Origin: Gracilibacter sp. BRH_c7a
GTDB lineage: Bacteria > Bacillota > Desulfitobacteriia > Desulfitobacteriales > Syntrophobotulaceae
Length of the DNA stretch: 64,000 nt
Assembly (NCBI GenBank): GCA_001516055.1
Contig: LOEZ01000040.1
Span: 62,001-126,000 of the forward strand
Reading direction: 5' to 3'
Shown here: one piece after another, positions 1-64,000 of the stretch
Layout: each line of letters begins with the position of its first letter
Position numbering within the stretch: position 1 is the first letter of the stretch
The notes under the pieces: model-generated
The model's input: only the letters and a program-made list of their open reading frames with translations
What the model was told of the DNA's origin: nothing
Databases searched by the model: none
Program-made: the position numbers and the translations under genes

Positions 1-726
1 AAAAGCAGTACCGGGATATATCATGTTATGTTAAGAGGAATTGATAAGAGAGAAATATTTCTAGATGATCAAGATCGAGAAACTTTTTTATCATATTTAT
101 CTAGTGCTAAAGAAAAAAGTGACTATACTATTTATGGGTATTGCTTAATGGATAACCATGTGCACTTGTTAATAGAGGAAGGGCATGAAAATATCGGAGA
201 ATCGATAAAGAGAATAGCTGTGGGTTATGTGCAATCCCATAATTTGAAATACTCTAGAACGGGTCACTTGTTTCAAAATAGGTTTAAGAGTGAAGCAGTT
301 GAAGATGATAGCTATTTCTTAACCGTATTAAGATACATACATCAAAATCCCATTAAAGCCGGATTAACAAAAGATATCGCCCATTATAAGTGGAGTAGTT
401 TTATTTACTATATTAAGGACGATCATCAAGGTATAGTAAGTGTAGAGAGAGGAAAAGGATTTTTCGAAAATATTAAGGATTTCTTACAGTTCATGAATAT
501 GCCTGGTAATGAACAATGTTTAGAATATGTAATAAAGCAGAGATACTCGGATGAAAAATTACATAATAGAATAATTGGAATTTTTGACAACCCGGCTGCA
601 ATTGTAAAGCTATCTAAAGAAGAAAGAGATAACGTAATAAAAGAAATAAAAACAATAACAGGTGTGAGTAACCGTCAACTTAGTAGAGTATTGGGAATTG
701 GTAGGGGAATAATAGAGCGAATATAA
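1..726 (+). CDS. REP-associated Y1 (HUH) transposase, 5' end outside window
   Basis: The reading frame is open from base 1; the typical family start (S-T-G-I-Y-H-V-M-L-R-G) lies before the first internal ATG at 28, so the true start is upstream of the window. The HUH motif appears as NHVHLLIE, and a tyrosine in the following helix (GYVQSHN) is the likely nucleophile. The C-terminus ends in a helix-turn-helix-like stretch (GVSNRQLSRVLGIGRG), common in the long RAYT/TnpA_REP form. Such enzymes act on short palindromic REP repeats rather than mobilising a full insertion sequence. REP-like palindromes occur nearby (833-876, 5426-5465, 26316-26347), but a functional link is inference. Confidence 0.85.
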   Translation, partial: KSSTGIYHVMLRGIDKREIFLDDQDRETFLSYLSSAKEKSDYTIYGYCLMDNHVHLLIEEGHENIGESIKRIAVGYVQSHNLKYSRTGHLFQNRFKSEAVEDDSYFLTVLRYIHQNPIKAGLTKDIAHYKWSSFIYYIKDDHQGIVSVERGKGFFENIKDFLQFMNMPGNEQCLEYVIKQRYSDEKLHNRIIGIFDNPAAIVKLSKEERDNVIKEIKTITGVSNRQLSRVLGIGRGIIERI

Positions 727-832
727 TTTTTGTCACGTCTAATTTGAACATTTATCGATTATGTTATAGTTTAATAGGTTATGAAATGAAAAAGATGATT
801 AGCCGTCTTATTTAAAACCAAACTTAGCAAAA

Positions 833-876
833 GGTGGCAAACGAAACGTCCCCCTGCCACGGGCGCCCCTGCCACG
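833..876. repeat. REP-like palindrome A1 upstream of the histidine kinase
   Basis: A GGTGGCAA...TGCCAC palindrome with the internal core CGAAACGTCCCC, followed by a second TGCCAC. Its reverse complement closely matches the element at 5437-5465. The 16 bases TAGCAAAAGGTGGCAA at 825-840 recur exactly at 26308-26323. It abuts the ribosome site of the kinase gene. Confidence 0.7.
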
Positions 877-891
877 GGAGGAGAATAGCTT

Positions 892-2298
892 ATGACTATT
901 ATTGAATTCGTATTATATCTAATTTACGGTTTCGCCATGATTACTATGGGGATTTTTGCGATTTTGCAGAAGGATACGAAGATAATGAACTTATCTTTAA
1001 TTAAATCCTTGAAGTATTTAGGCCTTTTTGGGATTACTCACGGTATTAGTGAATGGATCTCTTTAGTTATTAAGCTTGAACTGTGTCATCCTTATTTTCA
1101 TCCGGAATTATATAACATCAATATTATTATTAAGGCCATTTCTTTTGCTTTTTTACTGCACTTTGGTTTAGATTTATTGCCTCTTAGAGACAAATACAAG
1201 AATATTGTGCTTAAAATTCCTATTCTCATCTTTGTTCTTTATCTGTCAGGATTCTTCCTGTTAATGGAAAACTATGGTGCTTATTATCATCTTACGAATC
1301 CTAAATATAACACGATTGCACTACGCTATTTGATGGGATTTCCAAGCTGTATAATATCTGCGATAGCTTTATACAATAATGCTCGGATAATCGAGAAAAC
1401 AAAATCGGTAAAAATATCAAGAAGATATAAGAATCTAAGCTGGGTTTTTATATTTTATGGATTGTTGGAAGGATTGCTTGTTACCAGAGCAAGCTACTTT
1501 CCTGCTAATATAATTAACAAAGAACTTTTTGTGGAGTACTTGAATTTCTCACCATTGTCTATAAAAGCATTTGTAGGATTTGCAATTAACTTATTATTAA
1601 TTAAGGTAATCGACACTTTTAGTTGGGAACAAGAAGAAAAGCTAAAGCAGTTGGAAGAACTAAGAATAGCCTCCAAAGAAAGAAGGAAGTTAGGACTGGA
1701 AATACATGATAGTATTATCCAAGGCTTATACGCTGCTGGATTGAAAATAGACTATTTATTAATGAACAAGGACGTAGATAAAAAAATAGATATTTTAGAT
1801 CAAATTAAAAGTGATTTAAACAATACGATTCAGAAAACTCGTCAATTTATCTCTACAACATCTATGGATAAAATCAAATTGGAGGATTTAAAATACAACC
1901 TAGAGCAATTAGTGAAGATGTTTAATGAAAATCAGAGTATAAGAATAAACCTCAATTGCGAAATTTACCCTTATATTAGAGGGCATTTATCACCAGATAC
2001 ATCCACCCAAATTTATTATATTATTCAGGAAGCTATTAGCAATGCTATCAAACATTCTGAAGCGGAGTATGTGAATGTTTTATTGGAAGGCAGATGTGAT
2101 TTTTTATATATCACTGTAACAGATAATGGAAAGGGCATTAGTCTAGAAGAATCAAATCCTCAAAAACAGTTTGGCGTTAGTTCGATGAAAGAAAGAACTG
2201 GACGAATAGGGGGGGCATTTGCTATTGGAAGAGTTACGAATGGCACCCGAATTGAGCTTAAGATTCCATGGGATGAAACGAAAAGTGAAGAATATTAA
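892..2298 (+). CDS. NarL-family sensor histidine kinase
   Basis: A membrane-bound kinase of the HisKA_3/DesK-NarX type. About seven hydrophobic segments fill residues 1-250, with no extracellular domain of known type, so the sensed signal is unknown. The phospho-acceptor motif is GLEIHDSIIQG (His272), the N box is EAISNAIKH and the G boxes are DNGKGI and FGVSSMKER. The start follows GGGAGGAG. Its natural partner is the LuxR/NarL response regulator at 5533, separated from it by the flavin lipoprotein genes. Both regulators are bracketed by the same repeats. Inferred role: control of the surrounding electron-transfer locus. Confidence 0.88.
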   Translation: MTIIEFVLYLIYGFAMITMGIFAILQKDTKIMNLSLIKSLKYLGLFGITHGISEWISLVIKLELCHPYFHPELYNINIIIKAISFAFLLHFGLDLLPLRDKYKNIVLKIPILIFVLYLSGFFLLMENYGAYYHLTNPKYNTIALRYLMGFPSCIISAIALYNNARIIEKTKSVKISRRYKNLSWVFIFYGLLEGLLVTRASYFPANIINKELFVEYLNFSPLSIKAFVGFAINLLLIKVIDTFSWEQEEKLKQLEELRIASKERRKLGLEIHDSIIQGLYAAGLKIDYLLMNKDVDKKIDILDQIKSDLNNTIQKTRQFISTTSMDKIKLEDLKYNLEQLVKMFNENQSIRINLNCEIYPYIRGHLSPDTSTQIYYIIQEAISNAIKHSEAEYVNVLLEGRCDFLYITVTDNGKGISLEESNPQKQFGVSSMKERTGRIGGAFAIGRVTNGTRIELKIPWDETKSEEY

Positions 2299-2376
2299 GA
2301 TGGATTAAGATCAAAAACTTAACTGAAACAGAGACGTTAAACTACTGCTATTAATTGGAAGGAAAAAAACAGATTA

Positions 2377-2492
2377 TAGGGACAAATGTACCTAGCGTTG
2401 GGACAAAAGTCAGAATATAAAAACCTCCCCTTCCATGTTAAATTAACAAGGGAGTACTTAATAGAACTATCACAAAGATGATAGTTAAGTAT
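2377..2492. repeat. Repeat element B1 downstream of the kinase, with dyad symmetry
   Basis: About 100 bases starting AGGGACAAATGTACC and continuing GGGACAAAAGTCAGAAT, then CTTCCATG-TAAATTAAC. The same blocks in the same order occur at 6173-6270 after the response regulator. The 3' part holds a dyad: ACTATCA (2466-2472), six-base loop, TGATAGT (2479-2485), flanked by ACTTAA and TTAAGT. It lies just upstream of the flavin lipoprotein gene and may contain its operator. Confidence 0.65.
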
Positions 2493-2504
2493 GGTCAGGA
2501 GAGT
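2493..2504 (+). promoter_or_regulatory. Shared motif GTCAGGAGAGT upstream of flavin lipoprotein
   Basis: GTCAGGAGAGT here recurs exactly at 7172-7182 upstream of the triple-motif small protein. Both lie in intergenic DNA ahead of predicted flavin-carrier genes. A shared regulatory site is inference; its distance to the start codon differs greatly (about 30 versus about 120 bases). Confidence 0.35.
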
Positions 2505-2533
2505 ATTTAAACAATTTGAGGGAGGATGTTTCA

Positions 2534-3760
2534 ATGTCTAAAAAATTTCTCGTAGTAGCACTCAGTCTCATGCTAATTCTTTCACTTGCAGGCTGTGGAT
2601 CTAACCAGCCAGTAGGTGCAGAAGAAGGTAAGTATGAAGACGGAATCTATTTTGCACAAGAAGATGGATTCTCTGATTCGGGTTGGAAATACGTTGTAAC
2701 AATCGAAGTTAAAGACGGAAAAATTGTTTCAGCGGATTGGAATGGTGCTAACAAAGCTGGGGGATCTGACAAAGATACCCTATCCGCATCAGGTAAATAT
2801 GGTCTCGTTGCAAAAGGTGGCGCCCAGGCTGAATGGCATGAGCAAGCTGCTAAAGCTGAAGCTTATTTGGTAGAAACCCAAGATCCAACAAAGATCACTT
2901 ATAAGGATGATGAAGGTCATACCGATGATATCGCTGGTGTCTCCATCCATGTAGTCGAATTCTTTGATCTTGCAGAAAAAGCCCTGGCAAATGGACCTGT
3001 TGGTAAAGGTCAATATAAAGATGGTGCTTATTATTCCGAACAAGATGCTTATACTAAAGACTATAAATATTCAGCTAGCCTAACGGTAATCAATGGTAAT
3101 ATCGTAGCTGCTGACTGGAACGGAGTAAACATCAACGGCGGCAAAGATAAAGATACTTTATCTGCCGATGGTGAATACCCAATCGTTGAAAATGGTGGAG
3201 CACAAGCTCCATGGCATGAGCAAGCTGAAAAGGCTGAAGCTTATCTCTTAGAAACCCAAGATCCTACAAAAATCAGTTACAAAGATGATGCAGGTCATAC
3301 TGATGACATCGCAGGTGTGTCTATCCATGTAATAGAGTTCTTCGAACAAGCCGAAAAGGCTCTTGCAAATGGCCCTATCGCTGAAGGTCCATATAAAGAT
3401 GGCTTCTACTATGCTCAACAAGACGCATTTGAAAAAGGCTTCAAATATATGGCGCATATTGCAGTTAAGAACGGTACAATTGTAGCCGTTGACTTCGATG
3501 GCATTGCAGAAGTAGATGGCGATCCTGATAAAGATACCCTATCCAAATCAGGTGAATATGGTCTGGTAGCTAAAGGTGGAGCTCAAGCTGAATGGCACGA
3601 ACAAGCTATGAAAGCTGAAGCATACCTGGTAGAAACTCAAGATCCAACTAAGATTACCTACAAGGATGATGAAGGTCATACCGATGACATCGCTGGTGTA
3701 TCCATCCATGTGGTTGAATTCTTTGATCTAGCACAGGAAGCTCTAAAAGACGCAAAATAA
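2534..3760 (+). CDS. Surface lipoprotein with three FMN-binding domains (PplA-like)
   Basis: Predicted extracellular electron carrier. A lipoprotein signal ends in LSLAGC (Cys21). Three near-identical domains of about 126 residues follow, each beginning Y-K/E-D-G and ending with a GHTDDIAGVS motif. By analogy with ApbE targets (D-x-x-S/A-G-A-T/S), the serines at 137, 263 and 390 are the candidate covalent FMN sites; serine replaces the usual threonine. The Listeria lipoprotein PplA, which passes electrons outside the cell, has two such domains; this one has three. ATG 2534 follows GGGAGGATG and is preferred over the TTG at 2516. A terminator follows, then apbE. Confidence 0.85.
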   Translation: MSKKFLVVALSLMLILSLAGCGSNQPVGAEEGKYEDGIYFAQEDGFSDSGWKYVVTIEVKDGKIVSADWNGANKAGGSDKDTLSASGKYGLVAKGGAQAEWHEQAAKAEAYLVETQDPTKITYKDDEGHTDDIAGVSIHVVEFFDLAEKALANGPVGKGQYKDGAYYSEQDAYTKDYKYSASLTVINGNIVAADWNGVNINGGKDKDTLSADGEYPIVENGGAQAPWHEQAEKAEAYLLETQDPTKISYKDDAGHTDDIAGVSIHVIEFFEQAEKALANGPIAEGPYKDGFYYAQQDAFEKGFKYMAHIAVKNGTIVAVDFDGIAEVDGDPDKDTLSKSGEYGLVAKGGAQAEWHEQAMKAEAYLVETQDPTKITYKDDEGHTDDIAGVSIHVVEFFDLAQEALKDAK

Positions 3761-3788
3761 TTTATGAATGTAAAATAACAGTAGAAAA

Positions 3789-3816
3789 AGAGGGTGCCAA
3801 GGGCACCCTCTTTTTT
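3789..3816 (+). terminator. Rho-independent terminator after flavin lipoprotein
   Basis: Stem GAGGGTGCC / GGCACCCTC with a three-base loop, followed by six or more T. It would separate or attenuate expression between the abundant lipoprotein and the downstream enzyme apbE. Confidence 0.9.
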
Positions 3817-3926
3817 ATAAGTTCATTTTGTATAACATTTATTAACATATATTTTTATAATTGCTATTGTAATAATTTATGGTAAAATGTTATTTGTCAT
3901 TCTATTTAGGAGGTTTTCATGAAGTT

Positions 3927-5009
3927 ATGTATGTAAAAAAAACATTAGCATTGATATATCTTGTTGTATTTTTACTACTCCCATCTTTTCTAACAGGGTG
4001 TACCTCCATAACAAAAGACCAGACAGAAGCTAAACCGGTCTCGGAGACAGCTTTTTTAATGGGTACTATAGCTAAAATAACAATTTACGATGAGATTGAA
4101 GATAAACAAATATTTCAGAAAGTTTTTGATCGAATTTCGGAAATTGAAGACAGAATGACCATTAATGAAGATAATCAAAAAAGTGAAGTTATGCAGCTGA
4201 ATAATTCTGCGGGACAAGCATACAGCAAGCTTAGCCAGGATACTTTCTTTGTCCTGGAGAAGGGGAAATATTATTCGGAAATTTCTAAAGGACAGTTTGA
4301 TATTACGATTGGTCCTCTCGTTAAGCTCTGGAATATTGGTACGGAGAAAGCAAGAGTGCCTAAAGAAACAGAAATTCAAAATACACTACCTTTAATAAGT
4401 TATGAAAACCTGCTCTTGGATAAGGAAAACCTCAGTGCCAAACTGAATAATTCTGGAATGATGGTCGACCTAGGTGGGATTGCTAAAGGTTATGCAGCTG
4501 ACGAAGCAGCTAAGATTTTAATCGAAGCAGGAATCCAGCACGCGATTATTAATCTAGGCGGGAATATACTCACACTCAATACAAAACCAGATGGTTCATA
4601 TTATAAGTTGGGATTACAGGATCCACTTGAACCAAGGGGTGACTATATGGGTATTGTGATGTTAAATAATCAGGCTCTTGTATCTTCAGGAACCTATGAA
4701 AGATATTTTGAATTAGAAGGGAAGAGATATCACCATATTTTAAACTCCAAAACAGGGTATCCAGAGGATAACACAATTATGAGTATCTCTATTATCACAA
4801 AGGAATCGATTGATGCCGATGCCCTCTCAACAACTATCTTTCTCTTGGGACTTGAAGAAGGTATGCAGATGATTGAAACTTTACCGAGTACCGAAGCAAT
4901 TTTTATAACTTCTGACAAAAAGGTTTATATTTCATCTGGAATAAATGATGAGAATTTTGAAATTGTTAAGGATGAATACCAATTACAAAAAGAAGTGGTG
5001 ACTCCATGA
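3927..5009 (+). CDS. apbE: FAD:protein FMN transferase (ApbE/FmnB), lipoprotein
   Basis: Transfers FMN from FAD onto Ser/Thr of exported proteins. A signal peptide ends in FLTGC, so it works at the outer membrane face. ApbE hallmarks: GTIAKITIY near the start, FDITIGPLVKLWNIG, the DLGGIAKGYAAD metal/FAD motif, INLGGNI, and the C-terminal HHILNSKTGYP and DADALSTTIF blocks. The start is placed at ATG 3927, 13 bases after AGGAGG. An out-of-frame ATG at 3919 reads only five codons. The next gene overlaps by four bases (ATGA). Likely substrates are the lipoprotein at 2534 and perhaps the 134-residue protein at 7301. Confidence 0.93.
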   Translation: MYVKKTLALIYLVVFLLLPSFLTGCTSITKDQTEAKPVSETAFLMGTIAKITIYDEIEDKQIFQKVFDRISEIEDRMTINEDNQKSEVMQLNNSAGQAYSKLSQDTFFVLEKGKYYSEISKGQFDITIGPLVKLWNIGTEKARVPKETEIQNTLPLISYENLLLDKENLSAKLNNSGMMVDLGGIAKGYAADEAAKILIEAGIQHAIINLGGNILTLNTKPDGSYYKLGLQDPLEPRGDYMGIVMLNNQALVSSGTYERYFELEGKRYHHILNSKTGYPEDNTIMSISIITKESIDADALSTTIFLLGLEEGMQMIETLPSTEAIFITSDKKVYISSGINDENFEIVKDEYQLQKEVVTP

Positions 5010-5392
5010 AAATTAAAAAAGGTGATCTTATCATACTAATTCTGGTGATTATAGTTGCTATAGGTTGGTTTCTCAAGGATATGATGTGGCCAGATTCCAT
5101 TAATGATAAGATAGCATTAATAAAAGTTGATAGTCAGATTCATAGTACAATACCCTTAGACGCAACAGCTGAGCGGAAAGAACTACATCTGGAACTTCCG
5201 GATAACAATCATATGCTGATAATAAGCGAAAAAGATAAAATCTGGGTTGAAGAGTCTTCCTGCCCAGATAAGGTGTGTGTCAAAACCGGTAAGATAAGTA
5301 ATCCAGGTCAGAGCATCGTCTGCCTTCCTAATAAAACAGTGGTATATATTGAAGGATCAGAAAAAACGGATATAGATGATGGTGCCTACTAA
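5006..5392 (+). CDS. NusG domain II protein (EetA-like)
   Basis: One N-terminal transmembrane helix (about residues 7-25), then a small extracellular beta domain with SCPDKVCVKTG and a third cysteine in IVCLPN, as in the NusG_II family (not the transcription factor NusG). In Firmicutes this family sits beside ApbE, FMN-binding lipoproteins and Gx proteins, and one member is the Listeria extracellular electron-transfer protein EetA as I recall. The ATGA overlap with apbE indicates translational coupling. Confidence 0.8.
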   Translation: MKIKKGDLIILILVIIVAIGWFLKDMMWPDSINDKIALIKVDSQIHSTIPLDATAERKELHLELPDNNHMLIISEKDKIWVEESSCPDKVCVKTGKISNPGQSIVCLPNKTVVYIEGSEKTDIDDGAY

Positions 5393-5425
5393 GTGAAAGA
5401 TAAAAGCGAGTTGCGAGAACGGTAG

Positions 5426-5465
5426 GGTGGCAAGGGGGTGGCAAGGGGACGTTTCGCTTGCCACC
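5426..5465. repeat. REP-like palindrome A2 upstream of the response regulator
   Basis: A partial GGTGGCAAGG copy at 5426 is followed by a full palindrome at 5437-5465, GGTGGCAA...TTGCCACC, with the core GGGGACGTTTCG. The core is the reverse complement of the core of element A1 (CGAAACGTCCCC). Confidence 0.7.
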
Positions 5466-5532
5466 AATGAATGATAGTTGGGAATACGGTAGGGAGTTGA
5501 GTTTATAATAACAAAGGGAGGGTGAAGGAGAA

Positions 5533-6174
5533 GTGAAGAATAGAATCAAAGTATTAATCGTTGATGATCATAATATAGTCAGAGATGGATTAAGGCTAAT
5601 ATTAGAATTAGATGATCGGATAGAAGTATGCGGTGAAGCTAAAGGTCTCCAAGAAGCCATGGATATAATCCCTGAAGCTCAACCTGATGTTATTTTACTC
5701 GACTTTAAGCTTCCTGATGGAGACGGAGTAAATGGGTGTATTTGTATTAAAAGCCGATTTCCAAAAGTAAAAATTATTATTTTAACAGCGTATTCCCAAG
5801 ATCATTTAGTAATGGAAACTATTAGAGCAGGAGCCAGTGGATATTTACTGAAAAATATTAAAAGTGATGAGCTAATTAAGAACATATTTAAGGTTTATGA
5901 AGGAGATTCTGTGTTAGATGCCTCTGTTACAGAGGGTGTTTTTAATAATATTATTGAAAGGCAAAAGGCTGATATAGATAGTACATTAAGCTGCAGAGAA
6001 ACATATATCTTACAAATGGTAAGCCTAGGTAAATCCAATAAAGAGATTGCCGAAGCCTTGGCAATCTCCGAAAAAACAGTTCGAAACTATATTAGTAATA
6101 TTTTTAAGAAATTAAATGTTTCTAATAGAACAGAGGCAGCTAGTTATTGGATCAGAAAAAAAACCCTGACTTAG
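5533..6174 (+). CDS. LuxR/NarL-family response regulator
   Basis: Receiver domain (residues 5-120) with VDDHNIVRDG, phospho-acceptor Asp57 in LLDFKLPDGDG and conserved T/K positions (ILTAY, LLKNI). The C-terminal LuxR helix-turn-helix (about 148-205) contains SCRETYILQM and NKEIAEALAISEKTVRNYISNIFKKL. The start is GTG 5533 after GGAGGGTGAAGGAG. Probable partner of the kinase at 892. It interrupts the predicted apbE / NusG-II / Gx order and is flanked by the same A and B repeats as the kinase. Confidence 0.93.
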   Translation: MKNRIKVLIVDDHNIVRDGLRLILELDDRIEVCGEAKGLQEAMDIIPEAQPDVILLDFKLPDGDGVNGCICIKSRFPKVKIIILTAYSQDHLVMETIRAGASGYLLKNIKSDELIKNIFKVYEGDSVLDASVTEGVFNNIIERQKADIDSTLSCRETYILQMVSLGKSNKEIAEALAISEKTVRNYISNIFKKLNVSNRTEAASYWIRKKTLT

Positions 6175-6287
6175 GGACAAATGTACCTGCTGTTGGGGAC
6201 AAAAGTCAGAATTTAAAAATTTTGCCTTCCATGATAAATTAACTAGTGAGTACTAAAACAAACAATCACATAGAGAGGAAAATTGTG
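6173..6287. repeat. Repeat element B2 downstream of the response regulator
   Basis: Starts at the stop codon with AGGGACAAATGTACC, then GGGGACAAAAGTCAGAAT and CTTCCATGATAAATTAAC, and ends in GAGTACT...AATCACA. It matches B1 at 2377-2472 in block order with scattered mismatches. It is not coding. Confidence 0.7.
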
Positions 6288-6333
6288 TTAAAGTAAATTG
6301 GATATAATATTTAACATTAACCCATGGTACTAG

Positions 6334-6379
6334 AGGGTATCCCGAAAGATAAATTAAATAAACTTTGGGATACCCTTAT
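6334..6379 (+). terminator. Hairpin between response regulator and Gx gene
   Basis: AGGGTATCCCGAAAG pairs with CTTTGGGATACCCTT across a 14-base AT-rich loop, followed by a short T-rich stretch. A terminator of the regulator or an attenuator for the downstream gene. The rest of 6175-6519 (345 bases) holds repeat B2 and no convincing reading frame. Confidence 0.55.
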
Positions 6380-6519
6380 TTATCCGAGCATTCTTAGTTT
6401 ATCCAATAGTAATAGTAATGGATAATAAAAAAGCGGTTAAACTTATAAAGAAGGCTGATCGGATGAATAAGTGAAGAAGAATAATTAATAAGCCTCAAGG
6501 CGAAAAAACGGGTATAAGT

Positions 6520-7038
6520 ATGGATAAAAATAAAAGATATGCAATCATTATAATACTGGTTACCAACGCTATTCTAATATCCTTATTAGAATCAATAATT
6601 CCAATACCTGTTCCGGTTCCGGGAGTGAAACTGGGGTTAGCAAACATAGTTACATTAATTGCCATTATTTTTCTGCCTCTAAAAGATGTACTTCTTATTG
6701 TTGTAATTCGCTCTTTTGTCGTAGCGTTATTGACCAGAGGAATAATGATGCTTGCCTTTAGTCTCAGTGGAGGTATCATCAGTGCCTTAGTCATGGCATT
6801 GCTATATAAGAAATTCTCTGGGTCTTTCAGTATAAAAGGGATTAGCATTGTAGGGGCGATATTTCATAATACGATACAGATTACTGTGGCATCTTTCTTA
6901 TTAGGTGAAATTGTTATCCTTTATTATCTTCCAATTCTTTTAGTATCAGCAGTAATTACGGGCTTCATCACAGGAAGTATTGGAGAAATCGCCATCAATG
7001 AAATAAAGAAGAAGGGGGTTTTCAATGATAATAGGTGA
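6520..7038 (+). CDS. Gx transporter family membrane protein (EetB-like)
   Basis: A 172-residue membrane protein with about five helices and the family pattern PVPVPGVKLGLANIVTL. The family is often annotated heptaprenyl diphosphate synthase component I, but it is a membrane protein that co-occurs with NusG-II, ApbE and FMN-binding proteins; one member is Listeria EetB as I recall. The ribosome site is weak (GGGTATAAGT before ATG). Inferred role: part of the flavin or quinone branch of extracellular electron transfer. Confidence 0.75.
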   Translation: MDKNKRYAIIIILVTNAILISLLESIIPIPVPVPGVKLGLANIVTLIAIIFLPLKDVLLIVVIRSFVVALLTRGIMMLAFSLSGGIISALVMALLYKKFSGSFSIKGISIVGAIFHNTIQITVASFLLGEIVILYYLPILLVSAVITGFITGSIGEIAINEIKKKGVFNDNR

Positions 7039-7171
7039 TAGAGCAGCAAAATAGGTACTTCCAAAAGGGAAGAGAACTAAGTAAAAAGAACATAGATAGA
7101 ACATAGACAAATAATTAGATTACTTGGCTTTATCCATGTAAGTCCCTTTAAGTACATGACGATCTATATGA

Positions 7172-7182
7172 GTCAGGAGAGT
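7172..7182 (+). promoter_or_regulatory. Shared motif GTCAGGAGAGT upstream of triple-motif protein
   Basis: Exact copy of the 11 bases at 2494-2504. It lies in the 262-base gap between the Gx gene and the 134-residue protein. Nothing else in that gap is recognisable. Confidence 0.35.
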
Positions 7183-7300
7183 CTTACTATTTTCAACAGA
7201 CACTTTCGATTGTATAGACTTATCTAAGATATGGGGAGCTTTCCTTGGAGAAAGATTGTAATAATTTTAATATCTATTAGGAGAGGAGAAATCTTATCAA

Positions 7301-7705
7301 ATGAGAAAAATCGGACAAGTACACCACAGTTTGACACTTCTAACTTTTATTGCTGTACTTACTCTTGGGATGTTGATGTATTTACCAAATGGGCTTACTG
7401 CAGCAGCTACCGATGAATTAGCTGGGGCTTCAGTAGTTCCTGGCGAATCAGCTGGAACTACTGAACCTGCTACCGATGAATTAGCTGGAGCTTCAGCAGC
7501 TCCCGGCGAAGCAGCTGGAACTTCGGAAGCAGCACCTGATGAATTAGCCGGAGCCTCAGCGTCTTTCGAGCCTCTGGAGCATTATGAACCATTACCTGTT
7601 GAACCCATTCATCAGGAAGCTAACAATGTTTTATTGGGTAGCGGTCTTGGTGTTGCAGTACTGTTCATCGGCGGGTCAATTGTAATGGATAGACGCAAAA
7701 AATAA
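7301..7705 (+). CDS. Small exported protein with three ApbE-like motifs
   Basis: Not a family I recognise. A signal peptide (to about Ala36) is followed by three 21-residue repeats, each with DELAGAS at 38-44, 59-65 and 80-86, exactly 21 residues apart. Then comes a proline/glutamate linker, one transmembrane helix (about 110-127) and the basic tail DRRKK, giving an outside-facing anchored stalk. DELAGAS fits the ApbE flavinylation pattern D-x-x-S/A-G-A-T/S, with Ser44, Ser65 and Ser86 as acceptors. It sits between an apbE-containing cluster and NrfCD. Inference: a multi-FMN carrier without a folded FMN-binding domain. The alternative is a simple repetitive surface linker. Confidence 0.6.
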   Translation: MRKIGQVHHSLTLLTFIAVLTLGMLMYLPNGLTAAATDELAGASVVPGESAGTTEPATDELAGASAAPGEAAGTSEAAPDELAGASASFEPLEHYEPLPVEPIHQEANNVLLGSGLGVAVLFIGGSIVMDRRKK

Positions 7706-7797
7706 GCATATGAAAACTCAGATAGGGTATAACCACATCTGAGTCATGAATATTGTTTCTAATGACCAAAAAGAAAAGGAAGGAGACTAGTGTAATA

Positions 7798-8457
7798 GTG
7801 GAAAGTTCAAAAAGTACGTTGATTAGCCGCCGAAAGGTTATTAAAATAGGTGCCATGGCATCTGCAGCTCTGGCTCTGGGAATTTTTCCAGGGAGAGTGG
7901 TCAAAGCAGCTGCCGCTCCAAATGCACCGAAAAACCCCAAACAGATGGGCTTTATTTATGATCAGGGAAAGTGTGTTGCTTGCCGAGTATGTCAGGCAGC
8001 GTGTAAAGATGCTAATAACTGGGAAGAAGGTACCGAGTGGAGACGGGTATATATAGGAGAGAAGACAGGGGATTTCTTATCTATAAGTTGTAATCACTGT
8101 GATAACCCGGCTTGTGCGACAGTATGTCCAGTTAGGGCCTATACAAAGCGAGATAAGGACGGTATTGTCATCCAAGACCGAGAAAAGTGTGTTGGCTGCA
8201 AATATTGCATGTATGCTTGTCCCTACCATGCCCCCCAATTCAGTGATGACACGGGTAGAATCAGTAAATGCCATTTCTGTTTTGAAAGACAGGATAACGG
8301 AGAAAAACCTGCGTGTGCAGAGCGTTGTCCTACCGGAGCTTTAAGTTATGGGGAACTTTCTAAATTGCAACAAACTCAGGGTGTAGTAACTCGAATTGAC
8401 GGACTTCCAAGTGCTGAATTAACAAGACCATCTTGGGTGATTATTCCGAAAGCATAG
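7798..8457 (+). CDS. NrfC/PsrB-type four-cluster ferredoxin with Tat signal
   Basis: Electron-transfer subunit carrying up to four [4Fe-4S] clusters. The Tat motif is SRRKVIK (Arg11-Arg12), followed by a hydrophobic stretch and a likely AAA cleavage region. Cysteine groups: CVACRVCQAAC, CNHCDNPACATVC, CVGCKYCMYAC and CHFCFERQ...CAERC. GTG 7798 gives a compact twin-arginine peptide; an upstream TTG (7753) would add 15 residues. The next gene encodes the NrfD membrane partner. No molybdopterin or haem catalytic subunit is present, so electrons probably pass to or from another exported carrier such as the product of 7301. Confidence 0.87.
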   Translation: MESSKSTLISRRKVIKIGAMASAALALGIFPGRVVKAAAAPNAPKNPKQMGFIYDQGKCVACRVCQAACKDANNWEEGTEWRRVYIGEKTGDFLSISCNHCDNPACATVCPVRAYTKRDKDGIVIQDREKCVGCKYCMYACPYHAPQFSDDTGRISKCHFCFERQDNGEKPACAERCPTGALSYGELSKLQQTQGVVTRIDGLPSAELTRPSWVIIPKA

Positions 8458-8538
8458 ATCGCTCTTTAAAATCTACTAGTTCATCCGTGTACGTCGAGAC
8501 ATTAGGCCACCATGGCCGTCAGAGGAGGTATTTTTAAG

Positions 8539-9480
8539 ATGCATTGGCATTGGTTAATAGTTATCTACTTATTTCTTGGAGGACTTGGAGCAGGAGCATA
8601 TCTCACTTCCTTCGCAGCAGAAAAAGGTTGGCTAGGAAAAGACTCTAGCCTTAGCAGAGCAGGATACTTTATTGCAGCACCTGTTGTAGCTTTTGGTACC
8701 GTATTACTGGTCTTTGATCTTGGACAGGGTTTGCATAAACCTTGGTTACTAATAAGACTTCTTTCAAACTTTAGTTCTGTTATGACTTGGGGAGTATATA
8801 TTTTATCCGCTTTCATAATGGTTGGACTTCTCAAAGGTTATTTCGCATTCATTAAGAAATCTGCACCTAAGCTATTGTCTTGGGCAGGAGCAATATTAGC
8901 CTTAGCAACTGGTGCTTATACTGGTCTCCTGCTGTCGGTTGTCGAAGCAGTTCCTTTCTGGAACTCAGGACTTATGCCTGTTCTTTTCGTTACATCCGCC
9001 TTGTCAACAGGTTTGTCAGTTACTTCACTTCTCGCCCCTTGGTTAGAAAAAGGTAATTTCAAGGAAGGACGCGAGGGAGAAGCACATATTTATCTAATTG
9101 GGGCCGAGCTGATAATTGTAGCTATCTTTTTCGGGATGATGAACTCAGGTGTTTATGGAGCGGTAGGACAGGAGTCTGCAGAGTTGCTCATTTCAGGTGT
9201 CTATGCTCTGATATTCTGGGGCTACTTTATCGGGTTAGGTCTTCTATTCCCATTAGTGGTATTTATGATTCCATATCTCCGTTCCAAACAGGCTGTTAAG
9301 CAGCTTGCAAAAGGACCTTCGGTAGCTGAAAGAGAAGTTGCTGCAACCGTACAAAAAGAACATCATAATTCTTATCTTACAATAGCAACTGATATCTCAG
9401 TTATAATTGGAGGATTTGCTCTTAGAGCAATAATTATCCTTGCTGCCCTACCTATCTGGGATGGAATTACGATTCCATAA
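8539..9480 (+). CDS. nrfD: NrfD/PsrC-type quinol-interacting membrane protein
   Basis: About eight transmembrane helices over 313 residues, with the opening MHWHWLIVIYLFLGGLGAGAY typical of NrfD/PsrC. These proteins exchange electrons between (mena)quinol and a periplasm-facing ferredoxin subunit. The start at ATG 8539 follows AGAGGAGG; an upstream in-frame ATG (8512) lacks such a site. It pairs with the ferredoxin gene just upstream. A terminator follows. Confidence 0.88.
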   Translation: MHWHWLIVIYLFLGGLGAGAYLTSFAAEKGWLGKDSSLSRAGYFIAAPVVAFGTVLLVFDLGQGLHKPWLLIRLLSNFSSVMTWGVYILSAFIMVGLLKGYFAFIKKSAPKLLSWAGAILALATGAYTGLLLSVVEAVPFWNSGLMPVLFVTSALSTGLSVTSLLAPWLEKGNFKEGREGEAHIYLIGAELIIVAIFFGMMNSGVYGAVGQESAELLISGVYALIFWGYFIGLGLLFPLVVFMIPYLRSKQAVKQLAKGPSVAEREVAATVQKEHHNSYLTIATDISVIIGGFALRAIIILAALPIWDGITIP

Positions 9481-9576
9481 AAGATTGTGATCCCGGGAGT
9501 GAAAAATCGTCTTGGTCACGCATGGTAAAGAGTCAAATTATTGCTTAACTTCCCAAATAATATATATCTTTTTTTA

Positions 9577-9608
9577 AAACGGCTCGTAAAAAGGCCGTTT
9601 TTTTTAAA
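9577..9608 (+). terminator. Terminator after nrfD
   Basis: Stem AAACGGC / GCCGTTT with a ten-base loop, followed by a run of T. The remainder of the 302-base gap to 9783 is AT-rich and holds no other recognised element. Confidence 0.85.
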
Positions 9609-9782
9609 AACTTTTATAATTTCAATTAAAAGCTATAATCTTTTTAATTTAAGAATATATTTACATAGGTAAAATTATCCACTATTATATATTAAGTAAT
9701 TACTTATAATGAGATTTGTTGCTTCTTATTATGAAATAGGAACGATGACAGGTGTATAAACTTATGAATGTAGGATAGTACA

Positions 9783-12614
9783 ATGAGAAAAAGATTGATA
9801 TTATTATTACTAATGAGCATAATGATAATTTCTGGACCATTGGTGTCACACGCTCAAACGATGGAACCTGATTTTCATGAAATGTTCGATGGCCATGGAT
9901 CGATTATGTTGCTTATCGATTCAGAAACAGGCTCTATAAAATATGCTAACAAAGCTGCTGCAGATTTTTATGGATATTCCATAGAGGAGTTAACTGCACG
10001 AAAAATTTCGGAAATTAATGCACTAGGCCCTGAAGAAACGGCAGCCGAAATGGCACTCGCAGTTGAAGAAAAACGGAATTATTTCGTCTTTGAACATAGA
10101 GTCGCAAGCGGTGATATTAAAACCGTGGAAGTCTATTCCTATCCGTATTTGTATGATGATAATCAAATGCTTTTTTCAATCATCAATGATATAACAGATA
10201 AGGCAATACTAGAAAAAAAGAACAAAATGATTACCAACGCTTTCTTCTTAGCCTTATCTATACTTATTCTCATCCTCTTATTATTTTCTTTCCAGCGTAA
10301 AAGGAATATAGAGAATTTAAAGCAGAGAAATAAGGAATTGAATAATGCTTATGCACTACAGAAGACATATATTAATGCCGATGACAGTTTAATTTATTTA
10401 AAAGATGAAAATCTAAAATACGTCTTTGTAAATAAAGCAACTGAAAATTTTTATAATAAAGACTCCTCAGAAATGATTGGTCACGATGACTTCGAATTGA
10501 CGAATTTTGAGTTTGCCAGCAAACGTAGGGAAACAGATATTGAAGCAATTGAGAAGGATACCTTAGTAGTTGGTGAAGTGCGGTGGGAAAATAGAATTTA
10601 TAAAACCACCAAATTTCCTGTCAAGCTTTTAAATGGAAGTGTGGGTGTTGGGGCTTATATCAAGGACGTCACAGAAGAAAATAAAATCAAGAAAGACCAA
10701 GAAAAAACACTTCATCGCAACTGGGTTCTTGCTGAAGTTTTCCGTAAAGATTTTAGTTCAGCTGAAGAACAACTCGATTATGTATTACATGAGTCTTTAA
10801 AATTGACGGAAAGCAAATTTGGTTATATATATTTATATGATGAAGAAAAAGAAGAATTAATCCTTAATTCATGGTCTAAAGAGGTAATGGATGAATGCAG
10901 AATCGTCAATAAAAAGACTACCTACCAGCTGGATAAGACAGGACTATGGGGCGAAGCAGTTCGCCAAAGAAGACCGATTGTAGTTAATAACTTTGAGATG
11001 CCTAACGACATGAAAAAAGGGTATCCGCAAGGACATGTACCGTTAACAAAGTTTATGACCATTCCTATAATTATAGGCAATAAGATTGTTGCAGTTATAG
11101 GCTTAGCAAACAAGGAAGAGGATTATAGTGATTTAGACGTATATCAGATTGGTATACTCATGAATGGAGTCTGGAATGCAAAGGGAAAAAGAGAAGCTCT
11201 AGACCAACTTGAAGTCGAGAAAGAAAAATATTTATTGACCCTCCTTTCAATCGGTGATGGAGTCTTGGTTGTGAATCAAGATGGAGATATAGAAATGTTA
11301 AATACTGTCGCGGAAGAACTAACTGGGTGGACTGCAAAAGAAGCGGTTGGTAAGCACTATAAAGAAGTATTCGTTTTATCTCATGAACGTGATGGGGCTA
11401 TGATAAATGATCCTATAGGAGAAGTATTTGAAACAAATACGATTAGAGAAATGGATAACCATGCGATGTTAACAGCAAAAGACGGTCGAAAATATCATGT
11501 GGAAGATAGTGCCAGCCCTATAAATGACCACCATAAAAATATACTTGGCGTTGTCTTGGTATTCAGAGATGTATCAGATAAGAAAGAACAGAGAAAGAAA
11601 ATTGAATACTTAAGCTTCCATGATTCTTTAACCAACCTTTACAACAGAAGGTTTTTTGAAGAAGAATTAAAAAGACTGGACACAGAAAGAAACTTTCCCT
11701 TAAGCCTTATTCTAGTTGATGTTAATGGTCTTAAATTAATCAATGATGCGTTTGGACATAAAGCAGGTGATATCCTATTACAAAAAGTAGCAGGAATTCT
11801 AAAACAAGAATGCAGGGCCGATGATATTATTGCAAGAGTCGGTGGTGATGAATTTGTTATACTGCTGCCGAAAACAGATTCAAGTCAGATTGAGAATATC
11901 TTGAGGAGAATTCAAAAGGCTACTAACAATGAGAAAGTAGAAGCTATTAACATATCTGTTTCGTATGGATGGGAAACAAAAAAAGATAAGAAAGAAGATA
12001 TTCAAGATATTTATAATAAGGCAGAAATGTATATGTATCAGCATAAAATTTCGGAACGTGCCAGTATGAGGTATGAAGCGATTAAAATGATCATGAAAAC
12101 ACTATATGAAAAAATCCCCAGAGAAGAAGAACATTCCAACCGAGTTAGTAAATTGAGCAGCAGTATAGGACTGGCTTTGGGTTTAAGTGACGCAGATATC
12201 CATAAGTTACAAATGTCTGGACTATTGCATGATATTGGGAAGATAGCAGTTAGTAATGATATCCTTAATAAAAATGCCCCTCTTAGTGACTTAGAATGGA
12301 TAGAAATTAAGAGACATTCAGAGTCAGGTTATAGTATCTTAAGCTCTTCAAATGATTATGCTTTCTTGGCTGAAGATATATTGGCTCATCATGAACGCTT
12401 TGATGGTACAGGATATCCCAAGGGGATCAAAGAAGAAGAAATACCTCTACATGCTAGAATAATTGCGGTTGCTGATGCCTACGATGCGATGATTAGTGAA
12501 AGACCTTATCGCAAGCCACTTAGTGAAGATTCTGCCATCGAGGAGATAAAAAGAAATGCAGGGACTCAGTTTGATCCCCACATTGTAGAAATATTTATAG
12601 AAAAGGTACTTTAA
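9783..12614 (+). CDS. PAS-PAS-GAF-PAS-GGDEF-HD-GYP signalling protein
   Basis: Bifunctional cyclic-di-GMP protein of 943 residues. It has a signal peptide, a first PAS domain (ANKAAADFYGYS), one transmembrane helix (about 153-170), a second PAS, a GAF-like domain (FGYIYLYDEE...GLWGEAV), a third PAS (TVAEELTGW), a GGDEF domain with intact GGDEF at 687-691 (cyclase) and an HD-GYP domain with His816-Asp817 (LLHDIGKIAV) and HHERFDGTGYPKG (phosphodiesterase). Both output motifs are intact, so the net activity cannot be told from sequence. It stands alone between a terminator and a convergent transporter gene. Confidence 0.93.
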   Translation: MRKRLILLLLMSIMIISGPLVSHAQTMEPDFHEMFDGHGSIMLLIDSETGSIKYANKAAADFYGYSIEELTARKISEINALGPEETAAEMALAVEEKRNYFVFEHRVASGDIKTVEVYSYPYLYDDNQMLFSIINDITDKAILEKKNKMITNAFFLALSILILILLLFSFQRKRNIENLKQRNKELNNAYALQKTYINADDSLIYLKDENLKYVFVNKATENFYNKDSSEMIGHDDFELTNFEFASKRRETDIEAIEKDTLVVGEVRWENRIYKTTKFPVKLLNGSVGVGAYIKDVTEENKIKKDQEKTLHRNWVLAEVFRKDFSSAEEQLDYVLHESLKLTESKFGYIYLYDEEKEELILNSWSKEVMDECRIVNKKTTYQLDKTGLWGEAVRQRRPIVVNNFEMPNDMKKGYPQGHVPLTKFMTIPIIIGNKIVAVIGLANKEEDYSDLDVYQIGILMNGVWNAKGKREALDQLEVEKEKYLLTLLSIGDGVLVVNQDGDIEMLNTVAEELTGWTAKEAVGKHYKEVFVLSHERDGAMINDPIGEVFETNTIREMDNHAMLTAKDGRKYHVEDSASPINDHHKNILGVVLVFRDVSDKKEQRKKIEYLSFHDSLTNLYNRRFFEEELKRLDTERNFPLSLILVDVNGLKLINDAFGHKAGDILLQKVAGILKQECRADDIIARVGGDEFVILLPKTDSSQIENILRRIQKATNNEKVEAINISVSYGWETKKDKKEDIQDIYNKAEMYMYQHKISERASMRYEAIKMIMKTLYEKIPREEEHSNRVSKLSSSIGLALGLSDADIHKLQMSGLLHDIGKIAVSNDILNKNAPLSDLEWIEIKRHSESGYSILSSSNDYAFLAEDILAHHERFDGTGYPKGIKEEEIPLHARIIAVADAYDAMISERPYRKPLSEDSAIEEIKRNAGTQFDPHIVEIFIEKVL

Positions 12615-12655
12615 GTAGTTTTAAATTCGTTGTTGATTATCATGGACTACATAAG

Positions 12656-13915
12656 TTACCTCAATACTAAATACATCAGTAAGGCGACAAAAACCAGAAT
12701 ACTTTCAAATATAATAAGTTTGCCTAAGACTTTACTTAAATCAGCTTTAAAGTAATCTATGGTCAGAGAGAGGCAAAGATGCATAGGGCTTAACATGGTG
12801 GCAGCAGAACCTGATACAAATACAAACACAGCTAGCGGGAGACTTACTGCTCCGCCGGATGCCGCAATAATAACCGGAAATGCTATGCCGACATAGAATC
12901 CAGTTTGTCCTGTCAAGTAAGCGACCAAAAAGCTAATTAAACCAACAACTGCAAATTCTGGTATGGGTAGCTTTCCTAAGAGAAGCGGTAGCCCATCAAT
13001 CGATCCAGTAGCGGTCATAACTTCTTTGAAGAACATGATTGCCCATAAAATCACCAGAGTCTTAACAACAACTGCTTCGCGGACTAAAGATATGAACTTC
13101 CTAGGGGTATAACCATGTTTTAACAATAACACTCCAACCACAATGACTACGGCTAAGATTATGTTAACGGACGCTAAAACAAGCCCTACTAAGACGACTA
13201 CCGGAAGGGTGCTTAATACAACATCTTTGATAAGATTATTTCTAACCTTTGGGTCGGTGGAGTATTCGCTGACAGCACTTACATCTGAGAGATTTTCGGA
13301 ACCAGGAGTAGCTGTACTCGTTTCTACCTCTTTCATCTTCATGGTATAAAGATAGGGTAATCCCATGAGAATGATTAGTATACCATAAGGCATAAGCCCT
13401 AAGATCATCGTAACCAGGGGGATTCCTGTGATTTTAGCGGCTAGAAGCACCCCAGGGTAAATCGGGAGAAAGTAATCCCAGATATGGCGATAATAAAAAT
13501 TAATAAATGCTTTTTGTTCAGCTGTAGCCGCTTTCCCCACAGCTTGTTCTACCAAAGGAGCAGAAAAAAGTGCTCCACCGGCACTCGGCATTAGACCAAT
13601 AAAACCGGGAATAATGGCCATGACTGTCCTGCGGTCCTGAAATAGTCCTGTAAGAGCATTAAGCATTCGTTCAAGATATCCTTGTTGACGGAGGATTCGT
13701 TCCAGAATCATAATCATTGTTAGAATAGCTGCCAGTTCAACAGTGTCCTGGTCTTTGGTTGCCATCCAAGCCATTTTGAAAAACCCTACAATATCTGTTC
13801 CGTAAAGAAAAGCCAACACAATGGAAGCCCCGGTTACGACCGGTGCCAAAGGTTTCTTCTTCCAAAGCAGAATCATCATAACTACAAATACTATTAGAAG
13901 TTTTACAGTTCCCAT
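12656..13915 (-). CDS. DUF401 family membrane transporter
   Basis: A 419-residue integral membrane protein with about ten helices, including GLMPSAGGALFSAPLVEQAV and TGQTGFYVGIAFPVI. These glycine-rich re-entrant-like blocks recall ion-transporter families (DUF401/COG1906, found in anaerobic bacteria and archaea). The substrate is unknown. It is transcribed alone and converges on the gene at 9783 with a 41-base gap. Confidence 0.8.
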   Translation of the reverse strand: MGTVKLLIVFVVMMILLWKKKPLAPVVTGASIVLAFLYGTDIVGFFKMAWMATKDQDTVELAAILTMIMILERILRQQGYLERMLNALTGLFQDRRTVMAIIPGFIGLMPSAGGALFSAPLVEQAVGKAATAEQKAFINFYYRHIWDYFLPIYPGVLLAAKITGIPLVTMILGLMPYGILIILMGLPYLYTMKMKEVETSTATPGSENLSDVSAVSEYSTDPKVRNNLIKDVVLSTLPVVVLVGLVLASVNIILAVVIVVGVLLLKHGYTPRKFISLVREAVVVKTLVILWAIMFFKEVMTATGSIDGLPLLLGKLPIPEFAVVGLISFLVAYLTGQTGFYVGIAFPVIIAASGGAVSLPLAVFVFVSGSAATMLSPMHLCLSLTIDYFKADLSKVLGKLIIFESILVFVALLMYLVLR

Positions 13916-14136
13916 CTCAAATTCCTTCTTTGCTTTTTATTCTCTTAAAAGGACAAAATGTTTTTCGATTTTCTATTATTAAAGATATAATAATAACTTT
14001 TACAATATCATAAGGGAACTAGAAAAGACAAGATAAAATCTAAAAACGAAATGAAATTATCTTTTCATTAATGAGCCTCAACAACTCTTATACTACAATT
14101 TCTTGTGAATAAAAAGCTAACAAGGAGGTAATTCTT

Positions 14137-14316
14137 ATGGATCATGTGGTTTATCTCGATGCAAAGGCCAAAGAACTTGAAAAGCTTTTAGAAGGTTCTA
14201 AATCAATGATTATAAGAGGGGCAACTGGCAGAATCAAGATTGATAAAAGCAATTATGGAAATATGGATGATTGGCTACCTGTGGAGAATATTGAAAGTGT
14301 ATTGAAAGTGCATTGA
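14137..14316 (+). CDS. Small protein (59 residues), possibly a truncated family member
   Basis: ATG 14137 follows AAGGAGGTAATTCTT. The product begins MDHVVYLDAKAKELEKLL, then SMIIRGATGRIKI, and ends in a VLKVH tail. From memory this start resembles longer clostridial proteins in which an MIIRGAAGRK segment introduces an ASCH/PUA-like domain, so this may be a shortened remnant. The end carries a local duplication (TTGAAAGTGTATTGAAAGTGCATTGA). Followed closely by a thioesterase. Confidence 0.6.
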   Translation: MDHVVYLDAKAKELEKLLEGSKSMIIRGATGRIKIDKSNYGNMDDWLPVENIESVLKVH

Positions 14317-14360
14317 AAGTGTAAAGATAAAATGTAATAGAAAATTTACTGGAGGATACA

Positions 14361-14789
14361 ATGTCTAACATCTACATTTCAACGAAGGAAATTCAACTGT
14401 CATATGCCGATACAGATATGATGGGAGTAATATACCATGCTAATTATCTAAAATGGTTTGAATTAGGAAGAACTCAATTTATTGAAGATTTAGGATATCA
14501 CTATTTAGATATGGAAAGGTCGGGTTATTATGCTCCAGTGTATAAAGCTGAAGTTACTTATAAGAAAGCCGTTCGTTATGGAGATACAGTTTTCGTAAAA
14601 ACTTGGGTGGAAGAGAACCAGGGATTAAAGACTATCTATGGGTATACCATTGTCAATGGAGAGGGTGAAGTATGTGCCGAAGGTCTTACTACTCACATCA
14701 TTGTAAAAAAAGATAATTTTAGACCGGTACAATTCAGAAAGGTTTTTCCTGAATGGTTTCATAAGTATGAGGAGATCAAGAGCAAATGA
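14361..14789 (+). CDS. YbgC/FadM-type acyl-CoA thioesterase
   Basis: Hot-dog fold 4HBT hydrolase. It has the signature YADTDMMGVIYHANYLKWFE with catalytic Asp17 and conserved His26, then YKAEVTYKKAVRYGDTV. The length of 142 residues is normal. It hydrolyses short- or medium-chain acyl-CoA thioesters in the cytoplasm; the exact substrate is unknown. Ribosome site GGAGG. Overlaps the next gene by four bases (ATGA). Confidence 0.9.
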   Translation: MSNIYISTKEIQLSYADTDMMGVIYHANYLKWFELGRTQFIEDLGYHYLDMERSGYYAPVYKAEVTYKKAVRYGDTVFVKTWVEENQGLKTIYGYTIVNGEGEVCAEGLTTHIIVKKDNFRPVQFRKVFPEWFHKYEEIKSK

Positions 14790-15520
14790 AAAAAGTTCAA
14801 GCGTATATTGAACAGCTCAAAAAAATGGATAATTGGGAAGGGTACTTATTACAAGAATCCGGGCTGCCAGGCCCGCGTGCTAACCTTGAATTAATCTATG
14901 CTGTTGCAGATATAGGGAATGAGGATCAATTTCTACACCTGTTAAGCTATATTCCTGAGAGAGCTCCGGTCAACGCACAGCAAGAATTTTTAGTATGCTG
15001 TGGGACGGTGGGATTGGGAAGGCTGATAATCGAAGGCAAAGAGAATTATCTACATACACTGCGATCACTGGCGTCTGATCCACGATGGAGAATCCGTGAA
15101 GCAGTAGCAATTGCCTTGCAAATATATGGTGAGGTCCATATGGATGCCCTCCTTGATAAAATGGAGGTGTGGTCAGAAGGCAATCCCTACGAGAAAAGGG
15201 CAGCGGTCGCGACTCTCTGTGAACCCAAATTGCTCCATGAAAAAGAACGGATTTGTAGAGTGTTGCACATTCTTAATAAAATCACAGAATCAATTGAAGG
15301 AATGGATAATCGAAAAGACGAAGGATTCATTGCCCTAAAAAAAGGAATGGCTTATTGTTGGAGCGTTGCCATTGTTAGTTATCCGGAAGAAGGAAAACGA
15401 TTTTTTGAACAATGGATTTCGTGCCCCGATAAAGATATTAGATGGATAGTTAAACAAAACCTGAAGAAACAACGCTTAACGAGAATGGACAAAGAATGGG
15501 TTGAGTCTATACTTATATGA
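14786..15520 (+). CDS. HEAT-like repeat protein
   Basis: A helical protein of 244 residues with repeat-like segments such as LRSLASDPRWRIREAVAIALQIYG and WISCPDKDIRWIVKQNLKK, the W-R-I-R-E-A-V-A pattern of HEAT and DNA-alkylation-repeat proteins. I do not see enough to call it an alkylpurine glycosylase. It is translationally coupled to the thioesterase. Function unknown. Confidence 0.65.
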   Translation: MKKVQAYIEQLKKMDNWEGYLLQESGLPGPRANLELIYAVADIGNEDQFLHLLSYIPERAPVNAQQEFLVCCGTVGLGRLIIEGKENYLHTLRSLASDPRWRIREAVAIALQIYGEVHMDALLDKMEVWSEGNPYEKRAAVATLCEPKLLHEKERICRVLHILNKITESIEGMDNRKDEGFIALKKGMAYCWSVAIVSYPEEGKRFFEQWISCPDKDIRWIVKQNLKKQRLTRMDKEWVESILI

Positions 15521-15569
15521 ACTAAGTTATCGTACTAAACCCTACATTAGTCTAAAACCTAATATGTAC

Positions 15570-15594
15570 AACCGCCTTTTAGGGCGGTTTTTGC
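15570..15594 (+). terminator. Terminator after HEAT-like gene
   Basis: Stem AACCGCC / GGCGGTT with a six-base loop and a trailing T run. Confidence 0.9.
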
Positions 15595-15784
15595 ATTTGA
15601 AATGTCATATGCCATAAATAAAAGTGATACTGTATAAAGTTATCAAATAACATTTACGCTCTAAAGCATGCTAAGATTTATCTGTAGTAACATTATTGCG
15701 GTATTTTTTCGAGGCCAATTGATAATATTTTCACAAAGAACTAGTTAATTATGGCCTAGAAATCAAACATAAAGGAGGAATGTT

Positions 15785-16471
15785 ATGGAAAGCAAGAAGA
15801 GACCTGCAAGAAAAAGGAGAAACCAGGTGCCGATTGCTCTAGGGTTACTGCTTTTAATCATTATTGCGGGAATAATGCTTGCAGGAGTCAATTCTATGTT
15901 GGCAATCTATTGGATTTTCGGAATAAGCTTTGGGATTGTTCTGCAAAAATCCAGATTTTGTTTTACTGCATCTCTAAGAGATCCAGTTTTGACAGGAAGC
16001 ACTACACTTACAAGGGCAGTTCTTATAGCATTTATGGTTGCTACGGTAGGTTTCGGAGCTATCCAGTTTAAAGCTTTACTATCCGGAGTTGCCGGAGTAC
16101 CCGGAAATATATTCCCAGTAGGTCTTCATACCGCTATCGGTGCCATAATGTTCGGGATAGGAATGGTTATAGCAGGCGGATGTGCTTCTGGAACGCTGAT
16201 GCGTGTAGGCGAAGGCTTCATGCAACAATGGATTGCAATTGTATTTTTCGTTGTTGGTTCTGTTTGGGCCGCAAGAGATTTTGGTTGGTGGTCTGTCAAT
16301 GTGATAATGCCCACTAGTATTAGTGATGGAGTCACCAAAGGGTTCCATTTACCAACAGCGTTTGGATGGGGGTTTGCCTTCTTTGGTCAACTCATTATCC
16401 TAGCAGCAATCTTTCTCTTTGCAGACTGGTATGAAAAGAAAAAATTAAATAAAGTACCGCTTGAGAATTAA
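15785..16471 (+). CDS. YeeE/YedE-type sulfur permease, first half-protein
   Basis: A 228-residue membrane protein with about six helices. Two conserved cysteines sit in family motifs: Cys59 (QKSRFCFTASLRDP) and Cys133 (AGGCASGTLMRVGEG). YeeE/YedE (TsuA) proteins move thiosulfate or a related sulfur species through the membrane by way of cysteine relays. The single-chain form is about 350 residues; here the function seems split between this gene and 16749, with tusA in between. Ribosome site AAAGGAGG. It heads a sulfur-trafficking operon. Confidence 0.87.
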   Translation: MESKKRPARKRRNQVPIALGLLLLIIIAGIMLAGVNSMLAIYWIFGISFGIVLQKSRFCFTASLRDPVLTGSTTLTRAVLIAFMVATVGFGAIQFKALLSGVAGVPGNIFPVGLHTAIGAIMFGIGMVIAGGCASGTLMRVGEGFMQQWIAIVFFVVGSVWAARDFGWWSVNVIMPTSISDGVTKGFHLPTAFGWGFAFFGQLIILAAIFLFADWYEKKKLNKVPLEN

Positions 16472-16484
16472 AGGAGGAATAACA

Positions 16485-16712
16485 ATGGCTGAATATAAGT
16501 TAGATTGTTTTGGAGAAGCGTGTCCACTACCTTTGGTGAAAACTCAAAAAAAGATGGAAACTATGAATGTCGGAGATGTGATTGTTGTGGAGATAGATCA
16601 TAGTTGTGCCATGAAAAATATACCTGACTGGGCTAGAGCCGCCGGTCATAATGTCGATATCGAAGAAATCAACGATGGTGAGTGGGAAGTTATCATTGAA
16701 AAGACCAAATAA
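16485..16712 (+). CDS. tusA: TusA-family sulfur carrier
   Basis: A 76-residue SirA/TusA protein with the persulfide-carrying CPxP motif EACPLPLVKTQ (Cys13). It receives sulfur from the neighbouring permease or a sulfurtransferase in the cytoplasm. ATG 16485 follows AAAGGAGG; the longer frame from 16461 overlaps the previous gene and lacks a ribosome site. Confidence 0.93.
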   Translation: MAEYKLDCFGEACPLPLVKTQKKMETMNVGDVIVVEIDHSCAMKNIPDWARAAGHNVDIEEINDGEWEVIIEKTK

Positions 16713-16748
16713 ATCATAAGAAGGATTAAAGTGAATTGAGGTGATAGC

Positions 16749-17291
16749 TTGAAGATCAGTAATCATCCTTTATACAAGACAATTATTAAAGATGCTTGGA
16801 GTTACACCACTGGGGCAGTATTATTAGCGTTATTAAATATTTCTATGTTCGCTGTAGGTGGGAGTCCCTGGGGCATCACGACTGCGTTTTCTAATTGGGG
16901 TTCCTGGGTTTTCCGGTCATTAGGTGGTGAGCCAGAGAAGTGGGCATTCTACGCTGCTAATAAAGGAAATTTTAATGCCTTAATGGAGACAAGTTTTTTT
17001 ACTAACACACAATCCCTTCAGAACATCGGAATAATATTCGGTGCTTTATTAGCTACCTTGTTTGCCTCTCAATTTAAGGTTAAAAAAATTAAATCTTGGA
17101 GGCAAGTTCTGGCAGCTGTATTAGGTGGACTCTTAATGGGCTATGGAGCTAGACTATCTTTTGGTTGTAACATCGGAGCTTTCTTCAGTGGGATTGGGTC
17201 ATTTTCTCTCCATGGTTGGGTATTTGGAATTTTTCTTTTGTTAGGAGCTTGGATAGGAAGTAAGCTACTGGTCAGATTCTTTATGACTTAA
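16749..17291 (+). CDS. YeeE/YedE-type sulfur permease, second half-protein
   Basis: A 180-residue membrane protein. The family motif GYGARLSFGCNIGAFFSG places Cys140 in the sulfur path. It complements the half-protein at 15785. The start is TTG after GAGGTGATAGC. A strong terminator at 17304 follows, so the downstream reductase has its own transcript or depends on read-through. Confidence 0.87.
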   Translation: MKISNHPLYKTIIKDAWSYTTGAVLLALLNISMFAVGGSPWGITTAFSNWGSWVFRSLGGEPEKWAFYAANKGNFNALMETSFFTNTQSLQNIGIIFGALLATLFASQFKVKKIKSWRQVLAAVLGGLLMGYGARLSFGCNIGAFFSGIGSFSLHGWVFGIFLLLGAWIGSKLLVRFFMT

Positions 17292-17303
17292 GTTTTCCCC
17301 TCT

Positions 17304-17346
17304 CCTTCTTCCCTCAAATCTGGGATTGAGGGAAGAAGGTTTTAAT
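17304..17346 (+). terminator. Strong terminator inside the sulfur cluster
   Basis: Stem CCTTCTTCCCTCAA / TTGAGGGAAGAAGG, perfectly paired, loop of about eight bases, then TTTTAAT. Confidence 0.92.
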
Positions 17347-17424
17347 ATAGTTCTTTATTTCTTGCTAAGTAATTCAGAAAGATAAAGGTTATAAGAGCCT
17401 TGATTTAATAGAGGAGGTAAATAA

Positions 17425-18657
17425 GTGGAAAAGAAAAAAGAGTATTATGATGTAGTGATTATCGGGGGAGGCCCCGCTGGAATGGCTGCTGCCACCTACT
17501 GTGGAAGAGCAAGACTGAAAACCATGCTGATTGAAAAGGCTCTCCTGGGAGGACTAGCTACCTATACAAGCGAGATCGAGAACTATCCCGGTTTCCCTGA
17601 ACCTATAGGTGGAACTGATTTAATGAAGTATTTTGATAAGCAATGTCGACGTTTTAATGTAGATATTAAACTTACGGAAGTCAAAGGCATACGAATGGAA
17701 TGCGACTATAGAGTTGTATCAACTTTTAGAGTTGATTACTATGCCAAAGCTGTGGTTATCGCAACCGGCGGCAAACCAAGGTTAACAGGAGCCAAGAATG
17801 AGGACAAGTTTTTATTCGATAAAGGGATTTCTTTCTGTGCTACTTGTGATGCTGCTTATTATACAGATAAGACGGTTTTAATAGTGGGCAGCGGTGATGC
17901 AGCCATTGAAGAAGGGATGTTCCTTACTAAATTTGCCAAGAAAGTTTATGTCTCCGTTATTCATGATGAAGGGATAATGGATGCTAATAAAGTAGCCCAA
18001 GAAAAAGCATTGATTAACAAGAAGATGGAATTCATTTGGAATACCGTAGTGGATTCCTACGAAGGGGAAGAACGCTTAAATAAAATTGTACTCAAGAATT
18101 TAAAGACCGGTGAATTACTTCCCTTTGATGTTGACGGTTGTTTTCTCTTCATCGGATATGTTCCTAATACAGAGCATTTTAAAGGGCTGATAGATATGAC
18201 GTCTAAAGGCTATATCACTACCAATGAAGAAATGGAAACAAATGTAGAAGGAGTATTTGCTGCAGGGGATGTTCGTGATAAATTCTTAAGACAAGTAGCC
18301 ACTGCAGTTGGGGATGCAGCTACTGCCGGTGTAATGGCAGAAAAATATGTGGAAGAAGTAAACTATCTTCAGGAAGAGATACTAGGAGCCAAGGGTTTAG
18401 TGGCTTTATACATTTACAATGCTATCGAAGCGTTAGATAGAGAATGCTTGACGAAGGTTGAACAGATAAATCGTGATATGAATAATGCATTTAAACTCTG
18501 TAGAATGGATATTTATAAATCGGATAAAATGGCTTGTCGCTTTGAGTGTGATAAAACACCATGTCTTGTATTAGTTAATAAGGGTGAAGTTATTCATCGC
18601 GAATATGACCTGGCTCAGGCTAAAATTGAAATCGAAAAAGCTTTAAAAAACGCCTAA
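17425..18657 (+). CDS. Thioredoxin reductase-like flavoprotein with C-terminal thioredoxin-like domain
   Basis: Residues 1-320 are a full thioredoxin-reductase fold: FAD motif GGGPAGMAAATYCGRAR, redox pair C138-A-T-C141, NAD(P) motif VGSGDAAIEEG and the C-terminal FAD motif GVFAAGDVRD. About 90 extra residues follow, with a thioredoxin-like order of strands and helices (GLVALYIYNA... then TPCLVLVNKGEVIHREY). The usual CxxC active site is not seen there; cysteines occur in CRFECDKTPC instead. Probably moves electrons to a thiol or persulfide partner of the adjacent TusA/YeeE system. Start GTG after GAGGAGG. Confidence 0.85.
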   Translation: MEKKKEYYDVVIIGGGPAGMAAATYCGRARLKTMLIEKALLGGLATYTSEIENYPGFPEPIGGTDLMKYFDKQCRRFNVDIKLTEVKGIRMECDYRVVSTFRVDYYAKAVVIATGGKPRLTGAKNEDKFLFDKGISFCATCDAAYYTDKTVLIVGSGDAAIEEGMFLTKFAKKVYVSVIHDEGIMDANKVAQEKALINKKMEFIWNTVVDSYEGEERLNKIVLKNLKTGELLPFDVDGCFLFIGYVPNTEHFKGLIDMTSKGYITTNEEMETNVEGVFAAGDVRDKFLRQVATAVGDAATAGVMAEKYVEEVNYLQEEILGAKGLVALYIYNAIEALDRECLTKVEQINRDMNNAFKLCRMDIYKSDKMACRFECDKTPCLVLVNKGEVIHREYDLAQAKIEIEKALKNA

Positions 18658-18681
18658 ATGCGAAAAGGCGTACACTTAGTG

Positions 18682-18713
18682 AAAATAGCACTTACGTAAG
18701 AAGTGCTATTTTT
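18682..18713 (+). terminator. Terminator after thioredoxin reductase fusion
   Basis: Stem AAAATAGCACTT / AAGTGCTATTTTT around ACGTAAG. Confidence 0.85.
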
Positions 18714-18827
18714 ACTAAAAATATTGAAACCAAAAAAATATGGCAAAAGGATTGTTTGAGCTTGTGTATTATAGTACATTTGAGATATTAACTGAAATAG
18801 GTGACTTCTGAGAAAGGAGTTAAATCT

Positions 18828-19058
18828 ATGATTTGTCAGAAACTTGATTGCAGGTATGATGCCTGCCCAATTCCTCTTTTGAAAGCCTCCCAAGCCCTGG
18901 AGAAACTTTCTGCTGGTGATATTCTGGAGATCAACACCGGTTATATGTGTGCTGCAGAGAACATCATTCAATGGGCTGAGAAGCACGAAGTCGGTTACTG
19001 GATGGAAGAGGACGAAGAAACAGGGGAACTGACCGTATTTTTAAAGAAGCGGGAGTAG
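18828..19058 (+). CDS. Second TusA-family sulfur carrier
   Basis: A 76-residue protein with the motif DACPIPLLKAS (Cys13), typical of TusA/YedF/SirA. ATG 18828 follows GAAAGGAG and is preferred over the GTG at 18801. It differs clearly from the copy at 16485, so it may serve a different donor or acceptor. Confidence 0.9.
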   Translation: MICQKLDCRYDACPIPLLKASQALEKLSAGDILEINTGYMCAAENIIQWAEKHEVGYWMEEDEETGELTVFLKKRE

Positions 19059-19134
19059 TTTATGAAGATACCAAAATCTCAGACACAATAAGAAATCCTA
19101 GATATAGGTAGAGTTTCCTGAGTGGTAAACCGGT

Positions 19135-20691
19135 TTAATCTCGTATTACCTTATAAATTTTAATTCTCCACTCTTTACTATTAATATATTCAGATATCCT
19201 AACGCCGTAGGTAGGATGGCTGAACTCAGATACAAGTTCACAATTGTGTTGGAGAAAGTCTTTCATATCATGGTAGTAGGGATAAACGTTACCGTATAAT
19301 CCGTTCCAACGGGGTCTTTGCTCGAAGATTAGCTCCATCTCCTCAGGATATATGATGAAATCAATATTATTTTTTTCTATATATTGTTTAAAATCTAAAG
19401 AGTTCTCTCTTAAATATGCCAAGTTTCTGTAATCAAAAAGGTTATTATTGTCAAAATAGAATTCGCAGTTAAGATTGGCCAGAACAATTGAATCCTTAGG
19501 TACTATCGTAGAGATCTGTTGAAGGTATTCATTGTAACTATACTTGATATAGGGTCGAATATTCAAATAACTGCTGATAATTAAAGAAAGACTGAGAAGA
19601 GCGATGCTCAAGAATCTCAGCTTTTTTTGTATGTTTTCCAGAACATAAATAACCAATATATAAAACAAAGGGAAGACAAAGATAATACTAGTTTGATTAA
19701 AGCGGCCTATTAGCATTATGCCAGCGTTAATAGCAATGATAGAAAGAATTATTGCTATTATTTTTGTGCTCAATTTTTTGTCTTCAGCACGATATAGTTT
19801 GAAAAGAGTTAAGCAGAATACGATAGCGAACACCATGAATTGAAGTCTTAGGTCAGGGGTATAATACGTTCCACTTACAGAATAATATAACTTCTGATAA
19901 AAATATCTTAGCTCCATAAACTTAGTTCCCAAGGAGTCTAACACACCGAATTGGCCTCCATAACTGGAGTAATTGCAGAAAAAACTAGGATCAAAATGAA
20001 GGCTCAAGACTATGAAAGATGAAGCAAAAAAGCCAACTATTAAAATAAATATTAAGAGCCCGGAGAGCTTTACTGATTTGTTAAAAATATAAAACAAGTA
20101 TAGAAATACAAAACTCAAAAAAATTAGGAAACTATTAGGGTGCAGCCCGATGCTTAGGCCGATTATTGTTCCGAGGGTTAAATGATGGCGAAGCCTGATG
20201 TCACTTATGCTCTTCAAAAAATAGTGAAGAGCAAAGATAAATATAAAAAGCAAGATGATTTCTTGTCTTGCGAAGTGAGAAGCGTAGATATATTGGATAT
20301 CAACTGCTAATAATATTGAAGAAGCAATTGCCAGTAAGGGTGAACAAAAAATCAATCTGGTGAGCTTATAAAACCAGTATATGCTTAATAAACCAAATAA
20401 AAGTGAAATTAGCCTTAAAGAGAATACTTCATAACCCATTAGTTTAATAAAAATGATCTGCAGAGTATGAAAGAATATTTTAAGAGCATGAGGGTTTCTT
20501 GGGTAGAGATCGAAGAAAGATTCAGTGGTTGAATAATCTCCCAGTTCTAAGATGTTCCTTGAAAGTCCACCTAACCATGATTCATCAGAATGAACAAAAG
20601 GGAACCTAGTTAGATAAATCAGATTGAATAGGATATAGATAATTCCTAATAGAACTAGCAAGAGTTCATGATAACTGGGCTTTCTATTCAA
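19135..20691 (-). CDS. ArnT/PMT-like glycosyltransferase (family 39 type)
   Basis: A 518-residue membrane protein with about eleven helices. The first luminal loop has the acidic motif HSDESWLGGLSRNIL, followed by LYPRNPHALKIFF, as in dolichyl-phosphate-mannose-type GT39 enzymes. They transfer a sugar from a polyprenyl phosphate on the outer membrane face. Acceptor unknown. It lies opposite to its neighbours inside the sulfur region and looks unrelated to it. Confidence 0.8.
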   Translation of the reverse strand: MNRKPSYHELLLVLLGIIYILFNLIYLTRFPFVHSDESWLGGLSRNILELGDYSTTESFFDLYPRNPHALKIFFHTLQIIFIKLMGYEVFSLRLISLLFGLLSIYWFYKLTRLIFCSPLLAIASSILLAVDIQYIYASHFARQEIILLFIFIFALHYFLKSISDIRLRHHLTLGTIIGLSIGLHPNSFLIFLSFVFLYLFYIFNKSVKLSGLLIFILIVGFFASSFIVLSLHFDPSFFCNYSSYGGQFGVLDSLGTKFMELRYFYQKLYYSVSGTYYTPDLRLQFMVFAIVFCLTLFKLYRAEDKKLSTKIIAIILSIIAINAGIMLIGRFNQTSIIFVFPLFYILVIYVLENIQKKLRFLSIALLSLSLIISSYLNIRPYIKYSYNEYLQQISTIVPKDSIVLANLNCEFYFDNNNLFDYRNLAYLRENSLDFKQYIEKNNIDFIIYPEEMELIFEQRPRWNGLYGNVYPYYHDMKDFLQHNCELVSEFSHPTYGVRISEYINSKEWRIKIYKVIRD

Positions 20692-20842
20692 ACTTCCATC
20701 TCCTTTTTAAAACTTACAGGCAGACAACAAAACCGTCTTCTAGTGTATTCGCATTATGAAGTGGAAACCTCCTTTAACTATCATAAACATATTTTTGAGG
20801 GAGAGCGATATCATAGTCTTTTATATAACATTTGAATGTCTG

Positions 20843-20863
20843 ATAGCAAATGGCATTTGCTAT
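20843..20863. promoter_or_regulatory. Perfect 21-base palindrome, candidate operator
   Basis: ATAGCAAATG-G-CATTTGCTAT is a perfect inverted repeat with ten-base arms, about 108 bases upstream of the first rhodanese lipoprotein gene. No T run follows, so it is more likely a protein site than a terminator. The rest of 20692-20970 holds no recognised element. Confidence 0.55.
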
Positions 20864-20970
20864 AAACTATAATTGAGTGGGAGATGCTTTTTCTATTTTC
20901 TGTTAACACATCCTACATTGTGTCGTTAATCACAAGCATATTGGAATTAAACTATAAGGAGGAAGAAAGG

Positions 20971-21885
20971 ATGAGGTTGTTTATAAGAATTCGGTTATTG
21001 GTTATAGTAACATCTTTCGTTCTGATTGTATCAGGATGCAGTGCTGCAGGAAGTGGGGCGGAAGGAAAATATATAATTGATGCTGATTCTGTTACAAAAC
21101 TTATTTCTCAGGAGAACACTATTTTTGTAGATATGCAGAAACCAGAGGACTATTCTAAGGCACATGTTATAGGAGCTGTAAACATAACCAGAAACGATAT
21201 CATAGTTAATGAACCGGTAACAAATATGCTTGCTCCAAAGGAAATGATTGAGAAAGTAATGGGAAGTAATGGAATCGCAAATGATACCCTTGTTATTGCC
21301 TACGACAATACTGACAATATGGATGCTGCCAGACTCTGGTGGACTTTGAGAGTGTATGGTCATGAACAGGTTAAGGTAGTAAGCGGAGGAATCAAAGCTC
21401 TTCAGAAAGCTGGTGTAGAACTCTCTTCTGAGAAAACCGCTATTACTTCTGTCGAATTTTCAGCTAAGGATAGCGACGAATCTTTGATAGCAACGAAAAA
21501 TGAAGCCCTCGCCCAAGTCAATGAGCCTAAGGAAGATATAGTTCTGCTTGACACGCGCAGCCAAGAGGAATTTAATCAGGGAACCATTCCAGGTTCAGTA
21601 TTGTTAGATTATGCGAACAACAACAACAGTGATGGGACATATAAGTCCGGTCATGCAATCATAATGCAATATAATGATCTGGGAATCAAACCTGAACAGA
21701 CTGTAATCATGTATTGCAAAACCTCAATCAGAGCTGCCCAAACATATTTGGCGCTGGCTAATGTAGGTTATGAAAACCTTAAGCTTTATGATGGTGCTTG
21801 GTTGGAATGGACTGCTGATGAGGCTCTTCCATCGCAGAAACCTTCTGTAAGTCCAGTTCAACCGAGTAAAGCAGATGTTTCATAA
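20971..21885 (+). CDS. Two-domain rhodanese lipoprotein (thiosulfate sulfurtransferase type)
   Basis: A lipoprotein signal ends in IVSGC (Cys23), placing it on the outer membrane face. The N-terminal rhodanese domain (about 35-150) lacks the catalytic cysteine (loop AYDNTDNMDAAR); the C-terminal domain (about 175-290) has it at Cys249 in MYCKTSIRAAQ. That asymmetry is normal for SseA-type sulfurtransferases. ATG 20971 follows AAGGAGGAAG; the earlier frame start has no ribosome site. Inferred role: handling thiosulfate or polysulfide outside the cell before uptake by YeeE. Confidence 0.9.
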   Translation: MRLFIRIRLLVIVTSFVLIVSGCSAAGSGAEGKYIIDADSVTKLISQENTIFVDMQKPEDYSKAHVIGAVNITRNDIIVNEPVTNMLAPKEMIEKVMGSNGIANDTLVIAYDNTDNMDAARLWWTLRVYGHEQVKVVSGGIKALQKAGVELSSEKTAITSVEFSAKDSDESLIATKNEALAQVNEPKEDIVLLDTRSQEEFNQGTIPGSVLLDYANNNNSDGTYKSGHAIIMQYNDLGIKPEQTVIMYCKTSIRAAQTYLALANVGYENLKLYDGAWLEWTADEALPSQKPSVSPVQPSKADVS

Positions 21886-21985
21886 TAAACTTTGATTGTT
21901 AAATCTAATCTAGTAAGGGGGGAGCATTCAGCACTTACGCTTAACTTAGTTAAAAAAATAACAAGCTAACCAAGGAGGAAGAACA

Positions 21986-22927
21986 ATGAAAACTTTTAGA
22001 TTCAAACTGTTGACAGTAGTTCTAGTTTTACTAGTAGCTTTGAGTTTTGCCGGTTGCGCGCAAGCCCCTAGTGCTCCTGCTGTTAACCCAACTCCGGCTC
22101 CAGCAGCTGATGTAGTTGCTGATGAAGCAATATCCTATTTTACTAATATGCCCCAAGATATCTATAAGATTAGCCAAGATGATTTTATCACGAAGGTCAA
22201 AGCAAATGAAGATATATTCATCATGGACATAAGACAGCCTGATGTTTACGAAGCAGGTCACATTAAGGGAGCTGTAAATATACCTTGGGGTTCAGCAATT
22301 GCTGAAAATTTATCTAAGCTGCCAAAAGATAAACCAATTATGGTATATTGTTACACCGGCCAAACAGCAGGTCAGACAGTTGCACTTCTTAATGTAGCCG
22401 GATTCGATGCTAAAACAGTAAATTTAGGGTGGAATCTTGGAATCTCAAAAGTTGAAGGGGTAGCTGAAGTAACTGAGACTCAAGCAAATGCTATCGAAGG
22501 CGGTGCGACAGCCGATATACAACCTGAGATTCAGGCAGCCATTAATGAGTACTTTAGTAAACTGTCTGAAGTCAAAGGGACAACCTTTGCTAACTATAAA
22601 ATTAGCGAAGATGATGCTAAAGGTCTTCTTGATGCAGATGATCAGAGTATAATGTTCTTGTCTATTAGGAAAGCAGAAGATTTTGGTTCAGGTCATATTG
22701 AGAGTGCTATCAACATACCTTTTGGCAAAGGAATGGAACAATCTTTTAGCCAACTTCCTGAGGATAAAAAGATAATCGTTTATTGTTATACTGGCCAAAC
22801 TGCAGGCCAGACAGTTGCCATACTAAGATTATTAGGATATGATGCAGTATCCTTGAACTCAGGTATGGGCATGCCGGTTACCGGAGAAACTGGTTGGGCT
22901 AATAAAGGTTTCCCAGTAGTCCAATAA
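21986..22927 (+). CDS. Tandem rhodanese lipoprotein with two active domains
   Basis: A lipoprotein signal ends in LSFAGC (Cys24), followed by a proline/alanine-rich linker. Two rhodanese domains share the same active loop YCYTGQTAGQTVA, with Cys122 and Cys267. Both keep the cysteine, unlike the neighbour at 20971. They look like an internal duplication of a single-domain protein. Ribosome site AAGGAGG. Probably works with 20971 in exported sulfur transfer. Confidence 0.9.
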   Translation: MKTFRFKLLTVVLVLLVALSFAGCAQAPSAPAVNPTPAPAADVVADEAISYFTNMPQDIYKISQDDFITKVKANEDIFIMDIRQPDVYEAGHIKGAVNIPWGSAIAENLSKLPKDKPIMVYCYTGQTAGQTVALLNVAGFDAKTVNLGWNLGISKVEGVAEVTETQANAIEGGATADIQPEIQAAINEYFSKLSEVKGTTFANYKISEDDAKGLLDADDQSIMFLSIRKAEDFGSGHIESAINIPFGKGMEQSFSQLPEDKKIIVYCYTGQTAGQTVAILRLLGYDAVSLNSGMGMPVTGETGWANKGFPVVQ

Positions 22928-22981
22928 GTTTAAATAAAACTATAATTTAATCAGACATAGGAATCGCTATTAGAATAAACC

Positions 22982-23012
22982 GGCGGAGGTTGATAACAAG
23001 CAACCTCCGCCC
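22982..23012 (+). terminator. GC-rich hairpin after rhodanese genes
   Basis: Stem GGCGGAGGTTG / CAACCTCCGCC, loop ATAACAAG. There is no clear T run, so its terminator role is likely but not certain. Confidence 0.6.
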
Positions 23013-23047
23013 ACTTATACGCCAAGGACTATCTTACAGCTACAAAA

Positions 23048-23944
23048 CTAAGAACAGAATCCTCTTCTAGAAGATTGAATAAAATCATAAAATGTTTTTT
23101 CAGATCCTCGAGGGGGACTTTCCTTCGTATATGCAAGAAAATAATCGGTTTTAAATTCAGTATCCTCTATGGCGATTTTTTTTAAGGAGCCGGAATCAAG
23201 CTCATGTTTGATAGATAATTCAGGTAAAATAGCGTAGCCCTGTCCATTAAATATAGCAGCTTTTATAGCCTCTGAAGAAGTCAACTCTAAAACAGTATTC
23301 ATTTGTTGGAGGGAAATTGCAAGTTTTTGTAATTCATATTCTAACGATTGGCGACTACCCGAGCCTTTCTCTCTAATAATAAGGGGAAGCTCAGTTAATT
23401 CATCTACAGAAACAGTTCGATATTTACATATATTCTTAGAGCAAACTAAACATAGATCACAAGAAGCTAATTTTGTATACTCTATCTTTATACCATTAGG
23501 TTTACCTTCTACTATCCCGATATGACAGCTTTTATTAACTAGGTTTTCAACAACGGTATCGGAATTACAGGTGTTCAGAATTACTTTGGTATTTGGATAC
23601 CTTCTTTTAAAAAGATAGAGACTACATGGTAGAGTATACGACCCTACCGTCGTGCAGGAACTAACGATGGTTTCTTGAATGTTCGTACGCAGGGAATTTA
23701 ATTCCCGGTCTATATCTTTTTGAATAGAGAGAAGAGAGACAGCATAATCGTAAACGATTTTACCTGCTTCAGTAAGGACAACTCCTTTGTTACTGCGAAT
23801 TAAGAGTTGAAAGCCAAGCTCTTTTTCCAGGGTTTGGAGTTGAAAGCTTACTCCTGGTTGAGACATATGCAGAAGCTTTGCTGTTTTTGATATGCTGTTT
23901 TCTTTTACTGTTGTATAGAAAGTCTTTAAGTAGTCCAAATTCAT
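23048..23944 (-). CDS. LysR-family transcriptional regulator (CysL/YeiE-like)
   Basis: N-terminal winged helix MNLDYLKTFYTTVKENSISKTAKLLHMSQPGVSFQLQTLE and a C-terminal periplasmic-binding-like effector domain; 298 residues. ATG 23944 follows AGGTGATA; the longer frame adds 17 residues without a ribosome site. The sequence type suggests the CysL/CbbR-like group. Located at the end of the sulfur cluster, it may control the rhodanese operon through the palindrome at 20843 or itself through 24025-24075; both are inference. Confidence 0.88.
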   Translation of the reverse strand: MNLDYLKTFYTTVKENSISKTAKLLHMSQPGVSFQLQTLEKELGFQLLIRSNKGVVLTEAGKIVYDYAVSLLSIQKDIDRELNSLRTNIQETIVSSCTTVGSYTLPCSLYLFKRRYPNTKVILNTCNSDTVVENLVNKSCHIGIVEGKPNGIKIEYTKLASCDLCLVCSKNICKYRTVSVDELTELPLIIREKGSGSRQSLEYELQKLAISLQQMNTVLELTSSEAIKAAIFNGQGYAILPELSIKHELDSGSLKKIAIEDTEFKTDYFLAYTKESPPRGSEKTFYDFIQSSRRGFCS

Positions 23945-24024
23945 ATTATCACCTGTGAAATTTTTCTGATTATTATTCTTATAACTAAAATACAATTATT
24001 AGCAAAAGAATGCAAGTTTTTTCA

Positions 24025-24075
24025 CATGAATATTTTAGAAAAATTTGGCAAGTGAAATTTTCTGAAATATTCATG
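24025..24075. promoter_or_regulatory. 51-base inverted repeat upstream of LysR gene
   Basis: CATGAATATTTTAGAAAA pairs with TTTTCTGAAATATTCATG with one mismatch, around ATTTGGCAAGTGAAA. It lies about 80 bases upstream of the lysR start codon and downstream of the hemerythrin gene, both on the minus strand. Autoregulatory operator or a terminator of the hemerythrin transcript; no strong T run. Confidence 0.5.
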
Positions 24076-24141
24076 GTCTAAAAGAAGGTAAAGGTCTAAA
24101 AAATAATCAATTAATATTAACGGAGAATAGTGGGCGAGTAT

Positions 24142-24699
24142 CTATATACCAACCCTTTTTTCTAAATCTACAACCATATTTGTATACTTTTGAATCTGCT
24201 TTATATTCTCAGGTTTATCATCTATGGTTTTACTTAATATGTCGACTTCTTCAACTATTTGGTCAGACAAAGCTTTTACTCCAAAATCATAAAGTGCATT
24301 GTCTTCTTTATCGATATGGCGAGTAAGCAAATCGGTATAGGGTATTGCGTTGCCAATAATGTCAACCTTGGCGTCGGCATCTCCAGCTTGAACTTTGTCT
24401 AATGCTTTAACCAGATTATAAATGAATAAACGTCCAAAATCGTGTTCGATGAACATTCCTTGAACCGCACTTAGAGTATCTTTATCTTGGATTTCTTCTT
24501 GCATCTTTTTGAAGAGCACATCCTCTTCCTTACTATGGTGATATTTATCTGCATAGTTTCTTATGAAGTCCACCGAATCGGTAAATAGTTGGTAATCCAC
24601 TGTTTGCCCTTCAAGAATATTGAGACACGCTTGCCTGAGTACTTTAAGCATTCTTTTGATGTAAGTATGTTCTTCTTTCATGATTTGGATTGCATTCAT
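24142..24699 (-). CDS. Hemerythrin-domain protein
   Basis: A 185-residue four-helix di-iron protein. Ligand-type motifs in order: KEEHTYIKRML, YHHSKEEDVLF, FIEHDFGRLF and LTRHIDKEDNALYDFG. In anaerobes these proteins bind oxygen or nitric oxide, or serve in redox sensing and iron handling. ATG 24699 is 6-7 bases after AAAGGAT; a TTG at 24717 would add six residues. Confidence 0.9.
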   Translation of the reverse strand: MNAIQIMKEEHTYIKRMLKVLRQACLNILEGQTVDYQLFTDSVDFIRNYADKYHHSKEEDVLFKKMQEEIQDKDTLSAVQGMFIEHDFGRLFIYNLVKALDKVQAGDADAKVDIIGNAIPYTDLLTRHIDKEDNALYDFGVKALSDQIVEEVDILSKTIDDKPENIKQIQKYTNMVVDLEKRVGI

Positions 24700-24860
24700 A
24701 GTTTCAGATCCTTTCAATGCGACTTAGTTATCTAATATATTATTCTAACTTCCAGTAGATTAATATGTATTGAGAGACAAATAATTCTTGGAAAATTTGA
24801 ATTACATAAAGTCCACCCTTCAGGACAAAATATAAGAAAAGTAAAGGAGTTGACTTAGCT

Positions 24861-25040
24861 TTGGATATAATACGTGCCAGACAGATTGTAGCTTCTCAGA
24901 AGAATATAGATGTTTTTTATAAGGGTTCTTTTGTTTGGATTGAAAAACTAGATGAACATAATGAAACAGCAGATGTAAAAAATCTTGAAACTCATCAAAA
25001 AGTGAGCGTACCAATTTCTATGCTTTTTGAACTGTATTGA
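24861..25040 (+). CDS. sspH: H-type small acid-soluble spore protein
   Basis: A 59-residue frame from TTG, 11 bases after AAAGGAG: (M)DIIRARQIV...NIDVFYKG..VWIEKLDEHNETA, then a VPISMLFEL ending. This is the SspH pattern (R-A-x-x-I, I-x-V-x-Y-x-G, V-W-I-E, L-D-E-x-N-x-T-A, V-P-x-x-x-L). SspH proteins are made in the forespore and stored in the spore core. It is the clearest sign in the window that the organism forms spores. Confidence 0.85.
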   Translation: MDIIRARQIVASQKNIDVFYKGSFVWIEKLDEHNETADVKNLETHQKVSVPISMLFELY

Positions 25041-25105
25041 TGCTTCGAAGAATCATGCATTTGACCAAAGAATAATAATTAAATTACCCGATTTTCACTT
25101 CTTAT

Positions 25106-25130
25106 AACAGGCATTGGTAATGCCTGTTTG
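25106..25130 (+). terminator. Terminator after sspH
   Basis: Stem ACAGGCATT / AATGCCTGT with loop GGT, then TTTG. Confidence 0.8.
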
Positions 25131-25230
25131 TACTTTAAGAACGTATAATTTTTAATTCCACATAAAGGAGTTAATCATATCTCATGGAAATATAGTAAAA
25201 GATTACAATTATTCCTGGAGGATAACAGAT

Positions 25231-26304
25231 ATGGAGAATGTATTTAGGATTCTAGTGATTAACCCAGGTTCGACATCTACTAAGATTTCAATTTATGAGA
25301 ATGAAGCGGAATTATTTAGAAAGGATATAGGCCATTCTACTGAAGAAATATATGCTTTCAAGATAGCTACTGACCAATTTGTTTTTCGAAAACAGGCAAT
25401 TATATCTTTTTTGGAAGAGATAAGGTTTGATCTTCGGAGGTTAAATGCTATCGTTGCTCGGGGAGGAGCCTTACCACCTCTCAAAGCAGGGGCTTATCGG
25501 ATTAACCAAAGAATGCTTGAATCATTAATACATCGTCCCCGTGCTGACCATGCATCCAATATTGCAGCTCTTATTGCTTTTGAGATGACTAGAGAACTTG
25601 GTATTCCATCTTATATCTATGATGGGATATCTGTTGATCAACTTACAGACATCGCAAGAATATCAGGTTCACCTGAAATCCCGAGGCTTAGTATTATTCA
25701 CGCACTTAATTCCAGGTCGATGGCCCAGAAATATGCCCAATCTATCAAGAAGCCTTATTCAGAGGGTACTTTCATAACTGCTCATCTAGGAGGGGGGATT
25801 ACTCTTAGTGTTCATCACCTGGGTCAAATGATTGATGTTATTAGTGATGACGAGGGTCCATTTTCGCCAGAGAGAGCTGGCAAAGTACCTTGTGTTCCTT
25901 TGGTTGATCTCTGCTACTCTAGGAAATATGATCATATTACTATGAAGAAAATGTTTAGAGGAAAAGGTGGGTTACTAGCCTATCTGGGAACTACGAGTGC
26001 TTTAGAGGTGGAAGAGAGGATTGCCACAGGAGATCAAGAAGCCTTACTGATATATGAAGCTATGGCATACCAAGTGGCTAAAGGCATCGGAGAATTAGCA
26101 ACAGTGGTAAAAGGAAAGGTAGACGGGATTATTCTAACCGGAGGTATCGCTTATTCAGAGATGCTCACTCGTTGGATTACTGAAAGGGTAGAATTTATAG
26201 CTCCTGTAGTAATAATGCCGGGTGAGAATGAGATGGGGGCTTTGGCCCTGGGAGCATTGAGAGTGTTGCGTAAAGAAGAAACAGCCCATGAGTATGATTT
26301 ATAA
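25231..26304 (+). CDS. buk: Butyrate kinase
   Basis: Converts butyryl phosphate (or a branched analogue) and ADP to the acid and ATP. ASKHA-fold marks: INPGSTSTKISIYENE at the start, ARGGALPPLKAGAYRIN, IYDGISVDQLTDIARISG and TAHLGGGITLSVH. The length of 357 residues is normal. No phosphotransbutyrylase gene is adjacent, so it stands alone here. Ribosome site TGGAGG. Confidence 0.95.
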   Translation: MENVFRILVINPGSTSTKISIYENEAELFRKDIGHSTEEIYAFKIATDQFVFRKQAIISFLEEIRFDLRRLNAIVARGGALPPLKAGAYRINQRMLESLIHRPRADHASNIAALIAFEMTRELGIPSYIYDGISVDQLTDIARISGSPEIPRLSIIHALNSRSMAQKYAQSIKKPYSEGTFITAHLGGGITLSVHHLGQMIDVISDDEGPFSPERAGKVPCVPLVDLCYSRKYDHITMKKMFRGKGGLLAYLGTTSALEVEERIATGDQEALLIYEAMAYQVAKGIGELATVVKGKVDGIILTGGIAYSEMLTRWITERVEFIAPVVIMPGENEMGALALGALRVLRKEETAHEYDL

Positions 26305-26315
26305 CTCTAGCAAAA

Positions 26316-26347
26316 GGTGGCAAGATATCAATCAGATATTTGCCACC
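26316..26347. repeat. REP-like palindrome A3 between convergent genes
   Basis: GGTGGCAAGATATC...GATATTTGCCACC. The outer arms match elements A1 and A2 (GGTGGCAA/TTGCCACC) while the core differs. The 16 bases TAGCAAAAGGTGGCAA at its left edge are identical to 825-840. It may also end transcription of buk and the UPF0182 gene. Confidence 0.65.
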
Positions 26348-26379
26348 AAAAACGAATTACATATTACAAAAAAGTGTGG

Positions 26380-29085
26380 TTATTGCTGCTCTACCAAATC
26401 CGCTAAAGATTTTAGCATCTCACCTAGCTGATCGCCGTAGTTGCCGTAATCAGCCCAGCGTCCTTCTCGAGCTGCTGTCTCCATGTCCAGGTACAGCTGG
26501 TTAATTTTACTCACTAGATCATTAAGGTTGTAATCAATAATCGGCTGATCATCATCACCTGGTTCACCTGGCTCACTAGGCTGGTTAGGGGTCTCATCTT
26601 TGCTCACTCCGAATAGTTTCTCCAAGGCCATATCAAGGGAACTTTCCATCACCAGTTTATCATTATAGAAGACGATAACCCGGCGCAATTCGGGGACACT
26701 ACGGCTTTGAGACAAGATGTAGAGCGGCTCTACATAAAGGATATTATTGTTTATAGGAATGGTTAGCAAGTTACCTCGAACAACTTGGGATCCACCCGTA
26801 TCCCAGAGAGATATCTGCTGAGATATTTCAGGATCTTGATCGATGTATGCCTCAATCTGGCTCGGTCCTTCTACCAGTTCACCACGAGGAAAGTTAAACA
26901 GTTTTAGTTTACCATAGTTATCTCCATCATTACCTGCAGCCAGCCAGCCCACCATATTGTTTCGGTTTAAAGGAGTGAACGGCTGTTTCAGGATGAATTC
27001 GGCCGCATCCTCACCAGGCAGCTGCATAATGACATAGTAGGGCTCGACCCTAACTTCGGATCCTCCATATTTCTCTACTGGAATCTCCCAGACATTTTCT
27101 CTGTTATAGAAATCCATGGGATCAGTCATATGATAGTTCCGGAGCATGCTCGCTTGAATCTCAAAGTAATCCACCGCATAACGTTTATGGTTCTCTAAGA
27201 CTTGAGGGAATTCTGCTCTTTCTTTTATCAACCCTGGAAAAACGCCTTCCCATGCTTTAAGTATAGGATCGTTCTCATCAAATTTGTAGATGCTTATATC
27301 TCCATTATAGGCATCAATCACAACTTTAGCTGAATTACGAATATAATTGACTCCGCCAGTCGGTTGAGAATACGGATAGAGATTAGAAGTAGTATAAGCA
27401 TCTACGATCCAGAATATCCTGCCATCAGCTACAACCGGATAGGCGTTACTATCCAGATGCAAAAAGGGAGCAGCCTTACTTATCCTGTCTAAGATATTGC
27501 GGTTGTAAAGTATGCGGCTTTCGGCTGTAATCTCATCTGAGAATAATAGGATAGGTTTACCGAACTTGATAGCATAGAGGATTCGTCTTATTGTGTTAAG
27601 CTCAACCCCATCTTCTCCCTGATACTGAGTTACCATCTCGGAGCCTTCTACTGGATGGCCGAATTCTCCGTTAAGAGTGCCTACTACCACGAATTGGTCT
27701 GTCATCTCTCCAAAATAGATCTCAGGTCTAGTTAGAGGGATGTTAACTTCACTTTTAACTGGAATATCACGAAGGTAATAGGTGGGATGACCGTTAGCTG
27801 TGATGGCATTAACTGGAGACATCACAGTACCGTAACCGTGGGTGTATTTGAAATGACGGTTTATCAGAGTTTGGGCTTGGTCGGGAAGTGATTCGATATT
27901 GAGTTCTCTCAAGGATAACATAACTTGATTATACTTATCGTCAAATCGATAGCGGTCGATATCTATATCTTTAAACTCGTAGTAAAGACGCAAAGACTGA
28001 TTTTGTTGATAATGTTGCTGTAAGGGACGATAATCAAGTAAACGGATGTTATTGATTGTAGGTTGGTTATCTTCTAGAATACTTGAAGTAATTCCACTGT
28101 CATCTACATTGTACTCCACTTCTTCCATATTCGACAAACCATAAGCATCGCGGGTAGCTTGAATATGGTGTGCTATATAAGGAGTTTCTCGAACAAGTTG
28201 ATTGGGGCCTACTACAAACTTTTCAATAATTCCTCCATAGACGCCGCCTATTATTGTTACGATTATTAATAAGGCCGGAGCAGCTAATAGTATTCGGACC
28301 TTTTTTAATTTAATATTGACCAGAAGCGCGACGGCCAATAATGCACCAAGAACTTGCTGGATTTTCAGTAGAGGAAGATGAACATGGACATCAGTATAGC
28401 CTGCCCCAAATAGGGAAGACGACGGTGATACTAGTACTCCAGCCATAGCCAAGCCTCGAGTCAGGGTATACCAGACCATTACGATGCCTAATAACACTGA
28501 GAGATGTATAGTAGCTTGAGCTGACAGCTGAGGCTTAAAGCGAGCGAAGGATAAGGCTCCCCCAATAACATAGGCTGCAATAACGAACGAAATGGTTAAA
28601 AACAGAAGACTAACTAAGATGCCACTTAGAACTGAATAGAGGGGATAGCTAAATAAGTAATAACTAAAATCCCTTCCCAAGATTGGATCAACCTGTCCGG
28701 TGGGAGTAGAATTTAATAGCAATAAAATCTTATCCCACATCTGAGGTAGTATCCATACCCAGAAGAGAGAGATGCCAAAGGCGATTAGGGTGAGGACTTT
28801 TTTACTAATGCTAAATTGTTGATGTCCAACCGGTATTCCTTCAATTTTTCTCAAGCGCTTAATTCTAAACTGTTCCACCAAAGGAAGAACATTCAAGAGG
28901 ATAAAAGCGAACCCTATCGCCCAAAGTGCTGATTTAATCAGTAGTTCAAGTAAAATAGGTTTTAGAAAAACCTGGGAAAGGTCAAGGCTTTGATACCACA
29001 AATAATCAGTATAATATGCTACTGCGACAATCGCTATTAGTATTAATGCCCCAAGAATGAACGGAATCTTATATTTTCTTAACAT
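26380..29085 (-). CDS. UPF0182 family membrane protein
   Basis: A 901-residue protein. About seven transmembrane helices lie in residues 1-290, then a large domain with VRETPYIAHHIQATRDAYGL, YTHGYGTVMSPVNA and PTGGVNYIRNSAKVVIDAY, all typical of UPF0182/COG1615. It ends with a proline-rich linker and a short helical tail. Function unknown; the domain is predicted outside the cell. Ribosome site TTGGAGG on the minus strand. Confidence 0.9.
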   Translation of the reverse strand: MLRKYKIPFILGALILIAIVAVAYYTDYLWYQSLDLSQVFLKPILLELLIKSALWAIGFAFILLNVLPLVEQFRIKRLRKIEGIPVGHQQFSISKKVLTLIAFGISLFWVWILPQMWDKILLLLNSTPTGQVDPILGRDFSYYLFSYPLYSVLSGILVSLLFLTISFVIAAYVIGGALSFARFKPQLSAQATIHLSVLLGIVMVWYTLTRGLAMAGVLVSPSSSLFGAGYTDVHVHLPLLKIQQVLGALLAVALLVNIKLKKVRILLAAPALLIIVTIIGGVYGGIIEKFVVGPNQLVRETPYIAHHIQATRDAYGLSNMEEVEYNVDDSGITSSILEDNQPTINNIRLLDYRPLQQHYQQNQSLRLYYEFKDIDIDRYRFDDKYNQVMLSLRELNIESLPDQAQTLINRHFKYTHGYGTVMSPVNAITANGHPTYYLRDIPVKSEVNIPLTRPEIYFGEMTDQFVVVGTLNGEFGHPVEGSEMVTQYQGEDGVELNTIRRILYAIKFGKPILLFSDEITAESRILYNRNILDRISKAAPFLHLDSNAYPVVADGRIFWIVDAYTTSNLYPYSQPTGGVNYIRNSAKVVIDAYNGDISIYKFDENDPILKAWEGVFPGLIKERAEFPQVLENHKRYAVDYFEIQASMLRNYHMTDPMDFYNRENVWEIPVEKYGGSEVRVEPYYVIMQLPGEDAAEFILKQPFTPLNRNNMVGWLAAGNDGDNYGKLKLFNFPRGELVEGPSQIEAYIDQDPEISQQISLWDTGGSQVVRGNLLTIPINNNILYVEPLYILSQSRSVPELRRVIVFYNDKLVMESSLDMALEKLFGVSKDETPNQPSEPGEPGDDDQPIIDYNLNDLVSKINQLYLDMETAAREGRWADYGNYGDQLGEMLKSLADLVEQQ

Positions 29086-29346
29086 TTATCGACCTCCAAA
29101 AATCATTTTATTTAAGCTTAACATAATATTACCTAAGACGTCATCCATATTTTTCCCGAAAACAAAAACTTATATAAGTAGGTATTTGGAATTGAAACTA
29201 TGTGATAAATCTGATTATTTAGTTTTTTTTGTTGAAATAGGATTGCTTGTAAAGCTAAATTCACATACAATGGATATTAAAGAAAACAAAATTTAACGGA
29301 TAATATTGGAAAATGACGAATAGAGATGAAGAAGGGAATATTAAAA

Positions 29347-31071
29347 ATGAAATGGTTTGTTAATTTAAGAACAAAACATAAGTTAATAGTTTCCTTTTCG
29401 ATTATGATTTTGATAGTTGTATTAACTGGTTTGACAGGTATAGCGTATATGACCAACATGCAGAAGAATATGAATTCTATATATGATGATAAGTTATTAC
29501 CAATTATGCTGATCAATAATATCCAACTTAATCAAGGTTCTGAAAAATCACAAATCTCAAAGATCTCTGAAAACCCTGAAGATGCCATTGCGATTCAAGT
29601 AGCTGCAGATGCTTTAAGAAAACTTGCAGCAGACGATGATCTTCAAATTAAACAGTATAATTTAGAGAATACAAGTTTGGAAGAGAAATTCTTAGTTGAA
29701 GAGTACATTACTAAGAATCAGAACTTTAAAGATCTCAGTAATCAGATATATGACGATTCCAGCGTAGGTGATTATACAACAGCATTGGCAACATCTGAGA
29801 TAGCCTCAGAAGAGCTGAATGAAAAAGAAAGGATACTAAAAGATCTAACAGAGAGAAATATGTCTATGGCTTCAACTCTAAAATCCTCATCTGAGGAAGA
29901 ATTTAATTTTGCAAGAAAAGTAATGATTGGTTTAACTTCTTTAGGCATTTTCTTAGCGATAATATTTAGTATCTTGATTGGACGGATAATCAGTAACCCT
30001 ATTACTGTAGCTGTAGAGCATTCTCAATTGTTTGCCCAAGGAGATTTTTCTCAAGACTTACCTGATACCTTTTTACATAGGAAGGATGAGATGGGGGATA
30101 TTGCAATCTCTCTTAATGCGATCGGTAATAATATGAGAAGAATGTTCACGGAAGTGAAGAATAGTATTGAGGAGATGAGAACATCCAGCCAAGATTTATC
30201 TGCCTCTGCTGAAGAAGTAACAGCTCAGGGGTATAGCACAGACTCAGGAACCCAAAAAATTACAGAAGGTATGCAGGAAGCCTCAGCTTTTTCCCGTGAA
30301 ATAGCTGCTTCCGGTGAAGAAATAGAGAGAGGATTAGTACAACTTTCACAAAATGCTGTTGAAGGGACTAAGATAGTTAAAGAAATCGAGCTGCGTGCCA
30401 TAGAAATGAGAACAAATGCAGAAGCTTCAAGAACAGAAGCGCGCAACGTCTATCAAATTAAGCAAGCAGAGATACTTGGAGCTATTGAAGAAGGTCAGGT
30501 AGTTAATGAGATAACTGAAATGGCCAAGACTATCTCCGAAATTGCTAATCAAACGAACTTACTTGCACTCAACGCTGCTATCGAAGCCGCAAGAGCAGGA
30601 GAACAGGGGAAGGGTTTTGCTGTTGTGGCAGATGAAGTTAGAAAGCTCGCTGAGGAGTCTTCGAATACAGTCATAGGTATTCAGGAAGTTATCGAGAAAG
30701 TCCAAACTGCCTTTAAGAATCTTTCTCAGAATTCTCAAGATATATTATTGTTTATTGATGGAAAAGTGACACCAGATTATGAAGTATTAGTAGAAACAGG
30801 TGTCCATTATGCTAAAGATGCTGATACTATCGGGAAAATAGTGGAGGGCTTCGCAGCTACTTCTCAACAAATATCTGTATCTATTGTACAGGTTAACAAA
30901 ACTCTGGAAACAATGTCAGCAAGTGTGGGAGACGCAACGGTCAATTCCCAAATGATTGCTGAAAACATTAAAGAGACTGCCAGAGCCATGGAACAAGTTG
31001 CTAATGTAGCTCAGATACAGGCTCAGTTAGCAGAGAGACTGAATACAATGACTCAAAGTATTAGGGTCTAA
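29347..31071 (+). CDS. Methyl-accepting chemotaxis protein
   Basis: Two transmembrane helices (about residues 11-35 and 187-210) enclose a four-helix-bundle-type sensor; a HAMP region ([18 protein letters not shown]) and the signalling hairpin with tip [41 protein letters not shown] follow. ATG 29347 (MKWF...) follows GAAGGGA; ATG 29326 is possible. The segment between HAMP and tip is unusual in composition ([26 protein letters not shown]), so the helical heptads may be irregular. Ligand unknown. Confidence 0.92.
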
Positions 31072-31104
31072 CTCATTAGACAATTATCTTGTGTTAATGT
31101 TCAT

Positions 31105-31139
31105 GGAGCCGAGGTGTTATTCTATCATACCTTGGCTCC
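31105..31139. terminator. Hairpin between convergent mcp and psd
   Basis: GGAGCC-AGGT pairs with ACCT-GGCTCC around a loop; it overlaps the last codons of psd. It lacks a T run in either direction, so its strength is uncertain. Confidence 0.45.
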
Positions 31140-32018
31140 TAAACGTTCTCCCATATAAATCATTGTTTCGATACCTTGTTCAGTGTTCGAGAGGATATCA
31201 CCATCAATCTTAACAGTATTCTCCTTGAGAAAAACTATTAATGTTGAACCACCGAATTTAAAATATCCTTTTTCAGAGCCCTTTTCCACATGTTGATCAG
31301 GCACATAAGTTTGGACTATGGAGCCGACACAAGTTGCTCCAACCTCCATAATCACGATTTGCCCAAAATTATCTGACTGGAAAAGAGTAAATTCTCTTTT
31401 GTTTTCACAATACAAATTAGCTATCTTCTGCAAAGCAAGTGGACTCACGGAATAATAATGACCTTCTACTCTGGAAGTTAAAGACGGTATACCGCGATCG
31501 GGAAAATGAAACCTGTGATAATCTGAAGGACATAATCTTATGATTATACATGTTCCCTTATCATAGGTTAAGGCCAAATCTTTGTCTTGGAATAAATCTG
31601 CTAAAGAGTAATAGCTTCCTTTAACTTGTAGTAGTTTTGTTGCATCAATATTCTGCCAAGCAAAAACTCTACCATCTGCGGGAGAAACAAGGATATTAGA
31701 TTGGAGTATGATCGGTCTGCTTCCTGATTTCAGTTCTCTAATGAAAAAATCGTTAAAAGTTCGGTAAGAGGATATATCCTCGTTTTTTGCCTCACCCATA
31801 TCTATCTCCAAGTTGGACACAAAATTCTTTATTTGTCTCGAACTGAATCTCGTATCTTGGAGTTTGCCATATAAAGAAGAAAATATTTTTCTTTTTAGAA
31901 TAGATTCTAACGCCATAGAGCCTGATCTTGTATAGTAAATCCACTTTAAGAACTTATAGCCAGCGACCTTTTCTTCCTTTTGTTCACCCGTTTTCCTGTC
32001 TTTGAAATAGATAGACAT
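31125..32018 (-). CDS. psd: Phosphatidylserine decarboxylase proenzyme
   Basis: Makes phosphatidylethanolamine from phosphatidylserine at the membrane. Family blocks: [37 protein letters not shown] and the self-cleavage site [10 protein letters not shown], where Gly-Ser cleavage yields the pyruvoyl group (GGST in place of the common LGST). The length of 297 residues fits the clostridial form. Convergent with the chemoreceptor gene. Confidence 0.94.
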
Positions 32019-32045
32019 TAAAGCCTCCTATATGTATTTATTTGT

Positions 32046-32126
32046 TTAAAGAATACTGATTAACGCAATCATATAGGCTAGAATTAATACCCCGAAAAAA
32101 ATTATTTTTTTATGAGAACTCTTCAT
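32046..32126 (-). CDS. 26-residue single-helix membrane microprotein
   Basis: ATG at 32126 follows AGGAGGTATAACAAGA on the minus strand. The product is MKSSHKK plus one hydrophobic helix (IIFFGVLILAYMIALISIL) and a stop. A strong ribosome site and a clean transmembrane segment support it; no homologue is known to me. It lies just upstream of psd in the same direction. Confidence 0.5.
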   Translation of the reverse strand: MKSSHKKIIFFGVLILAYMIALISIL

Positions 32127-32342
32127 TCTTGTTATACCTCCTGCGATAATAGTAAGTCCATTAAATAATAACATATTTACTAAAGCATGTCGCAATTATT
32201 GGATTATACCTTAGTATTGCTTAATATTGTTTCGTAATTTTACGATATAAGTAGTGTTGACAGTTTACTTTCTTATAAGATATCTTTTTGTTATAAGTGA
32301 AAAAATAGAAAAATTACTAACTATAAGAATTGGAGAGGAATA

Positions 32343-33152
32343 ATGGATTATTCAGTAATCGTCGGGATTATTCTTGGTATTAGTGCGGTTGTAGTGGGCA
32401 TGATTGCGAAAGGGGCAAGCATAGCTGTTCTAATCAACCCTGGAGCAATGATCATTATCTTTGTTGGAACTGCCGCTGCTATTGCAAACGCTTTCACGTT
32501 AAAAGAAATTAAAAGAATTCCAACCCTCTTTAAGGTTTTGTTCACCGAACAAAAATTATATGATCCTGCAAGCATTATTAAATTATTAGAAGATTTGTCA
32601 CGCCAAGTTCGTAAAGAAGGTCTCTTATCCTTAGAGGCAAATATTGAAGAAATAAACGATCCATTCATTAAAAAAGGTCTGGAAATGATTGTCGATGGAG
32701 TAAACGAACAATTCTTAAATGATTATATGCAAACAGAAATAGAAATGATGGAGGAACGACATCACGCAGGTGCTCTGGTTTTTTCTCAGGCTGGAATGTA
32801 CGCTCCAACGTTAGGAGTTCTCGGTGCTGTAGTTGGTTTGATAGGAGCACTTGGGAATTTGGATGATACTGAAAAGCTTGGACATTCCATAGCTGCGGCC
32901 TTTGTCGCAACCTTATTCGGAATTTTTACTGGATATGTTCTGTGGCATCCTTTTGCCAACAAATTAAAACGTAAATCATCTGAAGAAGTCATTATTAAGA
33001 ACATGATCCTAGAAGGATTAATTCAAATATTAAATGGGAGTAACCCAATGCAGCTCAAACAGAAGATGATGGCTTTTCTTAACCCACAGGATAGGGCTAG
33101 GTTAGAAAAAATGGAAATGGAAAGTGAAATCCAAAGCAATGAAGAAGAATAA
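32343..33152 (+). CDS. motA: Flagellar motor stator protein MotA
   Basis: Four transmembrane helices with the family patterns VGMIAKGASIAVLINPGAMIIIFVGT, MYAPTLGVLGAVVGLIGAL and AFVATLFGIFTGYVLWHPF; 269 residues. Forms the ion channel of the flagellar stator with MotB. Ribosome site GGAGAGG. No other flagellar genes are in the window. Confidence 0.95.
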   Translation: MDYSVIVGIILGISAVVVGMIAKGASIAVLINPGAMIIIFVGTAAAIANAFTLKEIKRIPTLFKVLFTEQKLYDPASIIKLLEDLSRQVRKEGLLSLEANIEEINDPFIKKGLEMIVDGVNEQFLNDYMQTEIEMMEERHHAGALVFSQAGMYAPTLGVLGAVVGLIGALGNLDDTEKLGHSIAAAFVATLFGIFTGYVLWHPFANKLKRKSSEEVIIKNMILEGLIQILNGSNPMQLKQKMMAFLNPQDRARLEKMEMESEIQSNEEE

Positions 33153-33900
33153 GGGTATGAAGAAGAAACATGAAGAGCATATAGATGAGACGTGGCTGAT
33201 ACCTTATGCGGACATGCTTACTTTACTGTTGGCTTTATTCATCGTATTATTCGCTATGAGCCAAGTTGATTCCAGCAAATTTCGTGAATTGAAAAGAGCA
33301 CTGGAATCAGCATTTAGCGGGGGAGTAGGTATAATAAGTAGTGACAGTAATATACCCGAACAAGATGATAATTCCCCAAATCCTCTAGATCCTGATCCTC
33401 TCAACGAATTCTTATTAGAGGATGAGAGGCTTCAGCAATACAAAAAAATGCTGGATGAATATTTTCAAGAACAAGGGCTAGAGAAATCTGTTACGAACAG
33501 TATTACAGAAAAAGGACTACAAGTGTCTATCCAGGAAATGGCCTTGTTTGATTCAGGTAAAGCAATCTTACATCCTGAAGCGTTGGATGTTATTACTAAC
33601 ATATCAGTAATCCTTGGTGATATGGATAACTATGTTGAGATATCAGGGCATACAGATAATCTCCCGATCTCTACTTCAGAATTCCCATCTAACTGGGAGC
33701 TTAGTGTGGCCAGATCATTAAATGTTATGAAGTATATGCTTACAAACCAAAAACTTAATCCAGCAAGGTTTTCTGTTGTGGGTTACGGAGAATATAGACC
33801 AATACGTTCTAATGAGACTGAAGAAGGAAGAGCAGCAAACCGAAGAGTTGAGTTATTAATCTTAAGGATGTTCATGAAACCGCCACCAACCGATGGATAA
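33139..33900 (+). CDS. motB: Flagellar motor stator protein MotB
   Basis: A basic N-terminus, one helix containing the essential ion-binding Asp25 (PYADMLTLLLALFIVLFAM), a linker and an OmpA-like peptidoglycan-binding domain (ISGHTDNLPIS...NWELSVARSLNVMKYM... GRAANRRVELLI). It overlaps motA by 14 bases; ATG 33139 is chosen, with GTG 33124 and ATG 33157 as alternatives. Confidence 0.94.
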   Translation: MKKNKGMKKKHEEHIDETWLIPYADMLTLLLALFIVLFAMSQVDSSKFRELKRALESAFSGGVGIISSDSNIPEQDDNSPNPLDPDPLNEFLLEDERLQQYKKMLDEYFQEQGLEKSVTNSITEKGLQVSIQEMALFDSGKAILHPEALDVITNISVILGDMDNYVEISGHTDNLPISTSEFPSNWELSVARSLNVMKYMLTNQKLNPARFSVVGYGEYRPIRSNETEEGRAANRRVELLILRMFMKPPPTDG

Positions 33901-33911
33901 AAGAGAAAGGT

Positions 33912-33946
33912 AAAAGGGACGTAACAAAAATGTTACGTCCCTTTTA
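33912..33946 (+). terminator. Terminator after motAB
   Basis: Stem AAAAGGGACGTAAC / GTTACGTCCCTTTT with a six-base loop. Symmetric, so it can also serve the convergent usp gene. Confidence 0.9.
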
Positions 33947-33965
33947 TATATGAAGATTCTTGAAG

Positions 33966-34409
33966 TTAGGCTTCATTAGGTTTAACAACTAAAACAGGAC
34001 ATTTAGCTTTTAGCAACACCCTCTGGGTAACACTTCCGAAGAAAGCACTGGCCAGTGGATTATGACCAATACTGCCGATTACAATCAAGTCGATTCCTAC
34101 TTCTTCAGCATAGTCCAAAATAACTTGTGGTGGATTACCAGGTTCAACCACCTTTGTAATCTTGATATTCTCATGTTCAACATTTTCTAACGCCTCATTG
34201 ATGACTTGTCTGCCACCTTCCACGGAATCTTCATGAGACAGCTGAATACCATGAGGAAAAGTATATCCGGCAAAGTAAGCTTCCGGAGTAAAAGTTACAT
34301 TAATTATCGTGATTTCAGCATTTAGTCCTCTTGCGAGATTCACGGCTTTAACTAAGGCTTCTTGAGATGTAGGAGAACCGTCGATAGGTACTAAGATTTT
34401 TTTTACCAT
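33966..34409 (-). CDS. Universal stress protein (UspA family)
   Basis: A 147-residue alpha/beta nucleotide-binding protein. It starts MVKKILVPIDGSPTSQEAL and ends with the ATP-binding loop GSIGHNPLASAFFGSVTQRVL and CPVLVVKP. ATG 34409 is preferred to GTG 34421. Role in stress survival; exact partner unknown. Confidence 0.93.
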   Translation of the reverse strand: MVKKILVPIDGSPTSQEALVKAVNLARGLNAEITIINVTFTPEAYFAGYTFPHGIQLSHEDSVEGGRQVINEALENVEHENIKITKVVEPGNPPQVILDYAEEVGIDLIVIGSIGHNPLASAFFGSVTQRVLLKAKCPVLVVKPNEA

Positions 34410-34483
34410 ACAATCACTCACTTTTTTTCAATAATTATAACATGGCTTTTGTATTTATTCTATTGGATTATTTATTTTTTTTA

Positions 34484-37400
34484 TTATTTAAGTTTCATTA
34501 AAAGTTGACCTGATTTTACTAGTTGACCTTCAGAGATCAATATAGTATCAATCTCTCCCACCTCAGGAGATAGCACATTGGTTTCCATCTTCATAGCATC
34601 AATAATAAAGAGGCTCTGTTTTTTTGCCACTTTCTCGCCTTCGGCAACAAAGATTTTAGCTATACTTCCCGTTATTGAAGAACCGATATGTTTAGGGTTC
34701 TTCGGGTCAGCCATCACAGTGGCATCATTGACCACTTTTTCCTCAAAATTCTTATCGAAAACCTTCATCTCTCTTCTATTGCCATTAACTTCAAAGACAA
34801 GGGTTTTATAGCCTTCGGGATCTACTTCGCTGACTTCTACCAATTTGACAATCATTATCTTGCCTTCATCAAGTTCTATTTCACTGGTTTCGCCTTCTTT
34901 CAGACCATAGAAGAACACATGGCTTTCAAGATTATAGAGATGTCCGTATTCAGCAAGGTTCTTAAGATAATCACTATAGACCTTGGGATATAGAGCATAG
35001 CTCAAAGCGTTTCTTATATTAGCTTCTACTAGAAACTCATTGTTAAGCTTATCTTTAAGCCCCTCGAAATCTATAGGTTCCAGAATCTCGCCGGGTCTAC
35101 AGGTTAGAGGCTGTTCACCTTTAAGAATCATCATTTGTAAATCTTTAGGGAATCCTCCCTCAGGTTGCCCCATCATTCCTTTAAAATAATCCAGAATAGA
35201 ATCAGGATAAGTTAAATTCTGTCCTTTTTCCATAATGTTTTCCCTAGTCAAGCCATTTTGAACCATGAAGATAGCAAGATCACCAACTGCTTTGGAGGTA
35301 GGAGTAACTTTAACTATATCACCCAGCATTTCATTAACGTCTTTGTACATCTCTTTGACTTCTTGGAACTTGTGACCTAAACCAAAACTCTCTACCTGAG
35401 GCTTAAAGTTGGAGTATTGTCCTCCGGGTATTTCATACTTATATATTTCAGCTGTGCCGGATGCGAGCTCAGATTCAAATTGTTCATAGACTACTCTGGT
35501 CTCACTCCAATAATCACAGAGTCTTTGAATATCGTGTAGACTAAGGCCTGTATCAAATTTAGTATTTTCAAGAGCTGCGATAACTGAATTAAGAGCGGGT
35601 TGACTAGTAAGTCCGGACATTGGACTTAAAGAAGTGTCTACGATATCTACTCCTTCTTCAGCTGCCATAAGGAGGGTAGCTACCCCGTTCCCACTTGTAT
35701 CATGGGTATGCAGGTGAATGGGAATAGAGATTTCTTCTTTAAGGGCTTTTATAAGCTTCGCTCCCGCATATGGTTTGAGTAAACCTGACATATCTTTAAT
35801 TCCTAAGATATGAGCTCCCATTTTCTCAATCTCTTTTGCCTTATTAACATAATACTTTAGTGAATACTTATCTTTTCTATCATCTAAAATGTCACCGGTG
35901 TAACATACACATACTTCTGCGATCTTTCCTGTTTTCATAACTTCATCGAAAGCAACTTCCATACCTTTGAGCCAATTAAGGCTGTCGAATATCCTAAAGA
36001 TATCTATCCCTTGACGAGCAGCTTCCCCGATAAAAGTCCTAATTAGGTTATCGGGATAATTGGTATAGCCAACAGCATTCGCTCCCCTGATTAACATCTG
36101 GAAGGGTATATTGGGAATAAGCTTCCTGAGAGCTTGGAGTCTTCTCCAAGGGGATTCTCTCAAAAATCTATAGGCAACGTCAAAGGTAGCACCGCCCCAC
36201 ATCTCCAAGGAGAATAGGTCCTTAGCTAAGACCGAAGTAGCCTCCGCAATCTTAAGCATATCCTTAGTCCTTGTTCTTGTAGCTAAAAGAGATTGATGCG
36301 CATCCCGGAAAGTGGTGTCCGTAAGCAGTAGTTTATCCTGATCCTTGATCCAGGAGACAAACCCTTCAGCTCCTCTTTGATCTAATATCTGTTTTAGACC
36401 TGTAAGATCTGAATTCACTTCTACCTTAGGGACAGGTGCAATATTATAATCTCTTTTAGTATTTTTAACTTCATTAACAATTTTTTCACTGATAAATTTG
36501 AGAATTTTAGTTTCGTAATCCTTTTTAGGTTTGATATCAAAAAGTTCCGGAGTGTCATCTATGAAATGGGTGTCACATTCTCCACTTATGAACTTCTCGT
36601 GATTGAGAACATTGATCAAGAAAGCTTCATTCGTCTTAACCCCTTTGATATTCATCTCCTTGATAGAACGAATAGCTTTTTGAGTAGCATCTTCAAAGGA
36701 TCTAGCCCAGGAAATAATCTTGACAAGCAGACTATCATAATAGGGAGAGATAACTGACCCAGTATATCCGTTACCTCCATCGAGTCTGATACCGAAACCG
36801 GAACTTGATCTGTAAATATCAATCTTACCTGTATCAGGCGCAAAATTATTCAAGGGATCTTCGGTAGTTATTCGGCATTGAATCGAATAGCCCCGTGGTT
36901 TAATTGAATCCTGGGATGGTATTCCTATTTTCGGAGAATCCAAGGGGTACCCCTGAGCAATAAGAACTTGACTCTGGACGATATCTATACCTGTGGTCAT
37001 TTCCGTGATAGTATGTTCTACCTGTATTCTGGGGTTCATCTCGATAAAATAATGGTTACCTTGCTTATCAACAAGAAATTCTACTGTCCCTGCATTGACA
37101 TACCCGACTGCCTGGGCAATTTTCAGAGCATCTTGACATAATCTCTCTCTAAGCACAGCGGAAATAGAGAGAGCTGGTGTAAATTCAACTATCTTTTGAT
37201 GACGTCTTTGGATAGAACAGTCTCTTTCGTGAAGATGAACAATATTCCCGTACTTGTCTGCTAAGATTTGTACTTCTATATGCTTTGGTTTATCCAGATA
37301 TCTTTCGATAAAGATATCATCTATTCCGAACGCTTTTCTGGACTCAGCTTTGGCACTTTTATATTCTCGGGATAAGTCTTTCTGACTGTGAACCACTCTC

Positions 37401-37918
37401 ATCCCTCTGCCACCGCCACCCGCAGCAGCTTTAAGAATGACTGGGTAGCCATATTTCTCCGCAAAATCAATTGCCTCTTCAACGGAAGTCATAGGCTTAT
37501 CCACCCCGGGTACAGTAGGAACACCTACTCCGTGAGCAAGTACTTTTGATTTTATCTTATCGCCCATATTTTCCAGAATATGAGCTGAAGGGCCGATAAA
37601 CTCCAAACCAGCCTCAGAGCATTTTCTAGCGAATTCAGGATTTTCAGACAAGAAGCCGTAACCTGGGTGGATTGCGTTGACCCCTTTTTTCAGAGCGAGA
37701 TCTATTATTTGATTAATACCTAAGTAAACTTCTATAGGCTTCCTTTTTTTCCCTATAAGATAAGATTCATCGGACTTGGTTCTGAACAAAGCATATTTAT
37801 CTTCTTCAGAATAGATAGCTACAGTCCGGATACCCAGTTCCTTACAGGCCCTGAAAATCCTGATGGCTATTTCACCTCTGTTAGCAACGAGCACTTTGTT
37901 AAAATTAATTATTTTCAT
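34484..37918 (-). CDS. pyc: Pyruvate carboxylase
   Basis: A single-chain enzyme of 1144 residues making oxaloacetate from pyruvate, bicarbonate and ATP. Biotin carboxylase domain (to about 460: VLVANRGEIAIRIFRA, AAAGGGGRGM, EMNPRIQVEHTITE), carboxyltransferase domain (DTTFRDAHQSLLATRTRT, HTHDTSGNG), allosteric linker and C-terminal biotinyl domain with the lysine in IDAMKMETNV. ATG 37918 follows AAAGGAGA. It supplies the TCA arm and gluconeogenesis in the anaerobe. Confidence 0.96.
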   Translation of the reverse strand: MKIINFNKVLVANRGEIAIRIFRACKELGIRTVAIYSEEDKYALFRTKSDESYLIGKKRKPIEVYLGINQIIDLALKKGVNAIHPGYGFLSENPEFARKCSEAGLEFIGPSAHILENMGDKIKSKVLAHGVGVPTVPGVDKPMTSVEEAIDFAEKYGYPVILKAAAGGGGRGMRVVHSQKDLSREYKSAKAESRKAFGIDDIFIERYLDKPKHIEVQILADKYGNIVHLHERDCSIQRRHQKIVEFTPALSISAVLRERLCQDALKIAQAVGYVNAGTVEFLVDKQGNHYFIEMNPRIQVEHTITEMTTGIDIVQSQVLIAQGYPLDSPKIGIPSQDSIKPRGYSIQCRITTEDPLNNFAPDTGKIDIYRSSSGFGIRLDGGNGYTGSVISPYYDSLLVKIISWARSFEDATQKAIRSIKEMNIKGVKTNEAFLINVLNHEKFISGECDTHFIDDTPELFDIKPKKDYETKILKFISEKIVNEVKNTKRDYNIAPVPKVEVNSDLTGLKQILDQRGAEGFVSWIKDQDKLLLTDTTFRDAHQSLLATRTRTKDMLKIAEATSVLAKDLFSLEMWGGATFDVAYRFLRESPWRRLQALRKLIPNIPFQMLIRGANAVGYTNYPDNLIRTFIGEAARQGIDIFRIFDSLNWLKGMEVAFDEVMKTGKIAEVCVCYTGDILDDRKDKYSLKYYVNKAKEIEKMGAHILGIKDMSGLLKPYAGAKLIKALKEEISIPIHLHTHDTSGNGVATLLMAAEEGVDIVDTSLSPMSGLTSQPALNSVIAALENTKFDTGLSLHDIQRLCDYWSETRVVYEQFESELASGTAEIYKYEIPGGQYSNFKPQVESFGLGHKFQEVKEMYKDVNEMLGDIVKVTPTSKAVGDLAIFMVQNGLTRENIMEKGQNLTYPDSILDYFKGMMGQPEGGFPKDLQMMILKGEQPLTCRPGEILEPIDFEGLKDKLNNEFLVEANIRNALSYALYPKVYSDYLKNLAEYGHLYNLESHVFFYGLKEGETSEIELDEGKIMIVKLVEVSEVDPEGYKTLVFEVNGNRREMKVFDKNFEEKVVNDATVMADPKNPKHIGSSITGSIAKIFVAEGEKVAKKQSLFIIDAMKMETNVLSPEVGEIDTILISEGQLVKSGQLLMKLK

Positions 37919-38028
37919 TTCTATCTCCTTTAAAATACAAGGATTTAACAATTACTACTATTATACATTTTGTAGCTTCTTTATCTACTCTTTATCCGAT
38001 TGTATTATGAATAATTGAAAAAAGAAAA

Positions 38029-38048
38029 GCTGTCCAAAGATTGACAGC
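38029..38048 (-). terminator. Terminator of the 42-residue gene
   Basis: On the minus strand GCTGTC / GGACAGC with an internal loop is followed by TTTTCTTTTTTC. Confidence 0.6.
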
Positions 38049-38067
38049 AATAAAAACTCTTAATTTT

Positions 38068-38196
38068 CTACAATGTCTCTCTTCCTGGAATCCCTGTACC
38101 TTTCTTTGCCTTACTCTGAGGTATCCCCAATTCAATTTGTTTGTTATGTTCTGTCATCTCAATTTGTTGTTTATCTTCTTTTTTTTCTGCGGACAT
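38068..38196 (-). CDS. Small hydrophilic protein (42 residues)
   Basis: ATG 38196 follows GGAGGGAATGTATT. Product: acidic and glutamine-rich start (MSAEKKEDKQQIEMTE), then IELGIPQSKAKKGTGIPGR. No known domain; a terminator follows. The ending resembles small clostridial proteins of unknown role. Confidence 0.55.
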   Translation of the reverse strand: MSAEKKEDKQQIEMTEHNKQIELGIPQSKAKKGTGIPGRETL

Positions 38197-38399
38197 AATA
38201 CATTCCCTCCTATATAAAAAAATCTATTTATAGTATCACCTCTATCACTTAAAAATACTTAAGTATTGAAACATAGTATAATAAAAAATAAAATTGTGAC
38301 AGTTATCTCAAATATTGAAAAAATAAAAAGGAAATTTGTTATTTGTTGAAGAATATTATCAACACTAATATATATTGGATGATCTAAAGGAGTGAGAAG

Positions 38400-39194
38400 A
38401 TGCGAATTGTGATAATTGGGGGCGGACAAGGTGGTGCTGCAATACTCAGAACACTCCATAATTTAAGTTCTGTAACTATAGAAGGTATCGTAGATATTAA
38501 TGAACAGGCACCGGGAATCCAGCTGGCTAAAGAATTAGGAATATTTCACAGTAACCAAATTGAGAAGATGCTTAATCGGGAAGTAGATTTGATTATTGAA
38601 GTAACAGGTGTTCCTGCTGTTATCCAACAAATTGAAACTTATAACATCCATAAAGCTAAGATAGTATCCAGTGAAGTCGCTAATCTTATGATGATATTAG
38701 TAGACCAACAAGAAGAGTTAACAAAGAAGTTAGAGCATCAGCTTAATGAAATCAAAAGTGTCGGTGATGTTACTATCCAAAGCGTCAATAAGATGAAAGC
38801 AAGTATTGGAGAAACCACTTCACTAAGCAATAGTCTTAATGCATTCGCTGTCACCACCATGGAACATGTAAAAGAGACAGACCATATCATCGGCTTCATC
38901 AGTAAAATAACTCAGCAAACTAATATCCTAGGGCTAAATGCTTCTATCGAAGCAGCAAGAGCAGGAGAACATGGCAGGGGCTTTGCTGTGGTTGCTAAAG
39001 AAGTACAGAAACTTGCTAATAACAGTAATGAGTTTACTGAAAAGATTGCTGAAATCTTAGGACGTATTAAGGATGAAGTATTTACTGTTACTAAAGAGAT
39101 TGAAGCTTTGAATAATTTGACCGAAGATCAGAAGAAAGTCGGAGAAGACTTAGAACAAGCCATGATTCGTTTAGTTAATAATATAGAAAAATAG
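38400..39194 (+). CDS. Soluble chemoreceptor with N-terminal Rossmann domain
   Basis: Residues 1-110 form a nucleotide-binding Rossmann-like domain: [13 protein letters not shown], then [20 protein letters not shown] and [13 protein letters not shown], as in homoserine-dehydrogenase-like NAD(P) domains. A short MCP signalling hairpin follows ([38 protein letters not shown]). No transmembrane helix, so it is cytoplasmic. Inference: it senses NAD(P)(H) state and signals to CheA. Ribosome site AAAGGAGTG. Confidence 0.88.
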
Positions 39195-39224
39195 CTAACG
39201 AAATAATATAAAGAAGCAAATAAA

Positions 39225-39250
39225 AATGAGAGACAAAGTCTCTCATTTTT
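39225..39250. terminator. Bidirectional terminator
   Basis: Stem AATGAGAGA / TCTCTCATT with loop CAAAG and T run; flanked by A on the left, so it serves both converging genes. It overlaps the 3' end of plsC. Confidence 0.85.
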
Positions 39251-39962
39251 GTAATTCGGATTGAATTATCTTTTGCACTAGCTCTGGCAGATCACGTGCT
39301 TGTTCTTTAGTTAAGTCTTTAGTAGGGATGGGTTCAACTATTACTACCTCAACCAATCCAGGTTTTATAAGGAATCCATTTTCCTCCATTATCTTATAAG
39401 AACCACGGATCGCAACAGGAACGATAGTTGCTTGAGATTTAAGCGCAAGTTTCATACTGCCGGGTTTGAATTCCCCCATGTCTTTCCCTCTACTACGAGT
39501 ACCTTCAGGAAAAATAGACATAGAATAACCTTCTTTAATATAATCAGAAGCCTGGCTTATAACCTTTAACGATTGGCGGATATCAGAGCGGTCGATGAAA
39601 ACACAATGCATATATTTCATCCAGGAACTAATTAAAGGTAAATTAGCAAGTTCAGTTTTAGCTATAAAGGCTTTCGGTTTTTCTATAGAGGCTAATAGAA
39701 TCGGGATATCGAAATTTCCTTGATGATTACTCACGAAGACCACAGGTTCATTGAGAGGAACATTGTCAGTTCCCGTAACTTTGATGGTCACCCCAGCCAT
39801 CTTCAGAAGAGATTGAGCCCACTTGAATGCTGTCTCGTTAATTATCTTATCACGTTCTTCGATATTTCCAGCTTTATCAAGCTTTTTTACCTTAAGAAGA
39901 CGGGGTGTTAAATAAACTAAATAAAGCCAGAAATATATGAACCAGATTATTGTCCTAATCAT
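39243..39962 (-). CDS. plsC: 1-acyl-sn-glycerol-3-phosphate acyltransferase
   Basis: Makes phosphatidic acid. Catalytic NHQGNFD (NHx4D), the FIDRSD block, FPEGTRSRG and a proline motif VPVAIRGS; one or two N-terminal hydrophobic segments. The length of 239 residues is normal. Confidence 0.94.
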   Translation of the reverse strand: MIRTIIWFIYFWLYLVYLTPRLLKVKKLDKAGNIEERDKIINETAFKWAQSLLKMAGVTIKVTGTDNVPLNEPVVFVSNHQGNFDIPILLASIEKPKAFIAKTELANLPLISSWMKYMHCVFIDRSDIRQSLKVISQASDYIKEGYSMSIFPEGTRSRGKDMGEFKPGSMKLALKSQATIVPVAIRGSYKIMEENGFLIKPGLVEVVIVEPIPTKDLTKEQARDLPELVQKIIQSELQK

Positions 39963-40082
39963 TTTTAATCATCCTTAAATTTTGAGACTGTTATCATGAA
40001 GGCATACAGGGCTAATTAGGGATAGTATAACTCAGGAAGATGTTTGTTGTAAATCTTTGTCTGAAAAATAATTGAAATAGTA

Positions 40083-40119
40083 AAAACCTGCAGAAATCCT
40101 TTAACTTCAGCAGGTTTTT
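40083..40119 (-). terminator. Terminator after the low-complexity lipoprotein
   Basis: On the minus strand AAAACCTGC / GCAGGTTTTT. It lies 33 bases past the stop codon. Confidence 0.8.
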
Positions 40120-40151
40120 GTTAATATTTTGAATACCATTTATACATTAAA

Positions 40152-41099
40152 CTACTTCTTATTTTGGTTAGAACTTCCTTTTTGATCAGATTCTTCGATA
40201 GCTTTTAGAAGTTCTTCGATATTAGCTAGCGTTAAACGCCCTTTAATATTAATCAACTGTGAATCTTTCTGCTCTACCACTTTCTTAAGCTCGTAGAAAG
40301 ATAAATCTAGCTTATTCACAGGTTCGAGTTGTTCTTTATCTAAAGCCGATTTCAAAAAAGTCCAAGCAGAATCCAGATCCTTCATGAATGAGTCCACTTC
40401 AGTCCATTTATTATCCTGAGAATAAAGAATACAGCTTCTTGTATAGAAAGCCATCCTTTTAATCTCTCCTGTATGTTGTGTTTTGTAGAGAGCATAAAAG
40501 TCAGGAATATTTGAGTGGAGATTATTTGCTGCCAACGCAGCTTTACCTTTATCCTGATCCTTAATTATATGGGTAAGATTATTAAGTGAATCGCTAAAAT
40601 TGTCGATAATTCTACTGTCAGGACTTTTTTGAGCTGCCTCAGGCATATACTCGTTCCAATAATTATGCAATTGATCTAACGTTTGGGAGATTTGTTGCCA
40701 TGACTTGTTTGCATTCTGGCTTTGCTCTTGCCCTTGTTGTTGTTCTTGCCCCTGCTCTTGTCCTTGACTTTTTCCTTGCTCTTGTTCCTGTCCTTGGTCT
40801 TTTCCTTGGTCTTGCTCTTCTCCCGTTTCAGATTCCTTGTTCTTGTCTTCTTGTTCTTCTTTTTCACCTTCCTTTTTTTCTCCCATAGATGGAGCACCTA
40901 GTGTTTGAAATATACTTTCTACACTAGATTCGATTTCTTCTAATGGTTTAGGTATTTTTTCATTTTGACTTTCTGGATTACTTTGCTGTTCAGAATCTTT
41001 CTTGAAGATACTACAACCGATAAGACTTTGGGTTGCAAATAAAGAAATTATTGAAACAATAATTATTAATTCTAATCTTTTATAAAATGATTTATACAT
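40152..41099 (-). CDS. Lipoprotein with Gln/Glu/Lys-rich low-complexity linker
   Basis: A lipoprotein signal ends in SLIGC. Residues about 70-135 are low complexity (repeats of Q-G-Q-E-Q and K-E-E-Q-E), followed by a helical domain of about 170 residues (SWQQISQTLDQLHNYWNEYMP...). I do not know the helical domain. Likely a wall-spanning stalk with an outside helical bundle. Divergent from the kinase at 41271. Confidence 0.75.
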   Translation of the reverse strand: MYKSFYKRLELIIIVSIISLFATQSLIGCSIFKKDSEQQSNPESQNEKIPKPLEEIESSVESIFQTLGAPSMGEKKEGEKEEQEDKNKESETGEEQDQGKDQGQEQEQGKSQGQEQGQEQQQGQEQSQNANKSWQQISQTLDQLHNYWNEYMPEAAQKSPDSRIIDNFSDSLNNLTHIIKDQDKGKAALAANNLHSNIPDFYALYKTQHTGEIKRMAFYTRSCILYSQDNKWTEVDSFMKDLDSAWTFLKSALDKEQLEPVNKLDLSFYELKKVVEQKDSQLINIKGRLTLANIEELLKAIEESDQKGSSNQNKK

Positions 41100-41270
41100 T
41101 AGTTTTCTCCGTTATTCAACTTGTTTGTTTTATTATCTGTATTTTGAACGGCCAAAATACATTAAAATGTTATTATATTATTTAAAAATATTTATATTCT
41201 TCGACAACATATGTCTTACTTTTTAATCTGAAACTTTTACAATTAAAAAAAAGATAAAAATGGAGGAAGA

Positions 41271-43115
41271 ATGAGTAGCAAAAAAGGAAAAAGGCAAATA
41301 AGGAATAAGATTAGTTATAATAACGGCTCGATTATACAATCAGCTTTAGTGAGGATATCTATACTTATCTTTTGTATTTTTTTGGTTTTATATTTCTACA
41401 TAGCCAGGATTTACTGGGAAAAGGAGGTCTACGATCGTGAACTGGAATTGTTAACCATAGCCTCCACAGTAGCAGTCCAGATCCAAGGAAACTTGGATGA
41501 TATTATTACATTTAAAGAAGATAGTTCATTACCCGAACAGGAAAAGCGTGAAGCAATCCAATCTTTACTTCGAGCATCATTAGAGAGTATTTCTCAAGCT
41601 AATCCCAATACATATTTTGGCTATCATGATAATGATCTGGACTTGGTATGTTCATTGTTTCCAGAAAATGATGTCTATCTTCTCCCGGATACTCTTTTCT
41701 CTGAGCAATTCACTAATCCTAATACATCAGGTCAACCAGAATTTCTTTTTGATGAAGAACTCACTGCCTGGGACGGTAAAGGAGTCATTGGGGTTACTAT
41801 ACCAATCTATGACCATGATAGAATAATTGGCCATATCTGGACCGGTGTCAAAGCAGATAAAGCAATTTTTAATTCCTACCTGGATTATGCTAAAGTCTTA
41901 GTTTTGGGGATAATCGTCTGGCTTCTTGTCTTATTGATAATTAAGTGGTATTTGGAAAAAATTGAACTTTCTTTAGATAACTTTTCGCAAATGATAGTTG
42001 AGAGTAACTTTCAAGACGACCAAATAATATCGGGGTTTCCGGAGTTAAGACCGGTATTTGATAGAATCAAAGGCCATTTAAATAAGTTGACCGAGCTTAA
42101 TGCTCAATTGGAACAATCCAATGAAAAGATGTTTACCATAATGGAAGGGATTAAAGACGGATTTTATTCCCTGGATAAAACATGGAGATTTACCTTTCTT
42201 AATAAAGTAACGAAAAAAAACATGAAGAAAGAAGATCTTCTGGGGAAAAACATCTGGGAAGAATTAGAAGACAATATAGATTATCTAACTTATGATAAAC
42301 TACAGGAAGCTGTAAGAGATAAAAAACCGGTTCACTGGGAAGCTATCTCAGCTCAGGATAATAAATACTACGAATACCATGCATACCCTTTTACCCAAGG
42401 TATATCCGTTTTTTTTAGGGATATCACGGAAAGCAAACATCAGGAGATGGAACTTGTCCGCTTGGAACGTCTTAACCTAATCGGACAGCTGGCTGCAGGA
42501 ATTAGCCATGAAGTAAGAAATCCCTTAACTACGGTCAGAGGCTTTTTGCAGATGCTTGAATCACGCTCGGATTCTTCCCAAAACAAAGATTATATGGAAA
42601 TCATGATTTCTGAAATAGACAGAGCTAATGATATAATCTCCGATTTTTTATCCCTGGCCAAAGTTAACGCTGAACGCGTTAAAAAAGAGAATATTAATGA
42701 CATAATATTGCGCATTTTCCCTATGCTGCAGGCCGATGCCTTTAACAGTGATAAAGAAGTCGTTCTGGATCTGGACGCAGTTCCGGAAATTGAGTTGAAT
42801 GAATCAGAAATACGACAACTGATTTTAAATCTGGTACGCAATGGACTGGAGGAAACTCCAGTAAAGGGACAAGTTATAATCGCTACTCGAAATCAAGAGA
42901 ATCAAGTAATCTTAACCATTGAAGACCAAGGGAAGGGAATTCCCCAGGAAATCCAGGATAGTATGGGGACACCTTTTATGACCACCAAAGAAACGGGGAC
43001 AGGCTTGGGTTTGGCTATCTCAATTGGTATTGCCGGCAGACATAAGGCAAGATTTGAATTCGAAACAGGTGAAAGCGGGACGACTTTTTATATTAAATTC
43101 CCTGTTATAAGTTGA
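41271..43115 (+). CDS. PAS-containing sensor histidine kinase
   Basis: Two transmembrane helices (about 26-47 and 203-222) enclose an extracellular Cache-like domain; then a PAS domain (GIKDGFYSLDKTWRFTFLNK), a HisKA domain with His413 in AAGISHEVRNPLTTVRGFLQ and an ATPase domain (NLVRNGLEE, DQGKGIP, GTGLGLAIS). The architecture resembles sporulation-type orphan kinases; no response regulator is adjacent. It precedes the Agr peptide genes but is not of the AgrC type, so a link to the peptide is open. Confidence 0.9.
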   Translation: MSSKKGKRQIRNKISYNNGSIIQSALVRISILIFCIFLVLYFYIARIYWEKEVYDRELELLTIASTVAVQIQGNLDDIITFKEDSSLPEQEKREAIQSLLRASLESISQANPNTYFGYHDNDLDLVCSLFPENDVYLLPDTLFSEQFTNPNTSGQPEFLFDEELTAWDGKGVIGVTIPIYDHDRIIGHIWTGVKADKAIFNSYLDYAKVLVLGIIVWLLVLLIIKWYLEKIELSLDNFSQMIVESNFQDDQIISGFPELRPVFDRIKGHLNKLTELNAQLEQSNEKMFTIMEGIKDGFYSLDKTWRFTFLNKVTKKNMKKEDLLGKNIWEELEDNIDYLTYDKLQEAVRDKKPVHWEAISAQDNKYYEYHAYPFTQGISVFFRDITESKHQEMELVRLERLNLIGQLAAGISHEVRNPLTTVRGFLQMLESRSDSSQNKDYMEIMISEIDRANDIISDFLSLAKVNAERVKKENINDIILRIFPMLQADAFNSDKEVVLDLDAVPEIELNESEIRQLILNLVRNGLEETPVKGQVIIATRNQENQVILTIEDQGKGIPQEIQDSMGTPFMTTKETGTGLGLAISIGIAGRHKARFEFETGESGTTFYIKFPVIS

Positions 43116-43234
43116 ATGCAACCTTGGAATTTGTCTTTTATAGAGATAATTGCATTATTATTTTCTAGTTGGCAAGGAAAAACGAAATGTTTGTAGAATA
43201 ATGTTAAAAGACAGATATCCTAAGGGAGGAACTA

Positions 43235-43684
43235 ATGAAAATACCGTTTTTAGCATTGATTTTGCAAGGGATACCGGAAACTATTGCAGTCGCAACTTTA
43301 GCTTTTGTAGTTGCAAAAATACCTATAAAATGGAAGAAAATCGTTTTAATAGGAATGATTTTAGCTTTTACATCTTTTGGATTAAGATTGTTTCCGATTA
43401 CATTTGGGATACATACAATTTTTTCAATAGGACTACTCTTCATTTTATTAATTAGAATTGGTAGGAGTAATTTAAATACAGCACTTATTGCTAGCTTATT
43501 GAGTTATTTAGCAGTTATTATATCTGAGACCGTTTGTTTATCATTACTTATGCCTCTATTCGGTGTTACTTCAGATATGATTCTATCGAATGTAACCATA
43601 AGGATATTAATTACTTTTCCCCAAGTTTTAATGATGTTTATGATTGCCTATACAGTATATAGATTTAGAAACAAAAAGAAATGA
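43235..43684 (+). CDS. Agr-associated small membrane protein, copy 1
   Basis: A 149-residue, five-helix protein. It starts MKIPFLALILQGIPETIA and contains LRLFPITFGIHTI. The next gene encodes a close paralogue. No kinase domain is attached. From memory similar membrane segments sit at the N-terminus of some clostridial peptide-sensing kinases, so these could be detached sensor modules. Function unknown. Ribosome site AAGGGAGG. Confidence 0.75.
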   Translation: MKIPFLALILQGIPETIAVATLAFVVAKIPIKWKKIVLIGMILAFTSFGLRLFPITFGIHTIFSIGLLFILLIRIGRSNLNTALIASLLSYLAVIISETVCLSLLMPLFGVTSDMILSNVTIRILITFPQVLMMFMIAYTVYRFRNKKK

Positions 43685-43730
43685 ATTATAAATGAACATA
43701 GTATTAGAACAAATACTATGGAGGATAGCT

Positions 43731-44186
43731 ATGAGAATACCATTACTCGCTTTAATTTTTCAAGGGATACCGGAACAAATAGCAGTTGTAACACTAGTCT
43801 TTGTCTTGACGAGAATTCGTTTGGAATGGAAAAAGATTGTTCTGTTCGGCATTATCTTGGCCTTTGCGGCTTATGTACTGAGGCTATTCCCTATAACTTT
43901 TGGAATTCATACTATTGTTTTAATAGGATTACAATTTGTTTTTTTAGTCCAATTGTATCAAGCCCCTGTAATTATAGCCTTAAGAGGAACTTTGATTGCT
44001 TTTCTAATATTTATTGTTATTGAGTATATTTGCTTTACTTTACTCATCTACCTATTCGATATTAACTTTGAGACCTATCTTAATAATATACCTACTAGGA
44101 TTTTAATTGGCTTGCCACAGGTTTTTCTTCTATTTACATTGTCCTATATAATTCTAAAAGTGAGGTCGAGGAGGGAAGCTAAGTGA
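43731..44186 (+). CDS. Agr-associated small membrane protein, copy 2
   Basis: A 151-residue paralogue of 43235, starting MRIPLLALIFQGIPEQIA and sharing LRLFPITFGIHTI. Similarity is highest in the first 75 residues. ATG 43731 follows TGGAGGATAGCT and aligns with the start of copy 1. Overlaps agrB by four bases (GTGA), so the two are probably co-translated. Confidence 0.75.
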   Translation: MRIPLLALIFQGIPEQIAVVTLVFVLTRIRLEWKKIVLFGIILAFAAYVLRLFPITFGIHTIVLIGLQFVFLVQLYQAPVIIALRGTLIAFLIFIVIEYICFTLLIYLFDINFETYLNNIPTRILIGLPQVFLLFTLSYIILKVRSRREAK

Positions 44187-44773
44187 ATTTTTCTGGAATT
44201 AGTGAGCGTTTAGCTCATAATATCTCTGCCGAATTGAATTATAGTGAAGACAAGAAAGAGATTGTTGCTTACGGCATAGAATCAACAATTTTGACTGTTA
44301 TAGGTTTTATAGCGGTGCTACTTGTAGCATATCCATTAAATGCCTTGCTCCCTGCAGCTACGGCTGCCATCTTTGGAGGATCACTTCGTAAGCTATCAGG
44401 AGGAGCACACTTTAATACGCCTTTAAAATGCCTCGTTTTTGGGACTTTAGTCTATTCTTTTATCGGGGTAATATCCAAAGGAATCATCAAAGCTAACCTA
44501 TATAGCACAGGCACTTTATTTCTAGTTTTGATTATCTCTTTAGTAATAATTGTACGCTTGGCACCGGTAGACTGTGAGGCGAAGCCGATTAACTCTCTGA
44601 GCTTTCGAAAAAATTTGAAAATAGCATCCAGTGTTTTTATAGTTTTTGTTTGTGTGGTGGTGTTACTCAGTAACAATTCATTACTAAATACTGGTGCAGT
44701 ATTGGGAATTGTCTATCAGACTATAACCCTGCTGCCTGTATTTAATAAAAAGAAAAAGGAGGTTACATCATGA
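44183..44773 (+). CDS. agrB: AgrB-type peptide-processing endopeptidase
   Basis: A 196-residue membrane cysteine protease that cuts and cyclises the AgrD precursor. The catalytic pair is present: His76 and Cys83 in LSGGAHFNTPLKCLVFG, with the conserved R-K-L-S-G-G-A-H block; about five helices. GTG start after GAGGAGGG. The stop overlaps the AgrD start (ATGA). Confidence 0.92.
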   Translation: MNFSGISERLAHNISAELNYSEDKKEIVAYGIESTILTVIGFIAVLLVAYPLNALLPAATAAIFGGSLRKLSGGAHFNTPLKCLVFGTLVYSFIGVISKGIIKANLYSTGTLFLVLIISLVIIVRLAPVDCEAKPINSLSFRKNLKIASSVFIVFVCVVVLLSNNSLLNTGAVLGIVYQTITLLPVFNKKKKEVTS

Positions 44774-44892
44774 AAAGAATTATGTATACTCTTATGGCAT
44801 CCATAGTAGTGCTCATGGCTTCAGCAAGTTCGGTCTTTGCATGCAGTTTCTTTGCGTACCAACCCAAGACTCCTAAGTCATTACAGAAATAA
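44770..44892 (+). CDS. agrD: AgrD-type cyclic lactone autoinducer precursor
   Basis: A 40-residue precursor. An amphipathic/hydrophobic leader (MKRIMYTLMASIVVLMA) is followed by a core around Cys25 (ACSFFAYQPKTPKSL) with the QPxxP tail typical of clostridial AgrD. AgrB next door would cut before the tail and close a thiolactone on Cys25. A terminator follows at once. Confidence 0.88.
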   Translation: MKRIMYTLMASIVVLMASASSVFACSFFAYQPKTPKSLQK

Positions 44893-44893
44893 A

Positions 44894-44928
44894 GAGAAGG
44901 TGGGTTATTCCCACCTTCTCTTTTAAAA
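44894..44928 (+). terminator. Terminator after agrD
   Basis: Stem AGAGAAGGTGGG / CCCACCTTCTCT around TTATT, then TTTTAAA. Confidence 0.92.
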
Positions 44929-44938
44929 GAGGGGAAAT

Positions 44939-46588
44939 ATGTTTCAGGAAGATAAGCAAAAACAAGAAAGGTATATTCTGGTTTCTCAGGCAATCTCTTT
45001 TTTTCTTTTAGCAATGGCTATCCTGACAGCAATAAGCTCTCAGGATAAATTGTTTAATTTTCTTGGTTATTATCATTCTGTAGTTATGTTTTTAATTTTA
45101 TTGCCGCTTATTATTTTTATAAGAGTTCTCAGTACTCATTATAATAATGTAAGATTTGAACTGATTTTTAATATCTTTTTCTTGGTCGTCTTAGCCAATT
45201 TCCTTTTTTACCTAAATAATCAGGTTTTTAATATTCTGCTTATAATGCCCATAATACTTACCGCGTTAAAATCTGGATTTAAATATGCCATATATATTTC
45301 CATGGCCTCTTTGATAGTATTATTTTATGTGAGTCATAAGAATGATTTTGCTACGATTGATGTCGATATTATGTATATGATAGTTTTCCTCCTCGTTGCC
45401 TGGCTCCTAGGCAACATGAGAGACACAGAAAACGAGATCCGCAAGAAGCTTGAAAGACAAGCAAGTTATGACGGGCTTACCGACCTCCTTAACCATAGAA
45501 GTTTCCAAAATATTATGGATACGGAACTTGTAAAGGCGAAGGAACAAACACAATCGTTAAGTCTGATACTGCTTGATATAGATTATTTCAAAGTATATAA
45601 CGACTCCTTCGGTCATCCTAAAGGTGACTATGTCCTGAAAAAAGTGGCTTCAATCATAAGCCTCTGCACTCCGCCTACAGGTTATTGTGCCAGATATGGA
45701 GGGGAAGAATTCGCCCTGATATTACCGGAGATGAATGTAGAAGCTGCTAAGATAGTAGCCGAAAAGATACGCAAAACTATGGAAGAAACTAATTTTTCCG
45801 GAATGGAAGTTTTGCCAAGAGGTAAATTGACCGTATCCATAGGATTAGCAGAATATCCTCTAATGGCAACTAATAAGGAAAAACTCATCCAAAAAGCTGA
45901 TGAAGCCCTCTATAAAGCAAAATTTATTAGTAAAAATAAAGTTGAAACGTATTACTCAGTATTTGACGAATTGAGCTTAGTTTTAGAGGATGAAGAAAGG
46001 GATATCTTTAATTCTATCCGCACTTTAACCATGGTAATCAATGCAAAAGATAAGTACACTTATGGGCATTCAGAACGTACTATGGAATTAGCCCGCAGAT
46101 TCGCTGAGAAGCGGAACATGCCTAAGAGTAGTAAAACCCAATTGATTTATAGTTCCTTGTTGCATGATATTGGCAAGATAGAAGTAAGCAGGGATATTCT
46201 CAATAAACCTGCAAAGCTTAATAATAATGAATGGGAAATATTAAAGGGTCATCCCCAATGGGGGGCAGATATTATACGACCCTTAAAATCCTTTGAAGAA
46301 ATAGGAGAAATAGTTCTCTATCATCACGAGAATTTTGATGGCAGTGGTTATCCTAAAGGGCTGAAAGGCTTAGAAATACCTTATGGAGCACGTGTCTTAA
46401 GGATTATTGATAGCTTCGATGCTATAACCACAAATCGTCCATATAAATTCGGTATGACCAACGCCCAAGCTATTGAAGAGCTGAGGGGATTTTCTGGGAT
46501 TCATTATGATTCGATTATTTTTGAGCAGTTTGCAGAAATGATTTTAAACGATTCCCTTCCTCATAATTCATACTATTTCAATGAGTGA
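44939..46588 (+). CDS. Membrane GGDEF / HD-GYP protein
   Basis: About six N-terminal helices (residues 18-155), a GGDEF domain with GGEEF at 254-258 (active-type variant), and an HD-GYP domain with LLHDIGKIEVS and HHENFDGSGYPKG. Predicted synthesis and breakdown of cyclic-di-GMP in one chain. It follows the Agr genes directly (after a terminator), raising the possibility of a quorum-to-c-di-GMP link. Confidence 0.92.
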   Translation: MFQEDKQKQERYILVSQAISFFLLAMAILTAISSQDKLFNFLGYYHSVVMFLILLPLIIFIRVLSTHYNNVRFELIFNIFFLVVLANFLFYLNNQVFNILLIMPIILTALKSGFKYAIYISMASLIVLFYVSHKNDFATIDVDIMYMIVFLLVAWLLGNMRDTENEIRKKLERQASYDGLTDLLNHRSFQNIMDTELVKAKEQTQSLSLILLDIDYFKVYNDSFGHPKGDYVLKKVASIISLCTPPTGYCARYGGEEFALILPEMNVEAAKIVAEKIRKTMEETNFSGMEVLPRGKLTVSIGLAEYPLMATNKEKLIQKADEALYKAKFISKNKVETYYSVFDELSLVLEDEERDIFNSIRTLTMVINAKDKYTYGHSERTMELARRFAEKRNMPKSSKTQLIYSSLLHDIGKIEVSRDILNKPAKLNNNEWEILKGHPQWGADIIRPLKSFEEIGEIVLYHHENFDGSGYPKGLKGLEIPYGARVLRIIDSFDAITTNRPYKFGMTNAQAIEELRGFSGIHYDSIIFEQFAEMILNDSLPHNSYYFNE

Positions 46589-46659
46589 CATCTACATCCT
46601 CCCGGCAATATTACCGGGTTTCCAGTAACTAAGAGAACTGATAATTGGAGGTTGAACAT

Positions 46660-48579
46660 GTGTCTGAAATCTTATTCTTCGCAACTTATCCTGAGTTAGC
46701 TCAATTTGCTCATAAAGTATGTGATACCGATGATGTTACTATTGTAAATGCCAGGATGGATGAAGCTGTTAAACAGGCTTGGAGTGCTGAGAAGAAAGGT
46801 TATCAGGTTATCATTACCCGAGGATTTACTTCTTTGATGATTAGGAATTCAGGAATAGAACTCCCGGTTGTGGATGTTTCTGTTAGCGGATATGATATTG
46901 TTCGTGCCTACTACCAAGCTAAAAAGATCGGAGATAAAGTAGGGATTATAGATACTGAAGATGTTATCTTCGGAGTTGATACATTTGAAGAGATAATTGA
47001 AGATAAGATAATTAAATATACCTGTAGTAATGATTTAGATGATATTAGTAAGGGGGTCAAATACCTCAAAGATCACGGTGTGGAGGTGGTCATAGCCAAG
47101 GTAGCCATGGCCAATGAAGCAAGAAAGCAAGATATGAAATCAGTGATTATTACTTCTGGTTATGATGCAGTACGCAGGGCAATCTGTGAAGCCAAAAGAG
47201 TTAACTCAGTACGCAAACAGGAAAAAAGAAAAGCAGAGCAACTGAAGGCTATCTTGAACTTCACTTACGATGGAATTATTGCACTTGATGATACAGGGAA
47301 GATAACGGCTTTTAACCGCGTTGCCGAACAGCTTTCTGGTTGGAAAGCTGAGAATGCGCTAGGGCGTTTTATCACCGAGGTGATACCTAAAGCGCATTTT
47401 CATAGACTTCTTAAAACCAAACAACCCGAGATTGGAGAATTTTTAGAAATTGGCAGCTCCAAAGTTGTAGCTAACGGAGTGCCTATTATGGTGGATAACC
47501 GTGTGGAGGGAATTGTATCAACTTTTCAGCAAATTGATAGACTGCAAAAATTGGAAAGTAAAGTGCGGAGACAGCTCTCTGAAAGAGGATTAGCAGCAAA
47601 ATATCAATTCCAAGATATAACCGGCAAAAGTGCGGCCCTAATCCAAGTTATCAGTTTAGCTAAGGAGTATTCAGGAGTAGACTCAACCATTCTTATTTAT
47701 GGTCAGACAGGATCAGGTAAAGAAATGTTCGCTCATGCGGTGCATAATGCTAGCAAAAGAAGGAATGAACCTTTCGTAGCAATAAACTGTGCTGCATTAC
47801 CGGAAAGCCTCTTGGAAAGTGAACTATTTGGCTATGTGGAGGGTGCTTTTACCGGAGCCCGTAAGGGAGGTAAAGCGGGAATGTTTGAGATGGCGCATGG
47901 AGGAACTCTCTTTTTAGATGAGGTAGGCGAAATGTCGCCCATGTTGCAGGCCAGGCTTCTCAGAGTAATAGAGCAGGGAGAAGTAATGCGCCTTGGAGAC
48001 AGCAGCATTGTACCTGTTAATGTTCGTTTAATCGCTGCCACTCACCGTGACCTGAGAAAGATGGTAGAGAACCAAGAATTCCGCGAAGATTTATACTATA
48101 GACTAAATGTCTTATCTCTAAAGATTCCACCGCTGAAATATAGAGATAAGGATATAATATCTATCGCTTATCAATTTTTAGCCGAGTTCTGCTCACGCAG
48201 AGGAAAGCCTCCTGGCAAGTTTACCCCTGAAGCAGAAAAGATACTTTTGAATTATAGCTGGCCAGGAAATATAAGAGAATTACGCAATGCTATGGAGAGG
48301 CTGGGTATGAGGCCGTGGAAAAACGAGATTGGCTTCATGGATGTATCTAAGGCCTTACTTCTTGACGAAGAAGAGGATGCCTTTAATTTAGAATTATCTC
48401 CTGAGTCATCTTCTATCCAAAAGAATGATATGTATAGCAGTATTCTGGATAAGCGTATCAGCACCGTAGAAAAACATGTCATTCAAAAAGTTTTACAGGA
48501 ATGTGAAGGAAAAAAAGCAGAGGCTGCTCGTCGATTAGGCATTAGTAGAACAACCCTATGGAGAAAATCGCAAGATTAA
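46660..48579 (+). CDS. PrpR-type sigma-54-dependent activator
   Basis: N-terminal PrpR_N sensor domain (residues 1-190, ITRGFTSLMIRN and SVSGYDIVRAYYQAK), a PAS domain (TAFNRVAEQLSGW), an AAA+ domain with Walker A GQTGSGKE (348-355) and sigma-54 contact loop GAFTGA (395-400), and a Fis-type helix-turn-helix (AEAARRLGISRTTLWRK). GTG 46660 follows GGAGGTTGAACAT. PrpR_N domains bind small metabolites; the ligand here is unknown. The sigma-54 promoter and operon just downstream are the obvious target. Confidence 0.93.
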   Translation: MSEILFFATYPELAQFAHKVCDTDDVTIVNARMDEAVKQAWSAEKKGYQVIITRGFTSLMIRNSGIELPVVDVSVSGYDIVRAYYQAKKIGDKVGIIDTEDVIFGVDTFEEIIEDKIIKYTCSNDLDDISKGVKYLKDHGVEVVIAKVAMANEARKQDMKSVIITSGYDAVRRAICEAKRVNSVRKQEKRKAEQLKAILNFTYDGIIALDDTGKITAFNRVAEQLSGWKAENALGRFITEVIPKAHFHRLLKTKQPEIGEFLEIGSSKVVANGVPIMVDNRVEGIVSTFQQIDRLQKLESKVRRQLSERGLAAKYQFQDITGKSAALIQVISLAKEYSGVDSTILIYGQTGSGKEMFAHAVHNASKRRNEPFVAINCAALPESLLESELFGYVEGAFTGARKGGKAGMFEMAHGGTLFLDEVGEMSPMLQARLLRVIEQGEVMRLGDSSIVPVNVRLIAATHRDLRKMVENQEFREDLYYRLNVLSLKIPPLKYRDKDIISIAYQFLAEFCSRRGKPPGKFTPEAEKILLNYSWPGNIRELRNAMERLGMRPWKNEIGFMDVSKALLLDEEEDAFNLELSPESSSIQKNDMYSSILDKRISTVEKHVIQKVLQECEGKKAEAARRLGISRTTLWRKSQD

Positions 48580-48693
48580 CTACTCAAACTTTATCCTGTC
48601 ATTGTCACTGCAAATCGTTAAAATAAAAAAAATATCAATAATCAAAGATTATCGATCCGGTTCAGTTAAATTATGAAACAAACTATACCGTCG

Positions 48694-48754
48694 AATGTTT
48701 AACATTTGAAACGTTGGTCCTAAGATTAAGATGAAAAACAAATTGTCAAATTTG
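48694..48754. promoter_or_regulatory. Candidate activator-binding palindromes
   Basis: AATGTT-T-AACATT (48694-48706) is a perfect palindrome and CAAATTGTCAAATTTG (48739-48754) an imperfect one. They lie 110-170 bases upstream of the -24 element, the usual distance for enhancer sites of sigma-54 activators. Assignment is inference. Confidence 0.4.
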
Positions 48755-48862
48755 TGGTCAATTACTTTTTTTCACTAAGAATCGATAAATCTTCAAGGGT
48801 TCATGAAGTTTATTAAAGACTGAAGGTTTCAGAACTGTATCAAATTGATAGCACTTGTAATG

Positions 48863-48880
48863 TTGGCATGATACTTGCAT
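48863..48880 (+). promoter_or_regulatory. Sigma-54 (-24/-12) promoter
   Basis: TTGGCATGATACTTGCAT: GG and GC are exactly ten bases apart, matching TGGCAC-N5-TTGC. It lies about 110 bases upstream of the first operon gene and directly downstream of a sigma-54 activator gene. The rest of the 409-base gap holds the candidate palindromes and no reading frame. Confidence 0.85.
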
Positions 48881-48988
48881 TATAATTCAGTAATGGAGGT
48901 GACTCAGATATATCCATCTTCGAATTGGGTGTTATAACTAAATTGAGAGTTTTCGATAAAATTCAAGTAATAAAGGGGGTTAGGGAAA

Positions 48989-49495
48989 TTGAAACAATAC
49001 GATTCAAAGAAGCGTCTGTTCGTAGACGTTAGTCTGTGTCTAGGATGCAAAACTTGTGAATTACGCTGTGCTGTAGAAAGAAACTCTATAAGCAAAACGC
49101 TAACTGAAGCTGTACATGAGGAGATAATCCCAAGGCCTAGAGTATATGTACAATGGCAGAAGGGAGTATCAGTACCCGTTCAGTGCAGACATTGTACTGA
49201 CGCTCCATGTCTGGAGATATGTTCGACAGGGGCATTGCAAAGGGACGAAGAAAGCGGTTGTACTCATATTAATGGAGATAAATGTATCACCTGTTGGATG
49301 TGTGTTATGGTTTGTCCTTACGGAGTGATAGCTCCTGCAATAGAAAAGCACTGCGCTGATAAATGTGATCAGTGTTTCCAAATGGCGGAACCATACTGTT
49401 TGGCTTCCTGTCCAACGGGTGCTTTGCAATTGCTAACACCTGATCAAATTGAAGAACACCTGCAAGAAAAAAGAAAGAGTACAATAGTTTATTAA
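48989..49495 (+). CDS. CooF-like four-cluster ferredoxin protein
   Basis: A 168-residue protein with four cysteine groups for [4Fe-4S] clusters: CLGCKTCELRC (from Cys17), CRHCTDAPCLEIC, CITCWMCVMVC and CADKCDQC...CLASC. It resembles CooF/HycB electron-transfer subunits. No signal peptide, so cytoplasmic. The start is TTG after AAAGGGGG. First gene of the sigma-54 operon; probable electron partner of the CooS-like protein. Confidence 0.88.
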   Translation: MKQYDSKKRLFVDVSLCLGCKTCELRCAVERNSISKTLTEAVHEEIIPRPRVYVQWQKGVSVPVQCRHCTDAPCLEICSTGALQRDEESGCTHINGDKCITCWMCVMVCPYGVIAPAIEKHCADKCDQCFQMAEPYCLASCPTGALQLLTPDQIEEHLQEKRKSTIVY

Positions 49496-49552
49496 ATTGA
49501 TTGAAAAGTACAACCCCATTTTGGTTGGGTGTTAATGAAGGAGGAAAAAGTA

Positions 49553-50887
49553 ATGCGCCAAGTAAGAAGGAAGATCGTTGATCCGTCTGTGCGGACCTAT
49601 TTACTAAAAGCCAAAGAAGAAGGTATTAAATTATCTTGGAATAGATTTGAAGAGATGCTTCCTCAAGACGGTTTTGGAAGGCTGGGTCTGTCTTGCCACG
49701 ATTGTCTGTTGGGACCTTGTCGTCTGAATCCTTTCGGTGAAAATGAAGTAGGGACTATTTGTGGTTTGACGAAAGATGATTTGGTTCTTAGAACCCTTTA
49801 TCGTTTGGTTTCCAATAACGATTTAGAAATTGATCCAACCGATTTAGATTGTGGATGTGAAGATAATGATAGCCTCTTAGGACTTGTCCGTTGCCAAACA
49901 GAAAGCATGAAAAAGATGGTTGGATCTCGTAAGGTTCAAGGGGTAACTAGACAGGTTGGGTTAGGTGTACTTAAAGATGATTACATTAATGTTTGCCTGG
50001 AGGAAGCATCACCTGTATTGATGAATATGGTTCAAGCTTTGGTAGAGGAATTAAAAGAAGAGGCAACCAGTAGAGGCGCAAAAGGCTTCAATGTTGTTGT
50101 TGCAGGAGATATTTCCCCTGTATTCTCTTTCCCTTCGGTAAACAACATTGGCGGGGTTGAATTCGCTGTATTAACTGGATTGCTCGATTCTTATATAGTT
50201 GGAGCAAAAGGATTAGGCTTAGGAAGAAATGCAGTTAGCTATTACCACACTTTCTTTGCTCAAGCAGACCGTTCAGTATGTAAGGTTAAAGTGAAAGACT
50301 GGCTTATAGAATCTGCAGATGCCTATAGGAAACGTGATAGGAAGAAGGTTCTTGCGTCTGACCAGATTGGTGAAGTAGAGCTCATTGACTTAGATAAAGC
50401 AATGATTAAGCAGAATATGGATAACGGGTGTATCAAAGGAGTATGTATATTAGGCGGAGGTACAAATCTTAAAGTTACTCAGGATGCCTTAATATGTGAA
50501 GCAGCAGTGAGACTCTCATCCATGGGTGTGTTATGCCTAACGTACGGTAATGCCGCTGTTACCCTAGGTAAATACGGTTATCTCCAAAAGGCCGGAGATG
50601 CAAATGCACTTGTCAGTTGTGTGGGCGCGGAACTGGATGTGGTAAAAATACTAGACTTAGTAGAAGGACTAGATAAGGAAAAAATTATTGGCCTCATGCC
50701 TGAAATTGCTATGCCACGTGATATTAGTAATGCTTTAGCTTTAGCAGGTACGGGGGTAAAGGTTCTTACTTCAATTAACTTACCTTTAGAAGGCAGTAAA
50801 GCGGTTGGAGCAGAAATCAATACGCTCATTAATTACTGTTCTCCTTCAGAGTATGTAGATGAAGCATTGAATTCTCTAGCATTGTAA
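49553..50887 (+). CDS. CooS-like protein lacking the CO-dehydrogenase active site (mini-CooS)
   Basis: 444 residues, against about 635 for CooS. The N-terminus keeps the B-cluster cysteines Cys48, Cys51, Cys56 and Cys70 (SCHDCLLGPC...TICG), but both D-cluster cysteines are replaced (Asp39, Ser47). C-cluster positions, aligned by eye, are lost: the HGH histidine region is LEEASPVL, ICCTGNE is VAGDISPV, GCNN is GGTN, TTGCAA is TYGNAA; only Cys356 (VSCVG) may remain. It cannot hold the Ni-Fe-S centre as known. CODH surveys have noted short mini-CooS proteins, as I recall. Start after AAGGAGG. Role unknown; likely a one-cluster redox or scaffold protein. Confidence 0.8.
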   Translation: MRQVRRKIVDPSVRTYLLKAKEEGIKLSWNRFEEMLPQDGFGRLGLSCHDCLLGPCRLNPFGENEVGTICGLTKDDLVLRTLYRLVSNNDLEIDPTDLDCGCEDNDSLLGLVRCQTESMKKMVGSRKVQGVTRQVGLGVLKDDYINVCLEEASPVLMNMVQALVEELKEEATSRGAKGFNVVVAGDISPVFSFPSVNNIGGVEFAVLTGLLDSYIVGAKGLGLGRNAVSYYHTFFAQADRSVCKVKVKDWLIESADAYRKRDRKKVLASDQIGEVELIDLDKAMIKQNMDNGCIKGVCILGGGTNLKVTQDALICEAAVRLSSMGVLCLTYGNAAVTLGKYGYLQKAGDANALVSCVGAELDVVKILDLVEGLDKEKIIGLMPEIAMPRDISNALALAGTGVKVLTSINLPLEGSKAVGAEINTLINYCSPSEYVDEALNSLAL

Positions 50888-50963
50888 TACGTTTCATAAA
50901 TTTTGACTATTACTCGATTCAAGCAGATTATTTCTGTTTGAAAGGAGAAGAGGAGGGCTAAGT

Positions 50964-51707
50964 TTGCTTATCGATAAAGCTAAATGTATCGGCTGTGGGC
51001 AATGTCGGCCATTTTGTACAATGAGTTCTATTCATTTTACTCGCAATCAGAAAGGTACCAAGGTACATTGTATGGTAGATGAAGATGAATGCGTTGACTG
51101 TGGAATTTGTTATCGCGCGAAAGTATGTCCAACAGACGCTTTATATCAACCTATTCATGGCTGGCCTCGTTCTATCAGAGGAACGTTCAGTAATCCTCTG
51201 GCGGAGCATAAAGAGACCAGAGTCCCTGGTCGGGGTACGGAAGAAATGAAGACCAATGATATTACAGAGCGTTTTAAGCGGGGATATGCAGGGATGGCTG
51301 CAGAAATGGGACGGCCTGGCACAGGTGCCCGTTTACGGGATGCTGAAAAGGTATTTAAGGCTCTAGCTAAATTAGGAGTAGAATTTGAAAAGAATAATCC
51401 TTTGACAGGATTATTGATTAACAAAGAAACAGGGGAGATGAACCCTGAAGTTTTAAATGAGAAAGTACTTTCAGCTATTATAGAGATGATTATTCCCTTA
51501 GAAGAGGTTATTACTGTATTAGATACGTTGGAAAAGGCCGCTTTGGAGATTGATACCGTTTTTTCCATCGATCTGGTTGCTCGTGTGGATGAGGATTTGT
51601 CTGTTCCGACAGCTAAGATTATGGAGAAGAACGGAAGGTGGCACTCCTTCCATGGAAAGACCAATCTTGGATTGGGCCGACTTCAAGTGAAAGGAGCAGA
51701 TGCATAA
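50964..51707 (+). CDS. Two-cluster ferredoxin fused to a conserved unknown domain
   Basis: 247 residues. N-terminal ferredoxin part: CIGCGQCRPFC (Cys8-18) and CVDCGICYRAKVC (Cys43-55; spacing two residues longer than usual). The remaining 160 residues are an unknown domain with RGYAGMAAEMGRPGTGARLRDAEKV, a helical middle and the ending HGKTNLGLGRLQ. TTG start after AGGAGGG. The stop codon is directly followed by the next ATG, so the two are tightly coupled. Confidence 0.8.
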   Translation: MLIDKAKCIGCGQCRPFCTMSSIHFTRNQKGTKVHCMVDEDECVDCGICYRAKVCPTDALYQPIHGWPRSIRGTFSNPLAEHKETRVPGRGTEEMKTNDITERFKRGYAGMAAEMGRPGTGARLRDAEKVFKALAKLGVEFEKNNPLTGLLINKETGEMNPEVLNEKVLSAIIEMIIPLEEVITVLDTLEKAALEIDTVFSIDLVARVDEDLSVPTAKIMEKNGRWHSFHGKTNLGLGRLQVKGADA

Positions 51708-52349
51708 ATGACACATACTCTACACCGTCGAGGAAATGAAGATAGTTTAAGTGAAGATTATGTAATATTCTCAATGACAGCTAAGGGTTTTAATGAGAAC
51801 AATTCAAGTGGTGCTTTAAAAGAGTTTCTGACTATACTCAGTAAGTACCCCAAAGTAAATATGGGTGATATGAAGACTGGCGGAATGTATCTCGTAGACC
51901 AAGAGCAAATAATTGAAAACGTCCAGGATACCTCCATTGTTCATGCTGTCTTTACAGATAAGAGTGATGTAGTTAAAGCTGTCCGGGAACTTAGAGAAGC
52001 AAATCTTGGTGTTTCAGTAACAGTGACAGGGATAGTTGACGATGTTGGGGAAATATGCAAGGAAGCGGGTATAGACCGTCATACTGTAGAATACTCGGTG
52101 GGTATCCGGGGCAAACTTTCCAAACTGCCGGAAGATGATCTTCTGGAAATTACAACGATGTGTGGACATGGGATGGTATCTCAGAATTTAGCTCGTCAGA
52201 TGCTGCTTGATGTTAAACGAGGAAAACGCAGCTCTCAGGAGGCAGGACAATATTTGGCAACTCCTTGTGTCTGCGGAGTGTTTAATGCTAGGAGAGCCCA
52301 GCTTTTACTCGATGAATTGGTGGAAATTTGGTGCTTCGATGAACTCTAG
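51708..52349 (+). CDS. Unknown protein with C-terminal Cys/His metal-site motif
   Basis: 213 residues, no family I recognise. The C-terminal third has TMCGHGMVSQNLARQML and TPCVCGVFNARRA: Cys152, His154, Cys187 and Cys189 form a plausible site for a metal or Fe-S cluster. The middle (VTVTGIVDDVGEICKEAGI) looks like an alpha/beta domain. Starts immediately after the previous stop codon. Always-cytoplasmic partner of the ferredoxin fusion by context. Confidence 0.75.
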   Translation: MTHTLHRRGNEDSLSEDYVIFSMTAKGFNENNSSGALKEFLTILSKYPKVNMGDMKTGGMYLVDQEQIIENVQDTSIVHAVFTDKSDVVKAVRELREANLGVSVTVTGIVDDVGEICKEAGIDRHTVEYSVGIRGKLSKLPEDDLLEITTMCGHGMVSQNLARQMLLDVKRGKRSSQEAGQYLATPCVCGVFNARRAQLLLDELVEIWCFDEL

Positions 52350-52367
52350 GGGAAGGGTGGGATATAA

Positions 52368-53582
52368 TTGGTATATCTGATAATAGGTAATGGCCCCGCT
52401 GGTATTAGTGCCATAGAAAGTATCAGGCAGTTAGATGATCAAGGAAAGATAATTGTTGTCTCTAAAGAAAATAATCAACCTTACAGTAGGATAATGACTC
52501 CAGAGTATATGACGGGAGAAGTTGAAGAAGAGAATCTCTTTTTTAAAGGAAATGACTTTTATGCTCATTATAATGTTGAGACCCGCTTGGGCAAAATAGT
52601 TAAAGATATTTTGCCTGAACAGAGCATGGTTATCTTAAATGATGGTGAGAAAATAGCTTATGACAAACTGCTAATTGCTTCTGGCTCTCGTCCTGTTATT
52701 CCTTCTTGGGTTAACCTAGATATTAAAGGAGTGTTTACACTCTGGGATAAGGTAGATTCAGAGAGAATCAAACACCATCTCTCTGAGGTCAAGAAGGCGG
52801 TAATCGTGGGGGGAGGGTTAGTTGGCCTCCAAATGGCAAGAGCACTGACTGCCTATGGTATAAATGTTACGATTATAGAGAAAATGAATCGTCTCATGCC
52901 TTTACAGCTTGATGAAACAGCTAGTGATATGGTTAAGCAAATATTAGTTAAAAATGGGATTAGAGTTTTTCTCGATACTGAGGTAGTATCTTTAGAGACT
53001 GAGAATCAAGAGATAAGAGGCGTTAAAACCAAAGAAACGGATATTCCTGCAGATTTAGTACTATTCTCTATCGGGGTGAGACCTAACTTAGATATGGTCC
53101 ATGATACTTCTCTTGAACTAGACCGAGGACTGCTAGTGAATGAATATCAGCAAACTAATTTGGTAAATATCTATGCCGCAGGAGATATCTCCCAAGCTTT
53201 CTGCCAGATAACGGGTGAGCGAAGTTTAAGAGCATTATGGCCATGCGCTATACAACAAGGGAAAGTAGCGGGTACAAATATGGCAGGTGGAGAAGAAAGA
53301 TATCAAGGCAGTATCCCGATGAATTCTTTTCAATTATTTGGACTTTCTGTTCTATCTTTTGGTCAGATAGAAGCAAAAGATGGTGTGGAAGAAAGAATTA
53401 TTCGTTATCCTGCTTCAGGCTCCTACCAAAAACTATTCCTAAAAGAAGATAAACTCTTAGGGTTAATCTTTATAGGGGATATTCAACAAGCAGGATTACT
53501 TTTCCATAAGCATGGAAAGCCACTCCAAGAAGGATACATTGGAAATATACCTTTAGTCGATGTGGAAAATGTTTATTTGTGA
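52368..53582 (+). CDS. FAD-dependent pyridine nucleotide oxidoreductase
   Basis: 404 residues of the NADH oxidase / rubredoxin reductase / NirB-like class: FAD motif IIGNGPAGISAIESI, YSRIMTPEYMTGE, ASGSRPVIP, NAD motif VGGGLVGLQMARAL and IYAAGDISQ. No redox-active cysteine pair is apparent. In CODH-CooF-FNOR clusters the comparable enzyme links CooF to NAD(P). TTG start after GGAAGGGTGG. Last gene of the operon; a terminator follows. Confidence 0.88.
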   Translation: MVYLIIGNGPAGISAIESIRQLDDQGKIIVVSKENNQPYSRIMTPEYMTGEVEEENLFFKGNDFYAHYNVETRLGKIVKDILPEQSMVILNDGEKIAYDKLLIASGSRPVIPSWVNLDIKGVFTLWDKVDSERIKHHLSEVKKAVIVGGGLVGLQMARALTAYGINVTIIEKMNRLMPLQLDETASDMVKQILVKNGIRVFLDTEVVSLETENQEIRGVKTKETDIPADLVLFSIGVRPNLDMVHDTSLELDRGLLVNEYQQTNLVNIYAAGDISQAFCQITGERSLRALWPCAIQQGKVAGTNMAGGEERYQGSIPMNSFQLFGLSVLSFGQIEAKDGVEERIIRYPASGSYQKLFLKEDKLLGLIFIGDIQQAGLLFHKHGKPLQEGYIGNIPLVDVENVYL

Positions 53583-53612
53583 TTAGATTTATATTTTGTA
53601 AGATTATTAAGG

Positions 53613-53645
53613 AACCCGACAAGTCATTCACTTGTCGGGTTTTGT
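53613..53645. terminator. Bidirectional terminator of the sigma-54 operon
   Basis: Stem AACCCGACAAGT / ACTTGTCGGGTT around CATTC, with TTTT on the right. Its right arm is also the last codons of the DUF1836 gene on the other strand. Confidence 0.88.
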
Positions 53646-54179
53646 GTTTTCCATAATTTTGTGCAGGAGCTTTTCTGCCAGACGTTTTTTGGCACAAGCT
53701 TCAGTGGTCAAAGTGATAATGGTATTAATAAGAGTCGGATCATCTAATTCGGAAGATAAAGTATTATTATAGAGATTGGAAAGTTCTTCGTAGGCAGTCT
53801 TCTCGGTATTAAGGAATATATCATAAAAAGCATCATTAGATAGTCCTGAAGCAGCTACTCTGCGAAATAAAGCTTGGATATCTTGAATAGACATAACCTG
53901 TTTAAGATGAAAGATGATTATAAGTATTTTGACTTGATCCCTATTGTACTTTTTTTTACGGGGTTTATTAATTATTCCTGCTTTTACATAATTGTTAATC
54001 ATAGATTTAGTTATGATATTCTCTTTAGAGCTCCTCTTAAAGAATTCATATTCTTGATCGAAGAAGGTTAACAATTGATCCATATAGATATCTATATTAG
54101 GGATATCTTCATGCTCAACACCTCGATAATCTAAGATATGCTGTCCATCGATAGGTTTGCTCATATTTTCCCGCTCCAT
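53628..54179 (-). CDS. DUF1836 helix-turn-helix protein
   Basis: 183 residues with an N-terminal MerR-like helix-turn-helix (NIITKSMINNYVKAGIIN, RKKKYNRDQVKILIIIFHLK) characteristic of DUF1836. Probably a DNA-binding regulator; target unknown. ATG 54179 follows GAGGAATAAG; ATG 54164 after GGAGCGG is a valid alternative. Convergent with the sigma-54 operon. Confidence 0.83.
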   Translation of the reverse strand: MERENMSKPIDGQHILDYRGVEHEDIPNIDIYMDQLLTFFDQEYEFFKRSSKENIITKSMINNYVKAGIINKPRKKKYNRDQVKILIIIFHLKQVMSIQDIQALFRRVAASGLSNDAFYDIFLNTEKTAYEELSNLYNNTLSSELDDPTLINTIITLTTEACAKKRLAEKLLHKIMENTKPDK

Positions 54180-54333
54180 TATCTTATTCCTCTTATTCCT
54201 AATAGTATTATAAAGTAAGTACTAATAATTTCCAAAAAAAATTGAAACCTAGTTGAATAATATACATATTAGATTTACAATAGTGATATAATAACATCTA
54301 GTTAACAATACTACATACAAGGAGAGTAATACT

Positions 54334-54981
54334 ATGTTGATGAGAATCAGAGAGCCTATTAACTCTATGTCACATCTTGTTGGGGCTGTATTGTCCTTGG
54401 CTGGACTTATAATCCTCTTAGTTAGGTCTATTCAAGCTGGTGGTGTAGTTCATCTGTTAGCAGCACTTATTTTTGGCTTAAGCTTGATTCTGCTTTATAC
54501 CTCTTCCATGATTTATCACGGGATTGTCTCTAGTGTAGAGGTAATACGGACACTCAGAAAAGTTGATCATTGTATGATCTATGTGCTCATTGCCGGTACA
54601 TATACACCCGTTTGTTTACTAACTCTCCAAGGCAAATTGGGAATAGGCCTTTTAATTGCTGTCTGGTCTCTAGCTATCTTAGGTATAATATTGAAGTTAG
54701 TATGGTTTGATGCCCCTCGTTGGTTGTATACAGGATTTTATCTCCTTCTTGGATGGCTGGCAGTATTCTTCATCTACCCTATCTCTTTAGCTTTACCAGG
54801 TAAAGGCGTACTCCTGTTGATTTTAGGCGGTCTTCTTTATACCGCAGGATCTGTTTTTTATGCGTTAAAACCTCAGAGACTGAGATTATGGAAGCTGGGG
54901 TTTCATGAGATATTCCATTTATTCATCCTCGGGGGTAGTATTACACACTATCTTTTTGTTTACTATTATGTTCTCTCGTAA
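54334..54981 (+). CDS. Hemolysin III / PAQR family membrane protein
   Basis: Seven transmembrane helices in 215 residues, with the metal-site motifs SSMIYHGIV, DHCMIYVLIAGTYTPVCL and GFHEIFHLFILGGSITHYLF (His pair). Bacterial members (YqfA/TrhA) affect membrane energy metabolism. Ribosome site AAGGAGAG. Its stop is directly adjacent to the stop of the converging gene. Confidence 0.92.
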   Translation: MLMRIREPINSMSHLVGAVLSLAGLIILLVRSIQAGGVVHLLAALIFGLSLILLYTSSMIYHGIVSSVEVIRTLRKVDHCMIYVLIAGTYTPVCLLTLQGKLGIGLLIAVWSLAILGIILKLVWFDAPRWLYTGFYLLLGWLAVFFIYPISLALPGKGVLLLILGGLLYTAGSVFYALKPQRLRLWKLGFHEIFHLFILGGSITHYLFVYYYVLS

Positions 54982-55230
54982 TCATTCATCAAGCATTTTT
55001 TGAAGTTGATCGTTTAGTATCTGTCCATTTCTTTGATAGGATTGGATATCTATTCGTTCAAGTACTTTTAAGTACTGTCCATGCGCCCACATAGCCATCT
55101 GAAGATCATTGTTGTTTAGAAAATCCATACACTCTCCAAGCCATAGCACAGCATAATTGGTATCATTTTCAAGCTTGGTCTTAAGTGTATCCATTGTTTC
55201 GATAAATTGGTCAAGATCCTTACTGCTCAT
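54982..55230 (-). CDS. Small helical protein of unknown function
   Basis: 82 residues, predicted all-helical and acidic (DLDQFIETMDTLKTKLEND, then AVLWLGECMDFLNNNDLQMAMWAHGQ). Good ribosome site GGAGGTAACAATAA. No recognised family. Ends flush against the hemolysin III gene with no spacer. Confidence 0.7.
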   Translation of the reverse strand: MSSKDLDQFIETMDTLKTKLENDTNYAVLWLGECMDFLNNNDLQMAMWAHGQYLKVLERIDIQSYQRNGQILNDQLQKMLDE

Positions 55231-55342
55231 TTATTGTTACCTCCTATAAAATTTGGTTTTACTCCAAACAACCACCTTTTGTAAATAGGTGGTTGTAGTT
55301 ATTATATTTACATGTAAATTTGCATGTGAATATTAGTCGGGA

Positions 55343-55873
55343 CTAGAGTTTTTCTATATAGGACAGCATTTGATCCTTTGTTAGTAATCCTACCCTTTGG
55401 GCTCTGATTTTTCCTTCTTTATCGATAAAGACCGATACAGGGATTGAATTAACTTTATAAAGTCTAGATGCTTTCATATCAGGATCTAGGAGGACAGAGA
55501 AGCTAAAGCCATTGTTATCTATATATTTTCCAACAACGTTTTGGTTCTCTCCGACATTAACGGCCAAAATAACTAAATCTTTATCTGCATATTCGCGGTG
55601 AATAGCTTCTATATCGGGCATTTCTTGTTTGCAAGGGCCACACCAGGATGCCCAAAAATTGAGATAGACATTTTTCTGTCCCCGATAGTCTGACAGATTT
55701 ACAGTGTTACCATCCAAATCTGTTAATGAAAAGTCTGGTGCTAAATCTATCTTGCTAGAGTTTGGGGGCACTGGATTATCAGTTGCCGGTGGATCACCTA
55801 ATGGGTAAAACAGTAAAGAATAGATTACCAATCCTGCCAATAAAGCTAGAAGACCTAGAATAACTCTTTTCAC
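55343..55873 (-). CDS. TlpA/ResA-like thiol-disulfide oxidoreductase
   Basis: N-terminal membrane anchor (residues 4-23) and an extracellular thioredoxin domain with active site WCGPC (Cys78, Cys81) in FWASWCGPCKQEMP and the cis-proline SIPVSVF. It lies 22 bases downstream of ccdA, which would supply electrons. A paralogue is at 58147. Confidence 0.92.
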   Translation of the reverse strand: MKRVILGLLALLAGLVIYSLLFYPLGDPPATDNPVPPNSSKIDLAPDFSLTDLDGNTVNLSDYRGQKNVYLNFWASWCGPCKQEMPDIEAIHREYADKDLVILAVNVGENQNVVGKYIDNNGFSFSVLLDPDMKASRLYKVNSIPVSVFIDKEGKIRAQRVGLLTKDQMLSYIEKL

Positions 55874-55895
55874 AGAAATCCTCCTTTTTCTAATC

Positions 55896-56597
55896 TTATA
55901 GGAAATTGAAGTTCAGATAGCTTCCTAAAACAACAATTTTATTGGTATAGACGAGGATACCAGTAATTATTAATAGAATCCCGCTGATTATGGAAACTGC
56001 TTGAATATATTTTGAGAACTTTTTAAAGTAATAAGTAAAACTACCTATAGCTAAAGCAGTAAGCAAGAACGGGATAGCCATTCCTAAGGAGTAGAACGTT
56101 AAGAGTAAAACACCATTCCAGATTGTATCGAGGCTGCTTGCATATAATAAGATCGAAGATAATATAGGTCCAATACATGGAGTCCAGCCGGTAGCAAAAG
56201 CCATACCTACAAAGACCGGACCTAATCGGCTTTTTTCTGCGAATGGAATCAATCTTTTTTCTTGGTAAAGCCAGCTTATCTTAAGCAGCCCTGTCAAATG
56301 AATACCCATTAGTATAATGAAGAGGCCAGCTACCTTTCTCAGTATATAGTTATACTCAGCAAACAGCTGCCCAATTGTACTGGCAGAGGCACCCATTATG
56401 ATGAAAATCAAAGAAAACCCTATGACGAACCCAGTTGCTTTAATCATCAGAACAGCACGCGCTTTATCAGTAGTCATCTCGCTTACGGCATTACCGGTTA
56501 GATAACTTAGATAAGCGGGTATAAGAGGAAGGATGCATGGTGAAAGAAAAGATAATAGTCCTGCCATAAATGCTAAGGCCAGAGATACATTTGTCAT
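55896..56597 (-). CDS. ccdA: CcdA/DsbD-like transmembrane electron carrier
   Basis: Six helices with the two redox cysteines in LSFLSPCILPLIPAYLSYL (Cys21) and FATGWTPCIGPIL. It moves reducing power from cytoplasmic thioredoxin to extracellular TlpA-type proteins. Start ATG 56597 chosen; a TTG at 56606 is possible. Same transcript as the TlpA-like gene. Confidence 0.92.
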   Translation of the reverse strand: MTNVSLALAFMAGLLSFLSPCILPLIPAYLSYLTGNAVSEMTTDKARAVLMIKATGFVIGFSLIFIIMGASASTIGQLFAEYNYILRKVAGLFIILMGIHLTGLLKISWLYQEKRLIPFAEKSRLGPVFVGMAFATGWTPCIGPILSSILLYASSLDTIWNGVLLLTFYSLGMAIPFLLTALAIGSFTYYFKKFSKYIQAVSIISGILLIITGILVYTNKIVVLGSYLNFNFL

Positions 56598-56683
56598 TAA
56601 GCACAAGAACCTACTTTCTATTATTTGGCATACTATTATTATAATTGATAACGAAAATTATTCCTACACTGAAATTAGATGAA

Positions 56684-56923
56684 TTACAAATCGGTCCCTA
56701 GTGCTGGAACAGCACTATATTCTTCCCAATACCTGCATAAACCACAGTACATGAAAGCTTTATAAGTATGGATATTCATATAGCCTATGTATTTAAGGAA
56801 TACTCCACAAGCTGGACATAGTTCACTGATAATATAACTTTCATCTATGGGGTTATAAAATGGTTTATATCTCTCTGCCTTTAAACCTCTCTCTATTTCA
56901 GGAAAACTTTTCCACTTATACAT
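56684..56923 (-). CDS. Small zinc-ribbon-like protein
   Basis: 79 residues with two CxxC pairs (Cys36/39 in ELCPACG and Cys60/63 in MYCGLCRYW), spaced as in a zinc ribbon. No further family recognised. Ribosome site GGAGGTAAACAATT. Confidence 0.7.
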   Translation of the reverse strand: MYKWKSFPEIERGLKAERYKPFYNPIDESYIISELCPACGVFLKYIGYMNIHTYKAFMYCGLCRYWEEYSAVPALGTDL

Positions 56924-57005
56924 AATTGTTTACCTCCAAAAGTTGATTGTTACTACTATAATATTCCAATAATTAACACCCGTTATTCGATAATGACATT
57001 TGAAG

Positions 57006-57029
57006 TCCAACAAAAATATTATTGTTGGA
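57006..57029. promoter_or_regulatory. Inverted repeat TCCAACAA / TTGTTGGA
   Basis: Perfect eight-base arms around AAATATTA in the 301-base gap between divergent genes at 56923 and 57225. Candidate operator for either gene. Nothing else in this gap is recognised. Confidence 0.4.
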
Positions 57030-57224
57030 AAAAATTACTTATTTGAGAGTTACTAATTAAGTTTTCCAAGGAGTTTTGACTATTAATAGAGAATTAATGG
57101 GATACGGGTTAGGAAGCCTTTCATTAATCATTCATTATGTAAAATAATGGGTTGGAAGGTATGTCTGCAGGTGGTAAGATTATTACCAGAAGCAATGTCA
57201 TTAAAGAATTTAAGGAGTGGTTAT

Positions 57225-57989
57225 ATGAGATATGTTCGGTTTGAAACAAGAGCCGGGGAAAAAAAGTATGGTGTTCTAAGTGATGATAAGATTAAAGTAA
57301 TTCAAGGGAGTATATTTGAAGATCACAGCATAACTGAAGAAGCTTACCCTCTGTATACAGTCAAACTATTAGCTCCTGTAGAACCGACAAAGATCCTTTG
57401 TATCGGCTTAAACTACGTAGATCATGCTAAAGAATTTGGCAAACCTGTTCCGGATGAACCATTACTTTTCCTCAAGCCCTCTACCAGTGTAATAGGCCCA
57501 GAAGAAAAAATTATTTATCCTCCTCAGACTCAGAATCTTCATTATGAAGTAGAACTAGCTATTGTTATCGGTAGAACAGCAAAGAATATAAAAAGGGCTG
57601 AAGCCTTAGAATATGTTTTTGGCTATACGGTAGGTAACGATATCACCGCCCGTGATCTTCAGAGTACAGATAGTCAATGGTCCAGAGCTAAAGGTTTTGA
57701 TACATTTTGCCCGTTAGGACCTTGGATTGAGACAGAAATTAATAATCAAGATAACCTTGATATTAAGCTCTACTTGAATGGAGAAGTAAAACAGAACTCT
57801 AATACCAATAACCTTGCTTTCAAGTGTGCTGATTTAATTGAATACCTTTCGGCCATTATGACTTTGCTACCGGGAGATGTGATATTAACCGGGACACCTG
57901 GAGGCATCGGATCAATGCAGCCAGGGGATAAAGTGGAAGCTTATGTAGAGAAGATAGGAACATTAACGAACACGATAGCTTTACCATAA
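57225..57989 (+). CDS. Fumarylacetoacetate hydrolase family protein
   Basis: 254 residues. Core motifs CIGLNYVDHAKEFG, FLKPSTSVIGP, LHYEVELAIVIGR (acidic metal ligands), GNDITARDLQ and ILTGTPGGIG. Acts on a C-C bond of a beta-keto-type acid or as an oxaloacetate decarboxylase or tautomerase; the substrate cannot be told. ATG 57225 follows TAAGGAGTGG; the longer frame from 57147 has no ribosome site. Confidence 0.9.
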   Translation: MRYVRFETRAGEKKYGVLSDDKIKVIQGSIFEDHSITEEAYPLYTVKLLAPVEPTKILCIGLNYVDHAKEFGKPVPDEPLLFLKPSTSVIGPEEKIIYPPQTQNLHYEVELAIVIGRTAKNIKRAEALEYVFGYTVGNDITARDLQSTDSQWSRAKGFDTFCPLGPWIETEINNQDNLDIKLYLNGEVKQNSNTNNLAFKCADLIEYLSAIMTLLPGDVILTGTPGGIGSMQPGDKVEAYVEKIGTLTNTIALP

Positions 57990-58029
57990 GGATAATTTGG
58001 TTATCGTACTACTGTTAATCGAACAAAAA

Positions 58030-58075
58030 AAGAGGGCGTAGCGAAACTTAAGTTTCGCTACGCCCTCTTTTTAAA
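58030..58075 (+). terminator. Strong terminator after FAH gene
   Basis: A 19-base perfect stem beginning AGAGGGCGTAGCGAAAC with almost no loop, flanked by A and T runs; works in both directions. Confidence 0.93.
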
Positions 58076-58146
58076 TAGATAGAGCCGTAAAAGCACTGTA
58101 CGAGTAGATATCTATGTGAGTCTGCAACTACCCGAGAAAAAATATG

Positions 58147-58653
58147 TTATTGAAGCTTACCTATCGCTTTTCTCATTTCTTCTTCGGTCATAAGCCCTTC
58201 TTTTTTAGTAACGATTTTTCCTTCTTTATTAATAAAGAAGGAGACAGGGATAGAAGCAGTCTTGTACTGACGTGCTACTTCCATTTCTAAATCCATTAAA
58301 ACGGGAAAGGTATAACCATTAGTTTTCATGTATTCCTCAACTGTAGCCTTGTCTTCACCTGTATTAACTGTAAGGATGACTAAACCCTTATCTTTATTTT
58401 CTTGATAGATCTTTTCAATGGCTGGCATCTCTTGGACACATGGTTCACACCAAGAAGCCCAGAAGTTTAAATAAATGTTTTCATCCTGATAGTCAGAGAG
58501 GGCTACCATATCGCCGTTAAAATCAGGAAGAGTAAAGTCCTTGGCTTCTTGTTTAAAGCCTAGAGCAGAACATCCGCTCATGAGTAGGGCGATGCAAACA
58601 AGAACTAGAAGTATTGTCATTATTCTAGAATGGCTTGCTATTGCTGTTCTCAT
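58147..58653 (-). CDS. TlpA-like thioredoxin lipoprotein
   Basis: Lipoprotein signal with LLMSGC (Cys28), thioredoxin domain with WCEPC (Cys69, Cys72) in FWASWCEPCVQEMP and SIPVSFF. Clear paralogue of 55343, but lipid-anchored rather than helix-anchored and with Glu-Pro in place of Gly-Pro in the active site, which should change its redox potential. Confidence 0.92.
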   Translation of the reverse strand: MRTAIASHSRIMTILLVLVCIALLMSGCSALGFKQEAKDFTLPDFNGDMVALSDYQDENIYLNFWASWCEPCVQEMPAIEKIYQENKDKGLVILTVNTGEDKATVEEYMKTNGYTFPVLMDLEMEVARQYKTASIPVSFFINKEGKIVTKKEGLMTEEEMRKAIGKLQ

Positions 58654-58710
58654 TATTAATATTCCTCCATGAAAATACTACTTTCAAAACCTCAGTAAGG
58701 ATTAACTCTG

Positions 58711-59874
58711 TCAAACAATTTTATTCTCTAATTCATCCATTATCTTTTCTAGCTGTTCTTCATCTGGGATATACTGAATTCGGATATTCTCCAAGGTATC
58801 AAAGCCGCATTCTTTCAAGTATTGTTCTACTTGTCCTATACTCTGACCGCTCCAACCGTAGGAGCCAAAAGCAAGGCCTATCCTATTTTTGGGTGCCAGG
58901 CCTCTAAGATAAGTCAAGAAGCTAGCGACGTTAGGCATTAGATTATTATTAAGAGTTGGTGATCCTACACAAATATACTTGGCAGTTTGGACTTCTGTCA
59001 TAATATCAGAGATGTGATTATCTTTTAGACCCATTGACCTAGTTTTATAGCCTTTGTTTTCAAAAGCACTGACAATCTTCTCCGCAATTATCTCAGTGGA
59101 ATGCCACATGGTATCATAGACTATGACAGCTTTATCTTCGGTAATATTAGCACACCATTTATCATATTCACTAAGAATAGCCGGCAGGTTGGAACGCCAA
59201 ATAATCCCGTGACTAGGAGCTATAATATCTAATTCCAGATTAGCCAAGGCATCGAGGGCTTTTTTTACTTGGGTACCGAAGGGCAATACAATATTGGCAT
59301 AATACTTTTGGGCTTCTTCCATGATTATTCCGAGAGGAAGCTGATCATCAAACCTTTCTGAAGATGCAATATGTTGTCCAAAAGCATCATTGGAAAATAG
59401 AATCTTCTCTTCAGGAAGATAAGTCACCATGTTATCCGGCCAATGTACCATTGGAGTATGGACAAAAGTTAGGTTCCGTTTTCCAATATTCAATACTTCT
59501 CCTGTTTTGGTAACTTGAAAGTTCCAATCTTCCTTATAATGTGCTTTGAGACCTTTTTCTCCGTTAGGAGTGGTCAAGATGGCAGCTTTTTTAGCTATGG
59601 CCAATATTTCAGGGAGACTCCCGGAATGATCAGGCTCAACATGATTGGAGATAACATAATCTATATCTGCTGGGTCAATTATTTCTGATATGCGCTCTAG
59701 CATTTCGTCAACTAAGTGATATTTCACAGTATCAATTAAAGTAATCTTTTCATCAATAATCAGAAATGCATTGTATGTAGTTCCACGCTGAGTAAGATAA
59801 CCATGGAAGTTTCTTATGTTCCAGTCAATAGCTCCTACCCAATAGATATTATCTTTTAGCTTGATAGGTTTCAT
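58711..59874 (-). CDS. fprA: Flavodiiron protein (A-type flavoprotein)
   Basis: 387 residues. Metallo-beta-lactamase-like domain with the di-iron motif NHVEPDHSG (HxExDH) and FSNDAFGQH, followed by a flavodoxin domain from about 250 (VIVYDTMWHSTEIIA, GSPTLNNNLMP, FGSYGWSG). Reduces oxygen to water and/or nitric oxide to N2O in anaerobes. Transcribed alone. Confidence 0.95.
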   Translation of the reverse strand: MKPIKLKDNIYWVGAIDWNIRNFHGYLTQRGTTYNAFLIIDEKITLIDTVKYHLVDEMLERISEIIDPADIDYVISNHVEPDHSGSLPEILAIAKKAAILTTPNGEKGLKAHYKEDWNFQVTKTGEVLNIGKRNLTFVHTPMVHWPDNMVTYLPEEKILFSNDAFGQHIASSERFDDQLPLGIIMEEAQKYYANIVLPFGTQVKKALDALANLELDIIAPSHGIIWRSNLPAILSEYDKWCANITEDKAVIVYDTMWHSTEIIAEKIVSAFENKGYKTRSMGLKDNHISDIMTEVQTAKYICVGSPTLNNNLMPNVASFLTYLRGLAPKNRIGLAFGSYGWSGQSIGQVEQYLKECGFDTLENIRIQYIPDEEQLEKIMDELENKIV

Positions 59875-59986
59875 ATCTGATAATCACCTCATAAACCTTT
59901 ATTTGTAAAAATTTGCTTATTTGATATTATAACATTTTTTATTCCAAGAGTCTTGAAAGGGGATGTAAAAATGTTAGACTTCAGAA

Positions 59987-60718
59987 TTAAGATACACCTT
60001 TGAATGGACGGACCTTAGCTTCCAAGCTAAAGAGGAAGGGGTAATTCTTACTCAAGTGTTCTAGATAACTCAACCATTCTATAATGAGTTGTCTATATAT
60101 CCGATTAATATCACCGGCTAGGTGTTCAAAATCGGTTTCTGAGAGATTTCCACTTGAAGTTCTATTTATAAGCTCTTCAGACAGATGGAAAGTAGCTAGC
60201 AACAGATTGGTGAAAGACTCATCCTCCAAGAGATTAGGGTTTTGTAGAAGCTGAACCATAAAATCTCTTTTTTTGAGAAGCAATTCATGAACATCATCAA
60301 AGCTGCATGTTATACCTATCTCAAAATTAGTACTTCTGATTCTTTCCTTCGCTAGTTGGAAAGATTGGAGCGTCCACTTGTCTGTAATGACGAGTTGTTG
60401 GTCAAGATCCTGAACGTTCTGACAGAAGACCGATAGCTGAGTTAGTAATTGCTTGCCAATCTCAGTATAAAAAACCCCTATAATCATATTCTTCTTACGT
60501 GCATTAATCTTGTGTTCTCTAAGAGCAAGCAAATTATCTAGCAAGAGTGTAGTGAAGATTACGTATATAGGAAGGAAAGCTAAATTAAGGATAAAACTAT
60601 CCAAGATATACTCTAATTCTCCGGAATATAAATAATAAATAAAATATAACATGAAAGAGATTGCCAAGAAAAGAAGGATTATCCACCTGTTAGCATAATG
60701 TTTCTTCAGATTCATCAT
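59987..60718 (-). CDS. Two-helix membrane protein of unknown function
   Basis: 243 residues. Two N-terminal transmembrane helices (about 12-30 and 40-60), then a helical cytoplasmic region (ALREHKINARKKNMIIGVFYTEIGKQLL...). No known domain. Two adjacent ATG codons follow AGGAGG. Divergent from the Panacea-like gene at 60897. Confidence 0.65.
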   Translation of the reverse strand: MMNLKKHYANRWIILLFLAISFMLYFIYYLYSGELEYILDSFILNLAFLPIYVIFTTLLLDNLLALREHKINARKKNMIIGVFYTEIGKQLLTQLSVFCQNVQDLDQQLVITDKWTLQSFQLAKERIRSTNFEIGITCSFDDVHELLLKKRDFMVQLLQNPNLLEDESFTNLLLATFHLSEELINRTSSGNLSETDFEHLAGDINRIYRQLIIEWLSYLEHLSKNYPFLFSLEAKVRPFKGVS

Positions 60719-60896
60719 TTATAGCTCATTCCTCCTATATAAAAACAATAAACTAAAAACCTCTTCAATTATAAAGCGAAATACATAAATAATCCATTCT
60801 TTATAGGCCTTCGATTTTCTTGGATAAATGAAGCAAAGCAGGCATATGTATTACAAAGCACTTCTTCATTTAGACTTGAAAAACGGAGGAGAGATA

Positions 60897-61364
60897 ATGA
60901 TTTATAAGATTGCCAATGCTATGCTAACCTTTGATTCTATATCTAGACCAAAGTTACAGAAGCTTTGTTATTATGCCTATGCTTGGTATATTACTTTCTT
61001 CGGAGAGAGATTGGTGAGTCAACTCTTTATGGCTGGCGAGCAAGGACCAATATGTCTTGAACTAGAGGCAAAATATCAGGAATTTGAACAAGAGCCGATT
61101 CCCAAGATAGGAAAAAAGCTCTCGGAAATTATTCCCGATGTAGAATTGAGAGAGTTTCTTAAAGCTATCTATGATGCTCATGGAGAATTAACTGATGAAC
61201 AGCTTGAAACAATGGCCTGCATGGAAGATCCTTGGATAAATGCTAGAAATAGAGAAGGGGAACTAAGCTGTATCTATGTGGATGAAGAAATCATTGAATG
61301 GCAGACTGCAAAAGTATTAAGAGAATTAAAGAGTGAGAATATTTACTCGATATATAATATCTAA
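60897..61364 (+). CDS. Panacea/SocA-like (DUF4065) protein
   Basis: 155 residues with the family core LTFDSISRPKLQKLCYYAYAW, then GEQGPICLELEAKY. Panacea (SocA-like) domains commonly serve as antitoxins that hold a variable toxin; here no small toxin gene is adjacent in the same direction. ATG 60897 follows ACGGAGGAGA; the longer frame from 60828 has no ribosome site. Confidence 0.8.
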   Translation: MIYKIANAMLTFDSISRPKLQKLCYYAYAWYITFFGERLVSQLFMAGEQGPICLELEAKYQEFEQEPIPKIGKKLSEIIPDVELREFLKAIYDAHGELTDEQLETMACMEDPWINARNREGELSCIYVDEEIIEWQTAKVLRELKSENIYSIYNI

Positions 61365-61382
61365 TATAGCTAATATGTAGAT

Positions 61383-61420
61383 AAAAAAGCACCCGAAACG
61401 AAGTTTCGGGTGCTTTTTTG
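61383..61420 (+). terminator. Terminator after Panacea-like gene
   Basis: Stem AAAAAAGCACCCGAAAC / GTTTCGGGTGCTTTTTT with loop GAA. Confidence 0.93.
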
Positions 61421-61563
61421 CTCTTTGTGACTTTTGTACTTATAATTACATGCTCTATAGAACTATAATTATGGTGAACTAAATATTATCTTTCACATGC
61501 TTAAAAAAGCGTGGGTGTTATTGACTTATAGTGGGATAAATTATTTGAAAAGGAGTCTTTTTG

Positions 61564-62091
61564 ATGGAAGGTAAATGGCCGTGGGTCAAAGCTGCAATTG
61601 CCTTGGGTGTTCTGAATATTATCATCTTTTTTTCAGCACACACTTTAGGGACAACAACTTTTTATGCTCAAACTACAGGATATATCACGAGTTTCTTCTT
61701 CCCGAACTGGTTTTCAGGTAGTGTTTGGACCCAAGGAACTTGTGGAGGAGATACCACGTTAAGCGTTGGTTGGCAATGGCTCTTTGTTCTAGGTTTGTTT
61801 ATCGGAGCTTTAGTAGCCAACAGAACCAGTAAACCCAGGATTGAAAAAGAGAACATTCCACCAATGTGGGTGGAAAGATTCGGAGATAATCCTAAACTAA
61901 GATACACAGTAGCGTTTATTGGTGGGTTTCTTCTACTATTTGGAGCTAGACTTGCCGGAGGATGTACCAGCAGTCATGTCATCAGTGGAATGAGCCAAAT
62001 GGCGGTCAGTGGGATTGTTTTCGGAATGGCTGTCTTTGCTTCCGGTATCCCAACTGCTCTACTGCTTTATAGAGGAGGGAAAACGAGATGA
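61564..62091 (+). CDS. YeeE/YedE-type sulfur permease, half-protein (second locus, 1)
   Basis: 175 residues, about five helices, with Cys60 (TQGTCGGDTT) and the family motif GARLAGGCTSSHVISG (Cys134). Pairs with 62088, which overlaps by four bases (ATGA). No tusA gene is next to this locus. ATG 61564 after AAAAGGAG. Confidence 0.88.
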   Translation: MEGKWPWVKAAIALGVLNIIIFFSAHTLGTTTFYAQTTGYITSFFFPNWFSGSVWTQGTCGGDTTLSVGWQWLFVLGLFIGALVANRTSKPRIEKENIPPMWVERFGDNPKLRYTVAFIGGFLLLFGARLAGGCTSSHVISGMSQMAVSGIVFGMAVFASGIPTALLLYRGGKTR

Positions 62092-62645
62092 ACTCTATTC
62101 TTGCTATAGTATTTGGAATAATGTTTGGCTTCATTTTACAAAGAGTTGGAGCCTTAGAGTATAAAAATATTTTAAAAACTTTACGGTTAATCGATATGCG
62201 GATTGCTAAGTTTATGTTTCTTTCAATAGGAGTATCTGCGCTGGGACTTTTCCCACTTCGAGCAATGGGTTTAATCAGATTACAGTTAATCGATTTTAAC
62301 CTTGTCGGAACCTTAATTGGTGGACTTATCTTTGGCGTTGGATTTGCTTTATCAGGTTACTGTCCAGGTACAAGTATTGGTGCTTGGGCTGAGGGCAAAA
62401 AAGATGCTGGATTTGTAATACTTGGCGGAATCTTTGGGGTGTTGGGATTTACCATAGTTCAAGGGAGTATTGGCGGCACTCTAGAAAAATTCAATTATGG
62501 ACGAATGATGCTTGGTGACTTTTTCGCACTCAACGACTTAGTATTAGCTGCTGTATATGCTATTGCTATAATCCTGATAGTTTATGCTGTAGAGAAGATC
62601 GAGGTAAATTTAAAACAAAAGAAAAGTCAAGGAATTGATTGTTAA
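62088..62645 (+). CDS. YeeE/YedE-type sulfur permease, half-protein (second locus, 2)
   Basis: 185 residues, about five helices, with GVGFALSGYCPGTSIGAWAEGK (Cys92). Together with 61564 it makes a full YeeE-like channel as in the common DUF6691/YeeE two-gene arrangement. A terminator follows. Confidence 0.88.
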   Translation: MNSILAIVFGIMFGFILQRVGALEYKNILKTLRLIDMRIAKFMFLSIGVSALGLFPLRAMGLIRLQLIDFNLVGTLIGGLIFGVGFALSGYCPGTSIGAWAEGKKDAGFVILGGIFGVLGFTIVQGSIGGTLEKFNYGRMMLGDFFALNDLVLAAVYAIAIILIVYAVEKIEVNLKQKKSQGIDC

Positions 62646-62675
62646 CGTCTCCTGAAACTCCTTCCTTCTATATTA

Positions 62676-62710
62676 GATAGCAAGCCTTTTGGCTTGCTAT
62701 CCTTGTTTTA
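62676..62710 (+). terminator. Terminator after second YeeE pair
   Basis: Stem GATAGCAAGCC / GGCTTGCTATC, short T loop, then CTTGTTTTA. Confidence 0.87.
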
Positions 62711-62782
62711 TTGAGGTGAGTTTGGTAATATTAAAAATTGAGGAACACATATTTACTCTCACTTCATTAAAGGAGAATCTAC

Positions 62783-63931
62783 ATGACCAAAAGCAATAAA
62801 AGATTCAGGGTATATATCACTCTACTCGTATTAATATTCACATTAATCGTCTTTCCCTGGCCTTCATTGGCTCAGGGAGAAGAAGAGATACTACCTCCGG
62901 AACCGGTAACTGTCAGAGGTAAAATCTTAGAGATTACTGAGGACGAGAGTATTGAGCCTGAGCCCAGTTATGGAGACTATGAAATCACCTATTTCCAAGT
63001 CATGGTTCAAGTTCTCTCAGGAGAACATAAGGGAGAAATAATACCTTCTCAACACGTTGTTGATGATAGAATGTTATATAAATTAGAAATAGAAGAAGGG
63101 GATGAAGTACTCATCTATCTGGAAACGGATGAGTCTGGGGAAGTTATCAACGCTAATATAGCTGAGATCTACAGACAGAAGTACTTACTCTACCTCACTC
63201 TGATATTTCTACTATCCTTGACTATTTTTGGCGGTATAAAGGGTTTGAAAACTATAGTAACCCTTGCTATCACCGGACTTGCTATTATTAAAATACTACT
63301 TCCGGGACTTGTAGCCGGATATAACCCTATTCTTCTAACTGTAGGAATATGTGCAGGTATCACAGCAATTACTTTGATTATTGTAAGTGGACTGAACAAA
63401 AAGACTCTTGCCGCCATTATCGGGATTACAGGCGGTGTTTTGGCTGCAGGTATTATAGCTATGCTATTCGGTTCTCTGAGTAAACTTACTGGTTTGGGAC
63501 AACAGGAAGCCCAGATGCTGCTGTTTATTCCTCAAGAGACAGGATTTAACTTTAAGGGCCTACTATTTGCAGGAATTATCATCGGTGCTCTAGGAGCTGT
63601 CATGGATGTAGGCATGTCCATCTCTTCCTCTTTGAGTGAGATTCAGACCATCAAACCGGATATTGGACCGAAAGAATTAATGGGGGCAGGAATGAATGTC
63701 GGTCGCGATATCATGGGAACCATGGCTAATACATTGATCTTAGCTTATGTGGGGGCTTCTCTCCCATTACTGCTTTTATTCTATGCCAATGAAATACCTG
63801 TATATGAATTTATCAATTGGGAAGTAATATCTGGGGAAATAGTCCGAGCTTTAGCGGGCAGCATAGGATTAATCTTAACCATACCTTTAACTGCTTTATC
63901 AGTTGCAGTTTTGGGAAAAAATCCAAAATAG
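62783..63931 (+). CDS. YibE/F family membrane protein
   Basis: 382 residues. A signal-like first helix, a beta-rich extracellular domain (about 35-135: VTVRGKILEI, EGDEVLIYLETDE), then about seven helices with LMGAGMNVGRDIMGTMANTLILAYVGASLPLLLLF, the YibE/F hallmark. Function unknown; suspected export role. Ribosome site AAAGGAGAATC. Confidence 0.9.
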   Translation: MTKSNKRFRVYITLLVLIFTLIVFPWPSLAQGEEEILPPEPVTVRGKILEITEDESIEPEPSYGDYEITYFQVMVQVLSGEHKGEIIPSQHVVDDRMLYKLEIEEGDEVLIYLETDESGEVINANIAEIYRQKYLLYLTLIFLLSLTIFGGIKGLKTIVTLAITGLAIIKILLPGLVAGYNPILLTVGICAGITAITLIIVSGLNKKTLAAIIGITGGVLAAGIIAMLFGSLSKLTGLGQQEAQMLLFIPQETGFNFKGLLFAGIIIGALGAVMDVGMSISSSLSEIQTIKPDIGPKELMGAGMNVGRDIMGTMANTLILAYVGASLPLLLLFYANEIPVYEFINWEVISGEIVRALAGSIGLILTIPLTALSVAVLGKNPK

Positions 63932-63933
63932 TT

Positions 63934-64000
63934 TTAATTGTCTTCTTCATCTATCTTATCGTATTCTCTAAAATACTTCTGGTTCATTATATCTGTAGCA
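63934..64000 (-). CDS. C-terminal end of an unidentified gene, cut by window edge
   Basis: On the minus strand an open frame ends ...ATDIMNQKYFREYDKIDEEDN at stop 63936-63934. It converges on yibE/F with a two-base gap. Too short to identify. Confidence 0.45.
   Translation of the reverse strand, partial: ATDIMNQKYFREYDKIDEEDN

Follow-up and report, generated by a model that had tools for sequence, protein, structure and literature searches.

We propose that a 134-residue protein encoded in Gracilibacter sp. BRH_c7a is a disordered, membrane-tethered FMN carrier that would receive electrons from menaquinol through NrfCD and hand them to a PplA-like multi-flavin lipoprotein. We give this reading a probability of roughly two in three. 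What could be established for the carrier is its architecture, the conservation of its motifs and operon, a prediction of disorder, and the occurrence of similarly built heme proteins at sister NrfCD loci; its flavinylation, redox role, partners, direction of electron flow and final acceptor are inferred, without biochemical evidence. The features discussed below are listed in Table 1, with positions in the window, i.e. the whole 64,000-nucleotide stretch of DNA that was analyzed.

Table 1 Features of the carrier and its gene cluster in the window, and carrier homologues in other genomes.
Feature	Position	Strand	Basis or remark
Sensor histidine kinase	892..2298	+	conserved beside the cluster in L007 and L013
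PplA-like lipoprotein, three FMN-bind-like repeats each with DDIAGVS	2516..3760	+	NF041941 61.7 bits, under cut-off of 325
ApbE/FmnB-type FAD:protein FMN transferase lipoprotein	3879..5009	+	PF02424 2.6e-87
NusG_II-domain membrane protein adjoining apbE	5006..5392	+	PF07009 2.4e-27
LuxR-type response regulator	5533..6174	+	cluster gene
EetB-family (PF07456) protein, probable FAD-exporting ECF-S component	6520..7038	+	PF07456 2.3e-43
Proposed FMN carrier, 134 aa	7301..7705	+	ATG start; signal peptide, predicted-disordered linker with three ApbE motifs, C-terminal TM
Signal peptide, residues ~1-34	7301..7402	+	hydropathy, AlphaFold2 helix; AAA cleavage-like end inferred by eye
ApbE-type motif 1, DELAGAS, predicted FMN-Ser44	7412..7432	+	sequence pattern
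Motif-like half-unit GESAGTT, between motifs 1 and 2	7442..7462	+	sequence; without D and GA[ST]
ApbE-type motif 2, DELAGAS, predicted FMN-Ser65	7475..7495	+	sequence pattern
Motif-like half-unit GEAAGTS, between motifs 2 and 3	7505..7525	+	sequence; without D and GA[ST]
ApbE-type motif 3, DELAGAS, predicted FMN-Ser86, membrane-proximal	7538..7558	+	sequence pattern
YEPLPVEPIHQEANN, membrane-proximal segment of FMN-type carriers	7583..7627	+	alignment; Y95, P97, L98, P99, P102, N108 invariant
C-terminal TM helix and MDRRKK cytoplasmic tail	7613..7702	+	hydropathy; AlphaFold2 helix 105-133
NrfC-like 4Fe-4S protein, Tat signal ISRRKVIKIGA	7753..8457	+	PF13247 2e-28
NrfD-like quinol-interacting membrane subunit	8512..9480	+	PF03916 3.2e-33
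Homologue, Gracilibacter LH_M27 (congener), L002/L007			1 motif
Homologue, Peptococcaceae AS04akNAM_59, L013 (protein identical to G009, L003)			4 motifs, three with D shifted by one
Homologue, G021, L004/L041			1 motif
Homologue, Bacillus B15-48, L008			2 motifs
Homologue, Robertmurraya, L009			2 motifs
Homologue, Bacillales UBA6259, L016			1 motif

By hydropathy, the only hydrophobic segments of the carrier are residues ~7-32 (the signal peptide, ending in GLTAAA) and ~109-130 (the TM helix). Between them DELAGAS starts at residues 38, 59 and 80, which places the predicted acceptor serines at 44, 65 and 86; the preliminary description, in which three copies lay exactly 21 residues apart between a signal peptide and a C-terminal anchor, was thus exact. 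The protein conforms to the ApbE-substrate pattern D-x-x-[S/T/A]-G-A-[S/T] on an exported protein, with Ala at position 4, and, lacking CxxCH, it does not qualify as a c-type cytochrome. The same description had claimed that there is no folded FMN-binding domain, and this is supported by two results. No Pfam or NCBIfam family matched the carrier at E<=0.1, and its AlphaFold2 model contains helices at residues 3-27 and 105-133 only, with pLDDT below 50 over residues 31-89, the stretch that includes all three motifs; on the same grounds it cannot be assigned to FMN_bind (PF04205). The alignment supplied to AlphaFold2 was shallow, with seven members, so the low pLDDT fits a disordered linker without proving disorder.

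Motifs 1 and 2 are part of a 21-residue repeat whose copies are identical at 51 of 63 nucleotides, whereas the third copy consists of the 7-residue motif alone, followed by unrelated sequence. Pairwise comparison of the three copies gave 1, 3 and 2 synonymous and no nonsynonymous differences within the motif, whereas the 14 linker codons between copies show 6, 14 and 13 nonsynonymous differences. When the linker of the window carrier was shuffled, at least one canonical motif appeared in ~1% of cases and three motifs in at most 1 of 20,000 (<=5e-5). The chance of at least one motif was 0.2-1.2% per linker; these P values were not multiplied across homologues, because the homologues are related. 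A codon-level search of the whole 4.1-Mb genome gave 28 matches to the motif pattern, three of them within the carrier ORF, versus 12 for a reversed control, and is too loose for listing substrates. The half-units GESAGTT and GEAAGTS are, judging by their sequence, probably decayed or non-functional motifs.

A segment of the form YxPLPxEP(I/V), directly N-terminal of the TM helix (7583-7627), is strongly conserved and occurs in FMN-type carriers only. A docking or flavin-stacking role for it is possible but inferred. Tyr95 sits 9 residues past Ser86 (6-10 in the homologues), and it could stack on the last flavin, although this is speculation. Sortase anchoring, considered for the LP-x-EP before the TM helix, was rejected by eye: the T and G of LPxTG are missing, and heme-type proteins have no such segment.

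We searched for homologues among relatives and in a collection of 84,980 genomes, by way of NrfC, and found the carrier in six other genomes (seven including the window's), spanning the window's own class and the Bacilli. Every homologue retains at least one ApbE-type motif of the membrane-proximal (motif 3) kind. The GAS core is kept in all 14 motif copies, encoded by varied codons (GGG/GGA/GGT, GCT/GCC/GCA/GCG and TCA/TCG/TCC/TCT), and the Asp lies at -6 in 11 copies and at -5 in the remaining 3, which are three of the four copies of the AS04akNAM_59 protein. The number of motifs ranges from 1 to 4, with spacings of 10, 17, 21 or irregular, and the alignment outside the motifs shows an unconserved linker, followed by the conserved Y-x-PLP-x-x-P and TM anchor. 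Because GAS is invariant while linker length and copy number vary, selection appears to keep the tag and not the repeat length. The check on D, G, A and S that the preliminary description had proposed therefore came out in its favor, with the motif core kept, but three motifs at an exact spacing of 21 proved to be a local feature. A phylum-wide profile search of 399 genomes returned no additional members, and a search of 194 genomes of the Bacillus homologue's family returned only two carriers that were already known, indicating that the carrier family is narrow; the small size of the homologue set (seven genomes) is a weakness of the proposal.

The gene neighborhood, whose conservation had likewise been put forward as a check, is kept throughout this range from the window's class to the Bacilli. 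In tblastn comparisons the carrier gene lies between apbE and the PplA-like gene (upstream) and nrfC-nrfD (directly downstream) in 7 of 7 genomes, with apbE within ~3.5 kb upstream in each. Genes for NusG_II and PF07456 proteins are present in 5 of the 7 clusters and were not seen in the stretches examined from G021 (L004) and UBA6259 (L016); we take the NusG_II gene of the window to occupy the position of EetA. The NrfC/NrfD pair of the window does not reach the NCBIfam equivalog cut-offs, so it is not nitrite reductase NrfCD proper. The cognate PplA-like lipoprotein bears a tag, DDIAGVS, related to that of the carrier, and this motif is also seen in its homologues. The only ApbE of the window genome is the copy in this cluster; other FMN_bind proteins are encoded elsewhere in the genome, so ApbE presumably serves those proteins too. 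Two further observations were made by eye in the window: a REP-associated (Y1-type) transposase-like ORF upstream of the cluster at the window start (28-726), and a row of ORFs for two YeeE/YedE-like membrane proteins, two TusA-like proteins and one thioredoxin-reductase-like protein (15785-19058), probably a sulfur-transfer cluster.

In the mechanism that we propose, the EetB-family exporter would deliver the FAD substrate to the outside, where the neighboring ApbE would attach FMN covalently to every D-x-x-A-G-A-S tag at its serine. NrfD would oxidize menaquinol, and electrons would pass through the 4Fe-4S clusters of the Tat-exported NrfC, the presumed direct donor of the carrier, to the flavins borne by the flexible stalk. 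These would swing or hop toward the three flavins of the PplA-like lipoprotein, from which electrons would reach an extracellular acceptor. A single tag would be sufficient, and extra tags (two more in the window carrier) would provide additional flavins or capacity. The canonical ApbE motif prefers S/T at position 4 and Thr as the acceptor, whereas the carrier tags mostly have Ala at position 4 and Ser as the acceptor, which counts against the proposal, as does the shifted Asp in three of the four L013 copies, and a free-swinging flavin may be poorly tuned for electron transfer. With ApbE, Ser acceptors are reported to be 10-55% less efficient than Thr, and the minimal motif comprises 7 residues, receives FMN on the last one and works as a tag at protein termini (PMC12052999). 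An unstructured C-terminal extension is flavinylated in Lactococcus FMN_red proteins (PMC11334425). EetB (PF07456) is a flavin-export ECF-S subunit that in Listeria is needed for FAD export to ApbE and for PplA flavinylation (PMC9973259), and quinone interaction of NrfD-like subunits is described in PMC8076601.

The window genome contains five close NrfCD copies, on contigs C19, C40, C56 (two) and C67. Each adjoins a different redox partner: the FMN carrier, a mono-heme carrier, a hexaheme cytochrome, a molybdoenzyme and a multiheme region. At one C56 locus, a mono-CxxCH protein with a signal peptide, a Pro/Glu-rich stalk and a C-terminal TM helix is encoded beside a flavoprotein reductase gene; the second C56 locus encodes the hexaheme cytochrome together with ResB/CcsA-type genes, the C67 locus has a CcsA/ResB neighborhood, and the C19 locus has a molybdopterin oxidoreductase. 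The mono-heme design recurs in LH_M27 (L006/L010) and in G006 (L005/L012), and hexa- and diheme cytochromes fill the NrfCD slot at L011 and L014. Heme-type partners of NrfCD are thus present in the window genome, in its congener and in other members of the family. Mono-heme counterparts upstream of NrfCD (L024:8109-8579, L010:5552-5902 and L012:5185-5661) have EPAEPTEP repeats in the stalk and no region the size of a cytochrome domain.

No apbE was present at the heme-type NrfCD loci within the stretches examined, and the heme-type proteins in the same slot contain no FMN motif. FMN-type and mono-heme proteins share weak similarity, mostly in the end helices (E 1e-6 to 1e-14, tblastn without low-complexity filter), which makes shared ancestry likely without proving it. 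One short anchored protein of the congener (L002/L007:5611-5976) carries CIECH, a CxxCH motif, followed by one DELAGAS, and is apparently an intermediate or possibly a two-cofactor, heme-plus-flavin form. Homologues of ResB, which serves heme attachment, occur in 7 of 8 genomes checked and were not seen in UBA6259, whose carrier is FMN-only. The NrfC tree is unresolved at its base, does not unite the FMN rows in one clade (3 changes) and groups only the three Bacilli firmly, hence it does not show the order of the heme-to-FMN change. The heme proteins of the same build strengthen the electron-carrier reading and suggest that the cofactor of the NrfCD partner is interchangeable. We lean slightly toward a natural class of foldless carriers, built from a signal peptide, a disordered stalk and a TM helix, in which evolution swaps FMN tags, a single heme c or both and so wires NrfCD to different acceptors. 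If this is true, the class would define a branch of flavin-based extracellular electron transfer that is driven by NrfCD.

The carrier could also be flavinylated without being an obligatory relay, acting as a sensor, a flavin reservoir or an assembly factor, e.g. one that keeps NrfC or ApbE close to the membrane. Such a scaffold would be consistent with the membrane tether and the conserved YEPLPxEPI segment, and the cluster includes a two-component system; its members are, however, an ordinary histidine kinase and response regulator without an evident link to the carrier, and the like-built heme proteins together with the CxxCH+DELAGAS hybrid point to a redox job, as both cofactors carry electrons, so that we consider this role unlikely. 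Electron flow might instead be inward, from an extracellular donor through the PplA-like lipoprotein and the carrier to NrfCD and the menaquinone pool. NrfD-type modules run both ways in known complexes, Qrc being one that reduces menaquinone (PMC13059093), but the set of PplA-, ApbE- and EetB-like genes matches the electron-exporting, reductive system of Listeria (PMC9973259) and the cluster shows no oxidase for a donor, making inward flow rather improbable. Very doubtful is the possibility that the tags stay unmodified and DELAGAS is a low-complexity Ala/Gly/Ser linker repeat of a structural stalk that merely resembles the ApbE motif: the linker is indeed rich in Ala, Gly and Glu, copies 1 and 2 stem from a recent 63-bp duplication and non-motif half-units adjoin the motifs, but the motif is retained in seven genomes, rarely arises by shuffling, is spared, in the window's copies, the nonsynonymous changes seen around it and is strictly linked to apbE, while same-build heme proteins away from apbE lack it.

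The usual view is that a flavin or heme carrier requires a folded protein that holds and tunes the cofactor. A natural carrier reduced to tags on a flexible tether would show that attaching the cofactor can be enough by itself; it would be a candidate for the link from the quinol pool to surface flavoproteins in the extracellular respiration of Gram-positive bacteria, and as a very small part it lends itself to engineered electron wiring. The exchange of FMN and heme in a single slot makes a direct test feasible. The carrier system would be a variant of flavin-based electron transfer, since the enzyme, the tag and the partners all belong to known kinds. Surveys of flavinylation cover RNF, NQR, Nos, EET, Pce, NapH-like, MsrQ-like, PepSY, DsbD and NQR/RNF-like systems, without any mention of NrfD (PMC8238504, PMC11334425), and we found nothing relevant in open-access papers on NrfD with ApbE or flavinylation. 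The known multi-flavin proteins are made up of folded FMN_bind domains in a row. To judge from the open-access literature, neither a multi-FMN carrier without a fold nor a flavin system linked to NrfCD has therefore been described; the minimal mono-heme anchored protein looks undescribed too.

Among known systems, the window cluster shares PplA-like, ApbE, PF07456 and NusG_II genes with Listeria-type flavin-based EET (PplA, FmnB/ApbE, EetA/EetB, FmnA, Ndh2). In the latter, electrons enter through Ndh2, whereas the window cluster has NrfCD as the input with a dedicated foldless anchored carrier in between, and neither Ndh2 nor FmnA is found among the ORFs at 892-9480. Multi-flavinylated FMN_bind proteins, like the window carrier, have several extracytosolic ApbE sites per protein; they have been described as beads on a string with up to 13 sites and proposed as analogues of multiheme cytochromes (PMC8238504, PMC11334425, PMC10339131). 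They hold one FMN per domain of ~120-160 residues, whereas the carrier has 7-residue tags in a disordered linker of ~60 residues. The Lactococcus FMN_red proteins (PMC11334425) resemble it in bearing tags, one to two, on an unstructured segment, and their flavinylation has been shown, but in these the tag docks close to the flavin site of the folded FMN_red domain, whereas the window carrier has no folded domain. The engineered flavin-tag (Tong et al., reviewed in PMC12052999), for which seven residues suffice at the termini, is artificial, whereas the tag here would be natural and repeated. Finally, the window shares with quinol modules of the NrfCD and PsrBC type an NrfC-NrfD pair with a Tat signal, immediately preceded by the gene of a redox partner; those modules have soluble cytochromes as partners, whereas the partner in the window bears FMN tags instead of hemes.
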